Positions 1-64,000 of a stretch of 64,000 nucleotides of DNA are shown here, one piece after another. A model generated the notes under the pieces. That model was not told the origin of the DNA. It saw nothing but the letters and a program-made list of their open reading frames with translations, and ran no database searches. The stretch covers positions 434,001 to 498,000 of the forward strand of contig WBOU01000002.1 in NCBI GenBank assembly GCA_009268125.1, given 5' to 3'. How positions within the stretch are numbered: position 1 is the stretch's first letter; each line of letters begins with the position of its first letter. Made by a program: the position numbers and the translations under genes. This stretch comes from Chloroflexia bacterium SDU3-3. Its GTDB lineage: Bacteria; Chloroflexota; Chloroflexia; Chloroflexales; Roseiflexaceae.

Positions 1-1
1 C

Positions 2-616
2 GTGCTCGACAAGATCCTGGCCATCGGCGGCGTGCAGCAGGACGAGATCTTCGAGGTGCAGCTCAAGGCCCAGATCGCCCAATCCGACGCCGACCGCATC
101 GCCGCGCTGCTCGAAGACCCGCGCATCCAGATCACCAAGACCAGCGAGCGCGACCAGTACGACACCTACTTCCTCTGGGCCGACGCCACCAAGGGCCGCG
201 TGCGCATCCGCGAGGATCACCGCCGCGACCCGCAGGCCCGCGTCGAGCCGAAGTACACCATCACGCTCACCGCGCCCGAGCTGCGCGATGTCTACTCCGA
301 CTCGGTGCTGCTCAGCCGCGCTCGCTACACCGCTAGCGCCGACCGCACGCTGCGCTTCTACCGCGAGTACTTCCAGCCCGACCGCGTGGTGGAGGTGGAG
401 AAGCACCGCCGCCGCTGGCGGTTCATCTACCAGGGCCAGGATTTCGCGCTGAACATCGACACGCTCGATGGGCGGCCTAGCCCCTACCTGGAGATCAAGA
501 GCCGCACCTGGAGCCGCCGCGACGCCCAGGCCAAGATCGACCTGATCGGCGAGCTGCTCAAGCTGTTTGGCGTGCCCGAGCAGGCCCTGATCACCCAGGA
601 GTATGTGGACATGTAG
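2..616 (+). CDS. CYTH-like domain protein, left end probably outside the window
   Basis: The 204 visible residues fit a CYTH (triphosphate tunnel) fold, whose members hydrolyse or cyclise triphosphates or bind polyphosphate. Visible support is alternating charged strands: FEVQLKAQ near the N-terminus, the basic strand RVRIRED around residue 68, VVEVEKHRRRW near 130, NIDTLDGRPSPYLEIK near 150, and a C-terminal helix. The frame is open to the first base of the window and the first codon available is a GTG at base 2 without a visible ribosome binding site. This may therefore be the C-terminal domain of a longer protein, for example one with an N-terminal kinase domain. The substrate cannot be told. 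The gene is followed by a 21-bp tandem repeat and then coaE on the same strand. Confidence 0.6.
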   Translation: MLDKILAIGGVQQDEIFEVQLKAQIAQSDADRIAALLEDPRIQITKTSERDQYDTYFLWADATKGRVRIREDHRRDPQARVEPKYTITLTAPELRDVYSDSVLLSRARYTASADRTLRFYREYFQPDRVVEVEKHRRRWRFIYQGQDFALNIDTLDGRPSPYLEIKSRTWSRRDAQAKIDLIGELLKLFGVPEQALITQEYVDM

Positions 617-665
617 TCATTTGCGCCCAGGTGATGGCCGATACACGCGTCGGCCATCATCTGGG

Positions 666-742
666 TGTCGGTCTATGACTTTAGCATGTCGGTCTATGAC
701 TTTAGCATGCCGGTCTGTGACTTTGACGTGTCGGTCTATGAT
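666..742. repeat. 21-bp tandem repeat, about 3.7 copies
   Basis: Units start at 666, 687, 708 and 729. The first two copies are identical (TGTCGGTCTATGACTTTAGC plus A). The third has four substitutions and the fourth is partial. The array lies between the CYTH gene and coaE and has no long open frame. Confidence 0.85.
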
Positions 743-757
743 GAATAGAGCGAAGAA

Positions 758-769
758 TATCATATGATA
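758..769. promoter_or_regulatory. AT-rich palindrome upstream of coaE
   Basis: TATCATATGATA is a perfect 12-bp palindrome in an AT-rich patch, and a related TATCATATA follows at 785-793. It lies about 50 bp upstream of the coaE start and may be part of the promoter or an operator. Function is inferred only from position and symmetry. Confidence 0.3.
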
Positions 770-819
770 GCGCTATTGTATTCCTATCATATACTCGTAC
801 CGCATCGCCAGGAGACATA

Positions 820-1434
820 ATGCCAGCGCAGAGGCTCTACCTGATCGGGATGACGGGAAACATCGCCTGCGGCAAAAGCACCGTGCTGGCCGAGCTAGCG
901 CGGCGCGGCGCAGCCGTGATCGATGCCGACCGCGTGACGCACGACCTGCAGCAGCCGGGCCAGCCGGTCTACCAGCAGATCGTGGCCGCCTTCGGGCCGC
1001 AGGTGGCCACCGCGCCGGGTGGGCCGCTCGACCGCAAGCGGCTGGCCAGCGTGGTGTTCAGCGACGCCGAGGCCCTGCGGCGGCTGGAGGCGATCGTGCA
1101 CCCCGCCGTGCGGGCCACGGTGTTCGGCTGGCTGGAGGAGGTGGCGCGGGCGGGGCTGGCCCGCGTGGCTGTGGTGGATGCGATCAAGCTGCTGGAGGCG
1201 GGCTGGAAGGCGCGTTGCGACGCGATCTGGGTCGTCACATGCACGCCCGAGCAGCAGGCCCAGCGCCTGATCGCCACGCGCGGCATGTCGCCCGAGGAGG
1301 CCCGCATGCGCATCGAGGCCCAGCCGCCCCAGGCCGATAAGGTGGCCCAGGCCGATGTGGTGATCGACAACAGCGGCCCGCTGGATGCCACCTTGGCCCA
1401 GATCGACCGCGCCTGGGAGAACCTGGGAACGTAA
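820..1434 (+). CDS. coaE: dephospho-CoA kinase
   Basis: CoaE catalyses the last step of coenzyme A synthesis, ATP-dependent phosphorylation of the 3'-hydroxyl of dephospho-CoA, in the cytosol. The 204-residue length is normal for the family. A P-loop GNIACGKST sits at residues 13-21, followed by the family's VIDADRVTHDL segment (about 33-43), the LEAIVHPAVR stretch of the CoA-binding lid region, and the C-terminal VVIDNSGPLDAT motif. The ATG is preceded by AGGAGA at good spacing. The usual IPLL stretch after the lid is replaced by VVVDAIKLLEAG; AIKLLEAG is a common variant, so activity is expected. A strong hairpin terminator follows at 1525-1559. Confidence 0.95.
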   Translation: MPAQRLYLIGMTGNIACGKSTVLAELARRGAAVIDADRVTHDLQQPGQPVYQQIVAAFGPQVATAPGGPLDRKRLASVVFSDAEALRRLEAIVHPAVRATVFGWLEEVARAGLARVAVVDAIKLLEAGWKARCDAIWVVTCTPEQQAQRLIATRGMSPEEARMRIEAQPPQADKVAQADVVIDNSGPLDATLAQIDRAWENLGT

Positions 1435-1687
1435 CCACGAAGACACGAAGGGTTTGAGAACGGGGACCGGAACCACCAAGACTCCAAGACACCAAGGTTT
1501 TGAAGAAGTGATGGCCATAAGAAAGGGATGAAGCAAGTGATGCTTCATCCCTATTATTTTGAGAAATCTCCAAAATGGAGGTTTACCTGAATCTCCGGAT
1601 CTTGGAGTCTTGGAGTCTTCGTGGTTAATCAGGGTCTTGGTGGTTCATCCGAATCTCCGGATCTTCGCGTCTTCGTGGTTAATCAGC
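1434..1687. repeat. dispersed ACCACGAAGAC/CCAAGACTCC repeat cluster
   Basis: The stretch between coaE and the convergent glycosyltransferase is built from short repeats. One arm carries ACCACGAAGACACGAAGGG (1434-1452) and ACCACCAAGACTCCAAGACA onward (1472-1497). The other arm carries the inverted equivalents CTTGGAGTCTTGGAGTCTTC (1601-1620) and CTTCGCGTCTTCGTGGTT (1663-1680). GAATCTCCGGATCTT is directly repeated at 1590-1604 and 1651-1665. The last copy runs into the stop codon of the glycosyltransferase. A 26-bp relative of 1472-1497 recurs inverted at 45086-45111 with one mismatch. Confidence 0.7.
1525..1559 (+). terminator. intrinsic terminator after coaE
   Basis: GGGATGAAGCA and TGCTTCATCCC form a perfect 11-bp stem with loop AGTGA (1525-1551), followed by TATTATTTT. 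It would end coaE transcription before the convergent gene. Confidence 0.8.
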
Positions 1688-2884
1688 CCCTTCGCGGCGA
1701 GCAAGCTGCTGGTACAGCTGCTCGTGCTGCTGGGCGATGTGCTCCCACGAGAACTGTGCGGCCAGCTGCCGCCCGCCCTCGGCCAGCCGCGCCCGCAGCG
1801 CGGGGTCGCCTGCCAAGCGCAGGATGGCCTGGGCCAGCGGGGCGGGTTGGTCGGGCGGCACCAGCAGGGCGCTCTCGCCCTCGACCAGTGGGCGCAGCGC
1901 GCCGCCCGCCGCCTGGGGCGCGGTCGTCACCACCGGCGCGCCGTGGGCCAGCGCCGCCAGCAGGCTGCCGCGCCGGAAGCTCGCGCCGTCGGCGAATGGC
2001 AGCGCGGCCATGTCGGCGGCACGCAGGTGCGCGGCCACCTCGTGCTCGGGCAGCTGCCCGGTGATCTGCACGCGCCCGCCCAGGCCCAGCGCGGCGATCC
2101 TCGCCCGCACCTCGGCGGCGTAGGCCACATCCTGCGGCGCGCTGGCCTCGCCCCCGATCACCAGCAGGCGGATGTGGGGCGGCAGCAGGGCCAGCGCCTC
2201 TACCAGCGTGTCCACGCCCTTGCTGCGCCCCATCAGCCCGAAGTAGGCCACCAGCACCTCGTCGTCGGCCAGGCCAAGCTGCCGCCGCCAGGCCTCGCGC
2301 TCGTAGCCATCCGGCAGCGCCGTGGGGATATTCGAGCCGATGGGGATGAGCGCGGCGGGCCTGCGGGGCGGCGGGCGGTAGCGCTGGGCCTGGGCCAGGT
2401 CGGCCTCGTTGGTCAGGATGGCCGCGTCGGCGTCGGCGATCAGGCGGCGGGTGACGTAGCGGCGCAGCGGCCCGGCCTTGGGGAAGAGGTACGGCTCCAG
2501 CAGATCGTGGGCGGTGACAAGCGTGGGCGGGGCCTGGGGCGTGCGGCGCAGCCGCCAGGGCAGGAAGTTGATGGCCGGGTGCATGCCGTAGGCCCCGGTC
2601 TGGTACTGGATATGCAGCGCGTCGGGGCGGGTCTGGGCTAGCGCCTGGGCCACGCAGCGCCAGCTGGGCCAGCCCCACCCGCCCGCGCAGGGCAGCGCCA
2701 GCAGTGGCTCGCCCGCTAGGCCCTGCACCACAAAGCGCTGCCCCACAATCGTCCAGATCGTGACCGCGTGGCCGCGCGCCGCGAGCGCCGTGCCGAGCTG
2801 GCGGGTGTAGTCGCCAATACCACCGGCTGTAGGCGGATACTCGGCGCTGAGAAGGGCTAGGTGCATGTGCAATCGTTTTGTCAT
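1679..2884 (-). CDS. family 4 glycosyltransferase (GT-B)
   Basis: This 401-residue protein transfers a sugar from an activated donor, probably to a cell-surface glycan; donor and acceptor are unknown. The N-terminal domain opens with LLSAEYPPTAGGIGDYTRQL, the usual GT4 acceptor-side start. The C-terminal domain shows YFGLMGRSKGVDTLVEAL (about 235-252), LLVIGGE, the VQITGQLPEHEV segment and a GESALLVPPDQPAPLAQAI nucleotide-sugar site, with the acidic E in GESALLVP. An extended -10 (TGGTATACT on this strand, 2908-2916) lies about 24 bases upstream of the chosen ATG. A second ATG at 2866 is possible and neither has a clear Shine-Dalgarno sequence. The stop codon falls inside a dispersed repeat, so the last residues may have been altered by repeat insertion. 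Confidence 0.88.
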   Translation of the reverse strand: MTKRLHMHLALLSAEYPPTAGGIGDYTRQLGTALAARGHAVTIWTIVGQRFVVQGLAGEPLLALPCAGGWGWPSWRCVAQALAQTRPDALHIQYQTGAYGMHPAINFLPWRLRRTPQAPPTLVTAHDLLEPYLFPKAGPLRRYVTRRLIADADAAILTNEADLAQAQRYRPPPRRPAALIPIGSNIPTALPDGYEREAWRRQLGLADDEVLVAYFGLMGRSKGVDTLVEALALLPPHIRLLVIGGEASAPQDVAYAAEVRARIAALGLGGRVQITGQLPEHEVAAHLRAADMAALPFADGASFRRGSLLAALAHGAPVVTTAPQAAGGALRPLVEGESALLVPPDQPAPLAQAILRLAGDPALRARLAEGGRQLAAQFSWEHIAQQHEQLYQQLARREGAD

Positions 2885-2907
2885 GTCGGGCGGAAAAGCG
2901 CCGTGCT

Positions 2908-2916
2908 AGTATACCA
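2908..2916 (-). promoter_or_regulatory. extended -10 of the glycosyltransferase gene
   Basis: On the minus strand the sequence reads TGGTATACT, a TGn-extended -10 hexamer. A start about seven bases downstream would give a leader of roughly 17 nt. Confidence 0.5.
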
Positions 2917-2991
2917 TCTGTCAGCGGGTCTCTCGCGATCCGCAATCCGGCTTCCCGCTGGCGTACGATCAAAGACGGAGGCAACGTCCCC

Positions 2992-4344
2992 ATGCATTGG
3001 CCCCTATCGCGCCGACTCAGACGGCAGATAAGCTGGACGCCGCTCGAGCTGAGCACCCTGGCCCTCTCGCTCCTGCTGATGGCATCGGCGGGCGCAGAGA
3101 TCTACCGCTGGGTGAACCCGCCCGTGGCTCCCGCTGCTGCCCGCTCGCAGGAGTTGGCCACCGAGACCCCCGCCGCATCCCCGACCGATGTGGCCCCTAC
3201 GGCCACGCCCACATCCACACCCGCGCCGCCCACGTCTACGCCCATGCCGCCCACGGCCACCGCTGGGCTGCCTACCGCCACGCTCGCGCAGGCCACGGCC
3301 ACCGCTGGGCTGCCCACTGCCACACCCGCGCCCGAGCAGGCTACGCCCGCGCCCAGCCCGGCCCAGGCCGAGCCGCCCACCGCCATACCCACGGCCACCG
3401 CTGGCCCGCTGGAGACCGTGGTGGTCGACCCGCCGCTCACCATCTCGCAGCTGCCCACGGTCGCCTCGGTCGCGCCGGGCGGGCAGTTCAGCTATGTTGT
3501 GCATGTGGTCTCGACCAGCCATCAGCAGCGCAGCATCCGCATGCAGATGCTGCTCGACGAGCAGATGGATGTGGTCGAGGTCAGCTCGTCGGTGGGCAGC
3601 TGCCAGAACGGCACGCCGGTGGTCTGCGTGATCACTGCGCAGCTTGGCCAGCCCGCGCGCATCCAGGTCGATGTGCGCGTGCACAGCGATGCGGCGCTGG
3701 GCAGCAGCCTTTCGGCGCGCACCATCGCCGAGGACGACGAGCGGGTGACCGCCGCCGCCGACCCGGCCTACGTATACCTGGATATCGTGGGCAATACCCA
3801 CCAGAGCAACGGCGTGGATCAGGCCATCGCCACCCCCCAGGCCCAGTTTATCGTCGAGACCCACACCCCCACCGCCCAGCCCGATGCTGGCGCTGGCGTC
3901 ACGCGCGCGGCCAGCACCGCCAGGCCTACCTCTACCGCCACGGCTAGCCCCACCGCCAGCCCAGCGCCCACCGCCGCCGCGCTGGCCAGCGACGAGGCCG
4001 CTGCCACGCCGCCGCTGCCGCCCACCTTGGGGCCATCCACGCCCAGCGGCGGCGGCGACCCGATCGATCCCACTGTTGCCAGCCCCATGCTGCCGGACAC
4101 CGGGGCCGCGCTGCCTGCGCTGGGCATCGGCCTTGGCCTGTTTGGCATCGCCCTCACCGTCCACAGCGCGCGGCGCATCCGCCGCGCCGATGGCGAGCTG
4201 ACCGACCGTGGCGCGGAGATCGGCCAGCTCAGCCCGCTGATCGACGACGTGGTGGGCCAGCAGCACGCCACGGTCGCGGAGATCCGGCGCATGCAGAAGG
4301 ACAGCGACGAGATGCTGGCCATGCTGCGTGGAAAAAAGGCCTAG
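2992..4344 (+). CDS. membrane-anchored surface protein with Pro/Thr-rich linkers and LPDTG-like tail
   Basis: The ATG at 2992 follows GGAGG at good spacing, giving 450 residues. The order is: a short basic N-terminus, a membrane segment (about 19-38, LSTLALSLLLMASAGAEIY), a long Pro/Thr/Ala linker with repeated TAGLPTAT units, and a DUF11-like beta-sandwich (about 145-260) with SVGSCQNG and VVCVIT cysteines. A second Pro/Thr/Ser linker follows, then LPDTG at 367-371, a hydrophobic segment, RRIRR, and about 50 residues of charged, coiled-coil-like tail. LPxTG + hydrophobic helix + Arg is the layout of a sortase sorting signal, but such signals normally end right after the basic residues, so the tail is unusual. 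No sortase gene is in the window. Function is unknown beyond surface display. Its stop codon overlaps that of the convergent HxlR gene. Confidence 0.7.
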   Translation: MHWPLSRRLRRQISWTPLELSTLALSLLLMASAGAEIYRWVNPPVAPAAARSQELATETPAASPTDVAPTATPTSTPAPPTSTPMPPTATAGLPTATLAQATATAGLPTATPAPEQATPAPSPAQAEPPTAIPTATAGPLETVVVDPPLTISQLPTVASVAPGGQFSYVVHVVSTSHQQRSIRMQMLLDEQMDVVEVSSSVGSCQNGTPVVCVITAQLGQPARIQVDVRVHSDAALGSSLSARTIAEDDERVTAAADPAYVYLDIVGNTHQSNGVDQAIATPQAQFIVETHTPTAQPDAGAGVTRAASTARPTSTATASPTASPAPTAAALASDEAAATPPLPPTLGPSTPSGGGDPIDPTVASPMLPDTGAALPALGIGLGLFGIALTVHSARRIRRADGELTDRGAEIGQLSPLIDDVVGQQHATVAEIRRMQKDSDEMLAMLRGKKA

Positions 4345-4757
4345 CGCTCTCTCACAAGGGCGGCGACCGTATCTTGGAGCGGCGTGTGATCTTGCTGATC
4401 ATACGCCGCTTGCGCTTTGGCGACCTCGCCCAGGTGCCCGTAGGCCCACTCGCAGATGGCCTGGATCGGGCCGAGCAGGCTCTCGCCCAGCGGCGTGAGC
4501 GAGTATTCCACCATGGGCGGCACCACCGGGTGCACCACGCGCCGGATCAGGCCGTCGCGCTCCATCGCGCGGAGCGTCTGGGTCAGCATCTTTTTCGAGA
4601 TGCCATCGATCCGCCGGAGCAGCTGCGAGAAGCGCATGGCTCCATCCCCCAGCGCGTAGAACACAAGCATCGTCCACTGATCTGCGATCAGTCTGAGCAC
4701 CTGTCGCGAGTGGCATTCAGATTGAAAGATGTCGGGCTGTTGCTGCTTGGTTTCCAT
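4341..4757 (-). CDS. HxlR-family winged-helix transcriptional regulator
   Basis: This 138-residue protein shows the HxlR winged helix over most of its length: an N-terminal CHSRQVLRLIADQWTMLVFYAL, then MRFSQLLRRIDGISKKMLTQTLRAMERDGLIRR with recognition helix and wing, and VEYSLTPLGESLL. HxlR proteins usually sense electrophiles or small aromatic ligands and often regulate a divergent neighbour. That neighbour is an esterase starting at 4892. The cysteine at position 15 (SECHSRQV) is at the place where many HxlR proteins carry their redox-active Cys, suggesting but not proving a thiol switch. A candidate operator lies directly at the start codon. The TAG stop shares CTAG with the convergent surface-protein gene. 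Confidence 0.9.
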   Translation of the reverse strand: METKQQQPDIFQSECHSRQVLRLIADQWTMLVFYALGDGAMRFSQLLRRIDGISKKMLTQTLRAMERDGLIRRVVHPVVPPMVEYSLTPLGESLLGPIQAICEWAYGHLGEVAKAQAAYDQQDHTPLQDTVAALVRER

Positions 4758-4758
4758 A

Positions 4759-4775
4759 GGTTACTTTTTGGTACC
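4759..4775. promoter_or_regulatory. candidate HxlR operator
   Basis: GGTTACTTTTTGGTACC is an imperfect dyad (GGTTAC against GTACC) immediately upstream of the HxlR start, in the AT-rich divergent region shared with the esterase gene. HxlR-family operators are commonly short A/T-centred dyads of this kind. The assignment rests on position and symmetry. Confidence 0.4.
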
Positions 4776-4891
4776 TTCTTCTCAAAACATAGCTTACAGT
4801 CTATAGTGGCATTATCATACATCCGCTAGGCGTTGCCTACCTGCGCGAGCATGATCTTGGCAGCGACCGCGAGACCACAGGAGAGAGAAGA

Positions 4892-5824
4892 ATGCCCAGC
4901 AGAGAAAGTGTCCAGATCCGCTCGGCCCTGCTTGCCGAGAAGAACGCCCCGTTTGCCGAGCTATCGCTGGCCGAGCGCCGCGCCGGGTTCGAGGGCATGG
5001 TCGAGCGACATGTTGGCCAGCCCATCCCGCTGCCCGAGGGCACCCACGTGCAGCCGGTCGACGCGGGCGGCATCCCCGCCGAGTGGGTCGTGCCACCGCA
5101 TCACAGCGCCGAGAGCGTGCTGCTCTACCTGCATGGCGGCGGCTATATCCTGGGGTCGCCTCGGTCGCACCGCGATCTGGTCGCGCGCCTGAGCCTCGCC
5201 GCTGGGGTGCGCAGCCTGCTGATCGACTACCGCCTTGCGCCGGAGCACCCCTTCCCAGCGGCGGTGGAGGATGCGCTGGCCGCCTACCGCTGGCTGCTGG
5301 GAGCGGGGGTGCGCCCCGAGCAGATCGTGGTGGGCGGCGACTCGGCGGGCGGCGGGCTGAGCCTGGCGCTGCTGCTAGCGCTTCGCCAGGAGGGCCTGCC
5401 TATGCCCGCTGGGGCCGCCCTGATCTCGCCGTGGACCGATCTTCCCGGCGAGCTGCCGAGCCGCGCCGCCAAGGGCGATGCCGACCCGATCTTCACCAGC
5501 GAGGCGCTGGAGGGGCTTGGCAAGGCCTACCCCGGCGCGACCGACCCGCGCCACCCGCAGATCTCGCCCATCCACGCCGATCTGCGCGGCCTGCCTGCCC
5601 TGGCCATCCAGGTGGGCGAGGATGAGCTGCTGCTGGATGATTCGCTGGTGCTGGCCGAGCACGCCCGTGCCGCCGATCTGGCGGTGGAGCTGTCGGTGTG
5701 GCCGGATATGTGGCACGTGTTCCAGATCTACGCCGCCGCTGTCCCCGAGGCGCAGCGCGCCATCGAGGAGCTTGCCAGCTTCATCCGGCGGCGGCTGGGG
5801 CTGGGCGAGGCCGTCGTCGGCTAG
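4892..5824 (+). CDS. alpha/beta hydrolase, HSL-type esterase
   Basis: This 310-residue carboxylesterase belongs to the hormone-sensitive-lipase family and should cleave short acyl esters in the cytosol (no signal peptide). The oxyanion-hole motif HGGG is at residues 81-84, the DYRLAPEHPFPAA signature at about 112-124, and the nucleophile elbow GDSAGG at 149-154 with Ser151. The remaining triad members are the Asp in VGEDELLLDDS (about 249) and the His in DMWHVF (about 279). The ATG follows AGGAGAGAGAAGA. It is divergent from the HxlR regulator, which probably controls it. A perfect 17-bp hairpin follows the gene. Confidence 0.92.
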   Translation: MPSRESVQIRSALLAEKNAPFAELSLAERRAGFEGMVERHVGQPIPLPEGTHVQPVDAGGIPAEWVVPPHHSAESVLLYLHGGGYILGSPRSHRDLVARLSLAAGVRSLLIDYRLAPEHPFPAAVEDALAAYRWLLGAGVRPEQIVVGGDSAGGGLSLALLLALRQEGLPMPAGAALISPWTDLPGELPSRAAKGDADPIFTSEALEGLGKAYPGATDPRHPQISPIHADLRGLPALAIQVGEDELLLDDSLVLAEHARAADLAVELSVWPDMWHVFQIYAAAVPEAQRAIEELASFIRRRLGLGEAVVG

Positions 5825-5849
5825 CGCGAGCATATTCAGGACGACATAA

Positions 5850-5889
5850 AAACGGGCTGCGCTCTTTTCAATAAGAGCGCAGCCCGTTT
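5850..5889. terminator. bidirectional terminator
   Basis: AAACGGGCTGCGCTCTT pairs perfectly with AAGAGCGCAGCCCGTTT (17 bp) around a TTCAAT loop. A/T tails on both sides suit the convergent esterase and GGPP synthase genes. Confidence 0.9.
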
Positions 5890-5903
5890 GTGTTTGCCGC
5901 GCG

Positions 5904-6920
5904 CTACTTGCTGCGCCCCAGCAGCCCCTCGGTGATGGCGCGGATGTGGCGGAGCGCCGCGCTCTCGCCGCCCACCGCATCCAGGGCGGCCAGCGCCTGG
6001 CGGTGGTGGTGGGCCGCCACGCCCTCGGTGTAGCCCCTGGCCCCCGCCTGATCGAGGATGGCCAGCGCGCGCAGCACCTCGACCTCGCTCAGCTCGGGGC
6101 GGGCGTAGAGCGCCGCTAGCTCCTCGCGGGCGTCGGCGGTGGCCAGCGCGCGGATGATGGGCAGCGAGAGCTTGCGGCGGTAGATATCGGCGGCCAGGGG
6201 CTTGCCAGTCTGCTCGGGCAGGCCCCAGATCCCCAGCACATCGTCCTGGATCTGGAAGGCTAGCCCCAGGTGCTCGCCGAAGTCGAACAGGCTCTTGGCC
6301 GCCTGCGCGTCGGCCCCGCCGATGATCGCGCCCAGCCCCGCCGCCGCCGCGATCAGGGCCGCCGTCTTGCGGCTGATCATGGCCAAATAGTCGCCCTCGG
6401 TGATGCTGCGGTTGCCCTCGAAGCTGATGTCGAGGAACTGGCCCTCGCAGATTGTCAGGATGGTCTCGTCGAAGCGGCGCAGCACCTCCAGCACCACCTC
6501 GGCGGGCACGCCGTTGGCCGCCAGCCGATGCACCGCCAGGTGGGCCACCACGAACATGCCGTCGCCGGTGTTGATGCCCTGGGCCAGGCCCCAGAGCTTC
6601 CACACGGTCGGCCTGCCGCGCCGCGTGTCGCTGTTGTCCTCGATGTCGTCGTGGATGAGCGTGAAGTCGTGCAGCAGCTGGATGCCAGCCGCCAGCGGCA
6701 GGGCTTTGGCCGCGCTGCCGCCCACCGCCTCGCAGGCCAGCATGGCCAGCTGGGGCCGCAGCAGCTTGCCGGGGTCGCAGCTGGCCTCGCCCAGCTGCTC
6801 ATCGCGCCAGCCAAGCTGGTAGTGCTGCATGTGGTAGAACTGCGCCACCCGATCCTCGGCGAGGGGGAATGCTGCGCGCATTGCATCTTGAATGGGTATG
6901 CGAGGGTCTGCTGTTGTCAT
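5904..6920 (-). CDS. polyprenyl diphosphate synthase (GGPP/FPP synthase type)
   Basis: This enzyme condenses isopentenyl diphosphate with allylic diphosphates to make C15-C20 chains for carotenoids, quinones or lipids. The first aspartate-rich motif is DDIED (91-95) within TLIHDDIEDNSDTRRGRPT. The second is FQIQDDVLG (about 214-222). Both bind Mg-diphosphate. GKLLRPQLAML at about 51-61 supplies the IPP-binding Lys/Arg. Bulky aromatic residues are absent at positions -4 and -5 before the first motif (TLIH), which argues for a product longer than C15. The length of 338 is normal. GGATGAACG precedes the ATG and an extended -10 (TGGTATGCT) lies at 6999-7007. Confidence 0.9.
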   Translation of the reverse strand: MTTADPRIPIQDAMRAAFPLAEDRVAQFYHMQHYQLGWRDEQLGEASCDPGKLLRPQLAMLACEAVGGSAAKALPLAAGIQLLHDFTLIHDDIEDNSDTRRGRPTVWKLWGLAQGINTGDGMFVVAHLAVHRLAANGVPAEVVLEVLRRFDETILTICEGQFLDISFEGNRSITEGDYLAMISRKTAALIAAAAGLGAIIGGADAQAAKSLFDFGEHLGLAFQIQDDVLGIWGLPEQTGKPLAADIYRRKLSLPIIRALATADAREELAALYARPELSEVEVLRALAILDQAGARGYTEGVAAHHHRQALAALDAVGGESAALRHIRAITEGLLGRSK

Positions 6921-6998
6921 CGTTCATCCTACTACAAGCGATAGATGGGGGTTTGGGTGGCCTGAGAGCCACGGTGCTTGCGACGGTATCCTACAAAG

Positions 6999-7007
6999 AG
7001 CATACCA
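6999..7007 (-). promoter_or_regulatory. extended -10 of the GGPP synthase gene
   Basis: On the minus strand the sequence reads TGGTATGCT, a TGn-extended -10. It would give a leader of about 70 nt before the ATG at 6920. Confidence 0.35.
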
Positions 7008-7212
7008 CAGTTTGTCATAGAGCTGATATATCCGGGGTATGTGATTCGATCGTACCTTTGATGATCCTTGTGCGGTGATTGAGCACACGATGCCGGTAGC
7101 CTGTGGCGGGTGCAGTGCGCTGATGTTGCGACGGCGGCTATGGCAAGAGAGGGGTGGACATAACGTGCGAGCGGCGAGGCGATTGGCGCGGTCAGGCGTC
7201 GGTATGGCGCGT

Positions 7213-7251
7213 AGTAATCTTCCAGTAATCTTATGTAACCACGCAGTAATC
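7213..7251. promoter_or_regulatory. helically spaced AGTAATC direct repeats
   Basis: AGTAATC occurs at 7213, 7224 and 7245, that is with 11- and 21-bp spacing, on one face of the helix. This resembles tandem boxes bound by winged-helix response regulators. It is about 190 bp upstream of the BlaI-family gene. Confidence 0.35.
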
Positions 7252-7440
7252 CAAAACGCTTGTTGCGTGCGTCCCTGGCTAGTACACTACACGTGCGGAT
7301 CGCGAACACAGGAACTTTGCCCAGTAGCACGGTTTACGAACAAACAGGCGTTAGGTAAGTTAATGGATCTCGCTGGTCGGCGATCTCCGCGAGTGGATGA
7401 CACGACCGGCACACACGCTATCTGAAAGGAGTCCACTCCC

Positions 7441-7860
7441 ATGCCGCTCAACATGCGCTTTCGCTTCAGCCCCTCCAAGGATGGCCTTGTCAAGGTTCTT
7501 GGCCCACTCGAGACCGACATCATGCAGATCGTGTGGCAGGATGAGCGCAGCACGGTCAAGAAGGTGCACCGCAAGCTCTCGCAGCAGCGCGATATCGCCT
7601 ACACCACGGTGATGACCACCATGAGCCGCCTGTCCGAGAAGGGCGTGCTTTACCGCCACCGCGAGGGCCTGGCCTATGTCTACACCCCCGCGATCTCCGA
7701 GGATGACTTTGTCACCATGGTGGTGCAGCAGGTGCTCGATGGCCTGATGGAGGACTACAGCGAGACCGCGATCGACTACATGATCGACTACCTGGCCCGC
7801 AGCAACCCCAACGAGCTGCGCCGGCTCCAGCGCCTGCTTCAGACCCGCGTCGCCGCCTGA
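7441..7860 (+). CDS. BlaI/MecI/CopY-family transcriptional repressor
   Basis: This 139-residue protein has the BlaI winged helix at about residues 18-90 (LGPLETDIMQIVWQDERSTVKKVHRKLSQQ, then TTVMTTMSRLSEKGVLYRHREGLAYVYTP). A C-terminal helical dimerisation part (DDFVTMVVQQVLDGLMEDYSETAIDYMIDYL) follows. In relatives, dimers repress a promoter until cleaved by a BlaR-type membrane protease or released by a ligand. No BlaR or beta-lactamase gene is adjacent, so the target is unknown. It could be self-regulation or an orphan regulon. The ATG follows GAAAGGAG. A large hairpin separates it from the convergent rimO. Confidence 0.9.
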   Translation: MPLNMRFRFSPSKDGLVKVLGPLETDIMQIVWQDERSTVKKVHRKLSQQRDIAYTTVMTTMSRLSEKGVLYRHREGLAYVYTPAISEDDFVTMVVQQVLDGLMEDYSETAIDYMIDYLARSNPNELRRLQRLLQTRVAA

Positions 7861-7907
7861 ATGGCGAGCGAAGCTGAGGCGAAGCCTGCAGCCGATCGCG
7901 ATGCGTA

Positions 7908-7962
7908 GCGATGCCCCTGCAGCACTCGATGGCCCGACCACCGAGCGCTGCAGGGGCATTGC
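7908..7962. terminator. bidirectional hairpin between blaI-like gene and rimO
   Basis: GCGATGCCCCTGCAGCACTC (7908-7927) pairs with the inverted GAGCGCTGCAGGGGCATTGC (7943-7962) with a few mismatches. It lies exactly between two convergent stop codons and overlaps the rimO stop. No long T-run is present. Confidence 0.65.
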
Positions 7963-9398
7963 TATGCCAGCTTCAGGGTCGGCTCGTCCACATGCACGAT
8001 CTCGCCCCACAGGTCGTACTCGGTGGGCTTGGTGACGCGCACCGTCACAAAGCTGCCCACGGGGGCGCTGCCCCACGCGAACACCTGGCCATCTACCTCG
8101 GGCGCATCGCGGAACGAGCGCCCCACCACCACCGGCTCGCCCTTGTCGGTGCTGCCAGCGCCCTCCACCAGCATGGCGATCTCGCGGCCCGCCCAGCGCG
8201 CGTTGCGCTGGATGGAGACGCCCTGCTGCAGCTGCATCACCTGGTGCCAGCGCCGCTCGATGGTGTTCGGGCGCACATGGTCGGGCAGGGTGGCGGCGTG
8301 GGTGCCTGGCTCATCCGAGAAGCGGAACACGCCCACGCGGTCGAGCTGGGTCTCCTCCAAGAAGTCGAGCAGCGACTGCAGCTCCTCGCGCGTCTCGCCG
8401 GGGAAGCCGACGATGAAGGTCGAGCGGATGGCGAAGTCGGGCATGGCGGCGCGCAGGTCGCGGATGATGCCCCTGGTGCGGTCGGTGTCCGGCGGGCGGC
8501 GCATGCGGCGCAGCATGTCGGGGTGGGCGTGCTGCAGCGGCATGTCCAGGTACTTGCAGATCTGCGGGCGCGCGGCCATGGTCTCGATCAGGCGCTCGGT
8601 GATGCCGTGCGGGTAGGCGTACATCAGGCGGATCCAGGTGCTCTCGGGCACCACCTGGCACAGCTCATCCAGCAGGGTGGCCAGGCCATCCTTCAGCTTC
8701 AGGTCGCGGCCATAGTCGGTCAGGTGCTGGGCCACCAGCACGATCTCGCGCACGCCCTGGGCCACCAGCTCCTGGGCCTCGCCCAGGATGGCCCCCATGG
8801 ATTTGGAGCGCATGTCGCCCTTGAACGAGGGGATGGTGCAGAACGCGCAGCGCAGGTTGCAGCCGTCGGAGATCTTCAGGTAGGCCGAGGGGCCGCCCAC
8901 GTGCCGCCGGATGGGCGTGGTGCGCCAGTCGGCGTAGTCGCCGGGCACCAGCAGGCTTTCGGCGTGGGCCAGCGGCGGCTCGGGCGCGGGCTGGGGCGCG
9001 GGTGCGCTGGCCAGGCCCAGCGGGATGAAGTCGACCATGCCGGTGCGACCGGCGGTGGGCTTTTTGGTGCCCACCACGTCGCCGATCTTCATCCACTCGC
9101 GGGTGCCGAGCACGGCATCCACGCCGGGGATCGCGCCCACCATGTCGCCGTGGCTCTCGGCCATGCAGCCAGCGGCGATCAGCTTCTGGCCGGCGCGCTT
9201 CTCGCTGGCCATGCCGCGCAGCACCTGTACGGTCTCGTCGCGGGCGGCGGCGATGAACGAGCAGGTGTTGACGATCACGATATCGGCGTCGGCGCTGGTC
9301 TCGACTGGGGTGTGGCCCTGGGAGGATAGGATGCCGCCCATGCCCTCGCTATCGACGCTATTTTTGGGGCAGCCAAGGGTGATAATGTGAAATTTCAT
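7962..9398 (-). CDS. rimO: ribosomal protein S12 methylthiotransferase
   Basis: RimO is a radical-SAM enzyme with two Fe-S clusters that adds a methylthio group to the conserved Asp of ribosomal protein S12. The N-terminal UPF0004 domain starts ITLGCPKNSVDSEGM and holds further cluster cysteines in NTCSF and AAGCMAE. The radical-SAM motif CNLRCAFC (Cx3Cx2C) follows SDGCNLR at about residue 178. The C-terminal TRAM domain ends FVTVRVTKPTEYDLWGEIV. At 478 residues it is longer than usual because of a Pro/Ala-rich insertion (APAPQPAPEPPLAHAES) between the first two domains. The start codon overlaps the stop of yajQ by four bases, so the two are translationally coupled. Confidence 0.95.
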   Translation of the reverse strand: MKFHIITLGCPKNSVDSEGMGGILSSQGHTPVETSADADIVIVNTCSFIAAARDETVQVLRGMASEKRAGQKLIAAGCMAESHGDMVGAIPGVDAVLGTREWMKIGDVVGTKKPTAGRTGMVDFIPLGLASAPAPQPAPEPPLAHAESLLVPGDYADWRTTPIRRHVGGPSAYLKISDGCNLRCAFCTIPSFKGDMRSKSMGAILGEAQELVAQGVREIVLVAQHLTDYGRDLKLKDGLATLLDELCQVVPESTWIRLMYAYPHGITERLIETMAARPQICKYLDMPLQHAHPDMLRRMRRPPDTDRTRGIIRDLRAAMPDFAIRSTFIVGFPGETREELQSLLDFLEETQLDRVGVFRFSDEPGTHAATLPDHVRPNTIERRWHQVMQLQQGVSIQRNARWAGREIAMLVEGAGSTDKGEPVVVGRSFRDAPEVDGQVFAWGSAPVGSFVTVRVTKPTEYDLWGEIVHVDEPTLKLA

Positions 9399-9892
9399 CG
9401 GTAGTTGTTGAATTGCAGCGGCACGGCGAACTCATCTTGCCGTTCGCGCAGCAGGTGAATAACAGATTGAAGCTCATCCTTGCTCTTGCTGGCCACGCGC
9501 AGCGAGTCGCCCTGGATGCGCGCCTGGACCTTGGGCGCGTGCTCGCGGATGAGCTTCTGGAGCTTCTTGGCCAGATCGTCGGGGATGCCCTGCTGGAGCT
9601 TGGCCACCTGGCGGGCGCGCGGCCCGCTGACCTCTTCCACCACGCCGAAGTCGAAGATCTTCACCGAGAGGTTGCGGCGTATGGCCTTGGTGAGCAGGAT
9701 ATCGCGCACCGCCGTCAGATGCATGTCCGACTCGGTGGTGATGGTCAGCGAGGTGTCATCTAGGTCGATGGTGGTCTTGCTATCTTTGAGGTCGTAGCGG
9801 GTGGAGATCTCGCGCCGGGCCTGGTCAACGGCGTTGATCAGCTCCTGGCGGTCGAACTCGGACACGACATCGAAGCTACTTTCTGCAGGCAT
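9395..9892 (-). CDS. yajQ: YajQ-family nucleotide-binding protein
   Basis: This 165-residue protein matches YajQ across its length: FDVVSEFDRQELINAVDQARREISTRYDLKDSKTTI, then the second ferredoxin-like repeat (KIFDFGVVEEVSGPRARQV and IQGDSLRVASKSKDELQSVIHLLR). It ends in the typical PLQFNNYR. In other bacteria members bind cyclic di-GMP or nucleic acid and influence transcription factors; the ligand here is not established. It overlaps rimO by four bases (ATGA) and is transcribed first. Confidence 0.95.
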   Translation of the reverse strand: MPAESSFDVVSEFDRQELINAVDQARREISTRYDLKDSKTTIDLDDTSLTITTESDMHLTAVRDILLTKAIRRNLSVKIFDFGVVEEVSGPRARQVAKLQQGIPDDLAKKLQKLIREHAPKVQARIQGDSLRVASKSKDELQSVIHLLRERQDEFAVPLQFNNYR

Positions 9893-9943
9893 AGTTCCTC
9901 ATTTCTCTTTTGTATTATGCCATATCTGCGGCGAAAATAGTGC

Positions 9944-9970
9944 GAGGATGGCCGAAGCTCGGCCATCCTC
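9944..9970. terminator. hairpin terminator downstream of the RodZ-like gene
   Basis: GAGGATGGCCGA pairs perfectly with TCGGCCATCCTC around the loop AGC. Read on the minus strand it lies 30 bp after the RodZ-like stop and is followed by a T-poor tail (CGCACTATTTTCGC). Confidence 0.7.
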
Positions 9971-10001
9971 AGTGGTATACGCCTCTGTCGGTGCGGTCGG
10001 T

Positions 10002-10835
10002 CTACTGTGGCGGCCACGCGAAGTCGAACACCTGGCCCTCGCTGCCCAGCGGCCCCTGCTCGACGCCGTTGATGGTGACGTAGACCACCCCGGCGTTGCC
10101 GGCCCGCACCCGCACGCTGTTCTGCGCGCTGAAGTCGCGGATGGTGCTGGCGCTCAGCGCGCCCTCGTAGATCACCTTGCGGTCGGTGGTGATCCGGATC
10201 CACGAGCCCTTGTGGTCGCCGGGGGCGATCCGCACCGACCCGACGATCGGGGCGCTCTGCGCCTGCGCGGTGGGCGTGGGGGTGCTGATCGCGCCGCCCG
10301 CCACCTGCTGGTCGGGCGGGGTGGCTGCGGGCGTGGTGGGCTGGCTGGCCACGGCGGGCTGATCCGACGCTGCGGTGGTGGGCACGCTGCCCCAGGTGGG
10401 CAGCGGCTCGGGCGTGGGGGCCACGGTGGGCACGTCGCCGGTGGCCAGCTGCGACCCGCCGCCGGTGCTGGTCAGGTTCATCACCAGGTAGAGAATGCAT
10501 ACGAAGGCGATCACCACGAAGAACACGCCGAAGAAGCTGGGCACAAACAGGCCGCGGATCTTGGGCGTGGATGTGGTGGCGACAACCTTGATCGGGTCGG
10601 TGCTGCCCCGATCGACACGATAGAGCTCGATGAGTTCCTCGGCGCCCATGCCGAGATACCCGGCATAGTTGCGGATAAAGCCCCGCGCGTAGACATCGCC
10701 AGGGAGGTGCTGGTAGTCGCCGTCCTCCAGCGCCACGATGTAGCGCGGTAGGATGCGCGTTTCGGCAGATGCCTGCGCCACGGAGATGCCTTGCGCCTCG
10801 CGTGCAGCACGCAGCCGCTCGCCGAGTTGACTCAT
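10002..10835 (-). CDS. RodZ-like membrane protein with N-terminal HTH
   Basis: RodZ proteins tie the MreB cytoskeleton to the cell-wall machinery. This 277-residue homologue has a Cro/XRE-type helix-turn-helix at residues 3-70 (LGERLRAAREAQGISVAQASAETRI, then YARGFIRNYAGYLGM). A membrane segment follows at about 100-122 (FVPSFFGVFFVVIAFVCILYLVM), then a Pro/Thr/Ala-rich extracytoplasmic linker and a C-terminal DUF4115-like beta domain (SWIRITTDRKVIYEGALSAS, ending VFDFAWPPQ). No mreB is in the window. An extended -10 (TGGTATAAT) lies about 60 bp upstream. The HTH in this family usually binds protein rather than DNA. Confidence 0.85.
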   Translation of the reverse strand: MSQLGERLRAAREAQGISVAQASAETRILPRYIVALEDGDYQHLPGDVYARGFIRNYAGYLGMGAEELIELYRVDRGSTDPIKVVATTSTPKIRGLFVPSFFGVFFVVIAFVCILYLVMNLTSTGGGSQLATGDVPTVAPTPEPLPTWGSVPTTAASDQPAVASQPTTPAATPPDQQVAGGAISTPTPTAQAQSAPIVGSVRIAPGDHKGSWIRITTDRKVIYEGALSASTIRDFSAQNSVRVRAGNAGVVYVTINGVEQGPLGSEGQVFDFAWPPQ

Positions 10836-10895
10836 GGTGCTACTCTCTCGCTAAGAAGTTCATCGTATACGTTCGTATGCCGTGAGATTTGTGCC

Positions 10896-10904
10896 ATTAT
10901 ACCA
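10896..10904 (-). promoter_or_regulatory. extended -10 of the RodZ-like gene
   Basis: The minus strand reads TGGTATAAT, a consensus -10 with TGn extension. No good -35 is seen at 17 bp, as expected for extended -10 promoters. Confidence 0.6.
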
Positions 10905-11122
10905 TACCTAGTTTTATGCAAATCCATTTTGCAGCTTGTACATGCGTTCTTCTCTTGCAGTTATTTTCGAGAAAGAAGTATGTGTTCTATAGCTTTTGGA
11001 TGTTTTGCATGATTGTCTGAGCAGAATCCTACCATATGGCGTAGAAATAGATCAAATGTTCGCATCTTGCTCGTTGCGCCAATTGAACGCGCTAACAGCA
11101 GGAATGACGACAGGGAGAGCGG

Positions 11123-11629
11123 CTAGAGTTTTGGGAAGAACACCTCGGCGGCCATGCGCAGCGACTCGGGCAGCAGCGCGAGCACAAACTGTGATAGATG
11201 AATCACATTTGGCGCATACTGCGAGTCGCGCAGCAGGCTGCTCACCTGCTCGCTGGGGATGGCGCTGAGAATGGCTAGGATCACCGTGGCCACGATCGCG
11301 CCTTGGGCCACGCCCAGCAGCCCGCCGATCAGGTGGTCGGCCCAGCCCAAGAACAGCACTTCGGCCACCTGGTGCAGCACCGAGGCGATCAGGCTGCTGG
11401 CGGTGGTGACGGCCACAAACACCGCCGCGAAGCCTAGGATGTCGGCCACGCGCCCGGTGGGGCCGAAGCCCTCGATCCAGTCGGCCACGCCGCCGCCGTA
11501 GCGGCTGGCCAGCACGATACCGACAAGCACGCCCACCACCGACAGCACCTGCCGGATGATCCCCCAGTAGAGGCCCAGGAGGCCCGATATGCCCACCAGG
11601 GCGATGATCAGCATGTCGATGATATTCAT
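11123..11629 (-). CDS. cvpA: CvpA-family membrane protein
   Basis: The ATG at 11629 (MNIIDMLII) follows GGGAG and gives 168 residues. The protein has four hydrophobic helices in the CvpA pattern: IIDMLIIALVGISGLLGLYWGIIRQ, a second at VVGVLVGIVLASRY, a third at ILGFAAVFVAVTTASSLIA and a fourth at LLGVAQGAIVATVILAIL. The conserved G-x-x-x-G loop WADHLIGGLLGVAQG is present. CvpA homologues affect envelope robustness and colicin V production; the molecular role is unsettled. It lies downstream of dnaK on the same strand, separated by a strong terminator. Confidence 0.85.
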   Translation of the reverse strand: MNIIDMLIIALVGISGLLGLYWGIIRQVLSVVGVLVGIVLASRYGGGVADWIEGFGPTGRVADILGFAAVFVAVTTASSLIASVLHQVAEVLFLGWADHLIGGLLGVAQGAIVATVILAILSAIPSEQVSSLLRDSQYAPNVIHLSQFVLALLPESLRMAAEVFFPKL

Positions 11630-11747
11630 GTCCGCGCGCTCCCGCCTTGTGCCCGCATGGTTGTTCGATAGATGCCCCAATGCCTTTTAGACGAATGCCC
11701 GGCCTATTTCGTTGCATCCGCAAAAGGTATGGGCCAGATAGCAAAAA

Positions 11748-11775
11748 CGGGGCCTGGGAAGGTTCCCAGGCCCCG
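11748..11775. terminator. terminator downstream of dnaK
   Basis: CGGGGCCTGGGAA pairs with TTCCCAGGCCCCG (13 bp, loop GG). On the minus strand it follows the dnaK stop by about 25 bp and is followed by TTTTTGC, a classic intrinsic terminator. Confidence 0.85.
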
Positions 11776-11799
11776 CGCTGCTCGCTCTGTCGGGTGGCG

Positions 11800-13674
<1,875 letters not shown>

Positions 13675-13868
13675 GAGTGTTTCCTCCTCAGTGAATTGCG
13701 GCTGCGGGAATTGGCCTCCCGCAAACTCGCGCTGTCCATAGTGTATCCATAATCTGGCGGCATACTATAAGAGGGGTGTTAGATTTCTGTAGGAATTGCG
13801 CAGGGCGTGGCAATGGCCCCGGCGGAAGCGCGGGGGCCATGTGCTGCTCGTTGGGGGTGGCTATTTTG

Positions 13869-14498
13869 CTAGGGCTGAATATCGATAAAGAGCGATGAGA
13901 TATCAACCGGTGGATCGTATTTTTTCTCCCAGGCCGCACCAGTGGTGCTGGGATCTTCCACAAGCTGGTTGAGCGACTCGCGGGTCTTGATCGCGATGCG
14001 CTGGACGCCCTGCCACCTATCGATCTCATCGGCGCGGATGATGACCGCGAAGATCGGCGGGTTCGAGCGCGAGGGCCGCGTGACTTTTAGCGACTCCAGC
14101 CAGTTGATGTTGGTTGCGCCCGCAGGCTCGAAATCGACGGTGCTGAGCTCGCCGGTGATGGTCTCGTCGATCGTGCCGAGGATGATGTAGTCGCTGCCCT
14201 CTAAATGGAAGAGCACCGTCTCTCCGGGCATGTCGGGGAAGTGCTGCTGGAAGGTGCCGATCGGCAGGTCTTCGCCGCCGCTGCGCTCCAGCTTGGCCTC
14301 GAAGCTGCCATCGGGGTTGTGCCACAGCCTGATGTTGGCATTTTCGCCGCTGGGCAGGCGGTGCTGGAAGGTGCCGAGCCGCTGGGGCGTGGTTGGCGGC
14401 GTGGCCGCGCTGCTGCCCGCGCAGGCTACCGTCAGAATGAAAAGCGCCACCGCAAAGGCCGCAGCAGGGCCACGATGCCATAATAGATGTTGCCGCAT
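13869..14498 (-). CDS. predicted lipoprotein, paralogue of the upstream gene
   Basis: Choosing the ATG at 14498 (after AAAGGGGAT) gives 209 residues with a lipoprotein signal peptide ending FILTVAC-AGSS, so Cys is probably lipidated. The mature part repeats the plan of the neighbour at 14599-15237: a strand pair RLGTFQHRLPSGENANIRLWHNPDGSFEAKLE, then PIGTFQQHFPDMPGETVLFHLEGSDYIILGTID, VDFEPAGATN, FAVIIRADEIDRWQGVQRIAIKTRESL, and a closing WEKKYDPPVDISSLFIDI. I do not recognise the domain. The two genes are same-strand tandem paralogues, clearly diverged. Function is unknown; an outer-face lipoprotein is inferred from the lipobox. Confidence 0.65.
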   Translation of the reverse strand: MRQHLLWHRGPAAAFAVALFILTVACAGSSAATPPTTPQRLGTFQHRLPSGENANIRLWHNPDGSFEAKLERSGGEDLPIGTFQQHFPDMPGETVLFHLEGSDYIILGTIDETITGELSTVDFEPAGATNINWLESLKVTRPSRSNPPIFAVIIRADEIDRWQGVQRIAIKTRESLNQLVEDPSTTGAAWEKKYDPPVDISSLFIDIQP

Positions 14499-14598
14499 AG
14501 ATCCCCTTTGTGCCGAGTATTGTCCGCTGCCGTTATGAACGAACGGCAGCGTGCAGATTCTGGCTATCGGCAAGCACCAGCGGGGAAGGCCCGCCGCG

Positions 14599-15237
14599 CT
14601 ACTTCACCTCGATGATCAGCGGGGCCAGCTCCACCGCTGGGTCGTACCGCTGCTCCCAGGCGTTGCCAGCGCCGCTGGGGGCGGCTGCGCCCTGCTTGAT
14701 CGACATGCGGGTTTTGATCGCGATGCGCCGGATGGACTGCCAGTTTGCTAGCTCGTTGGGTTCGATAGAAATGCTAAACAACCGTGGCACCGCATGATAC
14801 CCCTGTTGGCTCTTGAGCGAATCCTTGTCGGCGGGGTCGGCACCGGCTGGCTCAAATTCGATGATGTGAAATGGGGCTGGGAATGAGCGGTCGATCACGC
14901 CGATGATCTTATAGGAGTCATTCGCGACGGTATGGACAAGGATCGTTTTTGCTGGCATGTTGGGAAACTGATGCTCAAGCGTGCCGATGTGTCGGTTATT
15001 GTCGCTCGACAGTTCGGCTTTCACCTCGCCGTTTGGGTACTCCCACAGGCTGATCCTGATGTCTTGATTATTGGGTTGGAAGTGCGTGATCATCCCCATC
15101 GAGGTGCGCAGCGGGGTGGGCGTGAGCGCAGGTGGCATCACGGTGATGCCGGGCACACCCGCGCACCCTGCCGTGGTGGTGAGGAATGCCGAAACGCCGA
15201 GCAGGGCCGCGAATGTGCGCCGTGAGATCTGCCGCAT
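14599..15237 (-). CDS. predicted lipoprotein, tandem paralogue
   Basis: The ATG at 15237 follows GGGAGAAC and gives 212 residues. The N-terminus MRQISRRTFAALLGVSAFLTTTAGC carries twin arginines followed by a hydrophobic core and a lipobox TTAGC, so export could be by Tat or Sec with lipidation at Cys25. The mature part parallels the downstream paralogue: LWEYPNGEVKAELSSDNNRHIGTLEHQFPNMPAKTILVH, IEFEPAGADP, SISIEPNELANWQSIRRIAIKTRMS and WEQRYDPAVELAPLIIEV. The shared motifs FEPAGA, RIAIKTR and W-E-x-x-YDP define a small family I cannot name. Confidence 0.65.
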   Translation of the reverse strand: MRQISRRTFAALLGVSAFLTTTAGCAGVPGITVMPPALTPTPLRTSMGMITHFQPNNQDIRISLWEYPNGEVKAELSSDNNRHIGTLEHQFPNMPAKTILVHTVANDSYKIIGVIDRSFPAPFHIIEFEPAGADPADKDSLKSQQGYHAVPRLFSISIEPNELANWQSIRRIAIKTRMSIKQGAAAPSGAGNAWEQRYDPAVELAPLIIEVK

Positions 15238-15417
15238 AGGTTCTCCCGAATAGCGATAGTACTTGTAGAGAAGAACGTCGGCGCAGCGCTGCTTTCTGCT
15301 TCGATACCCTGCTTTCGGTACTACATTCCTATAAGTACCATTGGAATGCATATGATAGAATGTGGCTAGCACTGGTCGCAAAGGTTACTCATTGGTTAAA
15401 ATGTGAGGAGCGCCACT

Positions 15418-18400
15418 ATGGCCCGCAATCGTTTGGCGAATTGGGGCATCTTGCTCTCCTGTGTTGGCATGATTGCCTCGGCAGTTCCAACCCAGGTTGC
15501 GCAGGCTGCAAGTGCCATCTACTATGTAGATAATGCCCTCGACAGCGATCTTTCTGATAATCCAAGCGCATGCAACGATAGCGATGCAGCAAATAAGAAC
15601 TGTACGCTGCGTCAGGCCTTGGAGAGAGCCCAGAACGATGGTGCTGACAGTACCATTGAGTTTATTATTCCACCCGATACCACTGATCCTGATTTTGGCT
15701 ACAGCAGCGCAAGCGGCGGCTTCTGGACGATCAGCCCACAAGGTGCGCCGCTGCCTGATATCAATACGCCTAATACAACGATTACTGGCAAGAATAACAT
15801 TATTGCCCAGCCTGGAATTGTGATTGATGGTACAGACGTATCGAGTACCAGCGCGATTGGGCTCAATATCACATCTTCTGGGAATACTATCGATAAGCTA
15901 GTCATCATTAACTTTACCAGTAGTGATAGCACAAAGGGTGTTGGTATCTTGATTAGTGGGGCGGGGGCTACTAATAACACGGTCAAAGGGTCATATATTG
16001 GCAGCAAACCCCTCTCATCGACTGCATACCCCAACTCTGCGGCAGGTATCCGTATTTCGAGCGCAAATAGCAACTTTATTGGCGCGACGGGCAATGATGG
16101 GCGAAATTATATTAGCGGCAATGGTAGCAATGGCATATCGCTGGTGAATTCAAACCAGAATACACTGATTAATAACTATATTGGTGTATCGCTTGGCGCA
16201 TCGGCTTCGCTTGAGCCGGTGAAGAACAATGGATTCGGCATCCAGCTTGAGAATAGCGCGCAGAACGCTATTGGTAATCTTACCAGCGGCGGCATCAACG
16301 TGATCTCCGCAAACGGGCTTTCCGGCATCCAGCTCACAGGCACGCAGACCTACAGCAATACCCTTTCTGGGAACTACATCGGCACCAATGAGAATGGCGT
16401 GCCTGCCACTGGCCTAGGCAACCTTGGCGATGGCATTCGCCTTACGGCTGGCGCACGCCAGAACACGATTAGGGGCACCGCTTCAGCTCGCACGGTAATA
16501 GCCTCAAACCAGGGCTATGGCGTTCTGCTGACCGATAATGGCACCACTGGCAACAAGATCATCGGCTCCTACATCGGTATCTCGCTCAGCGGCTCGGCCA
16601 GCGCGCCGAATGCTCAGGGCGGCATCCGCGTGCAAGATAATGCCAGCAACACCGTGATCGGCACCGCCACCACGGGCGAGGGCAATGTCATCAGCGGCAA
16701 CACTAAGTATGGCATCTCGATCTCGCGCACGGTCTCGACCTATAAGAACACCGATGGAACAACCGTCCAGGGCAATAAGATCGGGCTGAATGCCGCCGAG
16801 AGCGCGGCGCTGGCCAACACGCTTGGCGGTATCTATGTTGATGCGGGCGTGAAAAATACCCTGATCGGTGGCTCTACCACTGGCCAGGGCAATGTCATCG
16901 CAGGCAACGGTGGCGCAGGCGTGCTGCTCAGCGGCTCGCAGGTGCTGACCGCCACCCTCCAGGGCAACATCATTGGCCTGGGCAAGGCAACCAGCGGCGC
17001 GAACCAGGGCAAGTATGCGGTGAAGATCGCCAACAGCGGCGATGGCGTGCAGATCAATAATGCGGTGGGCACGGTGGTGGGCGGCAGCACGGCAGCGGCG
17101 GGCAATACCATCGCGGGCAACGGCAAAAATGGCATCCGCATCAGCGGTACGGGCACCACCACCACCACGCTGCGCTACAACACTTTGGGCACCACCAAGC
17201 CGAGCACGGACTACCTTTCGGGCCTGGGCAACACTGAAAATGGCGTGCTGATCGATGCCTCGTCTGGCCCAGTCGAGATCCGCAATAGCGCCATCTACTC
17301 TAACACCCTGAGCGGCGTGCGCGTGACGGGCACGCCACAGCGTGTGTTCATCCAGGACAACAGCTTTACCGGCAATGGCCAGGGCAAGACGGGCGACGAT
17401 GCAAAGGCGATCGCGCTAGAGAGCACGACTGTAGGCGGCAGCGAGGTCGCGACCAAGCCCAACCACGATATCGACCCGCCCTACAACATGGCGCTCAACG
17501 AGAAGCGGCTGGTGACGGGCCGCGTGCGAATCGACAAGCTCAGCCCCTCGGCGTGTATCACCTGCACGCTCCAATTCTTCGCCGCCAACCCTAGCACGCT
17601 CGATGGCGAGGGCCGCGATGCGATCGCCACGGTTGGCCCGGTAGCGATTGATACCAGCGGCTACTTCACCACCACGCTGGCCACCCTGCCCGCGCAGCTA
17701 GCCGTGACCGCCACCGACTACCGAGGCAACACCTCGGAGTTCAGCGTTCTGACCGTGAGTCCGGCGGTTGATATCGAGGTGATCGGGGCCAGCAGCCTGC
17801 TGGCCGGGCCTTCCGAGCCAGTCACCTACACGCTGCGGGTGACGAATGTGGGCACGCTCGACCTGACCGACCTGCAGCTAGTGGCCAAGTCGGACAAGGG
17901 CTGGGAGCCAGTGCTGAACCCCGAGGCGCTCTCGCTGAAGGGCACCGGCCAGAACGGCGGCGTGGGCGAGTCGAAGCCGGTGACGCTGACGATGACCCTG
18001 CCGGAGGGCACCGACCCGCGCGTGCGCATCCCCACCACCGACACGACCTATATCACCGTGACCTCGGCGCTCATCCCCGATGCCACCGACAGCACCAGCG
18101 TCTCGACCGAGGTGACGAGCAAGTTCGTGCTGAAGGTGACACCGCGCTCGACGACGGGCAGCGGGGTGACGCTGAACCCGCCGCCAGCCAAGCCGACCAC
18201 GGTGCCCTATAACATCACGCTGCTGAACACCGGCAACCTGACGGGCACCGTGACGATTGTGGCGACGACATCCACCATCGACGGGAACTTCGCCGAGTGG
18301 GAGACGACGCTCACCACCGACACCGTCACGCTGACGCCGGGCATCGCCAAGACGCCTGCGGTGAATGTGTCCATCCCCTACGAGGCGGCGGCGGGCACCC

Positions 18401-18879
18401 AGGCGAAAACCACGATCGTGATCTCCTCGCCGCTGCTGCTGGAGCCGGTCACCATCACCACCACCACCACGGTGGCCCAGGATCAGCGCGCCACCATCGG
18501 CTACGACGACTCGGGCGAGGGCAAGGCGGGCCAGATCACGACCTTCACCCACGAGGTGCAGAACATCGGCAACACGGCGGCCACCTTCAAGCTGGATGCT
18601 GGGTCGAGCATTGGCAGCACGGTGGCGTTCCGCTCGCTCACCCCAGGCATCACGATCGCCGCCGATGGCACCTTCACGCTGGACACCACCAACAATCGCA
18701 TCCTGCGCTTCGCAGCCGATGTCACGGTCAGCTCGCAGGCCTACCGTGGCGACAAGGATATTGTCAGCATCACGCTGTATGATGAGAGCAATAGCAGCAT
18801 CGGCGGCGTGCAGGACACCATCACCGTAACGCAGAGCGCGGTGGTGCCGCGTATGTATCTACCGTTTGTCGTGCGCTAG
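15418..18879 (+). CDS. large secreted right-handed beta-helix protein with C-terminal YLPFV tag
   Basis: The ATG at 15418 follows GAGGAG; the product is 1153 residues. A signal peptide ends TQVAQA-ASA (about 31). The IYYVDNALDSDLSDNPSACN segment and CTLRQALERAQNDGADSTIEF motif open a parallel beta-helix of many imperfect NxIxGNxIG coils (about 100-680), as in NosD/pectate-lyase-type folds. Then come three or so DUF11/NEW3-like sandwiches (VTYTLRVTNVGTLDLTDLQL, VPYNITLLNTGNLTGTVTI, ITTFTHEVQNIGNTAATFKL). The protein ends VVPRMYLPFVVR. The role is probably adhesion or polysaccharide binding/cleavage at the cell surface; no catalytic residues can be picked. The first kilobase is visibly richer in A/T than the remainder. 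A strong terminator follows. Confidence 0.75.
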   Translation: MARNRLANWGILLSCVGMIASAVPTQVAQAASAIYYVDNALDSDLSDNPSACNDSDAANKNCTLRQALERAQNDGADSTIEFIIPPDTTDPDFGYSSASGGFWTISPQGAPLPDINTPNTTITGKNNIIAQPGIVIDGTDVSSTSAIGLNITSSGNTIDKLVIINFTSSDSTKGVGILISGAGATNNTVKGSYIGSKPLSSTAYPNSAAGIRISSANSNFIGATGNDGRNYISGNGSNGISLVNSNQNTLINNYIGVSLGASASLEPVKNNGFGIQLENSAQNAIGNLTSGGINVISANGLSGIQLTGTQTYSNTLSGNYIGTNENGVPATGLGNLGDGIRLTAGARQNTIRGTASARTVIASNQGYGVLLTDNGTTGNKIIGSYIGISLSGSASAPNAQGGIRVQDNASNTVIGTATTGEGNVISGNTKYGISISRTVSTYKNTDGTTVQGNKIGLNAAESAALANTLGGIYVDAGVKNTLIGGSTTGQGNVIAGNGGAGVLLSGSQVLTATLQGNIIGLGKATSGANQGKYAVKIANSGDGVQINNAVGTVVGGSTAAAGNTIAGNGKNGIRISGTGTTTTTLRYNTLGTTKPSTDYLSGLGNTENGVLIDASSGPVEIRNSAIYSNTLSGVRVTGTPQRVFIQDNSFTGNGQGKTGDDAKAIALESTTVGGSEVATKPNHDIDPPYNMALNEKRLVTGRVRIDKLSPSACITCTLQFFAANPSTLDGEGRDAIATVGPVAIDTSGYFTTTLATLPAQLAVTATDYRGNTSEFSVLTVSPAVDIEVIGASSLLAGPSEPVTYTLRVTNVGTLDLTDLQLVAKSDKGWEPVLNPEALSLKGTGQNGGVGESKPVTLTMTLPEGTDPRVRIPTTDTTYITVTSALIPDATDSTSVSTEVTSKFVLKVTPRSTTGSGVTLNPPPAKPTTVPYNITLLNTGNLTGTVTIVATTSTIDGNFAEWETTLTTDTVTLTPGIAKTPAVNVSIPYEAAAGTQAKTTIVISSPLLLEPVTITTTTTVAQDQRATIGYDDSGEGKAGQITTFTHEVQNIGNTAATFKLDAGSSIGSTVAFRSLTPGITIAADGTFTLDTTNNRILRFAADVTVSSQAYRGDKDIVSITLYDESNSSIGGVQDTITVTQSAVVPRMYLPFVVR

Positions 18880-18891
18880 GTTCGCCATCCT

Positions 18892-18940
18892 AGCCTGCCA
18901 GCCTAAGCCACCCCGCAACGCTTAGGCTGGCAGGCTTTCT
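18892..18940 (+). terminator. intrinsic terminator after the first beta-helix gene
   Basis: AGCCTGCCAGCCTAAGC pairs perfectly with GCTTAGGCTGGCAGGCT (17 bp) around an 11-nt loop, followed by TTCTT. Confidence 0.85.
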
Positions 18941-18987
18941 TATCATCAAGCGATTGTCTGCTTCCACACCTCGTGAGGAGGAACGCC

Positions 18988-21900
18988 GTGCCCCACGCAA
19001 TACGCCGCGCGCTGATGCTCGCGCTTGCCGCCCTTGTCTGCCTCTCGCCCCTGCTGAGCGTGCGCCCCACCTTTGCGGCCAGCTGCAGCGCGGGCGTTAC
19101 TATCTGTGTCACCAATGCCAATGACTCGGGCGCAGGCTCGCTGCGTGCCGCGATCGATGCGGCCAATGCCAGCAGCGGCGGCGACGTGATCGGCTTTGGC
19201 CTGAACGCGGGTGAGACGTGGACGCTTAATCTAGCCTCACCACTTCCCGCCTTGACTGGGGGAAACCTCACGATCGACGCCCTGAGCGCCAGCAACACGC
19301 CGCAGGTAGCGCTCAACGGTGCAAACATCAGCTGGGGGCCTGGCACGGTCGGCGATGGCTTTACGATCTCATCGGCTGGCAACACCATACGTGGCCTGGC
19401 GCTCTATGGCTTTCGGGGATTGAAATATGTGGGCGGCTACGGCGCGGGTATCGTGATCACCAGCGCGGCGGCCAGCGGGAATGTGGTCGAGTATTCGTAT
19501 ATCGGCACCAACTTGGCTGGCACGGGGAAGGGTAATTCCAGCCCCAACAACCAGTCGGGCGGTATCGTGATCATCCGTGGGGCGAGCAACAATATTATCC
19601 GCAATAATGTGATTGCGGGCAACAATTCCTACGGCATCTTTGTGTCCGCCGACACGTCTACTTCTAATAATGATGTGCGCGGCAATCTGATCCGCGACAA
19701 CAAGATCGGCGTGGATGTCAGCGGCAATACCGCGCTTGCCAATGCCTCAGCGGGCGTCTATATCGGGGATACATCCTTTGATACGATCATTGGCCCTGGC
19801 AATATCATCAGCGGCAATGGGACGGACACCACTACCGATGTCGATGTTAATAACGGCTTTGGCGTGGTGGTCGATAAGAACAACGGCACTGGCAGCGGCG
19901 AGATCATTCGCGGCAACCGGATCGGCATCGGCGCCAATGGCTCCTCCATCCCCAACAAGGTCGGCGGCGTGAAGCTGACCCACTCGGTAGGGGTGACGAT
20001 TGGCGGCACCAACGCGCCCGATAGCTCGAATGATGACCGCGGCAATATCATTGCGGGCAACAACTTGAGCAACGTGGTGGTGACAAACCAGGCGGCTGGT
20101 GCGATGGTTGCCACTAGCACCACGATCAAGAACAACTATATTGGCCTGAAGAGCGCGACGGCAGCGAGCGATACCTCGAACACGGGCATCCGCATCCAGC
20201 GCGCGGTCAGCGGCATCACGATCGATGGCAACACCATCAGCGCGCACGCGCTGAGCGCGATCGAGCTTGATGGCACGCTTGAGTCGGTGGTGCCCACCGG
20301 GGTCACGATCGCGAACAACAAGATCGGCACCAACGCCGCAGGCACCGCCGACGTGACCGGCAGCACCTCGCAGGGCATCTACGCCCACGATGGCGTGACC
20401 GGCATCACGATCGATAGCAACCTGATCTCTGGCAATGGCGGCGACGGCATTCGGCTGAATAATATCAGCGGCGCGGCGATCCGCAACAACACCATCGGCG
20501 GGCTGCTGGGCGGCAACTCCTCGGTGGGCAACGGGGCGGCGGGCATCGACCTGCTGGGCACTAGCAAGAACAACATCATCGGGCCGGGCAACACGATCGT
20601 GGCCCACACCAGCGCCAGCACGGGCGACGGCGTGGTGATCAGCTCGGGCACCAGCGCCAACACGGTGAAGGGCAACACCATCACCGGCAACACGCGCGGC
20701 ATCCGCATCGACGGCAGCGCCAGCAACCTGATCGGCGCGCTGGGCACGGCGGGCAAGGCCAACGCCACCGACGGCAATATCATCCGCAACAACACCGTGG
20801 GCGTGCTGGTGAACGGCGCGGCGGCCACTGCGAACCGCGTCAACCGCACCACCACCAGCAACAACGTCTCCAGCGGCACCCACGCTGGCATTAGCCTGAC
20901 CAGCGGCGGCAACGCCGGGGTCGCCACACCGAGCGTGGCCAGCGCGGCGCTGGCGGGCGGCACGCTGACCGTGACCGGCCTGAACACCAACGGCGCAAAC
21001 TGCGGCAGCGGCTGTCTGATCGAGGTTTTTCACGCGGTCACGGCCGAGCCGAACGAGGGTAAGTTCTTCCTCAGCTCGTTTACCGCCAGCGGCGGCGGCA
21101 ACTACACCATCTCGGGCGTGACAAGCTGCATGCCCAACCTGACCTTCACCACCACCGATCAGGCTGGCAACACCTCGCAGTTCTCCACACCGATCACGGC
21201 CACCGGCTGCACCCAGACCAGCGAGCCGAGCAATGGCGCGATGCCCGACCTGTTCAATGAGACCCCGCCGAGCACCACGGTCTCGACCAATATCGCCAAC
21301 AGCGACATCGATGTATCGTTCACGGCGCAGCTGCAGAATGTTGGCGGCGCGGATGGCGCGTTCAACATGAGCGTGACGACCGATGCCGCGACCTACATCA
21401 CCAACCTGACGGTCTCCCCCAACCCCTCGCCCTCGCTGACGGCTGGCGGCTCGGCCACCACCATCACGTTTGGCGCGCGGGTGAAGCAGGGCACGCCTGC
21501 GGGCACCTACCACCTGACGCTCACCGCCACCCAGCAGGGCGGCAGCGGCGCGGACAGCGTGGAGGTGGCGATTGTGGTGCCGCTGGCCCCGGCGCTGGCC
21601 CTGAGCGCCGCCAGCACCACCCCGCAGCCCGGCGGCCCGAACGACGAGGTCTGCTTTACCCACGTGCTGACCAACAACGGCAACGGCACCGACTCGTTCA
21701 CCATCACGATCACGCCGCCTACCGGCTGGGCCTCGCGGGTGCAGAGCGGCTCGCCGGTGACGGTGCCTAAGGGCGCGACCTCGAATGTGGTGGTGTGCGT
21801 GACCGTGCCGAACGGCCAGGCTGGCGGAACCTACCCCTTCACTGTCACCGCCCAGTCGGTCACGAACCCCAAGCCCAGCGCGCAGCGCACCGACACCGTG

Positions 21901-23619
21901 CAGGTGCAGGATGCCGCCGTGCCGCAGATCAGCGCCGCCGCCGCGCAGAGCGCAGACCCCGGCGACGATGTGACCTTCAGCCACACGCTGAGCAATGTGG
22001 GCAATATCGACGACACCTTTACGCTGAGCGTGGCCCTGCCCACCGGCTGGACTATGGTCACGCCGCCCACCTCGCCTATCGGCCCGGTGACCAAGGGCGG
22101 CGGCTCGGTGAACTTTAGCTACACCGTGCACGTGCCCAGCGGCGCGCTGGCCAAGGCCTACCAGCTGGTGATCACCGCCGAGGCGGTGAACTATGGCACC
22201 GGCCCCAAGACCCAGACCGACACCGTGAATGTGAACCAGGTGGCCAGCCTGTCGCTGACCCCGGCGTCGCAGACCGCGCCCGACGAGTCGCCCAACACGG
22301 TCGTTACCTACACGCTCACGCTGAAGAACAATGGCAACTTCCGCGATACCATCACTTTGACCGCCGACGCATCGCAGGCGGCCAGCGGCTGGACCGTGGC
22401 GCTGATACCCGAGAGCGTTGCGCTGGACCCAGGCGCAAGCCAGACCATCCAGGTCGAGCTGCACATCCCGCCAGGCCAGGCCGCCTCGGTGAGCAATCTG
22501 ACCACGGTGCGCGCCACCTCGTCCATCCCCAGCGAGCACCAGGAGGCCACCATCACCACCGGCATCAAGGCGGTGCCCGGCGTGCTGATCGAGCCGCATG
22601 CCCAGGTGAAGTCGGCCAGCGCTGGCAGCCTGATCACCTTCGACTTCACGGTGATGAACAGCGGCAGCGTGGACCAGACCATCAGCGCGGCGCTGGGCAC
22701 CGTGACCAACCCGGTGGGGGCCACGGTGATCTTTACCGGCACCACCACGCCGCAGCTGCTGACGCCTGGGCAGACTATTGCGGTGAAGCTGACCGTGCAG
22801 GTGCCTGACGACGCGCCAGACAACACCGATATCGTCGCGCAGATCCTGGCCTCGTCGGACAACACCAACTCCACCGGCCAGGGCGCGAGCGACGAGGCCA
22901 CCGCCACTGTGCGCATCGGCCCGCCCTACGCGGTGATCATCGACCCCGACCGTGCGGGCGCGGCGCTGCCGGGCGAGATCATCCAGTACACGCACTACGT
23001 CACCAACACAGGCCGCATGGAGGACTCGATCACGCTGCAGGCGCAGTCCAACCTGGGCTGGATCACGTCGGTGTCGCCTGCCAGTGTGCGCCTTGCCGCC
23101 TTCGCATCCACGGCGGTGACGGTGACGGTGCAGGTGCCGGGCACCGCCAACGCGGGTGCGATCGACACCACCTATATCACCGCACGCTCGGTGGGCGACC
23201 CGACCGCCTTCGACCGCGCCACGGCCACCACCACGGTGCTGCAGCAGGCCGGGGTGAACATCTCGCCGAACCGCACCGCGCGCACCCAGCCGGGCAAGCT
23301 CTACTTCCTGCACACGCTCTCGAATATTGGCAACGGCGTCGATACCTACACGATCACCACCACCCAGGATCTGGACTGGGCGGTGACGGTGAACTACACC
23401 GAGCCGCGCGGTGGCCTGCCGCGCGGCAGCAGCCAACTGGTGCAGATCGTGGTGACCGTGCCCGATGATGTGGGCGACCAGGTGCGCAACCGCATTGTGG
23501 TGCGAGCGACCTCGAAGTACGACCCCACGGTCTACTCCGAGGCGACCGATATTATCGTGCCGGATGCGATCGTCTCTGGGCTGACCTACAGTACCTATCT
23601 GCCGATGGTGCAAAAGTGA
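18988..23619 (+). CDS. very large secreted beta-helix protein with seven NEW3-like domains and YLPMV tag
   Basis: The GTG at 18988 is chosen because GAGGAGGA lies 7 bp before it; the product is 1543 residues. The signal peptide ([19 protein letters not shown]) ends RPTFAA. After [21 protein letters not shown] comes a parallel beta-helix of NxIxGNxIG-type coils (about 60-640). A Cys-containing sandwich ([34 protein letters not shown]) follows, then seven repeats of about 110 residues with the signature hTLsNxGNxxDTfTl (for example [19 protein letters not shown] and [19 protein letters not shown]). The C-terminus is [10 protein letters not shown]. It is probably a surface-exposed adhesin-like or glycan-interacting protein. 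Its stop codon overlaps the aroQ start as TGATG. Confidence 0.78.
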
Positions 23620-24044
23620 TGAAAATCCTGATTTTACACGGGCCGAATCTGAACATGCTGGGTCGTCGCGAGCCTGCCATCTATGGCGTGACCACGCTGG
23701 CCCAGATCGACGAGGCGCTGCGCGAGCGCGCCGAGGCGGCGGGCGCGCAGCTGCTGTGCTTTCAGTCCAACCACGAGGGTGCGCTGATCGACTTTCTGCA
23801 GGCCGAGGGCTGGGATGCCGACGGGATCGTGATCAACCCCGGCGCGCTGACCCACTATGGCCTCTCGCTGCGCGATGCGCTGGCCAGCCTGGATGCCAAG
23901 ATCGTGGAGGTGCATCTCTCCAACGTCTACAAGCGCGAGGAGTTTCGCCACCACTCGGTGGTCGCGCCGGTGGCCAGCGGCCAGATCGCCGGGCTGGGCT
24001 GGCGCGGCTATCTGCTGGCGCTCGACTGGCTGCTGGAGCAGTAG
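23619..24044 (+). CDS. aroQ: 3-dehydroquinate dehydratase, type II
   Basis: AroQ removes water from 3-dehydroquinate in the shikimate pathway. The 141-residue protein shows [17 protein letters not shown] with the catalytic Tyr, [30 protein letters not shown], the catalytic His region [18 protein letters not shown], and G-x-GWRGY. The ATG at 23619 shares its A with the TGA of the preceding beta-helix gene. No independent ribosome binding site is evident, so translation is likely coupled. A housekeeping shikimate gene riding on a 4.6-kb secreted-protein gene is odd. A terminator follows. Confidence 0.96.
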
Positions 24045-24060
24045 CGCCGCCAGGTGTGGC

Positions 24061-24096
24061 AAGGGCCGGGGAGGGTTGCTCCTCCTCGGCCCTTTT
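24061..24096 (+). terminator. intrinsic terminator after aroQ
   Basis: AAGGGCCGGGGAGG pairs with CCTCCTCGGCCCTT (one G-T wobble, loop GTTGCT) and runs into TTTT. Its right arm is also the beginning of the 60-bp direct repeat. Confidence 0.8.
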
Positions 24097-24143
24097 GCGT
24101 GCGCTGCGGTATAGTCGGCCCGTTGGCCGCCATAGGGTGGCAG
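24084..24143. repeat. 60-bp direct repeat, left copy
   Basis: This 60-bp sequence (terminator right arm, a -10-like TATAGT at 24110-24115, and GGCCCGTTGGCCGCCATAGG-type spacer) recurs at 24938-24997 with two substitutions. The two copies bracket a 794-bp repeat-filled block. Confidence 0.9.
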
Positions 24144-24199
24144 GGTCGACCTGAGCCGGTGCTTCTATCGACGATGTGGGTTCCTCGTGGCTAGTGAGT

Positions 24200-24281
24200 G
24201 TGTGCCCTGCGCGGGCGGCGTCCGGGGGCCAGCACCCGGAACCCCCGCCAGGGGCATCGCCCCTCACATGGTGTCACTTTT
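24200..24281 (+). repeat. dispersed repeat block R1
   Basis: GTGCCCTGCGCGGGCGGCGT begins a GC-rich self-complementary block (GGGGGCCAGCACCCGGAACC, then CCAGGGGCATCGCCCCTCAC) ending ATGGTGTCACTTTT. A reverse-complement relative is at 44909-44976. Confidence 0.7.
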
Positions 24282-24375
24282 GGAGTGGTTCTGCGTCGGC
24301 CCGACCGTCGGCAATGCTTGAAGTGTTGCCCGATCAGGTCGACCGGTTGCGGCTTCGATGAAGGTGATCCTTTTG

Positions 24376-24556
24376 TTTGGTGGGTGGATGCCCTGCGCGG
24401 GCGGCTCCGAGGGGCCAGCCCCTCGGAACCCCGCCAGAGGGCATCGCCCCCTTGGAACCCCCAATTTATAGCATTCCTATGCCGAAATCCGGCGGCTGAT
24501 GTGCGTGCATATGGCCAGTTTGCACGAGTAGCACCTTCGCCGCATGGGCCGGGCGG
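24376..24556 (+). repeat. dispersed repeat block R2
   Basis: The block runs GGTGGGTGGATGCCCTGCGC, GGGGCCAGCCCCTCGGAACC, GGCATCGCCCCCTTGGAACC, CCAATTTATAGCATTCCTAT, CATATGGCCAGTTTGCACGA and CACCTTCGCCGCATGGGCCG. The same order of segments appears in reverse complement at 44690-44872 and, partly, directly at 24655-24770. Confidence 0.75.
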
Positions 24557-24654
24557 ATGCGATTCCCGATCTCGCGTGCCGTGCCTGGCTTGGCACGCTT
24601 GATGGTACGCTTTACTGCATCCCGATGCCCTGCCCACAAACGTGATACCTGCTG

Positions 24655-24770
24655 AGGGCATCGCCCTTGGAACCCCAATTTGAGGCGTTCCGATGCTGTT
24701 TTCCTGGCGGCTGGTGTTCGTGCATATGGCCAGTTTGCACGAGTAGCATCTTCGCCGCATGGGCCGGGTG
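24655..24770 (+). repeat. dispersed repeat block R3 (partial R2)
   Basis: The block repeats the right part of R2: GGGCATCGCCCTTGGAACCC, AATTTGAGGCGTTCCGATGC, CATATGGCCAGTTTGCACGA and CATCTTCGCCGCATGGGCCG. Confidence 0.75.
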
Positions 24771-24937
24771 AATGAGATTTTTGATCTTACGTACCGTGCA
24801 TGCCCCGGCACCCCGGATCGCCCCGTCTGCCGCATCCGAAAGACCGGCACACAGAGGAACCGCCATCGTGGATGGCACACCAGCGCTGCTACGGCCATCT
24901 TTTGTCAGATACCCGCAGGCGCGCCTGCGCGGTGAAC

Positions 24938-24997
24938 CCTCGGCCCTTTTGCGTGCGCTGCGGTATAATCGGCCCGTTGGCCGCCATAGGGCGGCAG
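24938..24997. repeat. 60-bp direct repeat, right copy carrying the gmhA promoter
   Basis: This copy differs from 24084-24143 at two positions. One turns TATAGT into consensus TATAAT (24964-24969), so it probably supplies the gmhA -10. The terminator's left arm is missing here. Confidence 0.85.
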
Positions 24998-25014
24998 AGC
25001 GAAAGGATGAACCA

Positions 25015-25575
25015 ATGGCCTCATTTCAGCAGCAGATAGATGAGATCACCGCCGTGCACGCGGCCCTGGCCACGCTGGCCCCGACCGTGGATGCGATCGC
25101 CGCGCTGGTGCGCGACACCGTGCTGGGCGGCGGCGTGCTCTACACCGCAGGCAACGGCGGCAGCTCCACCGACGCCCAGCACCTGGCCGAGGAGCTGCTG
25201 GCGCGCTACCGCAGCAACCGCCGCGCCCTTCCGGCCATAGCGCTCACCGCCGACTCGTCGGTGCTCACATGTATCGGCAACGACTTTGGCTACGAGGCGC
25301 TGTTCTCGCGCCAGATCGAGGGCCTGGTGCGCCCCGGCGATGTGGTGCTGGTGTTCACCACCAGCGGCAACTCGCCCAACATGGTGGCCGCGCTGAAGGC
25401 CGCCCGCGAGAAGGGCGGCAAGACCGTGGCGCTGCTGGGCAAGACCGGCGGCGCATGCAAGGGCCTGGCCGACCTAGAGCTGATCGTGCCGAGCGACAAC
25501 ACCGCGCGTATCCAAGAGTGCCACCTGCAGGTGCTGCACTACATATGCGAGGTGGTGGAGGAGGCGCTGGTCTAG
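25015..25575 (+). CDS. gmhA: SIS-domain sedoheptulose-7-phosphate isomerase (GmhA-type)
   Basis: GmhA converts sedoheptulose 7-phosphate to heptose 7-phosphate for surface heptose synthesis. The 186-residue SIS-domain protein has TAGNGGSSTDAQHLAEELLARY (about 44-65), LTADSSVLTCIGNDFGYEALFSRQIE, FTTSGNSPNMVAALKAA and IVPSDNTARIQECHLQVLHYICEVVE. The last segment carries the Glu/His pair typical of GmhA and its relative DiaA. The ATG follows GAAAGG. No other heptose gene is in the window, so a DiaA-like role cannot be excluded. The stop codon shares CTAG with the convergent membrane-protein gene. Confidence 0.88.
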   Translation: MASFQQQIDEITAVHAALATLAPTVDAIAALVRDTVLGGGVLYTAGNGGSSTDAQHLAEELLARYRSNRRALPAIALTADSSVLTCIGNDFGYEALFSRQIEGLVRPGDVVLVFTTSGNSPNMVAALKAAREKGGKTVALLGKTGGACKGLADLELIVPSDNTARIQECHLQVLHYICEVVEEALV

Positions 25576-26243
25576 CGCCGCGCCCACTGGGCCAGATCGG
25601 CCTGGAGCCGCTGGGTGGCCAGGGCTAGCTCCTGCTCGCTGGTGTCGAACTCGGTGTTGGTGGCCAGCCGCCACAGCCAGTCGCGCAGCGCGCCCAGCTG
25701 GCGACCAAACAGCCGCGTGGCCAGCTGGTAGATCAGCCAGCCGCCGATGGCGCAGCCCAGCGCCTGCCAGATGTTCAGCTCGAAGGTGTTCAGCATGGCG
25801 ATCAGCGTGGCCAGCATGCTCCAGATCTTCAGCCCCCACTCGATCGGCGTGCCCAGGTAGGGGATGGCGATCAGCGCGCCGAAGATCAGCGGCGCGCTGC
25901 CCACCCCCACCACCCGCAGCGTCATCACCAGCTGGCCCTGAACCCCGAAGACCACATGCGCCACCGCCCACAGCGTGGCCGCCCATAGCGCCTGGCCCAG
26001 CGAGAACACCACGGCGAAGAACCCTAGGCTGTAGATGAAGCGGCGCGGCGTCAGGCGGTTTACAAACAAGATCATGCTCTGGCCGATCATCATGGAGATG
26101 CCCGCCAGCAGCGCGATGGTGATGCCGACCTCGTTGGCCCATGGCGCGCTGACCGCCAGGCTGATCTGGTCGACCTGAAGCCCCAGCGTCGCCCCGAGCG
26201 CGGCCCACAGCGCGGCGAGGAATGATCCGATCTGCCCTAGCAT
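25572..26243 (-). CDS. polytopic membrane protein, unknown family
   Basis: The 223-residue protein has about five hydrophobic segments (IGSFLAALWAALGATL, VGITIALLAGISMMIGQSMILF, FIYSLGFFAVVFSLGQALWAATLW, LIFGALIAIPYL, LGCAIGGWLIYQLATRLF). A soluble, mixed-charge C-terminal helix (SEQELALATQRLQADLAQWARR) follows. The arrangement is reminiscent of YIP1-like integral membrane proteins, but I do not recognise the family. Its start overlaps the stop of the upstream alpha/beta-hydrolase gene by seven bases, so the two are likely co-translated and may work together. Confidence 0.7.
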   Translation of the reverse strand: MLGQIGSFLAALWAALGATLGLQVDQISLAVSAPWANEVGITIALLAGISMMIGQSMILFVNRLTPRRFIYSLGFFAVVFSLGQALWAATLWAVAHVVFGVQGQLVMTLRVVGVGSAPLIFGALIAIPYLGTPIEWGLKIWSMLATLIAMLNTFELNIWQALGCAIGGWLIYQLATRLFGRQLGALRDWLWRLATNTEFDTSEQELALATQRLQADLAQWARR

Positions 26244-27235
26244 ATGGCCCCCTGCTCTTTCTCGCGCGTCGCCCCGGCCCGCACGATGATCCGGTCTACC
26301 AGCTCGCCGATCACATCGGCGCTATGGGCTGCGTGGGTCTGCCCGTCTGGCAGCGTCACCGTGGGGCTGAAGTAGTCGCCGTGGCCCATGTGGCGCATCG
26401 GCCCCACGCGGATGACCGTGCGCTTGCCCTGGGCCATAGCCTGATTCCACGCCGACCTGGGGAAGATCGGCCAGCAGCCGGGGTAGAGCCGCAGCCCCAG
26501 GTACTGGGTGTGGTCGCGCGAGCCGGAGAGGTGGTAGATGTGCTCGATATCCACCACGCTGGCGTCGCTGGTGAGCACCCCGCCCACCGAGATCACCCAC
26601 ACCGGCGCGCCGATCAGGCGGCGCAGCGCGGCACCGCCGCCCACGGCCACCTGCCCGCCGCCGCTCAGGCCCACCAGGATGATCGGTGCGCGCGTGCGCA
26701 TCTGGTAGCCCTGGCGCAGCAGCTGCAGCACGATCGAGCGGGCGATGCCAAAGTTGAACACCGGCCCGTAGCGCGGGTCGGCGGAGACCGCCACCTGCAG
26801 CACATTGCGGATGCCGATGATCCGCCAAAGCTCGCGGGTGGCGGGGCGGCGCATGGCCTGCGTGACCCAGCGCCAGAACGCCGTGGTGGCGCGCTTCTCG
26901 GTAAGGCCCACGCCAGCAGGCGAGTAGGGGAACACATCGTCAATAATTGCGGCACCTGGCTGGCGCTGGGCCAGCAGGGTGAGGAAATTGCGCTCTTTTG
27001 GGGTCAGGCCGCCCGCGCCCGTGCTGCCCACGCCGCTGAGGTAGACGATGTAGCAGCTTGGCTCGGGGCCGGGCCTCGGCTGGGTGGGCGGCGGCAGCCC
27101 CATCGGCTTGGGCCAGCGCTTGCTCCAGCCTGCCCACCAGCCCAGCGACTCGAAGGGGGCGATCACAGCGGCCACCAGCCCGAGCAGCAGCGCGATGGCG
27201 ATCAGATAGGCGATGATGGTGAAGATCCAGCTCAA
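26237..27235 (-). CDS. membrane-anchored alpha/beta-hydrolase-like protein
   Basis: A TTG start at 27235 is chosen because AAAGGA lies 8 bp upstream and a signal-anchor begins at once (LSWIFTIIAYLIAIALLLGLVAAVI); the product is 332 residues. The soluble part has YIVYLSGVGSTGAGGLTPKERNFL and a nucleophile-elbow-like ILVGLSGGGQVAVGGG (about 215-230), giving Ser in GLSGG. VWVISVGGVLTSDASVVDIEHIYHLSGSRDHTQ may carry the acid, and MRHMGHGDYFSP the His. This order fits an alpha/beta hydrolase facing the outside, but the substrate is unknown. It overlaps the downstream membrane-protein gene by seven bases. Confidence 0.65.
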   Translation of the reverse strand: MSWIFTIIAYLIAIALLLGLVAAVIAPFESLGWWAGWSKRWPKPMGLPPPTQPRPGPEPSCYIVYLSGVGSTGAGGLTPKERNFLTLLAQRQPGAAIIDDVFPYSPAGVGLTEKRATTAFWRWVTQAMRRPATRELWRIIGIRNVLQVAVSADPRYGPVFNFGIARSIVLQLLRQGYQMRTRAPIILVGLSGGGQVAVGGGAALRRLIGAPVWVISVGGVLTSDASVVDIEHIYHLSGSRDHTQYLGLRLYPGCWPIFPRSAWNQAMAQGKRTVIRVGPMRHMGHGDYFSPTVTLPDGQTHAAHSADVIGELVDRIIVRAGATREKEQGAIC

Positions 27236-27398
27236 TGCGGGTGTCCTTTGTATGTGTTGGTTGTGCGCCCCGCATGATACTTGCATGCGTAGAATTGTGG
27301 AAATATCTATCGCAAAGATCGCGCCAGCGTGCGCGGCGGCGCAGGGCAAAAAAGAGGGCGGCGCGGGTCGCCCCACGCCGCCTCGCCTCGCGCTAGCG

Positions 27399-27851
27399 CT
27401 ACTCGCCCGGCTGGATGTCGCGCAGCATCACGTAGTGCGGCCCGGCCTCGGGCAGCGGGAACTCCTCGCCCTGGGCCACAAAGCCCAGCGACTGGTAGAA
27501 GGGCATAGCGCCGACCCGGGCGTTGCACCAGATCTGCTCGCCGCCCCTGCTGGCCACATGGCGGATGCCCGCCCGCACCAGGGCCGCGCCGTAGCCCATG
27601 CGCCGCACCTCGGGCAGGGTGGCCATGCCGCGCAGCTGCCAGGTGCCCGCGCCGCCGTGCAGCGGGCAGGGCGCGGGCGAGAGCGACACGATGCCCACCA
27701 GCGTGCCCTGGTGGAATGCGCCAAAGTGCACGCCCTCGGGGTCGCTGTCGCAGGGGTAGACCAGCTCCTCGGCCCTGCGCAGCGGGCGCAGCACCTGCTG
27801 GCGCAGCGGGCGGGCCTCGGCGGGGGAGATCGGGCGGATGTCGTGGGTCAT
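27399..27851 (-). CDS. GNAT-family N-acetyltransferase
   Basis: With the ATG at 27851 the protein has 150 residues. It shows the GNAT core: a substrate-side strand GAFHQGTLVGIVSLSP, the acetyl-CoA motif A region WQLRGMATLPEVRRMGYGAALVRAGIRHVASRG (R/Q-x-x-G-x-G/A as RRMGYG), and motif B IWCNARVGAMPFYQSLGFVAQGEEF. LxGMAVLPEyRgkGiG-type features are typical of small-molecule acetyltransferases; the acceptor is unknown. It lies just downstream of dnaN behind a terminator. Confidence 0.88.
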   Translation of the reverse strand: MTHDIRPISPAEARPLRQQVLRPLRRAEELVYPCDSDPEGVHFGAFHQGTLVGIVSLSPAPCPLHGGAGTWQLRGMATLPEVRRMGYGAALVRAGIRHVASRGGEQIWCNARVGAMPFYQSLGFVAQGEEFPLPEAGPHYVMLRDIQPGE

Positions 27852-27865
27852 GGTGTATCCCTTCG

Positions 27866-27908
27866 CAAAAAACAAGCCCCGCAGGTGCGTGTGCATCCGT
27901 GCGGGGCG
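27866..27908 (-). terminator. terminator downstream of dnaN
   Basis: On the minus strand GCCCCGCA and TGCGGGGC form a stem around a 16-nt loop, followed by TTGTTTTTTGC. It sits about 20 bp after the dnaN stop. Confidence 0.75.
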
Positions 27909-27927
27909 AGGCGTGCCGTGTGGCGTG

Positions 27928-29058
27928 CTAGCGCACCGTCATCGGCATGACGATGTGCACGTAGCCCTCCTGGCCGACCGGCTTGAACACGCCGGGGCTC
28001 TGCGGGGTCTGGGTCTCCAGCGCGATCTGGGGTGTCTTGATCGTGTTGAGCGCGTCGGCCAGGAACTTCACGTTCAGCGCGATCTGGCCGCCCTCGCCGC
28101 TCATGATGCCGTCGAGCGCGCTCTGGTTGTCGCCAACCTCGGCGGCGTTGGCGCTGATGGTCAGCTTGCCAGGGCCGTCGCTGCCCGCGTCCATGGTCAG
28201 CTTCACGATATTGGCCGACGAGGTGGCGAAGTAGGAGGCCAGCTTCACCGCCTTGGCCAGATCCTGGGTTTCCAGCACGGTGCGGGTGGCGTGGTTGGCC
28301 GGGATGATCCGCTCGAAGTCAGGGAACTTGCCCTCGATCAGGCGCGAGACCAGGTCGGTGGACTCGGTGTGGAAGAGGATCTGGCCGCCGGTGGGCGTCA
28401 CCGTCACATCGACCGTGCCCTCGACATCGCCGATGATCCGGGCCAGCTCGCTGAGCGCGCGGGCGGGGATGATCACATCCATCGGCTCGCGCACCGGCTC
28501 GGCTAGCTGCAGGGTCTTCACGGCCAGGCGGAAGCCGTCGGCGGCGGCGAAGATCGCCACGTTGCCCTTCAGGCGCAGCAGCACGCCGGTGAGCACCGGG
28601 CGGGTGTCGTCGGTGGCGGCGGCCACGGCCACCTGCTCGATGGCCTCGCGCAGGGCGGCTGGCTCGAAGCTGACGGTGGGCTGGCGGTCGGCGATCGTGG
28701 GGATGACGGGGAACTCGTCGGCCTCGATGCCCTTGATATTGCCCTCGAAGCGGGCGCAGCGCACGTTCAGGGCCTGGGTGCGGGCATCCAGGCTGATGCT
28801 GATCTTGTCGTTGGGCAGGCCGCCCACCACATCCGAGAGCAGCTTGGCGGGCACGGTGACCGCGCCCTCGTCCTCCACCTTCGCGCCGATCCAGCAGGTG
28901 ATGCCGATCTCAAGGTTCGTGGCCGCGAGCTTGAGCCTGCCCTCGTCGGTGGCGAGCAGAATATTGGAAAGCACCGGCAGCGTGCTCTTACCGGCTACCG
29001 CGTGGCCGACAATCGCCAGCCCGCGCTTGAGGTTTTCTTGGAGGCACGAGAGCTTCAT
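27928..29058 (-). CDS. dnaN: DNA polymerase III beta subunit (sliding clamp)
   Basis: DnaN forms the ring that tethers DNA polymerase to its template. The start MKLSCLQENLKRGLAIVGHAV at 29058 follows AAGGGACG and gives 376 residues, the usual length. The three clamp domains are visible, with LPVLSNILLATDEGRLKLAATNLEIGI in domain 1, FPVIPTIADRQPTVSFE and TRPVLTGVLLRL in domain 2, and the C-terminal YVHIVMPMTVR, which ends in the typical hydrophobic MPM peptide-binding segment. An extended -10 (TGCTATAAT) is 65-73 bp upstream. dnaA and recF are not adjacent, so this dnaN is away from a classical origin cluster within the window. Confidence 0.97.
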   Translation of the reverse strand: MKLSCLQENLKRGLAIVGHAVAGKSTLPVLSNILLATDEGRLKLAATNLEIGITCWIGAKVEDEGAVTVPAKLLSDVVGGLPNDKISISLDARTQALNVRCARFEGNIKGIEADEFPVIPTIADRQPTVSFEPAALREAIEQVAVAAATDDTRPVLTGVLLRLKGNVAIFAAADGFRLAVKTLQLAEPVREPMDVIIPARALSELARIIGDVEGTVDVTVTPTGGQILFHTESTDLVSRLIEGKFPDFERIIPANHATRTVLETQDLAKAVKLASYFATSSANIVKLTMDAGSDGPGKLTISANAAEVGDNQSALDGIMSGEGGQIALNVKFLADALNTIKTPQIALETQTPQSPGVFKPVGQEGYVHIVMPMTVR

Positions 29059-29122
29059 GCGACGTCCCTTCTCACTGCGAAGCATTGTCTGAACATACCA
29101 CCATGGTCTATGGGGGCGATCG

Positions 29123-29131
29123 ATTATAGCA
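29123..29131 (-). promoter_or_regulatory. extended -10 of dnaN
   Basis: The minus strand reads TGCTATAAT, a consensus extended -10, giving a leader of roughly 58 nt. Confidence 0.6.
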
Positions 29132-29194
29132 TGTTCGCGGTCGCGCTGCAACGCTTCAGAATGAGCTGTAACGAGCATTTGTCATTTTCTGGGG

Positions 29195-29809
29195 CTAGGG
29201 CCGGATGCGCCGCAGCATGGCCGAGAGCCGGTCGTAGTCGTCCTTCAGCAGCGAGGCTAGCTCGCGCCCGGCGCGCACTAGGTAGGGCCGGTCGCCCCCG
29301 CTGCGCACGCGGGCGCGGGCGGCGGCGCGGATGCTGGCGGCCAGCAGCTCGTCGCTGGGCACCTGGTAGGCGAACAGCACCGTGCGGAAGAAGTCGAGCT
29401 GCTCGGTGAACTCGGCCAGCTCGGATTCATCGCACGGGTAGACCGAGTAGTGCACCGGCGGGGGCTGGGGCGGCAGGTACTGGAAGCGGTGGCCGTACTC
29501 GACGAAGCCGATGGTGATGGCCGAGAACTCGGTCTGCAGCACCTCCTCTAGGTCGGGGTGCTCGCGGTAGATCTCGGCGTCGTAGATCGTGCGGCCCGTG
29601 TAGCTGCGCCCGCGCACGCTGGCCCGCCCGCCCGGCTCCTTGCTGCCGGTGCGGATCTCGTACACCAAGCCGTAGACGGCGGCGTCGCGCTCGCGGGCCT
29701 GGGCGCGCACCAGCGACCCGAAGGGCGGGGCCTCGAGCAGCGCGTATGCGCCAGCGGTGAAGCTGGTGGTAGAAGACTCGATGATCTCGCCGATGCGCTC
29801 AGGGGTCAT
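29195..29809 (-). CDS. HAS-barrel domain protein
   Basis: The 204-residue protein resembles a family known mainly from cyanobacteria that carries an N-terminal HAS-barrel, the small beta-barrel shared by HerA helicases and the ATP-synthase alpha/beta subunits. Key segments are IGEIIESSTTSFTAGAYALL, PPFGSLVRAQA, AVYGLVYEIRTGS, TEFSAITIGFVEYGHRFQYLPPQPPPVHYSVYPC, AEFTEQLDFFRTVLFAYQVPSDELLAASIR, and the ending LLKDDYDRLSAMLRRIRP. No ATPase domain is fused and no herA or nurA lies beside it. The role is unknown; a regulatory barrel for a partner ATPase is one possibility. The ATG follows AGGAAGCT. Confidence 0.75.
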   Translation of the reverse strand: MTPERIGEIIESSTTSFTAGAYALLEAPPFGSLVRAQARERDAAVYGLVYEIRTGSKEPGGRASVRGRSYTGRTIYDAEIYREHPDLEEVLQTEFSAITIGFVEYGHRFQYLPPQPPPVHYSVYPCDESELAEFTEQLDFFRTVLFAYQVPSDELLAASIRAAARARVRSGGDRPYLVRAGRELASLLKDDYDRLSAMLRRIRP

Positions 29810-29854
29810 AGCTTCCTATCATCTCGCGTTAAACTGCGGCTCGGATTCAGCCTG

Positions 29855-29878
29855 TGCGCTAACTATACTGTTAGCGCA
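29855..29878. promoter_or_regulatory. perfect dyad with TATACT at its centre
   Basis: TGCGCTAAC - TATACT - GTTAGCGCA: 9-bp arms are perfectly complementary around a TATACT hexamer. It lies 46 bp upstream of the HAS-barrel start and about 200 bp upstream of the NIF3 gene. It looks like an operator laid over a -10 box. Confidence 0.55.
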
Positions 29879-29901
29879 TGTTCGCGTCAACCGTTTTGCA
29901 C

Positions 29902-30027
29902 TATACTAGAGCCAGCCGACATCGCAGCCTCGCTGGGCCAGCGCGGGGCGCGGCGGCAGGTATACTATAGGGTGTCCTACGGCCGCCAGCGCGCGGCACG
30001 CCGACCGTCGACAAAGCGTACTATACT
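29902..30027 (+). promoter_or_regulatory. three spaced TATACT hexamers upstream of the NIF3 gene
   Basis: TATACT occurs on the plus strand at 29902, 29961 and 30022, spaced 59 and 61 bp, in addition to the copy in the dyad at 29864. Any could be a -10. The last gives a leader of about 48 nt before the ATG at 30082. No convincing -35 elements. Confidence 0.4.
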
Positions 30028-30081
30028 GGCATCAGGCGGGCCTTCAGCGGCCCAGCGCTTTGCCACCGAGAGGAGCGTCCT

Positions 30082-30870
30082 ATGCCCACCATCCAGCAGG
30101 CGATCGATGCTATTGTCGAGTCGTTCGAGGTTGAACCGCCTGAGCACACCTGCGATACGGTCAAGATAGGCGACCCGCGTCAGCCGCTGCGCGGCATTGT
30201 GACCACCTTCCTGGCCTCGCGCAAGGTGATCCAGCAGGCCGCCGACCTGGGCGCGAACCTGATCATCACTCACGAGCCGACCTTCTACAACCATATGGAC
30301 AAGACCGACTGGCTGGCCAGCGACCCGGTCTACACGGCCAAGCGCGACCTGCTGCGCCGTACCCAGGCCGTGGTCTGGCGCTGCCACGACCAGTGGCACG
30401 CTCGCGAGCCAGATGGCATTATCACCGGCGTGCTGCGCGAGCTGGGCTGGCACACCTACGCCCACCCCGAGCGCCCCTACCGCTGCGCCATCCCGCCCAC
30501 CACGCTGGGCGCGCTGGCCGCCCACCTGAAAGAGCGTCTGGGCGCGCCCATGCTGCGCGTGATCGGATCGGACGCGCAGGTGTGCCAGAACGTGGGCCTG
30601 CTGGTGGGCGCGGCGGGCGGCGAGTGGCAGATCCGCGCCATGCACGTCGAGAACCTGGACACCCTGGTGGCGGGCGAGATCAACGAGTGGGAGATCAGCG
30701 AGTACATCCGCGACGCCCGCGACATGGGCCTGACCAAGGCGCTGGTGATCGTGGGCCACTTCAACAGCGAGGATGCGGGCATGCGCTACCTGGCCGAGCA
30801 CGTGCGCACCGTGCTGCCGGGCGTGCCGGTCACGCACATCCCCACGGGCGACCCGTTCCGCTTCATCTAG
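30082..30870 (+). CDS. NIF3-family dinuclear-metal protein
   Basis: The 262-residue protein belongs to the NIF3/YbgI (GTP cyclohydrolase I type 2-like) family, which forms toroidal hexamers with a two-metal centre; its physiological reaction is unresolved. The metal motifs are LIITHEPTFYNHMDKTDW (about 72-89), with the typical H-E-P, and VIVGHFNSEDAGMRYLAEH (about 225-243) with H and E ligands. The ATG follows GAGAGGAGCG. The stop codon shares CTAG with the convergent mechanosensitive-channel gene. Confidence 0.88.
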   Translation: MPTIQQAIDAIVESFEVEPPEHTCDTVKIGDPRQPLRGIVTTFLASRKVIQQAADLGANLIITHEPTFYNHMDKTDWLASDPVYTAKRDLLRRTQAVVWRCHDQWHAREPDGIITGVLRELGWHTYAHPERPYRCAIPPTTLGALAAHLKERLGAPMLRVIGSDAQVCQNVGLLVGAAGGEWQIRAMHVENLDTLVAGEINEWEISEYIRDARDMGLTKALVIVGHFNSEDAGMRYLAEHVRTVLPGVPVTHIPTGDPFRFI

Positions 30871-31658
30871 GTGCTGGCCAGCACGCGGTTGGCCGCCACG
30901 ATCACCTGCGTGGTTACCTCGTCGGGGTCGGGCGCCTCGCCATCGACCCAGAAGCGCACCTCGGCGCTCACCTTCTGGTCGGCCACAGCGGTGCACACTA
31001 CGCTGGGCGACGGGCTCTGTTCCACCCCTGGGATGCGGCGCACCTCTTCCAGCAGCTGGGCGCGCAGCTGGTTGAGGTTGTCGGCGAAGGGCAGCTGGAT
31101 GGGCACCGCCAGCCGCCGCTTGGGGTAGCGGCTCAGGTTGTAGACGGTGGCCAGGTAGACATCGGCGTTGGGGATGAGCACATCGTCGCCGCCCGCCGTG
31201 CGCAGCCGCGTGGTGCGCAGCTCTAGCTCGGTCACCGTGCCCTCGTGCGCGCCCACCTTGATGCTATCGCCGATCTCGAAGGGGCGGCTGAGCAGCAGCA
31301 GCACGCCCGATACGAACTGCTTGATGATGTCCTGTAGCGCGAAGCCCACCATCAGGCCCACCACGCCCAGGCTGGCGATCGCGCTGAACACCACCTGCCC
31401 CAGCCCCAGCACATTGAGCACCGCCATCACGCCCAGCAGCACGCAGCCAAAGTTGATGGTGCTGGCGATCATGCTCACCGCGCTGCTGCGCATCCCGCGC
31501 ACCTTGCCCAGCCCCCGGAAGGCCAGCCCGCTGGCCCAGCGCGCCATGAACAGCGCCACCAGCATCAGCACGATGGCGATTGCGGCGCGGGGGATGAAGG
31601 CCAGTGCGCTGTCGAGGAACGGGTCGAACTGGCGGATCAGATCCTGTATCATCATCAT
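30867..31658 (-). CDS. MscS-type small-conductance mechanosensitive channel
   Basis: The 263-residue protein has three membrane helices and the MscS beta domain. Helix 3 and the following signature are clear: SAIASLGVVGLMVGFALQDIIKQFVSGVLLLLSRPFEIGDSIKV (about 93-135), then EGTVTELELRTTRLRTAGGDDVLIPNADVYLATVYNLSR, as in the MscS middle domain. The channel opens under membrane tension to release solutes on hypo-osmotic shock. The start has three consecutive Met codons, so the exact initiation codon is uncertain. An extended -10 TGCTATCAT (31694-31702) lies upstream. Its stop overlaps the convergent NIF3 gene. Confidence 0.93.
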   Translation of the reverse strand: MMMIQDLIRQFDPFLDSALAFIPRAAIAIVLMLVALFMARWASGLAFRGLGKVRGMRSSAVSMIASTINFGCVLLGVMAVLNVLGLGQVVFSAIASLGVVGLMVGFALQDIIKQFVSGVLLLLSRPFEIGDSIKVGAHEGTVTELELRTTRLRTAGGDDVLIPNADVYLATVYNLSRYPKRRLAVPIQLPFADNLNQLRAQLLEEVRRIPGVEQSPSPSVVCTAVADQKVSAEVRFWVDGEAPDPDEVTTQVIVAANRVLAST

Positions 31659-31693
31659 AGGGTGAAGCTCTCGCTATGCTTTTGCTCGCCCGT

Positions 31694-31702
31694 ATGATAG
31701 CA
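31694..31702 (-). promoter_or_regulatory. extended -10 of the mscS-type gene
   Basis: The minus strand reads TGCTATCAT, with TGn extension; leader about 30 nt. Confidence 0.4.
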
Positions 31703-31814
31703 TAGTGCTCTGCGTGAAATCTCTTCGTGCCGTGCGCGCTGGCGGCGCTGCCATCGCCCACCATCAGCGGCTCGGGCGCGCCATGGCGTGCCGTCGAGCG
31801 GGAGCGTGTGCCCC

Positions 31815-32507
31815 ATGAACCGTGTGTACTTTGTTCGCCACGGCGAGAACCCGGCGAACCTCAACAAGCAGCTTTCGCACCGCCTGATCGACTACTCGCT
31901 CACGCCCAAGGGCGTGCTGCAGGCCCAGCAGACGGCGGCCTACTTTGCCGATAAGGGTATCGACGCGATCTACACCTCGCCGCTCAAGCGCGCCCGCGAG
32001 ACCGCCGAGATCATCGGCGCGGCGGTGGGGCTGCCGGCGGTGGAGATCGAGGAGTTTCGCGAGATCAACGTGGGCGATCTGGAGGCAGAGCAGCCGCTCC
32101 AGGAGCACTGGGACACCTACTTCCGCATTGTGCGCGACTGGGTGGAGCGCCGCCCCACCAGCGCCTTCCCCGGCGGCGAGAACCACCACCAGCTGGTGGC
32201 GCGCGTGCGGCGCGGCCTAGCGCAGGCCCTAGCTGGCCGCGATGGCCAGAATGTGGTGGTGGTGGCCCACGGCGGGCTGTTCTTCTCATCGATCGGCGAC
32301 CTCGCGCCCGATGCCGACCTGGCCGCGATCTTCCGAGCAGGCAACCAGAACTGCTCGGTGAGCGAGCTGCTGTTCGAGCAGGGCGAGCGCGGGCTGCGCG
32401 CCACCCTGGTGGCCTGGGCCTCGTGCGGGCACCTCAGCGGCGAGGCCGCCGAGTTCGTGCTGCCCATGCCCGACAGCCACGCCCGCACCGCGCGCGGCGA
32501 GTCTTAG
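31815..32507 (+). CDS. histidine phosphatase (phosphoglycerate-mutase superfamily)
   Basis: The ATG at 31815 follows GGGAGCG; the protein has 230 residues. The catalytic RHGEN motif sits at residues 8-12 (VYFVRHGENPANL), followed by ALTPKG-type YSLTPKGVLQAQQTAAY, SPLKRARETAEII (second Arg), the general acid in FREINVGDLEAE, and VVAHGGLF with the second His. These carry out phospho-histidine-mediated phosphoester hydrolysis; the substrate is not predictable. A HAD hydrolase follows 68 bp downstream on the same strand, likely in one unit. Confidence 0.92.
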   Translation: MNRVYFVRHGENPANLNKQLSHRLIDYSLTPKGVLQAQQTAAYFADKGIDAIYTSPLKRARETAEIIGAAVGLPAVEIEEFREINVGDLEAEQPLQEHWDTYFRIVRDWVERRPTSAFPGGENHHQLVARVRRGLAQALAGRDGQNVVVVAHGGLFFSSIGDLAPDADLAAIFRAGNQNCSVSELLFEQGERGLRATLVAWASCGHLSGEAAEFVLPMPDSHARTARGES

Positions 32508-32575
32508 GCTGGTGCCGCGCCGGTAGGCAGTGTGGCGTATGGTTGTTTGAGCTATTTTTGTACACGAGAGGAGCC

Positions 32576-33265
32576 ATGTCGCCTTCTATGCCCCAGCACT
32601 ACGACGTTGTGATTTTTGACCGCGACGGCACGCTGCTTGAGATCAACGCGGCCCGCTCGGCCCTGCTGAGCCAGCGCATCCAGTCGGTCTCCCCCACCCT
32701 CACCGATGCGGTGATGATGGATGCCTGGGCTGCACACAACACCTCCTGGCCCGCCAGCGATGCCGAGGAGCTGGCGTTCTGGGCCACCTTCTGGGCCGAT
32801 CTCGCGCCCGCCCACGGGCTGGGCGAGCAGCAGCGCCAGCGCCTGATTGAGGTGGTGCTCGACTACCCCAGCATGTTTGTGGTCTACCCCGACACCCTGC
32901 CCACGGTGGAGACGCTGGCGGCGCGCGGGGTGCGCATGGTGCTCTTCACCAACTTCGACCTGCCCAGCGTCGACCGCACCCTGGCGCAGGCGGGCATCAG
33001 CCCCACGCGCTTCGATCTGCGCATCTCGCCGCTGCATATGGGCGGGCTGAAGAAGCCGAGCGTGGCGGCCTACCACACGGTGGCGCAGCGCCTGGGCGTG
33101 GCCCCCGAGCGCTGCCTAATGGTGGATGATACGGCCGAGAACTGCTTCGGGGCGCTGGAGGCGGGCATGGGCGCGCTGTATATCGACCGCGCAGGTGCTG
33201 GCGAGGTGGCCGGGCTGACGCGGATCACTACGCTAGAGGCGGTGATCGCATATACTGAAGGTTAG
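32576..33265 (+). CDS. HAD-superfamily hydrolase
   Basis: The ATG at 32576 follows GAGAGGAG and gives 229 residues. HAD motif I is VIFDRDGTLLE (Asp nucleophile, DxDGT), motif II MVLFTNFDLPSV (Thr), motif III Lys in MGGLKKPSVAAYHTVAQRLG, and motif IV CLMVDDTAENCFGALEAGM. The alpha-helical cap (about 30-95) places it with phosphoglycolate-phosphatase-like members. The substrate is probably a small phosphate ester. A perfect 15-bp hairpin with T-run follows. Confidence 0.92.
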   Translation: MSPSMPQHYDVVIFDRDGTLLEINAARSALLSQRIQSVSPTLTDAVMMDAWAAHNTSWPASDAEELAFWATFWADLAPAHGLGEQQRQRLIEVVLDYPSMFVVYPDTLPTVETLAARGVRMVLFTNFDLPSVDRTLAQAGISPTRFDLRISPLHMGGLKKPSVAAYHTVAQRLGVAPERCLMVDDTAENCFGALEAGMGALYIDRAGAGEVAGLTRITTLEAVIAYTEG

Positions 33266-33295
33266 GCTGATAGCGCCGCTATTCTTCGTGTGACA

Positions 33296-33336
33296 AGAAG
33301 ACGTCCCACCACAAAAGGTGGGACGTCTTCTTTTTT
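33296..33336. terminator. intrinsic terminator between HAD and GH9 genes
   Basis: AGAAGACGTCCCACC pairs perfectly with GGTGGGACGTCTTCT (loop ACAAAA), followed by TTTTT. It serves the convergent pair. Confidence 0.92.
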
Positions 33337-33352
33337 GCACCAAACGATGCCG

Positions 33353-35080
33353 CTAGCCGATCTGCTCGGCCTGCTCGGCCAGGAAGGCCGCCACCCAGGC
33401 CAGCGGCGCGTTCCAGTTGATCGCCACCTCGTTGGTGGAGTACGAGGCGATGTGGTCGTCAAAGCAGCGCTGCCCCGGCGTGCCAGCGGCGATCACCGCC
33501 TGGATGTGAGGGTCGTGCCGCTGCGAGTCCGGCCCGCCGGAGAGCGCCCCGGGCGGCGGCGGCGGGAAGCTCGGGTCGATCTGGTCGGCCCAGTAGCGAT
33601 GGTGGGGGTGGCGCAGCGGCCTGGTGCCATAGCCCGAGACATAGGATTGGCCCAGCGGGTTGCGGCCCAGCAGGTAGTCCATGCCTTCCAGCACCGCGTC
33701 GCGGTAGGCGGCCTTCTTGGTGAGGTCGTAGGCCAGCGCCAGCACCAGCTGGTTGTTCAGCGCGAAGGATGTAGACCCCCAAGGGTAGCCCTCCTCGCCG
33801 GGCGCGAACACCAGCGCGTAGCCCTGCCGACGCTGGTCGGCCAGGTACACATCCGCCGCCGCCACCACCGCCGCGCGGGCGGCGTGGATGTGGCGGTCGT
33901 CGAGGCTGTTTGGCACGGTGGCCAGCGCGATCGTGCCGAGCGCCTGGGTCTGGCCCCAGGTGGCGGTGGGCGCGGCGTGCTTGCCGAAGGCGCTGGGCAG
34001 CGCGGCGAAGTGCGGCGAGGCCAGCAGGAACTCGCGGTAGCGCTGCTGGCCAGTGGTGATGAACAGCTCGCACGCGGCCCAGTAGAACTCGTCATCTACC
34101 GTCGGGTCGCCGTAGGCACCGCCGCCCACGCCATCGGTGTGGGGCGCGATGCGGTCGGGGTTGGCGCGGGCGGCATCCCAGGCGCGGGCGGCTGCGGCCA
34201 GGCAGCGCTGGGCAAAGGCCGGGTCGATCTCGCGCCAGATGCGGGCGGCCTGCGCGGCGGCTGCGGCCAGGTTCAGCGTGGCCGCCGTGCTGGGCGGGCG
34301 CAGGATGCGCGGCTGCTGGTCGGCGTGGGGCGCGGTGGGCAGCGGCGTCCACTGGTCGTTATGCATCTTGTGGTGGGCCATGCCCGCCAGCGGCTGGCCC
34401 TCGGGCACCTGCATCTTCAGCAGGAACTCTATCTCCCAGCGGGTCTCGTCGAGGATGTCGGGGATGCCGTTGGCGTTCTCGGGGATGCTGAGCGAGCCGT
34501 CGGGCAGGGCGTCGCCCGCGCCCAGGTGCAGGCTGCGCTCGTAGATGTGCTGGAGCGTCCAGGTGGCGATGCCGCCGTTCACCACATACTTGCCCTGGTC
34601 GCCCGCGTCGTACCAGCCGCCCGCCACATCCAGCGCGTAGTCGCCGGTGCCGGGGGCGCAGGGCACGTGGGCATCCTGCGGGTGGCCCTCGGGGCGCACC
34701 CAGCGCTCGTGCCCGGCGTAGGGCATGGCGATGGCGATGCCGCAGCGGTTGTGGTAGAAGAAGCCCATGGCGTCGCGGGTGAGCCGCTGGTAGATGTCGG
34801 CGGCGATGCTGAAGGGGGCGCTGTCCGCACCCGCCACGCGCAGGCTATAGCTGCCGCCGGGGGTGGCGTAGGCCGAGAAATCGACGATGTGGATGTGGTC
34901 GCCCGAGTCGGCGTCGGGGCCAAAGACGGTGGTGGTGCCGCTGGCCACCACCGCGCCGCTCTGGCGCAGCTCCCAGGCCAGGGGGGCGGTGGCTGGCGTG
35001 GCCACGCTCGCCCGCTTCATGCCGTGGGGAAGGTAGCCGAGCTGGTTGACGTGAACCAGCGGCTGGGAAGATTCGTGCAT
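33353..35080 (-). CDS. glycoside hydrolase family 9, apparently intracellular
   Basis: This 575-residue enzyme has the N-terminal immunoglobulin-like domain of GH9 (HVNQLGYLPHGMKRASV, about 9-25) followed by the (alpha/alpha)6 barrel. The catalytic-base motif is GGWYDAGDQGKYVVNGG (about 153-169), the His motif HHRYWADQ lies near 485, and the acid motif DDHIASYSTNEVAINWNAPL near 540. GH9 enzymes hydrolyse beta-1,4-glucans or act as exo-glucosidases on cello-oligosaccharides. There is no signal peptide: the protein starts MHESSQPLVHVNQ. A cytosolic enzyme working on imported oligosaccharides is therefore likely, in line with the LacI regulator and sugar ABC importer nearby. A STAND regulator gene ends 40 bp upstream on the same strand. 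Confidence 0.93.
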   Translation of the reverse strand: MHESSQPLVHVNQLGYLPHGMKRASVATPATAPLAWELRQSGAVVASGTTTVFGPDADSGDHIHIVDFSAYATPGGSYSLRVAGADSAPFSIAADIYQRLTRDAMGFFYHNRCGIAIAMPYAGHERWVRPEGHPQDAHVPCAPGTGDYALDVAGGWYDAGDQGKYVVNGGIATWTLQHIYERSLHLGAGDALPDGSLSIPENANGIPDILDETRWEIEFLLKMQVPEGQPLAGMAHHKMHNDQWTPLPTAPHADQQPRILRPPSTAATLNLAAAAAQAARIWREIDPAFAQRCLAAAARAWDAARANPDRIAPHTDGVGGGAYGDPTVDDEFYWAACELFITTGQQRYREFLLASPHFAALPSAFGKHAAPTATWGQTQALGTIALATVPNSLDDRHIHAARAAVVAAADVYLADQRRQGYALVFAPGEEGYPWGSTSFALNNQLVLALAYDLTKKAAYRDAVLEGMDYLLGRNPLGQSYVSGYGTRPLRHPHHRYWADQIDPSFPPPPPGALSGGPDSQRHDPHIQAVIAAGTPGQRCFDDHIASYSTNEVAINWNAPLAWVAAFLAEQAEQIG

Positions 35081-35120
35081 GGGTGTCGCCTATGACCTTT
35101 CTCTCTGTGCGCCGCTCAGC

Positions 35121-38114
35121 CTAGAGCGGCGCGTACCCGGCGGGCAGCTGCTCGCCCTGATACGATCGGATGTACTGCACCGCGCCAGGGCCGAAGGCGT
35201 TTTCGAGCGCCGCCTCGGCGGAGGATGTGTGGGGCAGCGCGGCGGCCAGCTGGGCCAGCGTGCTGCCGCTGGCCGCCGCCAGCGCCCGCGTGGTGGCGGC
35301 GTACTGGTCGCGGTCGAGTGTGATCATCGCGCTGCTCACCTGCCCGACCCCGAAGGTCTGGCGGGCGGCCTCGGCGGCGGCCCCCAGGCGGATGGCGTCC
35401 TGGCTGCGGCCCTGGCCCAGTGCCACCGCCGCAAGGCCCATCAGACGCATGGGGATGCCGCAGGCGTCGTTCGACTCGTAGGCGATGGCCAGGCTGCGCA
35501 TGTAGCACGCCTGCGCGCGATCCAGGTGGCCCAGCCGCAGCAGCGCGATGCCCAGCATGTGCAGCGCGATGCCCACGCCCCACTCGTTCTGCTCGGCCTG
35601 GAACTGGGCCAGGTCGGTCTCCAGCTGGACGATCGCCGTGCTGGTGCTGCTGGCGATATCCACCGCGTCGCGGATGCAGATGCCCACGGCCAGCATGCGC
35701 GGCTGGCGCAGCTCGCTGGCCAGCGCCACATAGGCGTTGAGCCACTGGCGTGCCATGCCGCTGTCGCCCCGCATCAGCAGCGCGTTGCTCATGCCCAGGA
35801 TGGCCTTGGCCGCGCCGCTCTGGTCGCCCACCAGCCGGAACATCGCCAGGCTCTCCTGGTAGTAGCTGCGGGCCTGCTCGGGGCTGTCCTGCAGCTCGGC
35901 TATCTGGCCGCGCAGCGCGATGGCCATGCCCAGGCTCTGCTTGTTACCCAGCGCGCGCAGCATGGCCTGGCCCTGCTCGATCAGGTCGAGCGCGTAGGCC
36001 AGCTTGTCCTGGGCCAGCGCCACATCGGCCAGCGAGAGCAGGGTCTGCCCGGCGCTGTGGCGGTCATCCAGGGCGCGGAAGATCGTGATCGCCTCGTGGT
36101 AGCGCTCCTCGGCCTCGGCGTAATCGTAGCGCAGGTAGGCGATGCGCGCCAGGTTGCTGATCGCGTGGGCGATGCCGCGCCGCGCCCCCAGCTCCTGAAA
36201 CAGCGCCAGGCTCTCGGCGTAGAGCCGGGCCGACTCGGCGTAGTTGTAGCGCAGCGCCGCCAGGTGCCCCAGGTTGGTGAGCGCCCACGAGCAGAGCATG
36301 CGGTCGCCCAGGCGGCGCGAGATCGCCAGGCTCTCGGAGCAGAGCGAGACGGCGCGCTCGTAGTCATACTGGTCCACCGCCACGGTGCCCAGGTTGTTCA
36401 GGGCGTGGGCCGCGCCGCGCTGGTCGCCCAGCTGCTGAAACAGCGAGATGCTCTCCTCCAGCAGCTCCTGGGCCTGCACCAGCTCGTGCTGGCAGCGGGC
36501 CAGGAAGCCAGCGCCGTTCAGTGCCTTGGCGCGGGCGATGCTGGGCTGGGGGGCCTCGGCCAGGGCGGCGGCGAAGCGCGCGCGGCCCTCGCTCACATGG
36601 TTGTGGGTCTGCCAGAAGATCCAGATCGACCCGGCGATCATCAGGCCGTGCTGGGGGTCGCCGCCGGGCGTGCGGCTCCACTCCATGGCCGCGCGCAGGT
36701 TGCCGTGGTCGGTCTCCAGCCTATTCAGCCACAGCAGCTGGTCGGCCCCCTGCAGCTGCGGCTCGGCGGCGCTGGCGAAGGCGGTGAAGAAGGCGCTGTG
36801 GCGCTGGCGGGCGGCGGCGTACTGGCCGCTGTCGTGCAGCTGCTCCAGCGCGTACTCGCGGATCGTCTCCAGCATGGTGAATCGGCTCTCGCCGGTGGCG
36901 TCCTCGTGGCTCTGGATGAGGCTCTGGTTCAGCAGCGACTCGATGCTGTCGAGCAGCGGGCGGGCGGGCGCGTCGGGCTGGGGCGCGCACACCGCCTCGG
37001 CGGCCTCCAGCGACCAGCCGCCCACAAAGCAGGCCAGCTTGCGGAACACCGCCTGGTCATCCGGCTCCAGCAGCTGGTAGCTCCAGTCGATCGTGCCGCG
37101 CAGGGTCTGCTGGCGGGTCGGCAGGTCGTGCGCGCCGCCGGTGAGCACGGTGAGCCGCCGCTCCAGGCGGGCCAACAGGGCCGGGGGCGAGAACACGCGC
37201 ACGCGCGCGGCGGCTAGCTCGATCGCCAGCGGGATGCCCTCAAGGCCGATGCAGATGTCGGCGATGGCCTGGGCGTTGGCCTTGGTGAGCTTGAAGGTGG
37301 GGCTGGCCGCGCGCGCGCGCTCCAAGAACAGCGCCACCGAGGGGTACTCGGCCAGCGCGGTCAGGCGCTCGGCGGCGGCGTGCTCGGCGGGCTGGCTGGC
37401 CGGGGTGTCCAGCGGGGGCACCAGCAGCACGTGCTCGCCGGAGAGGTGCAGCACGGCGCGGCTGGTGATGATCACCATCACCTTGGGCGCGGCGGTCAGC
37501 AGGTCGGCGATCTGGGCGGCGCTGGCTAGCACGTGCTCGAAGTTGTCTAGCAGCAGCAGCAGCTGCTTGTCGTGCAGAAAATCGACCAGCTGCTGCTGGA
37601 TGGGCGGCGACCAGCGCTCGGGCAGCCCCAAGGTCTGCGCGATCGTCGAGAGCACCAGGTCGTGGTCGCTGATCGAGGTGAGCGACACGAAGAACACGCC
37701 ATCGGGGAAGGCCGGCTGCAGCTCGTGGGCCAGCTGCAGGCCCAGCCGCGTCTTGCCGATGCCGGGCGTGCCGGTGAGCGTCAGCAGGCGCGCGTCGGAG
37801 CGCAGCACCTCGTGGGCGCGGGCCAGTTCGGCGGCGCGGCCCACCAGCGAGGTGGTGGGCGCGGGCAGGTTGCTGCGGCGGATCTGTACCTCGCCGCGGG
37901 CGTGGGCGATGAAGGCCGCCCGCTCGGCCTCGGGCACCTGCAGCTGGTCGGCCAGGCGCTCGGCCACCAGCCGCGAGGGCCGCAGCTCGCCCGACTCGAT
38001 CTTGCGGATCGTCACCACCGCGCAGCCGACGCGTCGCGCAAGATCATCCTGCGTGAACTCCAGCGTCTTGCGGCGCTGCTTAAGTCGTTGGCCGAAAGAA
38101 TCATCGTGAAGCAT
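35121..38114 (-). CDS. XRE-type HTH + STAND ATPase + TPR transcriptional regulator
   Basis: The 997-residue protein begins with a Cro/XRE helix-turn-helix (about 5-62, LKQRRKTLEFTQDDLARRVGCAVVTIRKIESG). A STAND/NB-ARC-like ATPase follows, with Walker A TLTGTPGIGKTRLGLQ (about 112-127), Walker B LLLLLDNFEHVL, and ITSRAVLHL sensor. A winged-helix-like segment (LRGTIDWSYQLLEPDDQAVFRKLACFVGGWSLEAAEAV) and about ten tetratricopeptide repeats complete it. Such proteins are ligand- or partner-gated activators. The ATG has a consensus AGGAGG. Position upstream of GH9 suggests local control. A perfect 14-bp palindrome lies in the divergent region shared with lacI. Confidence 0.88.
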   Translation of the reverse strand: MLHDDSFGQRLKQRRKTLEFTQDDLARRVGCAVVTIRKIESGELRPSRLVAERLADQLQVPEAERAAFIAHARGEVQIRRSNLPAPTTSLVGRAAELARAHEVLRSDARLLTLTGTPGIGKTRLGLQLAHELQPAFPDGVFFVSLTSISDHDLVLSTIAQTLGLPERWSPPIQQQLVDFLHDKQLLLLLDNFEHVLASAAQIADLLTAAPKVMVIITSRAVLHLSGEHVLLVPPLDTPASQPAEHAAAERLTALAEYPSVALFLERARAASPTFKLTKANAQAIADICIGLEGIPLAIELAAARVRVFSPPALLARLERRLTVLTGGAHDLPTRQQTLRGTIDWSYQLLEPDDQAVFRKLACFVGGWSLEAAEAVCAPQPDAPARPLLDSIESLLNQSLIQSHEDATGESRFTMLETIREYALEQLHDSGQYAAARQRHSAFFTAFASAAEPQLQGADQLLWLNRLETDHGNLRAAMEWSRTPGGDPQHGLMIAGSIWIFWQTHNHVSEGRARFAAALAEAPQPSIARAKALNGAGFLARCQHELVQAQELLEESISLFQQLGDQRGAAHALNNLGTVAVDQYDYERAVSLCSESLAISRRLGDRMLCSWALTNLGHLAALRYNYAESARLYAESLALFQELGARRGIAHAISNLARIAYLRYDYAEAEERYHEAITIFRALDDRHSAGQTLLSLADVALAQDKLAYALDLIEQGQAMLRALGNKQSLGMAIALRGQIAELQDSPEQARSYYQESLAMFRLVGDQSGAAKAILGMSNALLMRGDSGMARQWLNAYVALASELRQPRMLAVGICIRDAVDIASSTSTAIVQLETDLAQFQAEQNEWGVGIALHMLGIALLRLGHLDRAQACYMRSLAIAYESNDACGIPMRLMGLAAVALGQGRSQDAIRLGAAAEAARQTFGVGQVSSAMITLDRDQYAATTRALAAASGSTLAQLAAALPHTSSAEAALENAFGPGAVQYIRSYQGEQLPAGYAPL

Positions 38115-38269
38115 CGGTGCCTCCTGCGCTGTATGGTAACGCGCGTCGCGGGCGGGTATGGCAAGCGCCAGCGATCACCAGATCGCTGGGCATCGCGCAA
38201 AATCTGCGACAGCGCCGTGAACTGTAGTTTACCACGGGATGCCCGCCCCCCGGTAAAAAGAGCACTACC

Positions 38270-38283
38270 AGTGATATATCACT
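38270..38283. promoter_or_regulatory. 14-bp perfect palindrome in the STAND/LacI divergent region
   Basis: AGTGATATATCACT is perfectly symmetric, 155 bp upstream of the STAND regulator and 121 bp upstream of the LacI-type gene. A nearby inverted pair TTTACC/GGTAAA (38228-38258) encloses a GC-rich spacer. Both are candidate operators. Confidence 0.4.
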
Positions 38284-38404
38284 TTGCTATCGCTGATTGT
38301 ATCATTTCTGTTCTTCCCTAAAAAAAGCGGGCATGCTGTAATAAGCCTACACCCTTGTACGATTCTCTCATGCCGATAGCGCGAAGTTGGGCTATTGAAA
38401 AGCT

Positions 38405-39445
38405 ATGCCTACCATCGAACAAATTGCAGCGCTCGCAAAGGTTTCGCGGTCGACGGTCTCACGTGTGCTGAACAACCACCCCAGCGTGCGACCCGTGGTC
38501 CGCGATCGCGTGCTGCAGGTGATGCGCACCTACAAGTATGTGCCGCACGCCGCCGCCCAGCGGCTCGCTGGTAGCTCCAGCCACGCCATCGGCCTGATCA
38601 TCCCGCGCGAGGCGGCGTTCCTGTTTCAGGACCCGTTCTTCTCGCAGCTGCTGCACGGCATCGCCGAGCGCTGCGCCGACCGCGGCTACTTCCTGACCCT
38701 CTCGATCGCCGGGCGCTACGGCGAGGCCAGCACCTCGTACGATGCGGTGCTGCGCGGCAAGCGCTTCGACGGCGTGATCATGCTCTCCAGCGACATGTCC
38801 GACGCGGTGCTGCCCGAGCTGATCCGCTACCACATGCCCATGGTGCTGATCGGGCGGCACGCCTACGCCCACCACCTCAACTGGGTGGATGCCGAGAACC
38901 GCCGCGGCGCGTACGAGGCGGTCTCCCACCTGGTGGGGCTTGGCCACCGCCGCATCGGCCTGATCAGCGGCCCCAGCCACATGATCGTGAACATGGATCG
39001 CCGCGATGGCTACCGCCAGGCCCTGATGGCGGGCGGCCTGGCGATCGACCCCCAGCTGGTGGTCGAGGGCGATTTCTCGCAGGGCGCGGGCTTCGAGCTG
39101 AGCCACCGGCTGCTGGACATGCCCCAGCCGCCCACCGCCATCTTTGCCACCAGCGATGCCCTGGCCCTGGGGGCCATCCGCGCCATCCACGCGCGCGGCC
39201 TGCGCATCCCGCACGACATCGCCCTGGTCGGCTTCGACGACCTGCCGATCGCCGAGTTCTCGGACCCGCCGCTCACCACGGTGCGGCAGCCGATCGGCGA
39301 GATGAGCATGGCCGCCGCCGATCTGCTTATCGAGCAGCTTCATCGTTCCTCGGTCGAGGCCCGGCAGATCTGCCTGCCCACCGAGCTGGTCATACGCGAG
39401 TCAAGCGGTACCGTTCGTGAGCGGAGTGTTCCAGAAGGGAGGTAG
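38405..39445 (+). CDS. LacI-family transcriptional regulator
   Basis: The 346-residue protein opens with the LacI HTH (TIEQIAALAKVSRSTVSRVLNNHPSVRPVVRDRVLQVMRTYKYVPH, residues 3-48), hinge helix AAQRLAG, and a periplasmic-binding-protein-like sugar domain (IGLIIPREAAFLFQDPFF, DGVIMLSSD, NRRGAYEAVSHLVGLGHRRIGLISGP, AIFATSDALALGAIRAIHARGLRIPHDIALVGFDD, LTTVRQPIGEM). It lies 94 bp upstream of the sugar ABC importer genes on the same strand and probably represses them until a sugar binds. The ribosome binding site is weak. Confidence 0.95.
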   Translation: MPTIEQIAALAKVSRSTVSRVLNNHPSVRPVVRDRVLQVMRTYKYVPHAAAQRLAGSSSHAIGLIIPREAAFLFQDPFFSQLLHGIAERCADRGYFLTLSIAGRYGEASTSYDAVLRGKRFDGVIMLSSDMSDAVLPELIRYHMPMVLIGRHAYAHHLNWVDAENRRGAYEAVSHLVGLGHRRIGLISGPSHMIVNMDRRDGYRQALMAGGLAIDPQLVVEGDFSQGAGFELSHRLLDMPQPPTAIFATSDALALGAIRAIHARGLRIPHDIALVGFDDLPIAEFSDPPLTTVRQPIGEMSMAAADLLIEQLHRSSVEARQICLPTELVIRESSGTVRERSVPEGR

Positions 39446-39539
39446 CCTGGTTTTCCCGCTCGCTACGTACGAATATGCAGAGATGCATTAGTTTCGTTGT
39501 TGATGCCGAACGTTGTGTTCTGAGGAGTGAAAGATTCCT

Positions 39540-41048
39540 ATGTTGAAGCGAACAATGCCGTTTATCACCGGCCTGAGCGCGGTGAGCATGATGCTGGGCG
39601 CGTGTGGCGCACCTGCTGCCCAGGCCCCGGCCACCCAGGCCCCCGCCGCCGCCGCCACCGAGGCTCCTGCCGCAGTTGCCACCGAGGCTCCTGCTGCCGC
39701 CGCTACCGAGGCCCCCGCCGCCGCCGCCACCGAGGCCCCCGTCGCCGAGGCGACTGCCGAGCCGACGCCCGCGCCGACCACCGGCAAATCCAGCAACTAC
39801 GACAGCGCGGCTCAGAAGATCACCATGTGGTTTATGCCCAACGGCGCGCAGCCGCTGGCGTTCATGCAGGCTGAGGTCGAGGCCTTTGTGAAGGCCAACC
39901 CCGACATCGGCGTGGACTACCAGCTGGTTGACTGGGGCACCGGCTTCACCCAGATCCAGACTGCCCTGCAGGGCGGCTCGGATGCCTGTGTGACCCAGCT
40001 CGGCACCACCTGGGTGCCCGGCTTCAGCGCCACGGGCGGCCTGCGCACCTTCACCGACGATGAGGTCAAGGCTGTCGGCGGTGCCGAGGCCTTCGTGCCC
40101 GCATCGTGGGAGCTGACCGGCATCAAGGGCGACCCGGCGATCTACGCCGTGCCGTGGTTCACCGACGTGCGCGCGATCGCCTACCGCGCCGACGTGCTGA
40201 AGAAGGCTGGCCTGGACCCGAAGGACGCCTTCAAGGATCTGGCCTCGTTCGAGAAGACCCTGCAGACGATCAAGGATGCCAACCTGGGCATCGACCCCTT
40301 CGTGCACCCGGGCCGCAACGACTGGAACGTGTGGCAGAACACCTCGCAGTTCATCTGGAACTACGGCGGCGACATCCTGTCGACCGACAACACCCAGGCG
40401 ATCTTCAACTCCGACAAGGCGGTTGAGGGCGCGACCTTCTTCGGCGACCTGTACGGCAAGGGCCTGACCGCCCCCGACACCCTGGAGCTCAACTCGTCGC
40501 AGGCTGAGTCTCGCTTTGGCGACGGCAAGGCCGCGATGATCATCGCCTCGTCGTACCTGGTCAGCCAGGCCCGCGCCCCCAAGGACAACGGCGGCTGGTC
40601 GAACGACGATGCCCGCGCCAACCTGGCCTTCGCCGAGTTCCCGGCTGGCCCGGGCGGCCAGTACACCTTCGTCGGCGGCAGCCAGCTGGGCATCTTCAAG
40701 GATTGCCCGAACCCCGATGCCGCAGTGAAGTTCGTGCAGTACCTGACCGGCGGCGAGTCGCAGGCGCGCTACAACGCCAGCACCGGCATGCTTCCGGCCC
40801 TCAAGGCCGCCCAGGCCGACAAGGCGTTCAGCGACCCGCTGTTCGACGCCTTCAAGGCTGGCGCGAACAAGGGCAAGGCTGCTCCGGCGGTGGTCGAGTG
40901 GGGCGGCATCGAGAATGCCTACCAGTCGGCGCTGCAGAGCGTGTGGGAGGATGTGGCCGCGTCGCCTGGCAAGCCCGTCACCACCGAGCAGGTGAAGGCT
41001 CGCCTGGATGAGGCTGCCCAGACCGTCGACAGCCTGCTTGGCAAGTAG
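39540..41048 (+). CDS. ABC transporter sugar-binding lipoprotein
   Basis: The 502-residue protein has a lipoprotein signal peptide ending VSMMLGAC-GAP (Cys at about 21). A roughly 55-residue low-complexity linker of repeated TEAPAAAA units follows, then a family-1 (MalE-like) solute-binding domain: KITMWFMPNGAQPLAFMQAEVEAFVKANPDIGVDYQLVDWG, LGTTWVPGFSATGGLRTF, YAVPWFTDVRAIAYRADVLKKAGLDP, AAMIIASSYLVSQAR and FVGGSQLGIFKDCPNPDAAVKFVQYLTGGESQARYNASTGMLPAL. Such proteins capture oligosaccharides for import. GAGGAG precedes the ATG. The two permease genes follow after a hairpin; no ATPase is present, so a shared MsmK-like ATPase elsewhere is likely. Confidence 0.95.
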   Translation: MLKRTMPFITGLSAVSMMLGACGAPAAQAPATQAPAAAATEAPAAVATEAPAAAATEAPAAAATEAPVAEATAEPTPAPTTGKSSNYDSAAQKITMWFMPNGAQPLAFMQAEVEAFVKANPDIGVDYQLVDWGTGFTQIQTALQGGSDACVTQLGTTWVPGFSATGGLRTFTDDEVKAVGGAEAFVPASWELTGIKGDPAIYAVPWFTDVRAIAYRADVLKKAGLDPKDAFKDLASFEKTLQTIKDANLGIDPFVHPGRNDWNVWQNTSQFIWNYGGDILSTDNTQAIFNSDKAVEGATFFGDLYGKGLTAPDTLELNSSQAESRFGDGKAAMIIASSYLVSQARAPKDNGGWSNDDARANLAFAEFPAGPGGQYTFVGGSQLGIFKDCPNPDAAVKFVQYLTGGESQARYNASTGMLPALKAAQADKAFSDPLFDAFKAGANKGKAAPAVVEWGGIENAYQSALQSVWEDVAASPGKPVTTEQVKARLDEAAQTVDSLLGK

Positions 41049-41074
41049 CCTGGCATCCGCCAGTGCGAAGCAGT

Positions 41075-41110
41075 ACGGGAGCATGCAGGCCAACACCTGC
41101 ATGCCCCCGT
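41075..41110 (+). terminator. hairpin between binding-protein and permease genes
   Basis: ACGGGAGCATGCAGG pairs with CCTGCATGCCCCCGT (15 bp with one mismatch, loop CCAACA). It lacks a long T-run and probably works as a partial terminator or mRNA stabiliser that keeps binding-protein levels above permease levels. Confidence 0.65.
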
Positions 41111-41297
41111 TCCCTTGCGTTGGGGCCGCAGTGCCCGCGCGGGTTTTGAGAGATAGCCCATCCCGTTGTTGAAAATCGCAAAGAGCTGTGCTTTTTTCGC
41201 CTTTTTGCCTGTGGGCCTTTGTGCCCCTGCCGCCATTTTTGAAGATACCGGACCCGACCCGCGCAGCGCCCCGCCCTGCGCACGCTAGGAGCACCCT

Positions 41298-42278
41298 ATG
41301 GCGATCCAACTGAAGCTGAGACACCCCTCGGGCCTGAGCCTGGGGCAGCGCATTCGGCAGAACCGCATTGCCTACCTCTTCATCGCGCCCTCGCTGCTGA
41401 TGATGATCCTCATCCACCTCATCCCCACCGCGCAGGCGCTGTATATGTCGTTCCTGGACCTGCGCCAGAGCACGCTGCGGCTCTACCTGGGCGCGCCGTT
41501 TGTCGGCCTGGAGCACTACCAGGACATCCTGGTCGGCCTGTTCACCGGCGGCGGCAGCTCGAATATCAAGGGCCTGAGCCAGGCGCTGCGCAACGCGCTG
41601 TGGTTCACCCTGTGGCTGAATGTGGGCACCCTGGGCCTGGGCATGGTGTTCGCACTGCTGCTCAACCGCAAGTTCATCGGGCGCGGCATCGCCCGCACGC
41701 TGGTGCTGCTGCCCTGGGTGGTGCCCACCTTCGTGGTCGGCCTGATCTGGCGCTACATCTGGCTGCAGCAGGGCGGCCTGGCCAACCGCATCCTGGTCGA
41801 CTGGCTGCATGTGGTCGACCAGCCCATCCAGTGGCTGCTGAATGAGAACACCCGCTGGGCGCTGCTCATCCCGGCGATCTGGCGCGGCGTGCCCTACACC
41901 GCCCTGATGCTGCTGGCTGGCCTGCAGACCATCCCCGGCGATCTCTACGAGGCCTCGCATGTGGATGGCGCGACCAGGCTCCAGCAGTTTTGGTACATCA
42001 CCATCCCCATGCTCAAGCCGATCATCGCGCTGCAGGTGATGTTTGGCGTGGTCTTCACGCTGTTCGGCTTCGGCCCCTACAACATCGCCACATCGATGTT
42101 CGGCAGCACCAACCACGGCTCCTACGCCGAGCTGCTCATCCCCGCGATCGCGCGGCAGACTTTCTCCAGCCAGCTGTACGGCTACGGCGCGGCGGCCTCG
42201 GTGCTGGCCATGTTCCTGGCGATGATCTTTGTGGCGCTCTGGTACCGCGTGTTCCGCGGCGCGCTGACCGCGCAGTAG
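41298..42278 (+). CDS. sugar ABC transporter permease (MalF-like)
   Basis: The 326-residue membrane protein has six predicted helices, beginning IAYLFIAPSLLMMILIHLIPTAQALYMSFLD. The ABC-permease EAA loop is EASHVDGATRLQQFWYITIPMLKP (about 217-240), which docks the ATPase. LVLLPWVVPTFVVGLIWRYIW is another typical MalF-type helix. It starts after TAGGAGCACCCT. It pairs with the MalG-like subunit 16 bp downstream and with the binding protein upstream. Confidence 0.95.
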   Translation: MAIQLKLRHPSGLSLGQRIRQNRIAYLFIAPSLLMMILIHLIPTAQALYMSFLDLRQSTLRLYLGAPFVGLEHYQDILVGLFTGGGSSNIKGLSQALRNALWFTLWLNVGTLGLGMVFALLLNRKFIGRGIARTLVLLPWVVPTFVVGLIWRYIWLQQGGLANRILVDWLHVVDQPIQWLLNENTRWALLIPAIWRGVPYTALMLLAGLQTIPGDLYEASHVDGATRLQQFWYITIPMLKPIIALQVMFGVVFTLFGFGPYNIATSMFGSTNHGSYAELLIPAIARQTFSSQLYGYGAAASVLAMFLAMIFVALWYRVFRGALTAQ

Positions 42279-42294
42279 TGCGGGGAGGAAATAC

Positions 42295-43188
42295 ATGAAA
42301 TTCTCACAGGCTGTCCCCGCGCCACAGGTGCGCACCCGCCCCTACGTGAATGTGCGCCGCATCATCCGCGAGCGCCTGCTCGACGCGCTGCTGATCGTGC
42401 TGGTGTTCTTTATGGTCGCGCCCATCCTGTTCCTGATCATCAGCTCGTTCAAGACCACCAGCGAGTTCACCAGCACCACCGCTGGCCTGTTCCCCGAGGT
42501 ATGGCAGTTCAAGAACTACCCCGATATGTGGCAGCGCGCCAACTTCGGCCAGTACTTTTGGAACAGCATGCTGATCTGCACGGTGACGACCGTGGTGGCC
42601 ACCATGTTCTCGGCGCTCACCGGCTACGCGCTCTCGCGCTTCCGCTTCCCCGGCTCCGACCTCTACGGCCTGAGCGCGCTGGGCACCCAGCTGATCCCGG
42701 GCACGCTGTTCTTCATCCCGCTCTACCTCACCTTCGTGTGGATCCGCAACGTCACCGGCATCAGGCTGATCGGCAGCAACCTGGGCGGCATCCTGCTGTA
42801 CATCGGCTTCTACATCCCGGTGTCGCTGTGGACGCTGCGGGCCTTCTTCGCCACCATCCCGGTGGATCTGGAGGAGCAGGCCCAGGTGGATGGCGCGACC
42901 CGCTTCCGCGCCTTCTGGCAGATCATCCTGCCGCTGGCCATGCCGGGCCTGGTCTCCACGGCGATCTACATCTTCCTGACGGCCTGGGACGAGCTGTTCT
43001 TCGCCAGCGTGCTGCAGGTGAAGACCATCCCCTTCGGCCTGATGCTGTTCTCGGGCGCGCAGAGCGCCCAGAGCCGCTACGAGCTGATCTGCGCGGGCGC
43101 GGTGGTCTCCACCCTGCCGGTGATCGTGCTCTTCCTGCTGCTGCAGCGCCGCCTGGTCGAGGGCCTGACGGCGGGCGCGGTCAAGTAG
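42295..43188 (+). CDS. sugar ABC transporter permease (MalG-like)
   Basis: The 297-residue protein has six hydrophobic helices (LLIVLVFFMVAPILFLIISSFKTTSEF near the N-terminus) and the EAA loop LEEQAQVDGATRFRAFWQIILPLAMPGL (about 191-218). The family's SFKTxxEF motif after helix 1 is present. GGGGAGGAA precedes the ATG. It completes the importer with the upstream permease. A strong terminator follows, closing the LacI-ABC unit. Confidence 0.95.
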   Translation: MKFSQAVPAPQVRTRPYVNVRRIIRERLLDALLIVLVFFMVAPILFLIISSFKTTSEFTSTTAGLFPEVWQFKNYPDMWQRANFGQYFWNSMLICTVTTVVATMFSALTGYALSRFRFPGSDLYGLSALGTQLIPGTLFFIPLYLTFVWIRNVTGIRLIGSNLGGILLYIGFYIPVSLWTLRAFFATIPVDLEEQAQVDGATRFRAFWQIILPLAMPGLVSTAIYIFLTAWDELFFASVLQVKTIPFGLMLFSGAQSAQSRYELICAGAVVSTLPVIVLFLLLQRRLVEGLTAGAVK

Positions 43189-43208
43189 CTTTTCTCGCGG
43201 CCACAACG

Positions 43209-43249
43209 CGGCGCGGCCAGGGCACCCATGCCCTGGCCGCGCCGTTTTT
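43209..43249 (+). terminator. intrinsic terminator after the ABC importer
   Basis: CGGCGCGGCCAGGGCA pairs perfectly with TGCCCTGGCCGCGCCG (16 bp, loop CCCA), followed by TTTTT. The core GGCCAGGGC/GCCCTGGCC also appears in hairpins after two of the small peptide genes near 59.5 and 63.3 kb. Confidence 0.92.
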
Positions 43250-43329
43250 GCCTAGAAAAAAGGTGGCACCGCTTTTGCTTCTGGCCTAGGCAGCGAGCAG
43301 ATCGACGGCCAGCGAAAGGCGGAGCAGCC

Positions 43330-44403
43330 ATGACCCAGCAGCACACCATTGGCGAAGCGCCACAGCAGGCGGCCAGCGAGGCCGGGCTGCGCTACGTGAG
43401 CGACCGCCGCCCCGGCATCCGGCGCGAGCGGCGCGGCGAGGCGTTTGTCTACCTCGACACGCGGGGCCGCCCGATCGACGACGAGCGCACGCTCGACCGC
43501 ATCCGGCGGCTGGCCATCCCGCCCGCCTACACCGATGTGTGGATCTGCCCCACCGCCAACGGCCACATCCAGGCCACCGGGCGCGACGCGCGTGGCCGCA
43601 AGCAGTACCGCTACCACCCGCGCTGGCGCGCCGCGCGCGACGAGACCAAGTTCGAGCGCATGCTGGCCTTCGGCCAGGCTCTGCCGCACATCCGCGAGCG
43701 CGTGGCCAGCGACATGGCGCTGCCTGGCCTGCCGCGCGCCAAGGTGCTGGCCACCGTGGTGCGCCTGCTGGAGCTGACGCTCATCCGCGTGGGCAACGAC
43801 GAGTACGCCCGCAGCAACAAATCCTACGGCCTGACCACCATGCGCGACAAGCACGTGCAGATCGAGGGCGCGCAGGTGCGCTTCTCGTTCAAGGGCAAGA
43901 GCGGGGTGCGCCACGAGATCAGCGTGCGCGACCGCAGGCTGGCGCAGATCGTGCGGCGCTCGCGCGATCTGCCCGGCTACGAGCTGTTCCAGTATGTGGA
44001 TGAGCAGGGCCAGCGCCACGATGTCACATCCGACGATGTGAACGCCTACCTGCAGGAGATCACCGGCGAGCACTTCACCGCCAAGGACTTCCGCACCTGG
44101 GCGGGCACCGTGCTCTGCACCGTGGCCCTGGGCGAGCTTGGCCCCGCCGAGCGCGAGCCAGAGGCCAAGCGCCACGTGGCCCAGGCGGTGGAGCGCGTGG
44201 CCCGGCAGCTGGGCAACACCGCCTCGGTCTGCCGCAAGAGCTACATCCACCCCGAGGTGATCAGCGCCTACCTCGACGGCACGCTGATCGAGACCCTGCT
44301 GCAGCACGCCGCCGCCGAGCTTGCCGATGATGGCGGCCTCGACCCGCACGAGCAGGCCGCCCTGTCCTTCCTCGGCCAGCGCCTGCGCCAGGCCGACGCG
44401 TGA
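43330..44403 (+). CDS. type IB DNA topoisomerase (poxvirus-like)
   Basis: The 357-residue enzyme relaxes supercoils through a 3'-phosphotyrosyl intermediate. The N-terminal domain has [54 protein letters not shown] with the first catalytic Arg/Lys. [28 protein letters not shown] and [13 protein letters not shown] follow, then DFRTWAGT, and the active-site Tyr in [17 protein letters not shown] (about 297). The pattern R-K-R-H-Y is complete. GGAG precedes the ATG. The TGA stop codon is the first three bases of a 21-bp minisatellite. Confidence 0.95.
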
Positions 44404-44670
44404 CGCAATCGCCTTCCGGTGCGCCGCAATCGCCTTCCGGCGTGACGCAATCGGGTTCCGGTGCGATGCAATCGCCTTCCGGCGTGACGCAATTGGGTTC
44501 CGGTGCGACGCAATCGCCTTCCGGTGTGACGCAATCGCCTTCCGGTGTGACGCAATCGCCTTCCGACGTGACGCAATCGCCTTCCGACGTGACGCAATCG
44601 CCTTCCGGCGTGACGCAATCGCCTTCCGGCGTGACGCAATCGCCTTCCGACGTGACGCAATTGGGTTCCG
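44401..44670. repeat. 21-bp minisatellite, 12.9 copies
   Basis: Units start every 21 bp from 44401 to 44653, consensus TGACGCAATCGCCTTCCGGC plus G. Variation is limited to the first few bases (TGAC/CGCC/CGAT/CGAC), CGCC versus GGGT in the middle (3 units) and the last three bases. The 3-base phase keeps frames open: one forward frame reads TQSPSGV heptads and one reverse frame reads repeated K-A-I-A-S-R-R. The first unit supplies the stop codon of the topoisomerase gene. There are no spacers, so it is not a CRISPR array. Confidence 0.95.
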
Positions 44671-44689
44671 CGATGATACACCCTCTTCC

Positions 44690-44872
44690 CACCCGGCCCA
44701 TGCGGCGAAGGTGCCGCTCGTGCATACTGGCCATATGCACGAACACCAGATGCCTGATTTCGGCATAGGAATGCTCCAAATTGGGGGTTTCGAAGGGGGC
44801 AACGCCCCCTCGCGGGGTTCCTAGGGGCTGGCCCCTAGGCGCTGCCCGCGCAGGGCATCCACCCACCGAACA
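44690..44872 (-). repeat. dispersed repeat block, inverted copy of R2
   Basis: Read on the minus strand the block gives GGTGGGTGGATGCCCTGCGC, GGGGCCAGCCCCTAGGAACC, AAACCCCCAATTTGGAGCAT, CATATGGCCAGTATGCACGA and CACCTTCGCCGCATGGGCCG. This is the same order as 24376-24556. No gene lies in it. Confidence 0.75.
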
Positions 44873-44908
44873 CGTACCACCGCCATGGCTGATGGGAAAC
44901 ACTGCGAA

Positions 44909-44976
44909 AAAGTGACACCATGTGAGGGCGATGCCCCCTGGCGGGGTGCCGAGGGGCAGTCCCCTAGGCGCTGCCG
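44909..44976 (-). repeat. dispersed repeat block, inverted copy of R1
   Basis: On the minus strand the block reads GCGCCTAGGGGACTGCCCCT, CCCCGCCAGGGGGCATCGCC and CTCACATGGTGTCACTTTTT. It matches 24200-24281 and keeps the R1-R2 order with a 36-bp spacer instead of about 95 bp. Confidence 0.65.
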
Positions 44977-45085
44977 AAGCTCCAGGCTCTATGCGTTCTG
45001 TCTGCGCTCTTTCCGCCTTTTGGCATCTTGGGGCAAATCGGTTTTTTGAACCTTCGGGTCTGTGTGCTACCTAGGGTCTCGTGCT

Positions 45086-45111
45086 CCTTGGTGTCTTGGC
45101 GTCTTGGTGGT
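45086..45111. repeat. 26-bp dispersed repeat, inverted relative of 1472-1497
   Basis: CCTTGGTGTCTTGGCGTCTT then GGTGGT matches the reverse complement of 1472-1497 at 25 of 26 positions. It lies about 55 bp upstream of the helicase start. Confidence 0.8.
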
Positions 45112-45150
45112 AAAACGACCTTCGCGCCCTCGTGGTGTGGCCATTGGTCG

Positions 45151-45159
45151 TGCTACAAT
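45151..45159 (+). promoter_or_regulatory. extended -10 implying a leaderless helicase mRNA
   Basis: TGCTACAAT is a TGn-extended -10 only 6 bp before the ATG at 45166. Transcription would start at or next to the start codon, and no ribosome binding site is present. Confidence 0.5.
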
Positions 45160-45165
45160 GCCGCC

Positions 45166-47757
45166 ATGTCAATCGATTTTGTCCAACTGCTCCGCCAGAT
45201 CCCCGGCTACCAGAGCCAGATCGCCCACGTCGAGCCGCTGCCCGCCAAAGAGGCGCGGCTGGCCGACCCTGCCCAGCCGCTTGCGCCCGCCCTGGCGGCG
45301 GCGCTAGCCGAGCGCGGCGTGGCGCGGCTCTACGCCCACCAGGCCGCCGCGCTGGATGCGGCGCGGGCGGGCGGCCATATCGGCGTGGTCACCGCCACCG
45401 CCAGCGGCAAGACGCTGTGCTACCAGCTGCCCTCCGTCGAGTCCATCCTAGCCGACCCGCAGAGCCGCGCCCTGCTGCTGTTCCCCACCAAGGCGCTGGC
45501 CCACGACCAGATGCGCTCGCTGGGCGGCCTGCTGGATGCGCTGGCCCGCCACGGCGCGCCGCCCATCCACGCCGCCGCGCTGGATGGCGACACGCCCTAC
45601 CGCGAGCGCGACCGGCTGCGCGCCCAGGCCCAGATCATCCTCTCCAACCCCGACATGCTACACCGCACGCTGCTGCCCGACCACCAGCGCTGGGCTGCGC
45701 TGCTGGCCAACCTGCGCTACATCGTGATCGACGAGGCCCACATCTACCGTGGGGTGTTCGGCACGCACGTGGGCCTGGTGCTGCGGCGGCTGCGCCGCGT
45801 GTGCGCCCACTACGGCAGCGCGCCGCAGTTTATCTGCTGCTCGGCCACTAGCGCCAACCCGCAGGAGCACCTGGCCGCGCTGGTGGGCGACCCCGTGCGC
45901 GTGATCGACGGCGACGGCGCGCCGCAGGGCGTGCGCTCGTTCGTGTTTTGGAACCCGCCCCTGGCCGAGGACCGCAGCCGCCAGCGCGGCCTGGGGCGCA
46001 GGAGCGCCGAGGAGAGCGGCAGGCGGCGATCCACCAATGTGGAGACCGCCAGCCTGCTGGCCCACCTGTCGCGCAGCGCGGTGAAGACGCTGGCCTTCGC
46101 CCGCAGCAGGCGCGGGGCCGAGCTGGTGCTGCGCTACACCCGCGAGGCGCTGGCGGGCCGCGCCGGGGCCTACGCCCGCCCGGCGGCGGACGAGAACCCG
46201 CAGGTGGCCGCCTACCGCGCGGGCTACACCCCCGAGCAGCGCCGCGAGCTAGAGCTGGCCTTCCAGAGCGGTGAGCTGCGCGGCATGGTCAGCACCAACG
46301 CGCTGGAGCTAGGTGTGGACATCGGCGGGGTGGATGCGGTGGTGATGGGCGGCTTCCCCGGCAGCGTGGCCAGCACGTGGCAGCAGGCGGGCCGCGCCGG
46401 GCGCAGCAAGGGCCATGCCCTGGCCGTGCTGGTGGGCCAGGATGACCCGCTTGACCAGTTCTACATGCGCCACCCCGAGCAGTTTTTCGCCCGCTCGCAC
46501 GAGCACGCCCGCGTGGCGCTCGACAACCCCTTCATCCTGCGCGACCAGCTGCGCTGCGCCGCCGCCGAGCTGCCCCTGCACGACGCCGACGCGCTGTGGT
46601 TCGGCCCGACCTACCCGCAGATGCGCGACTACCTGCTGCGCCACGGCCAGCTGCGCGCGCTGGAGGATGGCCGCGCGATCTGCGCCGAGAAGCCCGCAGC
46701 CGAGGTCAACATCCGTTCGGCGGACGGCGACCCGATCGCGCTGAAGGACAGCGAGACGGGCCGCACCATCGAGCAGGTCTCGGCCACCCGCGCGCCCTTC
46801 GAGGTCTACCCCGGCGCGGTCTACCTGCACCAGGGCGATTCGTACCTGGTGAGCGAGCTGAACGAGCGCGCCGCGCTGGCCCGCCGCACCGAGGCCGACT
46901 ACTTCACCCAGACGATCGAGGAGACCGAGATCGCCGTCGAGCGCGTGCGCGAGCAGCGACAGCTGGGGCCATCCACGCTCTGCCTGGGCGTGGTGCAGGT
47001 CACGCGCCGCGTCACCGGCTACCGCCGCAAGAAGCTCTATAGCGACGAGGTGATCTCGGAGCACGACCTGAACCTGCCGCCGCTCTCGTTTCGCACCGTG
47101 GCGGTGTGGTGGACGGTGCCGCGCGAGCTGGTGCGCAGGCTGGATGCCGAGTGCGACGAGCCGCTGGACGCCCTGCACGCCATGGAGCACGCCTGCATCG
47201 GCATGCTGCCCCTGCTGGCCCAGTGCGATAGGGCCGACATCGGCGGCCTCTCCACCGACGATCACCCCGACACCAAGCAGGCCACCATCTTCGTGTACGA
47301 CGGCGTGCCGGGCGGCGTGGGCATCGCCCAGGTGGGCTACGAGCAGGCCGAGGAGTGGTGGAAGCAGACCCGCGCCCTGCTGGTCGAGTGCCCCTGCGCC
47401 GACGGCTGCCCGGCCTGCATCCAGTCGCCCAAGTGCGGCAACGGCAACCAGCACCTCTCCAAGCCGGGCGCGGCGGCGCTGGCCTCGCTGCTGCTGGATG
47501 TGCCCGTGCCCGCGCGGCGCGGCCTGGGCGACCCGGCCAGCGCCAGCCCAGCCGCCCCCGGCAGCGCGCGCGCCCTAGTGTTCGAGCTGCGCGACCGGCT
47601 GGCCAAGGCCCGCGCCACCCCCAAAGGGCCGCGCCAGGCCGCCCTGCTGGTGGCCCTGCGCTACCGCATCTCCACCGAGCGCACCGGCGCGCTCGACCTC
47701 GCCTCGCGCGCCGCCCTCGACCAGATCGAGGCCGAGATCGCCAAGCTGGCCCCCTAG
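45166..47757 (+). CDS. DEAD/DEAH-box helicase with C-terminal zinc domain (YprA-like)
   Basis: The 863-residue SF2 helicase has motif I TATASGKT (76-83), motif Ia LFPTKALAHDQ, motif II VIDEAHIYRG (DEAH), motif III CSATSANP, motif V NALELGVDIGGVDAVVMGG and motif VI QQAGRAGRSKG. The C-terminal half carries the MrfA/YprA-type zinc module in ECPCADGCPACIQSPKCGNGN (four clustered Cys) and the CIGMLPLLAQCDRADIGGLS stretch. Relatives unwind DNA 3' to 5' and take part in repair of bulky or mitomycin-type lesions. The MrfB nuclease partner is not next door. The likely start has no ribosome binding site but a -10 element at 6 bp, suggesting a leaderless transcript. Confidence 0.92.
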   Translation: MSIDFVQLLRQIPGYQSQIAHVEPLPAKEARLADPAQPLAPALAAALAERGVARLYAHQAAALDAARAGGHIGVVTATASGKTLCYQLPSVESILADPQSRALLLFPTKALAHDQMRSLGGLLDALARHGAPPIHAAALDGDTPYRERDRLRAQAQIILSNPDMLHRTLLPDHQRWAALLANLRYIVIDEAHIYRGVFGTHVGLVLRRLRRVCAHYGSAPQFICCSATSANPQEHLAALVGDPVRVIDGDGAPQGVRSFVFWNPPLAEDRSRQRGLGRRSAEESGRRRSTNVETASLLAHLSRSAVKTLAFARSRRGAELVLRYTREALAGRAGAYARPAADENPQVAAYRAGYTPEQRRELELAFQSGELRGMVSTNALELGVDIGGVDAVVMGGFPGSVASTWQQAGRAGRSKGHALAVLVGQDDPLDQFYMRHPEQFFARSHEHARVALDNPFILRDQLRCAAAELPLHDADALWFGPTYPQMRDYLLRHGQLRALEDGRAICAEKPAAEVNIRSADGDPIALKDSETGRTIEQVSATRAPFEVYPGAVYLHQGDSYLVSELNERAALARRTEADYFTQTIEETEIAVERVREQRQLGPSTLCLGVVQVTRRVTGYRRKKLYSDEVISEHDLNLPPLSFRTVAVWWTVPRELVRRLDAECDEPLDALHAMEHACIGMLPLLAQCDRADIGGLSTDDHPDTKQATIFVYDGVPGGVGIAQVGYEQAEEWWKQTRALLVECPCADGCPACIQSPKCGNGNQHLSKPGAAALASLLLDVPVPARRGLGDPASASPAAPGSARALVFELRDRLAKARATPKGPRQAALLVALRYRISTERTGALDLASRAALDQIEAEIAKLAP

Positions 47758-47791
47758 CCCGCTGGCGAGCGCTTGCCCCCACGACATTGGC

Positions 47792-47850
47792 ACCATACAA
47801 GTGATGCAGATTGGCTCTTAACACGGGTCCAATCTGCATGTAGTATGGGT
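47792..47850. repeat. long imperfect inverted repeat
   Basis: ACCATAC and ATGCAGATTGG (47792-47814) are complementary to CCAATCTGCAT and GTATGGGT (47829-47850), around a 14-nt centre. No T-run follows, so it may be a cruciform or element remnant rather than a terminator. It lies between the helicase stop and the epimerase start. Confidence 0.6.
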
Positions 47851-47894
47851 GCGAAGGATTGATTGGCGGCAGCCGCAAGCGAGGCAGGGGGCAG

Positions 47895-48647
47895 ATGAGC
47901 ACACGGATCTTTGTCGCGGGGGCCACCGGCGCGGTGGGGCGGGTAGTCTGCCAGATCTTGGCCGCCGAGGGCTACGAGGTATTTGGCATGACCCGCCGCC
48001 GCGAGCGGGCCGCTCAGCTTGAGTCGCTCCAGGTGCACCCGGCTATCGCCGATGTCTACGACGCCCCGCAGCTGTCCAGCCTGCTCGCCTCCATCCGCCC
48101 GACCGTGATCATCCACCAGCTGACCGATCTGCCCTTCGGCCTGCCAGCCGCGCAGATGGAGGCTGCCCGCGCCCGCAACGCAAAGATCCGCGATGTCGGC
48201 ACGCGCAACCTCATCCTCGGCTGCCGTGGCCTCGCGGTGCGCCGCTTTATCGCGCAGAGCATCGCCTTTGCCTACCAGCCCGGCCCGCAGCCCTACGACG
48301 AGCAGGCCCCGCTGGCCTCGCCAGCCCTGCGCGACTTCGAGCGCCAGGTGCTGGGGGGCGACTTCGCGGGGGTGGTGCTGCGCTACGGGCGCTTCTACGG
48401 CCCAGCGACGGGCGTCGAGGCCCTCGCGCCGCCCTGCGTGGTGCACGTGGATGCGGCGGCGCACGCGGCGGCGCTGGCGGTGGCGCGCGGCGGCGCTGGC
48501 GTCTACAACGTGGTCGAGGACGCGCTGGAGGTGACGAGCCAGCGGGCTATCGCCGAGCTGGGATGGAACCCGCAGTTCCGCATGGCGGGCCAGCCGAGCG
48601 CTGGCGAGCCGATCGGGCCAGTGTCAAGAGAGCGAGGGAGAACATGA
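47895..48647 (+). CDS. NAD(P)-dependent epimerase/dehydratase family protein
   Basis: The ATG at 47895 follows AGGGGGCAG; 250 residues. The Rossmann glycine motif is IFVAGATGAVGRVVCQILAAEGYEVFGMTRR (residues 5-35), followed by a DVYDAPQL acidic loop and IIHQLTDLPFG. FIAQSIAFAYQPG corresponds to the active-site region, where the usual YxxxK is not evident, and VVLRYGRFYGPATG is the typical epimerase motif. It is an atypical extended-SDR-like reductase or isomerase of unknown substrate. It overlaps the following DinB gene by ATGA. Confidence 0.8.
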   Translation: MSTRIFVAGATGAVGRVVCQILAAEGYEVFGMTRRRERAAQLESLQVHPAIADVYDAPQLSSLLASIRPTVIIHQLTDLPFGLPAAQMEAARARNAKIRDVGTRNLILGCRGLAVRRFIAQSIAFAYQPGPQPYDEQAPLASPALRDFERQVLGGDFAGVVLRYGRFYGPATGVEALAPPCVVHVDAAAHAAALAVARGGAGVYNVVEDALEVTSQRAIAELGWNPQFRMAGQPSAGEPIGPVSRERGRT

Positions 48648-49123
48648 CCCTACAGGAACGATTGTACGAGCAGATCGACCGGCTGCGCATCTTCCCCAAC
48701 GAGCTGGCGCTGCTGGTGGGAAAGCTGACGCCCGCGCAGCTTGGCACGCCCTACCTGGCGGGCGAGTGGACGGTGGCGCAGAACGTCCACCACCTAGCCG
48801 ACTCGCACATGCACAGCTACACCCGCTGCAAGTTCGCGCTGGCCGAGGAGAACCCGACGATCAAGCCCTACGACCAGGATGTGTGGGCGGCGCTGCCCGA
48901 CGCGTCGGATGTCGACCTCGCGCCATCCATGGCGCTGCTGCGCGGCCTGCACACGCGCTGGGCCGATTTCTTCGCGGCGCTGCCCGAGGCCGCCTGGGCG
49001 CGCACGATCTTCCACCCCGAGCGCGGCACCGTGACCCTGGGCCAGCTGCTCGATGACTATGTGGCGCACGGCCAGGGCCATATCGACCAGATCGCGCGCA
49101 CGCTGGCCGCCGCGCAGGAGTGA
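48644..49123 (+). CDS. DinB-family protein
   Basis: The 159-residue four-helix-bundle protein carries the DinB metal-site histidines in EWTVAQNVHHLADSHMHSYTRCKFAL (about 41-66) and YVAHGQGHIDQIARTL (about 139-154). Members are thiol-dependent metalloenzymes or uncharacterised stress proteins. Its start overlaps the epimerase stop (ATGA), so it is translationally coupled. The next gene is a close tandem paralogue. Confidence 0.88.
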   Translation: MTLQERLYEQIDRLRIFPNELALLVGKLTPAQLGTPYLAGEWTVAQNVHHLADSHMHSYTRCKFALAEENPTIKPYDQDVWAALPDASDVDLAPSMALLRGLHTRWADFFAALPEAAWARTIFHPERGTVTLGQLLDDYVAHGQGHIDQIARTLAAAQE

Positions 49124-49133
49124 GGGAGCACCC

Positions 49134-49598
49134 ATGAGCATACACGAACAGATCGAGCTGCTGCGCCGCTTCCCCGCCGAGCTGGCGGCCCTGGTCGAGC
49201 ACCTGACGCCCGAGCAGCTTGGCACGCCCTACCTGGCAGGTGAGTGGACGGTGGCGCAGAACGTCCACCACCTGGCCGACGCGCATATGCACGCCTACCT
49301 GCGCTGCAAGTTCGCCGTCACCCAGGAGAACCCGACGGTCAAGCCCTTCGACCAGGATGCGTGGGCCGCCCAGCCCGACGCCGCCGAGCTGGACATAACG
49401 CCATCAATGGCGCTGCTGCGCGGCCTGCACGTGCGCATGACCAGCTTCTTCGCCAGCCTGCCCGACGAGGCCTGGCAGCGCCCGTTCTACCACCCCGAGC
49501 GCGGCCCGATGGTGGTGAGCGACATGCTCGCCAGCGTCGCCGCCCACTGTGTGGCCCACACCGACCAGATCACGCGCACGTTGGCTGCGGCCAAGTAG
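49134..49598 (+). CDS. DinB-family protein, tandem paralogue
   Basis: The 154-residue protein is strongly similar to the preceding one (shared LTPEQLGTPYLAGEWTVAQNVHHLAD, RCKFAVTQENPTVKPFDQDAWAAQPDA and the C-terminal AAHCVAHTDQITRTLAAAK with the second His pair). This indicates a recent tandem duplication. The C-terminal half differs more (RMTSFFASLPDEAWQRPFYHPERGPMVVSDML). GAGGGAG precedes the ATG, 10 bp after the previous stop. Confidence 0.88.
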   Translation: MSIHEQIELLRRFPAELAALVEHLTPEQLGTPYLAGEWTVAQNVHHLADAHMHAYLRCKFAVTQENPTVKPFDQDAWAAQPDAAELDITPSMALLRGLHVRMTSFFASLPDEAWQRPFYHPERGPMVVSDMLASVAAHCVAHTDQITRTLAAAK

Positions 49599-49618
49599 CT
49601 AGAGAGAGAGCACCAACC

Positions 49619-50182
49619 ATGGCAAAAGACTACGCCGCCCAGCCCTACGCCGAGGTGCGCCGCCGCGACCGCGCCGTGGCCGACGAGGCCTGGATCGCCG
49701 AGATGGTAGCCGCTGCGCCGGTGGGCGTGCTGGCCACCGTGCACGACGGCCAGCCCTTTATCAACAGCAACATCTTCGCCTACGACGCCGAGCGCCACTG
49801 CCTATACATGCACACCGCCCAGGTGGGCCGCACCCGCGCCAATGTCGAGGCCGAGGCCCGCGTGTGCTTCAGCGTGTTCAGCATGGGGCGGCTGCTGCCC
49901 GCCGAGAACGCGCTGAACATGAGCGTGGAGTACACCGGCGTGGTGGCCTTCGGCAGGGCCAGCATTGTGGAGGATGAGGCCGAGGCCCGGCACGGTCTCC
50001 AGCTGCTGCTGGACAAGTACTTCACCCACCTGCGCCCTGGTGAGGACTACCGCGCCATCACCGAGGATGAGCTGAAGCGCACTGCGGTGTACCGCATCCG
50101 CATCGAGGCCTGGAGCGGCAAGCAGAAGCGCGTGGCCGACGATTTCCCCGGCGCCTTCCTCTACCCGCCCCCGCAGCGCTAG
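49619..50182 (+). CDS. pyridoxamine 5'-phosphate oxidase-family flavin protein
   Basis: The 187-residue protein has the PPOX split-barrel: VAAAPVGVLATVHDGQPFINSNIFAYDAERHCLYMHTAQVGRTRANVEAEARVCFSVF (about 30-86), then EYTGVVAFGRASIVED and a C-terminal AVYRIRIEAWSGKQKRVADDFPGAF. Relatives bind FMN or F420 and act on small molecules or as nitroimidazole-type reductases. The start follows AGAGAGAGAG. It may form one transcript with the two DinB genes. Confidence 0.88.
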   Translation: MAKDYAAQPYAEVRRRDRAVADEAWIAEMVAAAPVGVLATVHDGQPFINSNIFAYDAERHCLYMHTAQVGRTRANVEAEARVCFSVFSMGRLLPAENALNMSVEYTGVVAFGRASIVEDEAEARHGLQLLLDKYFTHLRPGEDYRAITEDELKRTAVYRIRIEAWSGKQKRVADDFPGAFLYPPPQR

Positions 50183-50358
50183 CGGTTGCCCTGGCGCGGC
50201 GGATCGAGCGCCGCGCCACTGCCTGCATGAAAGATAAGTGGAAATATACAACTAAAGTCGCTTGCAGTTCGTGATCTTTCACGATTGACATGCCCCGACG
50301 CGGATGGCTACACTACAGAGAAGCGGTCTTTTCCGCCCACTGATAATAGCCGCAACGC

Positions 50359-50381
50359 CGCCCCGCGCACGCCGCGGGGCG
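50359..50381 (+). terminator. GC-rich hairpin upstream of the ATP-grasp gene
   Basis: CGCCCCGCG pairs with CGCGGGGCG around the loop CACGC. With no T-run (GCTTGTGTAT follows) it could be a weak terminator or a 5' leader structure 27 bp before the TTG start. Confidence 0.5.
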
Positions 50382-50407
50382 CTTGTGTATCAAGGTCAGG
50401 TGAACCA

Positions 50408-51880
50408 TTGTCAGCAAGCCAGAAAGAAACGGCGCATGCCTCGAACACGTCGTTCGACGCCTACCAGCTGGATGTGGCGTACGACGAGATGTTCGCAACA
50501 GAGCAGCAGGTTCGCCCGCACTACCAGTCGATCTATGAGCGCCTGAACGACATGACCGCCGACGAGCTGGACCGCCGCCAGCAGGCCGCCAACCTGGCCT
50601 TTCTCAGCCAGGGCATCACCTTCACCGTCTACGGGCGCGACGAGGGCACCGAGCGGGTCTTCCCCTACGACCTGCTGCCGCGCATCATCCCCGCCCACGA
50701 GTGGGCCACCATCGAGAAGGGCCTGACCCAGCGCATCACCGCGCTCAACATGTTCCTGCGCGACATCTACCACGAGGGCAAGATCCTGGCTGACAAGGTC
50801 ATCCCGCGCTCGCTGGTCTACAGCTGCCGCCACTACCGGCGCGAGATGCGCGGCGTGCACGTGCCGCGCAACATCTACGTCTCGGTGGTGGGCACCGACC
50901 TCATCCGGCTGGAGGATGGCAGCTTCGCCGTGCTGGAGGACAACCTGCGCGTGCCCAGCGGCGTCTCGTACATGCTGGCCAACCGCTCGGTGATGAAGAA
51001 GGTCTTCCCCAACCTGTTCGGCAGCTACGGCGTGCGCTCGGTCGACCAGTACGGCCAGGCGCTGCTCTCCACGCTGCGCGCGCTGGCCCCGGCGGGTCGG
51101 CCCGACCCTAATATCGTGCTGCTCACCCCCGGCGTCTACAACTCGGCCTACTTCGAGCACACCTACCTGGCCCGCCAGATGGGCATCGAGCTGGTGGAGG
51201 GGCGCGACCTGCTGGTGCACGACAATGTGGTGTACACCCGCACCACCGGCGGCCTCAAGCGCGTGGATGTGATCTACCGCCGCGTGGACGACGACTTCCT
51301 CGACCCGCTGGCCTTCCGCCCCGACTCGATGCTGGGCGTGGCTGGGCTGATCAACGCCTACCGGGCCGGGAATGTGGCCCTGGCCAACGCGGTGGGCACC
51401 GGCATCGCCGACGACAAGGCGATCTACGCCTACGTGCCGCGGATCATCCGCTACTACCTGGGCGAGGAGCCGATCATCAACAATGTGGAGACCTACCTGC
51501 TGGATGATGAGAAGGAGCGGCGCTACGTGCTGGAGAACCTGGACAAGCTGGTGGTGAAGGCCGTGGGCGAGTCGGGCGGCTATGGCATGCTGATCGGCCC
51601 GCACAGCACCGCCGCCGAGCGCGAGGAGTTCCGCGCCCGCATCATCGCCGAGCCGCGCAACTACATCGCCCAGCCCACCCTGGCGCTCTCGCAGGCCCCC
51701 TGCTTTGTGGAGGGCAACTTCGAGCCGCGCCACATCGACCTGCGGCCCTACATCCTCTACGGCGATCAGGTGACGATCGTGCCCGGCGGCCTGACCCGCG
51801 TGGCGCTCAAGCGCGGCTCGCTGGTGGTCAACTCCTCGCAGGGCGGCGGCAGCAAAGATACCTGGGTGCTGTATGAATAG
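50408..51880 (+). CDS. circularly permuted ATP-grasp protein
   Basis: A TTG start at 50408 is preferred because AGGTGA lies 5 bp upstream; 490 residues. The protein matches the circularly permuted ATP-grasp family (former DUF404/DUF407): [133 protein letters not shown] (ATP-grasp glycine loop) and [26 protein letters not shown]. It is predicted to form amide bonds to a peptide or small-molecule acceptor. It is followed at 30 bp by an alpha-E gene and then a transglutaminase gene, the conserved trio for this family. Confidence 0.9.
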
Positions 51881-51910
51881 CCAGACCCATGCAATTGGAA
51901 AGGCGCGCGT

Positions 51911-52867
51911 ATGCTGAGCCGTGTGGCCGATAACCTCTACTGGATGAGCCGCTACCTAGAGCGGGCCGAGCACACTGCCCGCCTGATGGATGTGAACTTC
52001 ACGCAGTCGCTCGATCAGACCCCCGAGGCCCGCGACCGGCGCTGGGAGCGCGTGCTGGCCAGCCTGAACGCCACGGTGCGCGGGGCCGATCTCTACGGCA
52101 TCGTCGAAGGGCTGGCCTTCGAGCCCGGCAACACCAGCTCGATCGCGGCCTGCATCGCCCAGGCCCGCGAGAACGCCCGCCAGGTGCGCGAGCAGATCAG
52201 CACCGAGATGTACGAGCAGATCAACCGCCTGTACTTCCAGGTGCGCAACACCAACCGCTCGGCGTTCTGGGATGACGAGCCGCACAGCTTCTTCAAGCTG
52301 GTGCGCGAGGGCGCTCACCTGTTCCAGGGCATCACCGACAGCACCATGAGCTACGACGAGCGCTGGCACTTCATCCAGGTGGGCCGCTTCCTTGAGCGCG
52401 CCAACAACACCTCGGCGCTGCTCAGCACCCAGTTCACCGTGCTGCGCGAGAACGAGGTGGCCCAGCCCGTGATGGAGTACCACTACCTCGACTTCGTGGG
52501 GCTGCTGAAGTCGTGCACTGCGTTTGAGGCCTACTGCAAGGCCTACACCGCCGACATCCAGCCCGAGCGTGTGGCCGAGTTCCTGCTGCTCAACCCCGAC
52601 TTCCCGCGCTCAGTGTGCTTCGCCGCCGAGGTCATCCAGAACTCGCTGAGCGCGATCGGGCGCAGCACCGGCCAGCGCCACGCGGGCCGCGCCCAGCGCC
52701 TGGCCGGTCGGCTGCGCGCCGCGCTCGACTACGGCCAGGTCGATGAGATCATGGCCGACGATCTGCACTCGTACCTGGCGTCCATCCAGCGCCAGTGCGG
52801 CCAGATCCACGACTCGGTCTACCAGACCTATATCACCTACCCGGCAGATATCGCGCTGGCTTCCTAG
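51911..52867 (+). CDS. alpha-E domain protein
   Basis: The 318-residue, all-helical protein matches the alpha-E family (former DUF403): MLSRVADNLYWMSRYLERAEHTARLMDVNF at the N-terminus with the conserved NLYWMSRYLERAE, HFIQVGRFLERANNTSALLSTQF at about 157-179, and NPDFPRSVCFAAEVIQNSL near 240. Its function is unknown; it always accompanies the permuted ATP-grasp protein and may be its acceptor-binding partner. GAAAGG precedes the ATG. Confidence 0.92.
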   Translation: MLSRVADNLYWMSRYLERAEHTARLMDVNFTQSLDQTPEARDRRWERVLASLNATVRGADLYGIVEGLAFEPGNTSSIAACIAQARENARQVREQISTEMYEQINRLYFQVRNTNRSAFWDDEPHSFFKLVREGAHLFQGITDSTMSYDERWHFIQVGRFLERANNTSALLSTQFTVLRENEVAQPVMEYHYLDFVGLLKSCTAFEAYCKAYTADIQPERVAEFLLLNPDFPRSVCFAAEVIQNSLSAIGRSTGQRHAGRAQRLAGRLRAALDYGQVDEIMADDLHSYLASIQRQCGQIHDSVYQTYITYPADIALAS

Positions 52868-52922
52868 CGCGGCGTAGCAGCGGCGGCGCGGGGCGACCCG
52901 GGCCGCCGCGATCAGGGCACCT

Positions 52923-53882
52923 ATGTACTATGCCATCCGCCATGTGACGCGCTTTCACTACAGCGCGCCGGTCAGCGAGAGCATCACCGAGATCCGCATG
53001 CAGCCGCGCAGCGATGGCTTCCAGCGCAGCGTGAACTTTACGCTGCAGACCAGCCCGCGCTCGCGGGTGCTGGCCTACCGCGATGACTACGGCAACTACG
53101 TGCACCACTTCGATGTGCCGGGCCGCCACAGCCACCTGACGATCACGGCCCAGGCCCTGGTGAATATGGAGAAGCCCCCGGCCCTGCCCGAGCGGCTGGG
53201 CGCGGGCGCGTGGGCCAAGCTCGACGCGCTGGTGGCCGACGACGCCTACTTCGACTATATGAACCCCAGCACCTATGTGCAGCCCGTGCCCGAGCTGGCT
53301 ATGCTGTCGCAGGATATCGGCCTGCGGCGCGGCGACGACCCGCTGGCCATGCTGCGCGAGCTGAACACCGCGCTGTACGACTACTTCGAGTACGCGCCCC
53401 AGTCCACCGACATCGATACCCCGATCGCCGAGGCCATCCTGGCGCGGCGCGGGGTCTGCCAGGATTTTGCCCACATTATGCTGGGCCTGCTGCGCAACCT
53501 AGGCGTGCCGGCCCGCTACGTGAGCGGCTACCTGTTCCACCGCACCAGCGACCACGACCGCTCGGTGACGGACTCGACCCACGCCTGGGTCGAGGCGCTG
53601 CTGCCCGATCTGGGCTGGGTGGGCTTCGACCCCACCAACAACCTGATCGCTGGTGAGCGCCATATCCGCACCGCGATCGGGCGCGACTACGCCGATGTGC
53701 CGCCGACGCGCGGGGTGTTCAAGGGTAAGGCCACCAGCTCGCTGGAGGTGGCGGTACACGTGACGCCCAGCGACGCGCCGCCGCCCACCGAGGAGCCGCA
53801 GGTGATCAGCTGGGTGGCCGCGCCCTCAGGCATGACCGCGCAGGAGATCCAGGATCAGCAGCAGCAGCAACAGCAGCAGTAG
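52923..53882 (+). CDS. transglutaminase-like cysteine protease-fold protein with poly-Gln tail
   Basis: The 319-residue protein has the N-terminal bacterial transglutaminase-associated beta domain (YYAIRHVTRFHYSAPVSESITEIRMQPRSD) and a transglutaminase core. The catalytic Cys lies in ILARRGVCQDFAHIMLGLLRNLGVPARYVSGYL (about 177), His in STHAWVEALLPDLGWVGFDPTNN and Asp in GFDPTNN. It could hydrolyse or transfer the amide bonds made by the neighbouring ATP-grasp protein. The C-terminus ends QDQQQQQQQQ, encoded by a CAG/CAA run (53857-53880), which is unusual in a GC-rich bacterium. Confidence 0.92.
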   Translation: MYYAIRHVTRFHYSAPVSESITEIRMQPRSDGFQRSVNFTLQTSPRSRVLAYRDDYGNYVHHFDVPGRHSHLTITAQALVNMEKPPALPERLGAGAWAKLDALVADDAYFDYMNPSTYVQPVPELAMLSQDIGLRRGDDPLAMLRELNTALYDYFEYAPQSTDIDTPIAEAILARRGVCQDFAHIMLGLLRNLGVPARYVSGYLFHRTSDHDRSVTDSTHAWVEALLPDLGWVGFDPTNNLIAGERHIRTAIGRDYADVPPTRGVFKGKATSSLEVAVHVTPSDAPPPTEEPQVISWVAAPSGMTAQEIQDQQQQQQQQ

Positions 53883-53900
53883 CGCTGCGCGGGCTGCCGG

Positions 53901-53938
53901 GCGGCGGCGTGGGCCAAAAGTGCCCGCGCCGCCGCTTT
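53901..53938 (+). terminator. terminator after the transglutaminase gene
   Basis: GCGGCGGCGTGGGC pairs with GCCCGCGCCGCCGC (one G-T pair, loop CAAAAGT) and runs into TTT. Confidence 0.75.
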
Positions 53939-53957
53939 CTACTGCGCAGAATCAAAA

Positions 53958-53981
53958 ACGGCTATGCGTGAGCATAGCCGT
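53958..53981. terminator. second hairpin between convergent genes
   Basis: ACGGCTATGC pairs perfectly with GCATAGCCGT around GTGA. On the minus strand it is followed by TTTTTGATT, so it may terminate the BTAD regulator gene that ends at 54145. Confidence 0.7.
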
Positions 53982-54144
53982 GAAAGAGGGGGTAAGCGGC
54001 GAAGCTAGGCAGAGAACTACCTTCGCCGGATCTATATCTTGTTGTATGGACGTTGCTTCCGTGTACTATGATGCACCAGATTGATAAAAATCTGCTGAGA
54101 GTCGCCTTATAGCCGGATGAGCTTATGATTTGGTAGCGGCTAGG

Positions 54145-57100
54145 CTACTGGAGCGATCGAAAGATCCGGGCTGGCTCGGAGGCGGGGTCGAGGGCGATGT
54201 GCAGCTCCTGCTGGAAGATGGCGCGGCAGCGGTGGTAGTGGGCTATCGCGGCGGCGCGGTTGCCGATCGCCAGGTAGTAGCGCATCACGCCGCTGTGGGC
54301 CTGCTCGTCGCAGGGGTCGAGCCGCAGCACCTGCTGGTAGGCGTGGTAGGCGTCGAGCCACAGCCGGTGCTGGCTGGCCAGCTCGGCGGCCTGGTGCAGC
54401 GCCGAGCGGTACTGCTCCTCTAGCTCGGCGCGGGTGGCGGCGCACCAGGGCGCGTCGATGTAGGCGAGGTACGACCCATGGTAGTATTCGACCGCGTCCC
54501 AGAGATAGTCCAGCCGCTCGTGGGCCGAGGCCGCGCTGGCCGCGCGCAGCCGCTCGCGGAAGAGTGCCGCATCCCACACCAGCCGCACGGCCTGCGGGTT
54601 GATCGTGTAGCGCTGCTGGCCCGATTTGGTGATCGCCTGATCGGGGAGCAGGCTGCGCAGGCGGTAGATCACGTTGTAGAGCGCGCGGGCGGTGTCCTTG
54701 GGGCTATCCTCGACCCAGATCGCCTCGATCAGCTCCTCGGATGTCGCGCCGCGCGGGTGCGCCGCCAGGTAGGCCAGCACGTGGTGCTCTTTGCGCCCGC
54801 CCAGCTCCAGATCGTGGCCATCGAGCAGCGCGGCGGCGGCGCCCAGCGTATGCAGCTCTAGGGTTGGCAGCGGCACCGGCTGCACCAGCGCGGCGGCCTG
54901 GGCGCGCATCTGGCGCTGGGTTGCCAGCCAGCGGCGGGCCTGGGGCAGCGCCTCGATGCAGCGGCGCAGCATGGCCTGGTGCGGCATGGTGGCGATGATC
55001 AGGATGGCCTCGTGGCCGATCGACTCGGCCACCGCCATGGCCTCGCGCAGCAGCGCCACTGGCTCGGCGCTATCGGCAGGGTTGCGGGCCGAGCAGATCG
55101 CGGCCTGCAGCGCTAGGGCGCGCACCTGGGTGGGCCGTGCGCTGGCCATGCGGGCCTGGGCCACGGCCTCGCGGGCGTGGGCCAGCGCCGCCGCTAGATC
55201 GCCCGCGCCCGCCGCCAGGGTGGCCCGCACGATCAGAGCCAGCGCTGGCTCCTGGCGCTGGGCCGCCTCCTCCAGCGTGTCGAGCGTGCGGGCCGCCTCG
55301 GTGTAGCGCTGCTGGTGGGCCAGCAGCAGCGCCTGCGAGAGCGCCACATGGGCGGCGATGTAGGCGCTACCCCCGGCGCGGCGGGCGCTCTCGTAGGCGC
55401 TGGCGGCCTCCTGCCACTGCCCTAGGTCGGCGGCGATATCGCCCACGGTCGAGAGCACCGCGGCCAGGTACTGCGGGATGGCGGCGGCGCGGGCGTGGCC
55501 GAGGGCCTGCTGGGTGCTCGCCCAGGCCTGCTTGGTCTTGCCCAGCAGGTGCTGGGTGAGCGCCAGGCTGTTGGCGCACAGCGCGTGCAGGCCCTGGTTG
55601 CCCAGCTCGGCCCAGCGCTGCTCGACCTGGATGAAGGCGGCCTCGGCGGCGCGCAGCTCGCCACAGCCGCTGTAGCAGATCGCCAGATCGTAGAGGGTTT
55701 GGGCGTAGGTGAACGAGCTGCCGGTGTGCTCCTCGGCATCCAGCGCGGCCTGCAGGGTGGCGATGGCGGCGCGGCGGTCGCCCAGGCGGTGCTGGGCGAT
55801 GGCGATGGTGCGCATGGCCGCGCCGCGATCGGCGCCACCTGGCGCCCCTGCGAGCACCTGCGAGGCAAAGTCGATGGCATCCTGGTAGCGCCCCGAGACC
55901 CTGGCCAGCAGGGCCTGGGCCAGCAGCACATCGGGGGCTATGGGGGCGGCCTGGGCGGCGCGCTCGATCAGGGCGGCGGCCCGCTGCGGGTTGCCGCGGT
56001 CGAGCTCGACCCGCGCCTTGAGGCAGAGCAGCGGGGCATCCAGCAGGTGCTGCGGGATGGCGGCGAACAGGTGCTCTAGCGTTTCAAGTCGCCCCTGCGC
56101 GTGCAGGTCGTGGCCGCCCGCCTCCAGAATCTGGCGGGCCGACTCCAGGTCGCCCGCCTGCTTGTGCAGGTCGAAGGCCCGCGACCAGTGGCGCTGTCCG
56201 ACGTACAAGCGGGTGAGCCGATCCATAATGGCGCGGTAGCGGGCTGGCTCCAGCCGCCGAAAGCGCGCGATCAGCAGGTCGCGGAAGATCGGGTGGTAGC
56301 GCACCACGCCGGGCAGCAGCTCGCGCACAAACAGCCGCTTGGCCAGCACATAGTCGAGCAGCTCGGCGGAGTCGCAGCGGCCCAGCAGCGCATCGCACTG
56401 GGGGGCTGTCACCTCATCGAGCAGCGAGGTCTCGTGCAGGAAGGTCTGGATGTGCGGGGGCAGGTGGTTGAGGATCTGCTCGGAGAGCAGCCGCTGGGTG
56501 CGCTGGTGGCTGGGCGGCGCTGCGCCGTCGGGGGTTTGCTGGGCCGACTCGACCGCCAGCAAGATCCCGGCGATCCAGCCGTCGTACTCGGCGGCCAGGC
56601 CGCGCACCTGCTCGGGCGGGAGGGCCAGTGTCTCGTCGGCGGCCACCACCGCCATCACCTCGTCGGGCGTAAAGCAGAGCAGTCCCTCATCCAGGCAGAC
56701 AAACTGGCGACGGGCGGTCAGCAGCATCTCGTTTGGCAGCACGGTGCGCTCGCGCGAGGTGAGGATGATGTGCAAATTGGGGCAGTGGGTGGCCAGATCG
56801 GCGATAAGGTGGGCGATCTCGGTAGATGTGCTGACCAGGTGCCAGTCGTCGAGCACCAGGATGGCATCCTGGCCCAGCATGCTGATCTCGCGCATCAGCG
56901 AGGCCACCACCGAGCGCCACATGGGGTGGCCGTTGCTGCCCAGCATGGTCCATGTCTGCGGCAGCGAGGCGGGGAAGGTGCGGCGGATGGCGGCGGCCAG
57001 GTACTCGATAAACACCCACGGGTCGGCATCGTAGCTGTCGAGCATGTACCAGCAGAGCGGGAAGGGCGACACCTGGGCAAAATCGATCAGCAGCGATGTC

Positions 57101-57240
57101 TTGCCATAGCCCGTCGGGGCGGTCACGGCGATGATCTGGCGCTGCTGGACCAGCTTGCAGAAGTACGTGAGCGGCTGCTGGCGCGTGATGAGGTGGTAGG
57201 GGCGCTGTGGGACAAAGATCTTATGCGGTACATCGATCAT
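54145..57240 (-). CDS. MalT-like STAND ATPase + TPR + C-terminal BTAD regulator
   Basis: The 1031-residue protein begins with a MalT/LuxR-type ATPase: Walker A VTAPTGYGKTSLLIDF (about 39-54), LCWYMLDSYDADPWVFIEYLAAAIRR, Walker B DAILVLDDWHLV and HIILTSRERTVLPNEMLL. YDGWIAGILLAVESAQ and a winged-helix-like part (FLHETSLLDEVTAPQCDALLG) follow, then about ten TPR-like repeats (370-770). The C-terminus holds an OmpR-like winged helix (LELGGRKEHHVLAYLAAHPRGATSEELIEAIWVE, about 815-848) and a bacterial transcriptional activator domain (LYLAYIDAPWC-type, ending FQQELHIALDPASEPARIFRSLQ). Such activators often govern secondary-metabolite or secretion loci. It is encoded divergently from a tiny secreted peptide and a response regulator. 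Confidence 0.85.
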   Translation of the reverse strand: MIDVPHKIFVPQRPYHLITRQQPLTYFCKLVQQRQIIAVTAPTGYGKTSLLIDFAQVSPFPLCWYMLDSYDADPWVFIEYLAAAIRRTFPASLPQTWTMLGSNGHPMWRSVVASLMREISMLGQDAILVLDDWHLVSTSTEIAHLIADLATHCPNLHIILTSRERTVLPNEMLLTARRQFVCLDEGLLCFTPDEVMAVVAADETLALPPEQVRGLAAEYDGWIAGILLAVESAQQTPDGAAPPSHQRTQRLLSEQILNHLPPHIQTFLHETSLLDEVTAPQCDALLGRCDSAELLDYVLAKRLFVRELLPGVVRYHPIFRDLLIARFRRLEPARYRAIMDRLTRLYVGQRHWSRAFDLHKQAGDLESARQILEAGGHDLHAQGRLETLEHLFAAIPQHLLDAPLLCLKARVELDRGNPQRAAALIERAAQAAPIAPDVLLAQALLARVSGRYQDAIDFASQVLAGAPGGADRGAAMRTIAIAQHRLGDRRAAIATLQAALDAEEHTGSSFTYAQTLYDLAICYSGCGELRAAEAAFIQVEQRWAELGNQGLHALCANSLALTQHLLGKTKQAWASTQQALGHARAAAIPQYLAAVLSTVGDIAADLGQWQEAASAYESARRAGGSAYIAAHVALSQALLLAHQQRYTEAARTLDTLEEAAQRQEPALALIVRATLAAGAGDLAAALAHAREAVAQARMASARPTQVRALALQAAICSARNPADSAEPVALLREAMAVAESIGHEAILIIATMPHQAMLRRCIEALPQARRWLATQRQMRAQAAALVQPVPLPTLELHTLGAAAALLDGHDLELGGRKEHHVLAYLAAHPRGATSEELIEAIWVEDSPKDTARALYNVIYRLRSLLPDQAITKSGQQRYTINPQAVRLVWDAALFRERLRAASAASAHERLDYLWDAVEYYHGSYLAYIDAPWCAATRAELEEQYRSALHQAAELASQHRLWLDAYHAYQQVLRLDPCDEQAHSGVMRYYLAIGNRAAAIAHYHRCRAIFQQELHIALDPASEPARIFRSLQ

Positions 57241-57337
57241 GCGCTCGACCTCAGGGAGTCCATGAGAGATTTATGCGAACTCACCGGTATATGCTATCGT
57301 ACATTCTGTATCCCCCATTATAGCAAGCGAGGTTCTT

Positions 57338-57502
57338 ATGCTGCAGCACATTCTTCGTCGGCTATGTATCGCGCTTACCGCCCTGCTGCTGCTGTTCACC
57401 TTTGGGCTTGGTCAGATCGTCCCCCCGATACCGCAGGCCCCAGCCCTTGCCGCCGACGACTTCCCCAATGGCCTGATCGGCCACAGCCCCCCGCTGTCGT
57501 AG
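57338..57502 (+). CDS. tiny secreted peptide or truncated secreted protein (54 aa)
   Basis: The frame ATG-CTG-CAG-CAC opens after AGCGAGG at good spacing and encodes 54 residues. Positions 1-27 (MLQHILRRLCIALTALLLLF and on) form a strong Sec signal peptide; APALAA-DD at 36-40 is a plausible cleavage site. The mature part would be about 16 residues: DDFPNGLIGHSPPLS. It may be a genuine small exported peptide or the start of a larger secreted protein cut short by the TAG. I see no continuing frame downstream. It lies between the BTAD regulator and the response regulator gene. Confidence 0.45.
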   Translation: MLQHILRRLCIALTALLLLFTFGLGQIVPPIPQAPALAADDFPNGLIGHSPPLS

Positions 57503-57638
57503 CCTCGTTGCTCATGTATAACGTGGATCTTACCCATTATCGGATGAAGTTGAGCACTTGTCTAGAAGATGTTAGGGTGCAAGGCCGAGCGGATCGGAGC
57601 GGCTAGCCTTCGCTGCGCTGGGGAGAGAGGGGGAACAT

Positions 57639-58280
57639 ATGCGGATTCGCGTGTTTCTGATCGATGATCAGGCCATCTACCGCCATGGCCTCAGCGTCCT
57701 GCTTGCGCGCGAGCAGGATCTGGATGTGATCGGCGAGTGCGCCAGCGACGAGCGCCTGTGCGCCCCGCTGGGCGCGGCGCTGCCCGATGTGGTGCTGCTG
57801 GATACGGGCATGGATGGCGAGGGCGGCATCCAGCAGGTGCGCGAGATCGCCCAGGCGATGCCCAGCGCACGGCTGGTGGTGCTTTCCAACTACCGCGATG
57901 TCAAGCACATGCTGCACGCGCTCGACGCGGGCGCGCATGCCTACCTGCTGAAGAACACCTCGCACGACAAGCTGGTGCAGGCCATCCGCGCGGTCTACCG
58001 TGGCCAGCGGCTGCTTGCCCCCGAGATGATGCCGTTTATCGTGGATGGCTACGGCCACCTGCTGGTGCAGGGCGCGGCCCCCGCCGACGCGCGGCTCTCG
58101 CTACAGGAGATCGACATCCTGCAGCTGCTGGCCAGCGGCGCGACCTCGCGCGATATCGCCGAGCGGATGTTCTGGAGCGAGGTGACGGTGAAGCGCAAGG
58201 TGCGCACGATCGAGGATAAGCTCTCGGCTAGCAACCGCGTGCACGCGGTGGCCACCGCGCTGCGGCTGGGCATCATCTAG
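57639..58280 (+). CDS. NarL/FixJ-type response regulator
   Basis: The 213-residue protein has a receiver domain (residues 3-120): IRVFLIDDQAIYRHGLSVLL with the acidic pair, PDVVLLDTGMDGEGG with phospho-acceptor Asp at about 52, VVLSNYRDVKHMLHALDAGAHAYLLKNTSHDKL with the conserved Lys. A LuxR-type HTH follows (LSLQEIDILQLLASGATSRDIAERMFWSEVTVKRKVRTIEDKLSASNRVHAVATAL). No sensor kinase gene is adjacent. GAGAGAGGGGGA precedes the ATG. It overlaps the convergent MFS gene at CTAG and lies at the edge of the peptide cluster. Confidence 0.93.
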   Translation: MRIRVFLIDDQAIYRHGLSVLLAREQDLDVIGECASDERLCAPLGAALPDVVLLDTGMDGEGGIQQVREIAQAMPSARLVVLSNYRDVKHMLHALDAGAHAYLLKNTSHDKLVQAIRAVYRGQRLLAPEMMPFIVDGYGHLLVQGAAPADARLSLQEIDILQLLASGATSRDIAERMFWSEVTVKRKVRTIEDKLSASNRVHAVATALRLGII

Positions 58281-59503
58281 GTGGCCGAGGGCTGGACCTC
58301 GGGGGCGGGCTGCCGCCGCAGGGCCAGCAGGCACACCAGCACCAGGGCGGCCACGCCAGCGGCCCCGCCCACAAAGACCCAGCGCACCGGGATCACGCGC
58401 AGCGACTGGCCGATCAGCAGCGCCGAGATCGGGATGGAGAGCGTGGCCAGCGTCTCAAGGGTGGCGAACACCCGGCCCTGGAACTCGGGCGCGACGTTGC
58501 GCTGCAGCTGTGACACCAGGGGCACCTGGATGATCGGCACCATGCTGCCCAGCAGCGCGGCCATGGCCAGCGAGAGCGCGATGGTGGGCGCGTAGCCCAG
58601 GCCCAGCAGCGCCAGCGCCATGCCCGATAGCCCCACCGCAAACGCCTGCAGCGGCGTCAGGCGGTCGCCGATCACGCCTGCGGCCAGGCTACCCAGCAGC
58701 AGGCCCACCCCCAGCGCCGAGGTGAGCACGCCGAACCCCTGCACCCCGCTGCCCAGCAGATCGGCGTAGATCGGGAACACGATGTTCACCGGGCCGAGCA
58801 GGAAGTTCAGGCAGCAGGCCAGCGCGGTGAGCGCCAGGATCAGCCGCCGCGCAGCGATGTAGCGGAAGCCCTCGGCCAGATCCTGCCAGATCTGGCCTGC
58901 GCCCAGCGCCTTGCTGGCGGTCAGGCGGGCCGGGAACTGCACCAGGCCGAGCATCAGGGCGCACAGGATGAACGAGCCGCCATCCACCAGCAGCGCCGCC
59001 GCCACATCGGTGAAGGTCAGGGCTAGCCCCGCCAGGCTGCTGCCCACGATCAGCGCGGCTTGCATGCCAAACTGGATGGCCGAGTTGGCGGTGGGCAGCG
59101 CCTCGTTTGGCACCACGCTGGGCAGCAGGATGCGCAGCGAGGGCGAGTAGCCCAGCGCCAGCACTGCCAGCAGCACGCTGAAGACGTAGATATGCCCGAG
59201 CGAGAGCATATGCGCCGCCTCTAGCCCGCCCATGGCCAGCAAAATAGCGCCGCGCGCCAGGTCGCAGCCGATCATCAGCGCCTTCTTGCTGACGCGGTCC
59301 ACCACCACCCCGGCCAGCGGCCCCAGCAGCCGGGGCAGCGACTGCAGCGCCAGCGCGGTGGCCACCGCCCCCGCCCCATCGCTTGAGCGCGAGAGCAGCC
59401 ACGTGAGCCCCACCACCGAGAACGCATCGCCCAGGTACGACTGCACCAGGCCGAGCCACAGCAGCAGGAAATTGCGGTTCCAGAGACGAGTTCCAGTGGT
59501 CAT
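58277..59503 (-). CDS. MFS exporter (peptide cluster, copy 1)
   Basis: The ATG at 59503 follows GAGGA and gives 408 residues. It is a 12-helix MFS transporter of the MefA/DHA3-like efflux type: RLWNRNFLLLWLGLVQSYLGDAFSVVGLTWLL, LLGPLAGVVVDRVSKKALMIGCDLARG (the loop 2-3 motif), AAALLVDGGSFILCALMLG, and GVIGDRLTPLQAF. It is a paralogue of the MFS gene at 59839-61071. It follows peptide gene C after a hairpin, so it is expected to be co-transcribed and may export the mature peptide. Its stop shares CTAG with the response regulator. Confidence 0.9.
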   Translation of the reverse strand: MTTGTRLWNRNFLLLWLGLVQSYLGDAFSVVGLTWLLSRSSDGAGAVATALALQSLPRLLGPLAGVVVDRVSKKALMIGCDLARGAILLAMGGLEAAHMLSLGHIYVFSVLLAVLALGYSPSLRILLPSVVPNEALPTANSAIQFGMQAALIVGSSLAGLALTFTDVAAALLVDGGSFILCALMLGLVQFPARLTASKALGAGQIWQDLAEGFRYIAARRLILALTALACCLNFLLGPVNIVFPIYADLLGSGVQGFGVLTSALGVGLLLGSLAAGVIGDRLTPLQAFAVGLSGMALALLGLGYAPTIALSLAMAALLGSMVPIIQVPLVSQLQRNVAPEFQGRVFATLETLATLSIPISALLIGQSLRVIPVRWVFVGGAAGVAALVLVCLLALRRQPAPEVQPSAT

Positions 59504-59539
59504 AGGTTTCATCCTCGGTGCTATGCGAGGGCAAGCCGT

Positions 59540-59569
59540 TCGGGCCAGGGCTTGAATGCCCTGGCCCGA
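59540..59569 (-). terminator. hairpin after peptide gene C
   Basis: TCGGGCCAGGGC pairs with GCCCTGGCCCGA (12 bp, 6-nt loop), 12 bp after the peptide C stop. No T-run on the minus strand, so it is probably a read-through attenuator or mRNA-stabilising structure. Confidence 0.7.
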
Positions 59570-59581
59570 GGCAGACATGGG

Positions 59582-59749
59582 CTAGTAGATGAAGATGATC
59601 TTGGTGGAGTACGGCTGCGGTTCGGGCGTGTGCTCGGCGGCGGCCACCGCCTCGCGCAGCGACTCGCTGTCGACCACCAGATCGCCATCCTCGTTCAGGG
59701 TGAACATATCCGCGTCGAACGACACGTTCTGCTCTTCCACATCCCTCAT
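59582..59749 (-). CDS. candidate RiPP precursor peptide C (55 aa)
   Basis: The ATG at 59749 has an excellent GAAAGGAG site. The peptide has 55 residues. Residues 11-34 carry the leader-like motif shared with peptides A and B: D-A-D-M-F-T-L-N-E-D-G-D-L-V-V, followed by an amphipathic helix LREAVAAAEH. The last 15 residues (TPEPQPYSTKIIFIY) differ from A and B but again end in an alternating beta-branched/hydrophobic stretch (KIIFIY). A conserved leader with a variable tail, next to an MFS exporter, is what RiPP precursors look like. A non-modified bacteriocin-like or signalling peptide is the alternative. The tail has no Cys, so thioether classes are unlikely. The 49-bp promoter element lies 30 nt upstream. 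Confidence 0.72.
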   Translation of the reverse strand: MRDVEEQNVSFDADMFTLNEDGDLVVDSESLREAVAAAEHTPEPQPYSTKIIFIY

Positions 59750-59779
59750 CGGCTTGCTCCTTTCGAAGCACTACAGACT

Positions 59780-59828
59780 AGCCGCAACACTATGTTAGGC
59801 TAGCGCGTCCGCTAGTGAACGCCGTTGG
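59780..59828 (-). promoter_or_regulatory. 49-bp promoter/operator element upstream of peptide C
   Basis: This element is identical at 48 of 49 positions to 63558-63606 upstream of peptide A, at almost the same distance from the start codon. It contains the perfect dyad CTAGCG-CGTC-CGCTAG (59800-59815). On the minus strand TTCACT and CATAGT flank the dyad with a 19-bp spacer, like a MerR-type or operator-blocked promoter. The only difference changes the TGACATAGT of copy A to TAACATAGT here. Confidence 0.75.
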
Positions 59829-59838
59829 AGGGCTGTCG

Positions 59839-61071
59839 CTAGCTGGGCGAGGGCTGGGCCTCGGGCAGCGCCTGACGGCGCATGGCCAGCAGGCACACCA
59901 GCACCAGGGCGGCCACGCCTGCGGCCCCGCCCCAGAACACCCACGACAGCGGGAATAGGCTGAGCGACTGGCCCGCCAGCAGCGACGCCAGCGGGATGGA
60001 GATCGTCATCATCGTGTCGATGGTGGCGAAGACCCGGCCCTGATACTCTTGCGGCACGCTGCGCTGCAGCAGCGAGACCAGCGGCACCTGGATGATCGGG
60101 GCCATGCTGCCCAGCAGCACGGCCAGCCCCAGCGCCAGCGCGAACACCTGGGCATAGCCCAGGCCCAGCAGCGCCAGCGCCATGCCCGATAGCCCCAGCG
60201 CGAAGGCCTGCAGCGGCGTCAGGCGGTCGCCGATCAGGCCTGCCAGCAGGCTGCCCACCAGCAGACCCGCCGCCAGCGCCGAGGTGAGGATGCCGAAGCC
60301 CTGCACACCGCTGCCCAGCTGCTCGGCGAAGATCGGAAAGATGATATTCACCGGGCTGAGCACCAGGTTGAGGCAGAACGCCAGGCCCGCTAGCGCTAGG
60401 ATGGTGTGCTTGGTGGCGATGTAGCGGAACCCCTCGCCGATATCGCCCCACACCTGGCGCGGGCTGAGCGCGCTGCTCTTGGTCATGTCGGCGGGGAAGC
60501 GCACGAAGCACAGCATCAGCGCACACACGAAGAACGACCCGGCGTCGATCAGCAGGCCCGCCGCCACATCGGTGAAGGCCAGCAGCGCCCCGGCCAGGCT
60601 GCCGCCGCCAATCAGCGCGGCCTGCAGGCCGAACTGCAGCGCCGAGTTGGCGCTGGGCAGCGCGGTGTCGGGCACCACCTTGGGCAGGATGACCCGCAGC
60701 GACGGCATGTAGAAGATCGAGAGCAGCGACATGAGGATGATGAAGATGTAGATCTGCCAGATCGCCAGCATGCCCATCGATTCGAGCAGAAACATGGCCC
60801 CCAGCAGCACGCCGCGCGCCAGGTCGCATCCGATCATCAGCGCCTTCTTGTTGGTGCGGTCCACCACCACCCCGGCCAGCGGCCCCAGCAGCTTGGGTAG
60901 CGCCTGGATGCCCAGCGCCGTGGCCACCACCGTGGGCGAGCCGGTGGTGTTCAGCAGCAGCCATGTGAGCCCCACGGTGTAGAAGGCGTCGCCGAGGTAG
61001 GACTGGATGAGCCCCAGCCACAGCAGCAGAAAGTCGCGGTTCCACAGGCGGGTCGGCGCTGGTGTTGTCAT
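59839..61071 (-). CDS. MFS exporter (peptide cluster, copy 2)
   Basis: The 410-residue, 12-helix MFS protein is a clear paralogue of copy 1: RLWNRDFLLLWLGLIQSYLGDAFYTVGLTWLL, LGPLAGVVVDRTNKKALMIGCDLARGVLLG, GLIGDRLTPLQAFALGLSGMALALLGLGYA, QGRVFATIDTMMTISIPLASLLAGQSL. The family includes drug and peptide exporters. It follows the winged-helix regulator at 22 bp and precedes the promoter element of peptide C. It is probably the last gene of the operon that begins with peptide A. Export of, or immunity to, the mature peptide is the inferred role. Confidence 0.9.
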   Translation of the reverse strand: MTTPAPTRLWNRDFLLLWLGLIQSYLGDAFYTVGLTWLLLNTTGSPTVVATALGIQALPKLLGPLAGVVVDRTNKKALMIGCDLARGVLLGAMFLLESMGMLAIWQIYIFIILMSLLSIFYMPSLRVILPKVVPDTALPSANSALQFGLQAALIGGGSLAGALLAFTDVAAGLLIDAGSFFVCALMLCFVRFPADMTKSSALSPRQVWGDIGEGFRYIATKHTILALAGLAFCLNLVLSPVNIIFPIFAEQLGSGVQGFGILTSALAAGLLVGSLLAGLIGDRLTPLQAFALGLSGMALALLGLGYAQVFALALGLAVLLGSMAPIIQVPLVSLLQRSVPQEYQGRVFATIDTMMTISIPLASLLAGQSLSLFPLSWVFWGGAAGVAALVLVCLLAMRRQALPEAQPSPS

Positions 61072-61093
61072 GGTTCTCCCCTATCGCTACAGA

Positions 61094-61645
61094 TTACTTG
61101 GCCACCGGATAGAGCGCCAGCGCCATGCCGAAGCTTTCCTCAGAATCCTCCTCCTCGGCGTCGCTGAAGGCCTGGGCCAGCTCCTCCAGCCGCCGCAGGA
61201 ACTCGGCGGCGCGGGCGGGGCGCAGCTTGCAGTGCGTCATCTTCAGCGCCATCACGGTGGCCTGGGCCTGCTGCTCATCCAGCTGGGCCACGTTGGTGCG
61301 CAGGGTCTGGCTGATCAGCTCGACCACGGCCATGCGGCTCTGCGATGCGTTGCGGTCGCGCACCATAAAGACGGTCTTGGTGTCAGTCAGGGCGTAGTAC
61401 TGCTCGCGCCGCCCGCCCTCGTTGGTCTCGCGGTAGAGGTAGACATCGCCGCATTCCAGAAAGCGGTCGATGATGAACTGGATGCGCGCGCGGTTCAGCC
61501 CCAGCCGTACCGCCAGCTGGCGGGTGGTGGATGGGTTGTCCATCAGCGCGTTCATCACGGCGAATCCGCCCTCGCTCAGCACATCGATCGCCTCGTTATC
61601 GGCCAAGCGCACATGCATCGCGGCGGAGAGATCGGCCTGATCCAT
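61094..61645 (-). CDS. winged-helix regulator of the peptide cluster
   Basis: The 183-residue protein has an N-terminal winged helix: LSEGGFAVMNALMDNPSTTRQLAVRLGLNRARIQFIIDRFLECGDVYLYRETNEGGRREQYYAL (about 23-87), with recognition helix RARIQFIIDRF and a basic wing NEGGRREQYY. A helical C-terminal half (about 100-165) follows, with an acidic AEEEDSEESF stretch near the end. The layout resembles ArsR/MarR-like regulators with an extra helical sensor domain. It sits between the M16 peptidase and the MFS gene and is the obvious candidate to bind the dyad in the 49-bp elements. AAAGGAG precedes the ATG. Confidence 0.75.
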   Translation of the reverse strand: MDQADLSAAMHVRLADNEAIDVLSEGGFAVMNALMDNPSTTRQLAVRLGLNRARIQFIIDRFLECGDVYLYRETNEGGRREQYYALTDTKTVFMVRDRNASQSRMAVVELISQTLRTNVAQLDEQQAQATVMALKMTHCKLRPARAAEFLRRLEELAQAFSDAEEEDSEESFGMALALYPVAK

Positions 61646-61666
61646 AGCGGTGCTCCTTTCCCTGGG

Positions 61667-62920
61667 CTAGATCAGCTGTAGCAGGCTTTCCTGCTTGGGG
61701 CCAAGGCCAACGATCGCCACGTTCTCGGGCACGAAGATCTCGCGGGCGGCGCGGGCGATGTCCTCGCGGCTCACCGCATCGATGCTGCGGGTCTCCACAT
61801 CCACAAAGAAGTTGTCGCCCAGGATGGCGCGGCGGCCCATGATCTGCAGGTGCTGGCTGCTATTTTCTAGCACGCCGAACAGCGCGGTGGTGCGCGCCGC
61901 CTTCACGCGGCCCAGCTCGCTCTCGCTCACGCCATCCTGCTTGATCTTCTCTAGCTCCTCGCCGATCGTCTGGTAGACGCGCTCCATGTCCTTCTGCTCG
62001 CAGTTGACCTTGAAGGCGATGTAGCCGCCCACGCCGTAGGTGACGGTGTAGGCGTGCACCAGGTAGGCCAGCTGCTGGCGCTCGCGCAGCTCAAGGAACA
62101 GGCGCGACTTCAGGCCGCCGCCCAGCGCGTCGGCCAGCAGATCCATGGCGTGGCGGTCGTGCGAGAGGAACGAGGCCCCAGGGTAGGCGAACAGCAGGTC
62201 GATGCGCTGGCTGCTGGTGGGCAGGGCGATCACACGCGGCTCGGTCTGGATGGGCAGGTCGAGCGTGCGGCTCGGCTGGGTCTCCCACGCGCCAAAGTAG
62301 CGCTCGACTATGTCGGAGAAGCTGGCGAAGTCGATCGGGCCAAGCGCCACCAGGGTCATGCGGTCGGCCACGTAGTTCTGCTGCAGCCGCTGCTCGATGG
62401 CGTCGCGGTCGAAGCGGCTGATGTTCTCCTTGCGCCCGATCACAAACAGCCCCACCGAGTGATCGCCCCACATGGCGTTGTCGAGCAGCTCTTTTAGCAC
62501 ATTGCTGGATGAGAAGGCCATGGAGTGCTCGTGGAGGATGATCGAGCGCTCGTGCTCGATCACATCTACCGAGGTCTGCTTGCTGCTGGCGATGATGCTC
62601 AGCAGGTGCAGCGCGCGCTCAAGCAGATCGGGGCGGCAGTTCACCACGAATCGGGTGTACTCTTTGCTGGTGTAGGCCTCGTAGCTCACGCCCGCGTCCA
62701 TCAGGTCGTTCAGCAGCGAGCGCACGTGCGCGGGCATGTGGTTGGGGTTGAAGATCACATGCTCGATGTAGTGGGCGATCCCGTTGCTTTCGTAGTCCTC
62801 GTGCTGCGAGCCGTGGCCGATGTAGAGGCCCAGGTTGATCGTGCGCTGGTGGTGGTGGGGCTTCAGGCGCACCTGCAGCCCATTGCTCAGCACGGTCTGG
62901 ATGATTGTCTCTTTTGCCAT
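61667..62920 (-). CDS. M16-family zinc metallopeptidase
   Basis: The ATG at 62920 (MAKETIIQTVLSNGLQVRL) follows GGATCGGCG; 417 residues, the size of single-unit M16 peptidases such as YmxG or the mitochondrial processing subunit. The inverted zinc motif HxxEH is HYIEH (about 50-54) in GIAHYIEHVIFNPNHMPA, with a downstream acidic residue expected in VSYEAYTSKEYTRFVV. The C-terminal half has YGVGGYIAFKVNCEQKDMERVYQ and FVPENVAIVGLGPKQE. M16 enzymes remove presequences and, in several RiPP pathways, leader peptides. Its place between the precursors and the exporter makes it the likely leader peptidase here. Confidence 0.9.
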   Translation of the reverse strand: MAKETIIQTVLSNGLQVRLKPHHHQRTINLGLYIGHGSQHEDYESNGIAHYIEHVIFNPNHMPAHVRSLLNDLMDAGVSYEAYTSKEYTRFVVNCRPDLLERALHLLSIIASSKQTSVDVIEHERSIILHEHSMAFSSSNVLKELLDNAMWGDHSVGLFVIGRKENISRFDRDAIEQRLQQNYVADRMTLVALGPIDFASFSDIVERYFGAWETQPSRTLDLPIQTEPRVIALPTSSQRIDLLFAYPGASFLSHDRHAMDLLADALGGGLKSRLFLELRERQQLAYLVHAYTVTYGVGGYIAFKVNCEQKDMERVYQTIGEELEKIKQDGVSESELGRVKAARTTALFGVLENSSQHLQIMGRRAILGDNFFVDVETRSIDAVSREDIARAAREIFVPENVAIVGLGPKQESLLQLI

Positions 62921-63028
62921 CGCCGATCCTATGCATGTGTCGCGGGGTTCCGGGCGGCGCTTGGGCGTGCGGCGATGCGCGTCAGCGCCCTGGCGGGGCG
63001 GCCTCGGGCGCATCGCCAACACGGCAAC

Positions 63029-63051
63029 GGCCCCAGCCAGCGGCTAGGGCC
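63029..63051 (-). terminator. hairpin abutting the stop of peptide gene B
   Basis: GGCCCTAGCC and GGCTGGGGCC (minus strand) form a 10-bp stem with one mismatch and a 3-nt loop. It begins next to the peptide B stop codon and has no T-run. Confidence 0.55.
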
Positions 63052-63255
63052 TTACTCCACCTGAAGCGATACCGAGATCCCGCCCTGCTCTGGCGGGTCG
63101 TCGGATGGGGTGGGGGCGTTGGCGATCTGCTGCGCCAGCTCGTCCTGCTGGATGATCAGCTCGCCCTGCTCGTTCACCGTGAACTGGTCGGGCAGCAGGC
63201 TGGCAGCTTGCGCGTTCGCCGCCCCACGCTTGCGGCCCTTTTTCTGCGTGGCCAT
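63052..63255 (-). CDS. candidate RiPP precursor peptide B (67 aa)
   Basis: The ATG at 63255 follows AAAGGAAAGG. The 67-residue peptide has a basic N-terminus (MATQKKGRKRGAA), then the shared leader motif at 23-37 (D-Q-F-T-V-N-E-Q-G-E-L-I-I) and the helix QQDELAQQIANAP. The tail TPSDDPPEQGGISVSLQVE ends in an alternating small/hydrophobic strand. The leader is closest to peptide A (both end the helix with NAP). No Cys is present. It lies 82 bp after peptide A, separated by a hairpin, and 131 bp before the M16 peptidase gene. Confidence 0.75.
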   Translation of the reverse strand: MATQKKGRKRGAANAQAASLLPDQFTVNEQGELIIQQDELAQQIANAPTPSDDPPEQGGISVSLQVE

Positions 63256-63302
63256 GGGTTCAGTCCTTTCCTTTGGCGGGTGTGCCTCACGGCGCTGTGA
63301 GC

Positions 63303-63330
63303 GGGGCCAGGGCTGTGCGGCCCTGGCCCC
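63303..63330 (-). terminator. hairpin between peptide genes A and B
   Basis: GGGGCCAGGGC pairs perfectly with GCCCTGGCCCC (11 bp, 6-nt loop), 7 bp after the peptide A stop. Without a T-run it probably lets part of transcription through to peptide B. Confidence 0.75.
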
Positions 63331-63337
63331 AAGAGCA

Positions 63338-63526
63338 CTAGGAAACCGAGACGCTCACGCCGACCGTGATGGTGCCCGCCTCGGGGGACTGGGCTACCTC
63401 TGGCGCGTTCTTGATGGCCTGGACGATCTCATCGTTCTTGATCACCAGCTCGCCCTTCTCGTTGAGGGTGAACTGGTCGGCGCTCAGCTGAAGTTTCTGG
63501 TCTTCGTGAAAGGTCTCGTCTGCCAT
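63338..63526 (-). CDS. candidate RiPP precursor peptide A (62 aa)
   Basis: The ATG at 63526 has an excellent AAGGAG site, giving 62 residues. Residues 1-14 are acidic/polar (MADETFHEDQKLQL), 17-29 carry the motif D-Q-F-T-L-N-E-K-G-E-L-V-I, and 31-41 a helix NDEIVQAIKNA. The tail PEVAQSPEAGTITVGVSVSVS ends in a Val/Ser alternation that recalls beta-helical or extended RiPP cores. No Cys. The gene sits just downstream of the 49-bp element and of a putative radical-SAM maturase gene, and heads the run peptide A - peptide B - M16 peptidase - regulator - exporter. That these are modified peptides is an inference; the shared motif is seen directly. Confidence 0.77.
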   Translation of the reverse strand: MADETFHEDQKLQLSADQFTLNEKGELVIKNDEIVQAIKNAPEVAQSPEAGTITVGVSVSVS

Positions 63527-63557
63527 TGGTGTGCTCCTTATGCTCTCGTTTGAAACC

Positions 63558-63606
63558 AGCCGCAACACTATGTCAGGCTAGCGCGTCCGCTAGTGAACGC
63601 CGTTGG
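63558..63606 (-). promoter_or_regulatory. 49-bp promoter/operator element upstream of peptide A
   Basis: This copy carries the same CTAGCG-CGTC-CGCTAG dyad (63578-63593). On the minus strand TTCACT, a 19-bp spacer with the dyad, and the extended -10 TGACATAGT are present; the element ends 31 nt before the peptide A start. It begins 6 bp after the stop of the putative maturase gene. Confidence 0.75.
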
Positions 63607-63611
63607 GAATG

Positions 63612-64000
63612 CTAGGCCTCTACCATCTCGGGGCTGGGCGCTGGTGCGCCGAGCCGGATGGTGGTGGCCCCGCTGGATGCGGTGCCGATCTGGGTGATCA
63701 GCGCCTGGAGATTTTCAAGTACGGCTTTGCTGGGCGTGTAGCTGCCCAGTGGCACCGCTAGGCCCAGGTACAGCCCACCGCCGCCGCGCAGCATCACGTG
63801 CTGGTCGCACAGCGGCTGCAGCAGCTCGTCGATCTGGCCGGGCGCGGCTGGCTCGCCGCTATGCTCAAGGTAGATCTGCTCCAGCGCGCGGGTGGTGCTG
63901 GCCTGGTCGCAGGCTAGGTAGAGCGCCCGCTGCACACCGGTGAGCGTGATCAGGCGGTGCGGCAGGTTGGCGCGCAGATCCCAGATCAGCAGGTAGCTAC
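63612..64000 (-). CDS. C-terminal part of a putative radical-SAM RiPP maturase (runs off the right edge)
   Basis: Only the last 129 or so residues are in the window; the frame is open to base 64000. They read SYLLIWDLRANLPHRLITLT, then GVQRALYLACDQASTTRALEQIY, a helix, LCDQHVMLRGGGGLYLGLAV, and a low-complexity ending SPEMVEA. The W-D-x-R strand, the helix ending in CD, and the closing L-Y-L-G-L-A-V strand resemble the winged-helix-like C-terminus of B12-type radical-SAM RiPP maturation proteins, as I remember that family. No cluster-binding CxxxCxxC is visible because that part is outside the window. Other modification enzymes or a plain regulator are possible. Its location directly upstream of the precursor genes supports a maturation role. 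Confidence 0.45.
   Translation of the reverse strand, partial: SYLLIWDLRANLPHRLITLTGVQRALYLACDQASTTRALEQIYLEHSGEPAAPGQIDELLQPLCDQHVMLRGGGGLYLGLAVPLGSYTPSKAVLENLQALITQIGTASSGATTIRLGAPAPSPEMVEA

What the first reader, a model, noticed from the sequence alone, without database searches (positions are those of the whole stretch)
24084..24997. 794-bp repeat block inserted between 60-bp direct repeats, splitting terminator from promoter
Seen: 24084-24143 and 24938-24997 match at 58 of 60 positions. The left copy keeps the full aroQ terminator with a TATAGT box; the right copy has only the terminator's right arm but the intact TATAAT of gmhA. Between them are only dispersed repeats. Inference: an insertion duplicated the aroQ-gmhA junction. 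A 60-bp duplication is far longer than usual transposon target duplications, so a different mechanism (slippage, or recombination between repeats) is likely.
Basis: partly seen in the sequence, partly recalled or inferred. Interest (0 to 1): 0.6.

Follow-up and report, generated by a model that had tools for sequence, protein, structure and literature searches.

The report
Degenerate transposon remnant inside duplicated promoter
A stretch of worn-out, nested mini-transposons sits between two bacterial genes, flanked by a 60-letter duplication of the gene junction that is too long to be this element family's normal insertion footprint; it is mostly an ordinary insertion with one unexplained detail.

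Summary
24084-24143 and 24938-24997 match at 58/60, and this 60-mer occurs nowhere else in the genome. The 794 bp between them are mostly copies of one genus-specific dispersed family. That family resolves into a MITE-like element: terminal inverted repeats CTCACATGGTGTCACTTTT, 335-431 bp, and a 10-bp target duplication (9 of 30 two-ended copies perfect; 0 of 20000 permutations as good). Ten contig ends stop inside one identical sequence carrying the same end, probably an assembly-collapsed IS that mobilises it. In the window an intact MITE, X (24263-24656, perfect TSD GGCATCGCCC), is nested in an older worn copy, Y. The 60-bp repeat flanks Y plus rearranged scraps. Neither outer end of that insert is a terminal repeat, and 60 bp is not the family's 10 bp. 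Of 80 family blocks screened, only this one and L148 (about 47 bp, diverged) have long flanking repeats. Best reading: a fragment of an existing repeat locus was inserted by break repair or template switching that re-copied 60 bp, leaving aroQ's terminator hairpin and gmhA's leader whole. No same-genus genome exists to show the empty site. Mechanism inferred, not shown.

The parts
23616..24044 (+). aroQ, class II 3-dehydroquinate dehydratase (listed GTG start; in-frame ATG at 23619)
   Evidence: PF01220 E 6.5e-57
24059..24098 (+). strong hairpin after aroQ (terminator-like, only TTTT after the stem); left arm outside, right arm inside the 60-bp repeat
   Evidence: fold -32 kcal/mol, z -5.05; scanner finds no terminator
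24084..24143 (+). left copy of the 60-bp direct repeat (TATAGT at 24110-24115)
   Evidence: 58/60 to the right copy; unique to this locus
24144..24262 (+). 5' part of the outer, worn MITE copy Y; it lacks its left terminal repeat
   Evidence: with X left out, Y aligns over nearly its whole length to MITEs at L015, L018, L023, L026, L030, L032
24253..24262 (+). left 10-bp target duplication of X, GGCATCGCCC
   Evidence: 10/10 with 24657-24666
24263..24656 (+). nested MITE X, 394 bp, with terminal repeats CTCACATGGTGTCACTTTT and (degenerate) ACGTGATACCTGCTGAG
   Evidence: 24260-24283 is identical over 24 nt to the end of a multi-copy element
24657..24850 (+). right target duplication of X (24657-24666) and 3' part of Y
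24857..24882 (-). inverted 26-nt scrap of the family's own 5' region
   Evidence: 25/26 on the minus strand at C2:365423-365448, a place that also carries the family core
24883..24937 (.). unassigned end of the insert, with palindrome GCAGGCGCGCCTGC
   Evidence: no significant match in the genome
24938..24997 (+). right copy of the 60-bp direct repeat (TATAAT at 24964-24969)
25015..25575 (+). gmhA-like SIS-domain gene
   Evidence: PF13580 E 3.1e-23

Best explanation
A fragment of an existing repeat locus was inserted into the aroQ-gmhA junction. The fragment is worn MITE Y, with X nested in it or added later, plus rearranged scraps. The event duplicated 60 bp of the target. Because neither outer end of the insert is a terminal repeat and the family's own duplication is 10 bp, the insertion was probably not an ordinary transposition. 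More likely it was break repair: either a staggered break filled in around a captured fragment, or a polymerase that switched to an ectopic repeat copy and then came back 60 bp upstream of where it left. The duplication kept the aroQ hairpin whole on the left and the gmhA leader whole on the right, so the event could be tolerated. Shown: the two copies, their uniqueness, the MITE family with 10-bp TSD, the nesting, and the lack of terminal repeats at the outer ends. Inferred: that it was a single event, its mechanism and its tolerance.
For: 58/60 copies, unique in the genome. The hairpin arm straddles the repeat boundary, so one 60-bp copy is ancestral to both sides. The insert belongs to a family with 62 core sites at 3 or fewer mismatches, control 0, found in none of 25 other family genomes. 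10-bp TSD: 9 of 30 perfect against 33 of 870 in cross-pairs. The outer ends of the insert do not match the terminal repeats. The right end is a mosaic with an inverted family scrap. 2/60 differences between the copies are compatible with the 6-9% divergence of the nearest paralogues of the insert, but less than the typical 15-25%.
Against: No empty-site allele is available. No convincing microhomology marks the junctions. The order of events (duplication, Y, X) is not resolved by 2/60 differences. L148 has a similar but older arrangement, which would fit a recurrent, family-linked process rather than a single accident. The sequence just before the right copy (GGTGAACC) resembles the gmhA leader after it (GATGAACC), which could be a relic of a longer tandem duplication; six matching bases there have roughly a 6% chance by my own estimate, not by a call.
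Confidence: 0.5

Rival explanations
1. Two steps: the junction (60 bp or a little more) was first duplicated in tandem by slippage; repeat elements then landed in or between the copies, and their outer ends eroded.
For: The right copy is preceded by GGTGAACC, like the gmhA leader GATGAACC (one search prints both stretches). The island holds at least two layers of elements, so repeated hits at one place do happen.
Against: The insert would have to fall at the copy boundary, or erosion to stop there. The six-base resemblance is weak evidence.
Confidence: 0.22
2. Transposition of Y (or its IS) itself made a long, variable-length target duplication, as reported for IS1549 and IS1634.
For: Long DRs of 8-514 bp are on record for IS1549/IS1634 (PMC2266710, passages). 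L148, a copy of the same family, has a diverged DR of about 47 bp, with one side near a terminal repeat. A multi-copy element with these ends is present.
Against: The family's duplication is 10 bp where it can be measured. 78 of 80 blocks show no long DR. Y lacks terminal repeats at the junctions. The IS1634 family model found only one sub-threshold fragment, without these ends nearby.
Confidence: 0.15
3. The 60-bp copies are attachment sites of a former integrative element.
For: Direct repeats of such length can flank integrated elements (general knowledge, no call).
Against: Neither of the two longest frames in the insert has a Pfam match, and the insert is family repeats; the 60 bp occurs nowhere else.
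Confidence: 0.03
4. Assembly artefact at a repeat.
For: The genome is a 51-contig draft that breaks at a multi-copy element.
Against: The copies differ at 2 of 60 positions and carry different flanks, which a collapsed or mis-joined repeat would not give.
Confidence: 0.04

Closest known systems
MITEs (non-autonomous, IS-derived elements with terminal inverted repeats and short TSDs)
   Same: terminal inverted repeats, no coding match, 335-431 bp, 10-bp TSD, ends shared with a multi-copy element
   Different: the family was found in only one genome here; many copies are fragments in nested, hairpin-rich islands
IS4 family, e.g. IS231 (about 10-bp DRs; PMC2266710 passages; the GGG-N5-CCC target of IS231A is recalled, not read)
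   Same: 10-bp duplication; targets such as (G)GGCATCGCCC
   Different: the transposase could not be identified; only a 32-residue C-terminal stub is visible, with no Pfam or NCBIfam match
IS1549 / IS1634 with long variable DRs (8-514 bp; PMC2266710 passages)
   Same: a mobile-element copy flanked by an unusually long direct repeat
   Different: insert ends here are not terminal repeats; the family's usual DR is 10 bp; no member over cut-off in the genome
IS1272 (IS1182 family), which replaces stem-loops (PMC5678879, section 22 and passages)
   Same: inverted repeats as targets
   Different: IS1272 gave no TSD, these elements do; PF13751 has 0 matches

Membership tests
MITE | terminal inverted repeats | tested here: met
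   30 copies with both ends at 2 or fewer mismatches, 335-431 bp; 211 end sites genome-wide, control 1
MITE | target-site duplication | tested here: met
   10 bp; 9 of 30 perfect, permutation 0 of 20000. Met for the nested X in the window; the outer 60-bp repeat does not fit as the TSD of Y
MITE | ends shared with an autonomous element | tested here: inconclusive
   10 contig ends, 117-130 nt at 100% identity, begin with the MITE end; MITE copies share 20-24 nt of it at 96-100%. That the element is autonomous is not shown: its full length is not visible
IS4-family derivative | YREK transposase with matching ends | tested here: inconclusive
   no visible DDE_Tnp_1 gene has these ends; the multi-copy element is only seen as stubs
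IS1634 family (long DRs) | IS1634-type transposase | tested here: not met
   one match below the cut-off in visible sequence
IS1182 family | DDE_Tnp_1_6 transposase | tested here: not met
   PF13751: 0 matches
Known structured RNA | Rfam match | tested here: not met
   0 matches at gathering cut-offs in the window

The most novel reading that the evidence does not exclude
This MITE/IS family, or the host's handling of hairpin-rich repeats, now and then inserts family fragments with 47-60 bp target duplications at intergenic hairpins. The window locus would be a young and L148 an old product of one recurrent process distinct from the family's normal 10-bp transposition.
Probability: 0.15. Interest if true: 0.5.

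Novelty: new member of a known kind. Interest (0 to 1): 0.3.

Why it matters
It explains a confusing intergenic block as nested mini-transposons and defines a MITE family that, among 26 genomes of its taxonomic family, is seen only in this one. The long flanking duplication is a small example of how bacterial junctions can take up repeat DNA while leaving both neighbouring genes' signals whole. PMC2266710 says that long variable duplications have no mechanistic model, so a case where the family's TSD length and the insert ends can be told apart is useful.

Tried and rejected
Rejected: the 60 bp as a dispersed repeat; the 60 bp as the family's regular TSD; IS1182 type; a known RNA family; coding content of the insert (two long frames, no Pfam match); a plasmid origin (no match in PLSDB).

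Led nowhere: a lenient self-alignment screen drowned in coding-sequence noise, and the first gapped screen gave no overall excess (Mann-Whitney P 0.21) because coding flanks align; it left out blocks in L031, L171 and L175 for short flanks. Flank-limited screens were used instead. Classifying the multi-copy element from its 32-residue stub failed. The literature searches listed no description of this family; they cover only open-licence PMC papers, and I read only passages of PMC2266710 and passages plus section 22 of PMC5678879.

Counts: the flank screen used 80 blocks from 79 loci; one search used 86 blocks at a looser definition. The end pattern has 211 sites, of which the tool listed the first 100. 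The 914-bp search scored 40 of 324 candidates, so 81 matches is a lower bound.

Full report
Setting. The window is C2:434001-498000 of a 6.76-Mb, 51-contig genome. Two same-family genomes have aroQ contigs with the lengths of a named Roseiflexaceae MAG contig (13657, JACMIM010000749.1) and a 'Chloroflexi bacterium AL-N1' contig (89319, WYDT01000027.1), so it is probably a Roseiflexaceae (Chloroflexota) genome; this is inference. Its genus holds no other genome in the collection.

Observation. 24084-24143 and 24938-24997 agree at 58 of 60 positions, and the 60-mer has no third copy at E up to 10 other than 14-25 nt scraps. The hairpin following aroQ (24059-24098; -32 kcal/mol, z -5.05, 0 of 200 shuffles as good) uses bases left of the repeat for one arm and bases of the left copy for the other. 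The right copy has only the second arm. The right copy runs directly into the gmhA leader. Hence a single ancestral 60 bp must have touched both, and the block between is an addition. Promoter and terminator consensus scans are negative here, so those labels rest on the hairpin and the TATAAT alone.

The block is a mobile-element island. A genome search with the 914 bp gave 81 matches, with 40 of 324 candidates scored. The core CATATGGCCAGTTTGCACGAGTAGCA has 62 sites at up to 3 mismatches (reversed control 0). None of the 25 other family genomes has the 183-bp core unit. In 79 loci (39 + 39 fetched around copies, plus the window) I found pairs of inverted ends GGTGTCACTTTT...AAAAGTGACACC. Thirty copies with both full ends are 335-431 bp long. 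The ten bases on either side are identical in 9 of 30 and agree at 9 or more in 13 of 30, against 33 of 870 (10/10) for cross-pairs; 0 of 20000 permutations reached 9. Lengths of 9, 11 or 12 show no such excess. So the family is a MITE with a 10-bp TSD, often in palindromes such as GGCATCGCCC.

Likely driver. Ten contig ends match one identical sequence over 117-130 nt that begins with this terminal repeat, the signature of a multi-copy IS collapsed by the assembler. Its transposase is not readable: the seven smallest contigs I asked for are withheld, and a 32-residue C-terminal stub has no Pfam or NCBIfam match. PF13751 gives 0 matches, PF01609 three without these ends nearby, the IS1634 model one sub-threshold fragment. 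A 10-bp TSD suits the IS4 family ('about 10 bp', PMC2266710, passages), but membership is unproven.

Anatomy of the insert. X (24263-24656) is a MITE with a perfect TSD (24253-24262 / 24657-24666). With X and one TSD copy left out, the remainder Y (24144-24877, 330 nt) aligns nearly end to end at 71-72% with MITEs at L015, L018, L023, L026, L030, L032 and L148; 85 of 135 matches cross the junction. Y lacks about 22 nt of left end. On its right, 24857-24882 matches an inverted piece of the family 25/26, better than it matches a terminal repeat. 24883-24937 is unassigned. So neither outer boundary of the insert is a transposon end.

Is the 60-bp repeat the rule? No. Among 80 family blocks, comparing flanks within and between loci, only two stand out: the window (110-nt flanks) and L148 (score 22 with 60-nt flanks; 0.0002 of cross-pairs as good). 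L148 (C5:381500-384000) repeats the end of a gene and the start of the hairpin behind it, 27 nt at 85%, extending to about 47 nt with a 14-nt gap. If all copies had made 60-bp duplications at their age (15-25% divergence), many should still be visible; that is an estimate, not a simulation. In 279 kb of window and loci, 12 direct pairs of 35 nt or more at 90% or more lie 100-3000 nt apart; the window array at 44398-44670 appears twice among them (also as L159), and I did not classify all the others one by one.

Relatives. 25 of 26 family genomes including this one have aroQ. Of the 24 others, two have gmhA within 1.5 kb, both directly downstream and without any block: G006, where the genes nearly touch, and G001, about 106 nt apart. 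The 60 bp itself is not recognisable there, so this shows an order without the island but not a base-exact empty site.

Timing. The two 60-bp copies differ at 3.3% (2/60). Nearest paralogues of the insert are 6% (183-bp core, L009/L031) to 9% (A+X part, L009) away; family copies differ mostly by 15-25%. One recent event is compatible; the order of duplication, Y and X cannot be fixed from two differences.

Verdict. The finding is real and its dispersed-repeat refutation is excluded, but its content is mostly ordinary: nested, worn MITEs. The unexplained part is the 60-bp duplication around an insert without transposon ends. I favour illegitimate insertion with re-copying of 60 bp (0.5), over duplication first (0.22), long-TSD transposition (0.15), artefact (0.04) and attachment sites (0.03). 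Long DRs around bacterial insertion sequences are already on record (IS1549/IS1634, 8-514 bp, PMC2266710, passages read).

Noticed in passing
window 44689-44975 (- strand) and 44398-44661: A second family copy in the window, next to a 21-bp tandem array (GCGTGACGCAATCGCCTTCCG, 12.6 copies). Other copies (e.g. L145, L169, L174) also sit beside short tandem arrays.
   Followed up: partly
L148 (G000:C5:381500-384000), about 1042-1089 and 1442-1502: Another family copy flanked by a diverged direct repeat of about 47 bp that copies the 3' end of the upstream gene and part of its hairpin.
   Followed up: partly
family core modules, e.g. window 24400-24430: The central hairpin arms change together: GCCTAGGGG/CCCCTAGGA (17), GCCGAGGGG/CCCCTCGGA (11), GCACAGGGG/CCCCTGTGA (5), GGCTAGGGG/CCCCTAGC[A/G] (7) of 75 modules, suggesting the palindrome is kept, by selection or by hairpin-directed repair.
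   Followed up: no
contig ends C3, C11, C14, C18, C19, C20 (both), C25, C36, C38; also C6, C13, C41: Contigs break inside at least two different multi-copy sequences that share the MITE ends (one with CACAT, one with CAACA next to GGTGTCAC); C41 carries such stubs at both its ends.
   Followed up: partly
window 48666-49585: Tandem duplication of a 478-bp unit (1.9 copies, 78% matches).
   Followed up: no

Follow-up and report, generated by a model that had tools for sequence, protein, structure and literature searches.

Two stretches of non-coding DNA, each 49 bp long and each placed shortly before a gene for a small precursor peptide, are almost the same in a Chloroflexota genome of 6.76 Mb, while the sequence around them has diverged. 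Both lie in one RiPP cluster near the end of the window, that is, the whole stretch of 64,000 nucleotides analysed here. The locus raises the question of what such twin blocks do: whether they switch the precursor genes on and off together, whether they are the traces of recent copying, or whether they act in the transcript as RNA.

Gene content of the cluster

The cluster is read from the minus strand in the order radical SAM, element A, precursor A, hairpin, precursor B, hairpin, M16 peptidase, winged-helix protein, MFS1, element C, precursor C, hairpin and MFS2. The first gene, of which the 3' part occupies 63612..64000 and the start lies beyond the window, encodes a B12 radical-SAM RiPP C-methyltransferase of 681 aa; this maturase matches TIGR03975 (rSAM_ocin_1) at 669 bits, against a curated cutoff of 282, and the C-methyltransferase activity is predicted. 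Downstream follow an M16 (insulinase/PqqF-like) peptidase at 61667..62920, a probable leader protease, a MarR-like winged-helix protein of 183 aa at 61094..61645, a candidate local regulator, and MFS transporter 1 at 59839..61071. MFS transporter 2, at 58277..59512, is a paralogue of the first, with 77% nucleotide and 68% amino acid identity.

Three precursor genes are interleaved with these enzymes and transporters, all on the minus strand. Precursor A (62 aa, 63338..63526) has the Shine-Dalgarno sequence AAGGAG, the leader motif DQFTLNEKGELVI and the C-terminus TITVGVSVSVS; precursor B (67 aa, 63052..63255) has no element of its own and is presumably read from element A; precursor C (55 aa, 59582..59749) carries the leader motif DMFTLNEDGDLVV and ends in PYSTKIIFIY. 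A and C have 31% of their residues in common. In a profile search of the genome, A, B and C were the sole matches, which suggests that they are its whole set of precursors. The cluster resembles TIGR03975 clusters in that its maturase belongs to the family and differs from them in its precursors, none of which matches a Pfam or NCBIfam family.

Related gene sets, consisting of a B12 radical SAM, one to three precursors, an M16 peptidase, a winged-helix protein of about 185 aa and an MFS transporter, are present in four further genomes, G036 (locus L032), G352 (L061), G470 (L062) and G460 (L063). The G036 cluster is syntenic with the one described here, with identities of 58% for the radical SAM, 62% for M16 and 51% for MFS. 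Small leader-core precursors stand beside the maturase, three here and three in G036, and similar ones in G352, G460 and G470; the precursors end in alternating tails rich in Val, Ile and Ser (VGVSVSVS, VGIVIEF, VGVVVSF, VAVIF). No published description of the combination of radical SAM, precursor, M16, winged helix and MFS was found in the searchable literature.

Twin blocks with sharp edges

Element A (63558..63606, minus strand), one of the two genomic copies, begins 5 nt past the stop codon that closes the radical-SAM gene, and 31 nt separate its end from the start codon of precursor A. Its counterpart, element C (59780..59828, minus strand), begins 10 nt past the stop codon of MFS1, with 30 nt between its end and the start codon of precursor C. 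The two agree at 48 of 49 bases, or at 50 of 52 when three more bases are included. Counted in blocks of 10 nt, the identity between A and C is 1 upstream, then 10, 10, 10, 9 and 9 within the element, and 5, 3, 3 and 1 downstream. The edges of the blocks are sharp, and identity drops to background on either side. A renewed reading of the window and this block-wise comparison bear out what the preliminary description had reported, namely the coordinates, the 48/49 match, the distances of 30 and 31 nt to the start codons and the unconserved flanks.

Since no other place in the 64-kb window matches the 49-mer at more than 28 of its 49 positions, the likeness of A and C is far beyond chance. The coding sequences of MFS1 and MFS2 also contain one stretch that is identical at 48 of 49 positions, so such a length is not unique among the paralogues of this cluster; what stands out is that the near-identity of A and C lies in non-coding DNA and that their flanks have diverged completely.

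The search of the genome for further copies, which the preliminary description had proposed, returned exactly two with up to 3 mismatches allowed, both before precursors. A high-copy dispersed repeat of the REP or MITE kind is ruled out by this number and by the position of each copy ahead of a precursor. A third genomic match, at C8:123127 (91% over 23 nt), falls where an ABC-transporter ATPase gene ends and is attributed to chance. The two copies are confined to this one cluster, on the 5' side of precursor units. A search of a further 157 genomes from the class was negative, as were those of phages, plasmids and viral contigs. In the related clusters, the best agreement with the core of the element was 16-19 of 27 positions, about the window background of 17-18; none of the related clusters examined contains the element, not even the syntenic one in G036, so no phylogenetic footprint backs it.

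Promoter-like hexamers and a palindrome

Each block contains hexamers that could form a core promoter. For copy A, the putative promoter (63567..63597, minus strand) would be TTCACT-N19-CATAGT with a TG before the -10 box, or alternatively TTCACT-N16-TGACAT; for copy C (59789..59819, minus strand), it would be TTCACT-N16-TAACAT or TTCACT-N19-CATAGT. The hexamers fit the consensus at 4/6 and 4/6 positions, with a spacing of 16 bp (C) or 19 bp (A and C), and neither copy passes the filter of a standard sigma-70 consensus scan. Scored with an approximate sigma-70 matrix of hexamer frequencies, the best reading of copy C, TTCACT-N16-TAACAT, reaches 7.7, a score that 99.7% of random minus-strand windows of 49 nt fall short of, and that of copy A, TTCACT-N19-CATAGT, reaches 5.5, above 97.7% of random windows. 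The prediction of the preliminary description that C is the weaker promoter is not supported, as the second -10 register of C scores above A: the extended -10 (TGACATAGT) argues for a weaker C and the 16-bp register for a stronger one, and either copy may be the stronger.

With CATAGT taken as the -10 box, the block would span from about -47 to +2 and leave a 5' UTR of about 32 nt, in which a Shine-Dalgarno sequence, AAGGAG or AAAGGAG, precedes the ATG.

Within the block lies a perfect dyad, CTAGCG-GACG-CGCTAG, at 63578..63593 in element A and at 59800..59815 in element C (no strand assigned), which is a putative operator. Perfect dyads of the form 6-N4-6 are common as a class, with 41 in the 64-kb window; the exact CTAGCG-N4-CGCTAG dyad occurs at these two places only in the 6.76 Mb genome. 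The preliminary description was right that the dyad is perfect in both copies, but it does not lie between the two hexamers, as had been stated: the final two bases of TTCACT are already part of it. A palindrome that overlaps the putative promoter in both copies is what a MarR-type operator would look like. Past the end of the window, some 180 nt ahead of the radical-SAM gene, another perfect dyad, TGATAC-GAAG-GTATCA (L003 9834-9849), stands right after a terminator-like hairpin behind a patatin-like gene; it has the geometry of the dyad in the elements and another sequence, and chance alone yields a 6-N4-6 dyad in roughly every 1.5 kb.

MerR-family promoters have a 19-bp spacer with a central dyad, and the present blocks resemble them in the 19-bp spacer of one reading and in the 6-N4-6 dyad. 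The MerR type was rejected by the position of the dyad, the centre of which is displaced by 3.5 bp from the middle of the spacer towards -35; further differences are the rival register with its 16-bp spacer and the lack of a MerR gene among the cluster genes examined.

Matched hairpins behind the precursors

Directly behind precursor A, at 63304..63329 (minus strand), a hairpin of the form GGGCCAGGGC-N6-GCCCTGGCCC is found, with a folding z of -4.4 over a slightly longer stretch. The same stem with another loop follows precursor C at 59542..59567 (minus strand; z -4.7, again over a slightly longer stretch), while the hairpin behind precursor B, GGCCCTAGCC-GCT-GGCTGGGGCC at 63029..63051 (minus strand; z -3.2), has a different stem. 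The stretches behind A and C fold far more stably than their shuffles. The 20 bases of the A and C stems are identical in spite of the 31% identity of the precursors themselves, and this matched 3' stem is the new observation at the locus. The stem occurs three times in the genome, the third case being an intergenic hairpin elsewhere that is flanked by T. The A and C stems have no T-run and so are not classical intrinsic terminators; most likely, they would limit read-through or protect the 3' end of a short precursor mRNA.

In RiPP operons such as that of lanA, a 3' stem-loop behind the precursor gene is the usual arrangement. The present cluster is similar, with GC-rich hairpins directly behind A, B and C, and hairpins also follow two of the three precursors of G036; unlike the lanA type, it combines an identical A/C stem with an identical 5' block, giving a matched pair of cassettes. 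Little or nothing was found in the literature on lanA stem-loops or on M16 peptidases with radical-SAM RiPPs. The G036 hairpins (L032 4424-4456 and 4753-4787), behind its precursors 1 and 2, are strong and have a T-rich tail. These cases suggest that 3' hairpins are a general trait of such precursor genes.

With a 5' block and a 3' stem in common, the repeated unit consists of element, precursor and hairpin. Block and stem might mark the ends of an exchangeable cassette, through which recombination inserts, duplicates or swaps precursors, a proposal that we consider highly improbable; if it were true, incoming precursors would keep the same promoter and 3' structure, and the cluster could diversify its peptides. 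In G470, a precursor is tandemly repeated together with its upstream region. An inverted repeat, GGCTAACG...CGTTAGC(C), lies inside this larger tandem duplication, where it precedes two of the three tandem precursors (L062 7320-7352 and 7901-7933), and is possibly an operator or a terminator.

A shared promoter, copied DNA or an RNA element

Taken together, each block is probably a core promoter into which a palindromic operator is built, and the pair would drive the precursor units in concert and apart from the enzyme genes. What follows on transcription from the blocks, on the dyad as an operator and on its regulator is inferred from the sequence. The block, from about -47 to +2, would head a precursor unit made up of the element, a 5' UTR of about 30 nt with its Shine-Dalgarno sequence, the precursor gene or genes and a 3' GC hairpin. 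A palindromic operator of 16 bp would overlap the -35 box and the spacer, and one dimeric DNA-binding protein would control both units together through the two copies. Precursor mRNA could in this way be made in excess of, and apart from, the interleaved enzyme and transporter genes.

Several observations favour this promoter and operator reading. Only two copies exist in 6.76 Mb, at a fixed 30-31 nt before precursor starts, and precursor B, which lacks the element, sits directly behind A. Conservation stops at the limit expected of a core promoter, and the 5' UTRs have diverged. Only 2.3% of random windows score as high as the sigma-70-like pair of A and only 0.3% as high as that of C, the exact dyad is unique to the elements, and A and C have a 3' stem in common. 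Co-regulated precursor promoters, as first proposed, are the best available reading and one that we favour with some confidence, given the restriction to the cluster, the place beside the precursors and the length of a core promoter. Against it stand the 4/6 hexamers, the failed consensus filter and the lack of a copy in relatives; a promoter alone, moreover, needs no 48/49 fixed bases, and the runs in the MFS genes would fit gene conversion.

The last point leads to the view that the blocks are alike through recent copying or homogenisation, by a short duplication or by gene conversion when the precursor cassette was duplicated, and that only the hexamers matter. MFS1 and MFS2 differ at 32% of synonymous sites; were the element as old as their duplication, the probability that its 49 bp had undergone no more than a single change would be about 1.5e-7, which points to constraint or to later copying. 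The longest runs between MFS1 and MFS2, 43 nt without and 49 nt with one mismatch, are slightly longer than expected (codon-permutation p 0.017 and 0.03), and the patchy identity of the two genes around precursor C is possibly due to gene conversion. The element, being absent in relatives, may also be young. Copying does not readily account for the abrupt ends of the block, its diverged flanks and the diverged precursor right behind it (31% aa), and a tract of 49-52 bp that matches the footprint of a core promoter would be a coincidence. We regard copying as unlikely; constraint is the better reading of the 48/49 identity, short of proof.

Alternatively, the block could serve as an RNA element in a read-through operon transcript, as a site of intercistronic processing or as a stabilising or attenuating structure. 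Both blocks lie 5-10 nt past a stop codon, two adjacent hairpins are possible, and the two A/G differences (positions 33 and 50) both still pair with U in the 3' hairpin. The 49-mer nevertheless folds like its shuffles (z -0.1 and -0.8), a longer stretch is weak (z -1.3), the A and C structures differ in their native context, and no Rfam family is matched. A role in RNA is accordingly quite improbable.

Candidate regulators

Under the promoter and operator reading, a regulator has to be sought. The preliminary description had named the 183-aa winged-helix protein, which as an autoregulating repressor of the elements would be part of that reading and not an exclusive rival to it. By sequence, it is a true MarR/TrmB-like winged helix (its structure prediction, made without an alignment, had a pLDDT of 36 and was not used), and the related clusters likewise have a winged-helix gene between the peptidase and the transporter. 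In a class-wide profile search, G036 was the sole match besides the genome itself; the winged-helix proteins of G352, G460 and G470 are more distant, were found from ORFs and show 16-18% identity in the two that were aligned. The dyad lies over the -35 box and the spacer, as repressor sites often do, and the gene of the protein would itself be transcribed from element A.

The G036 orthologue speaks against the pairing of protein and dyad. It is 30% identical, and its putative recognition helix, TTRQLAxRLxxNRARxQ, is nearly unchanged, yet no site resembling CTAGCG-N4-CGCTAG adjoins any precursor in that cluster, the sole syntenic one found. A site is thus not kept where the helix is kept, which weakens the pairing and leaves the protein only a candidate. 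Genes for other regulators lie close by, at 54145-57240 for a BTAD/winged-helix protein and at 57639-58280 for a LuxR-type response regulator, and the 183-aa protein could also be a leader-binding helper in peptide maturation. The balance leans to the negative, and its role as repressor of the elements is a tentative and somewhat doubtful proposal.

Known systems and significance

Common regulatory DNA before several peptide operons is a known principle, as in bacteriocin regulons, and the analogy may extend to the present cluster. Putative promoters with paired direct repeats have been described for ubericin K, in a paper that cites plantaricin, sakacin and Blp (PMC8515946), and for gassericin E (PMC4788914). 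In these bacteriocin regulons, as would be the case here, one regulatory DNA element occurs in several peptide-gene promoters and permits joint switching. Those regulons have short direct repeats upstream of -35 that are read by a response regulator, itself activated by a peptide pheromone. In the present cluster, the shared DNA is a single block of 49 bp whose repeat is inverted and sits at the -35 box and spacer, and no dedicated pheromone system was recognised.

If the promoter and operator reading is right, the element would offer a way to find out under which conditions this uncharacterised RiPP cluster of a Chloroflexota type is switched on, and the precursors could be expressed through it apart from the maturase. 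The element itself may be less interesting than the RiPP family of radical SAM, M16, winged helix and MFS, which several genomes of the phylum contain.
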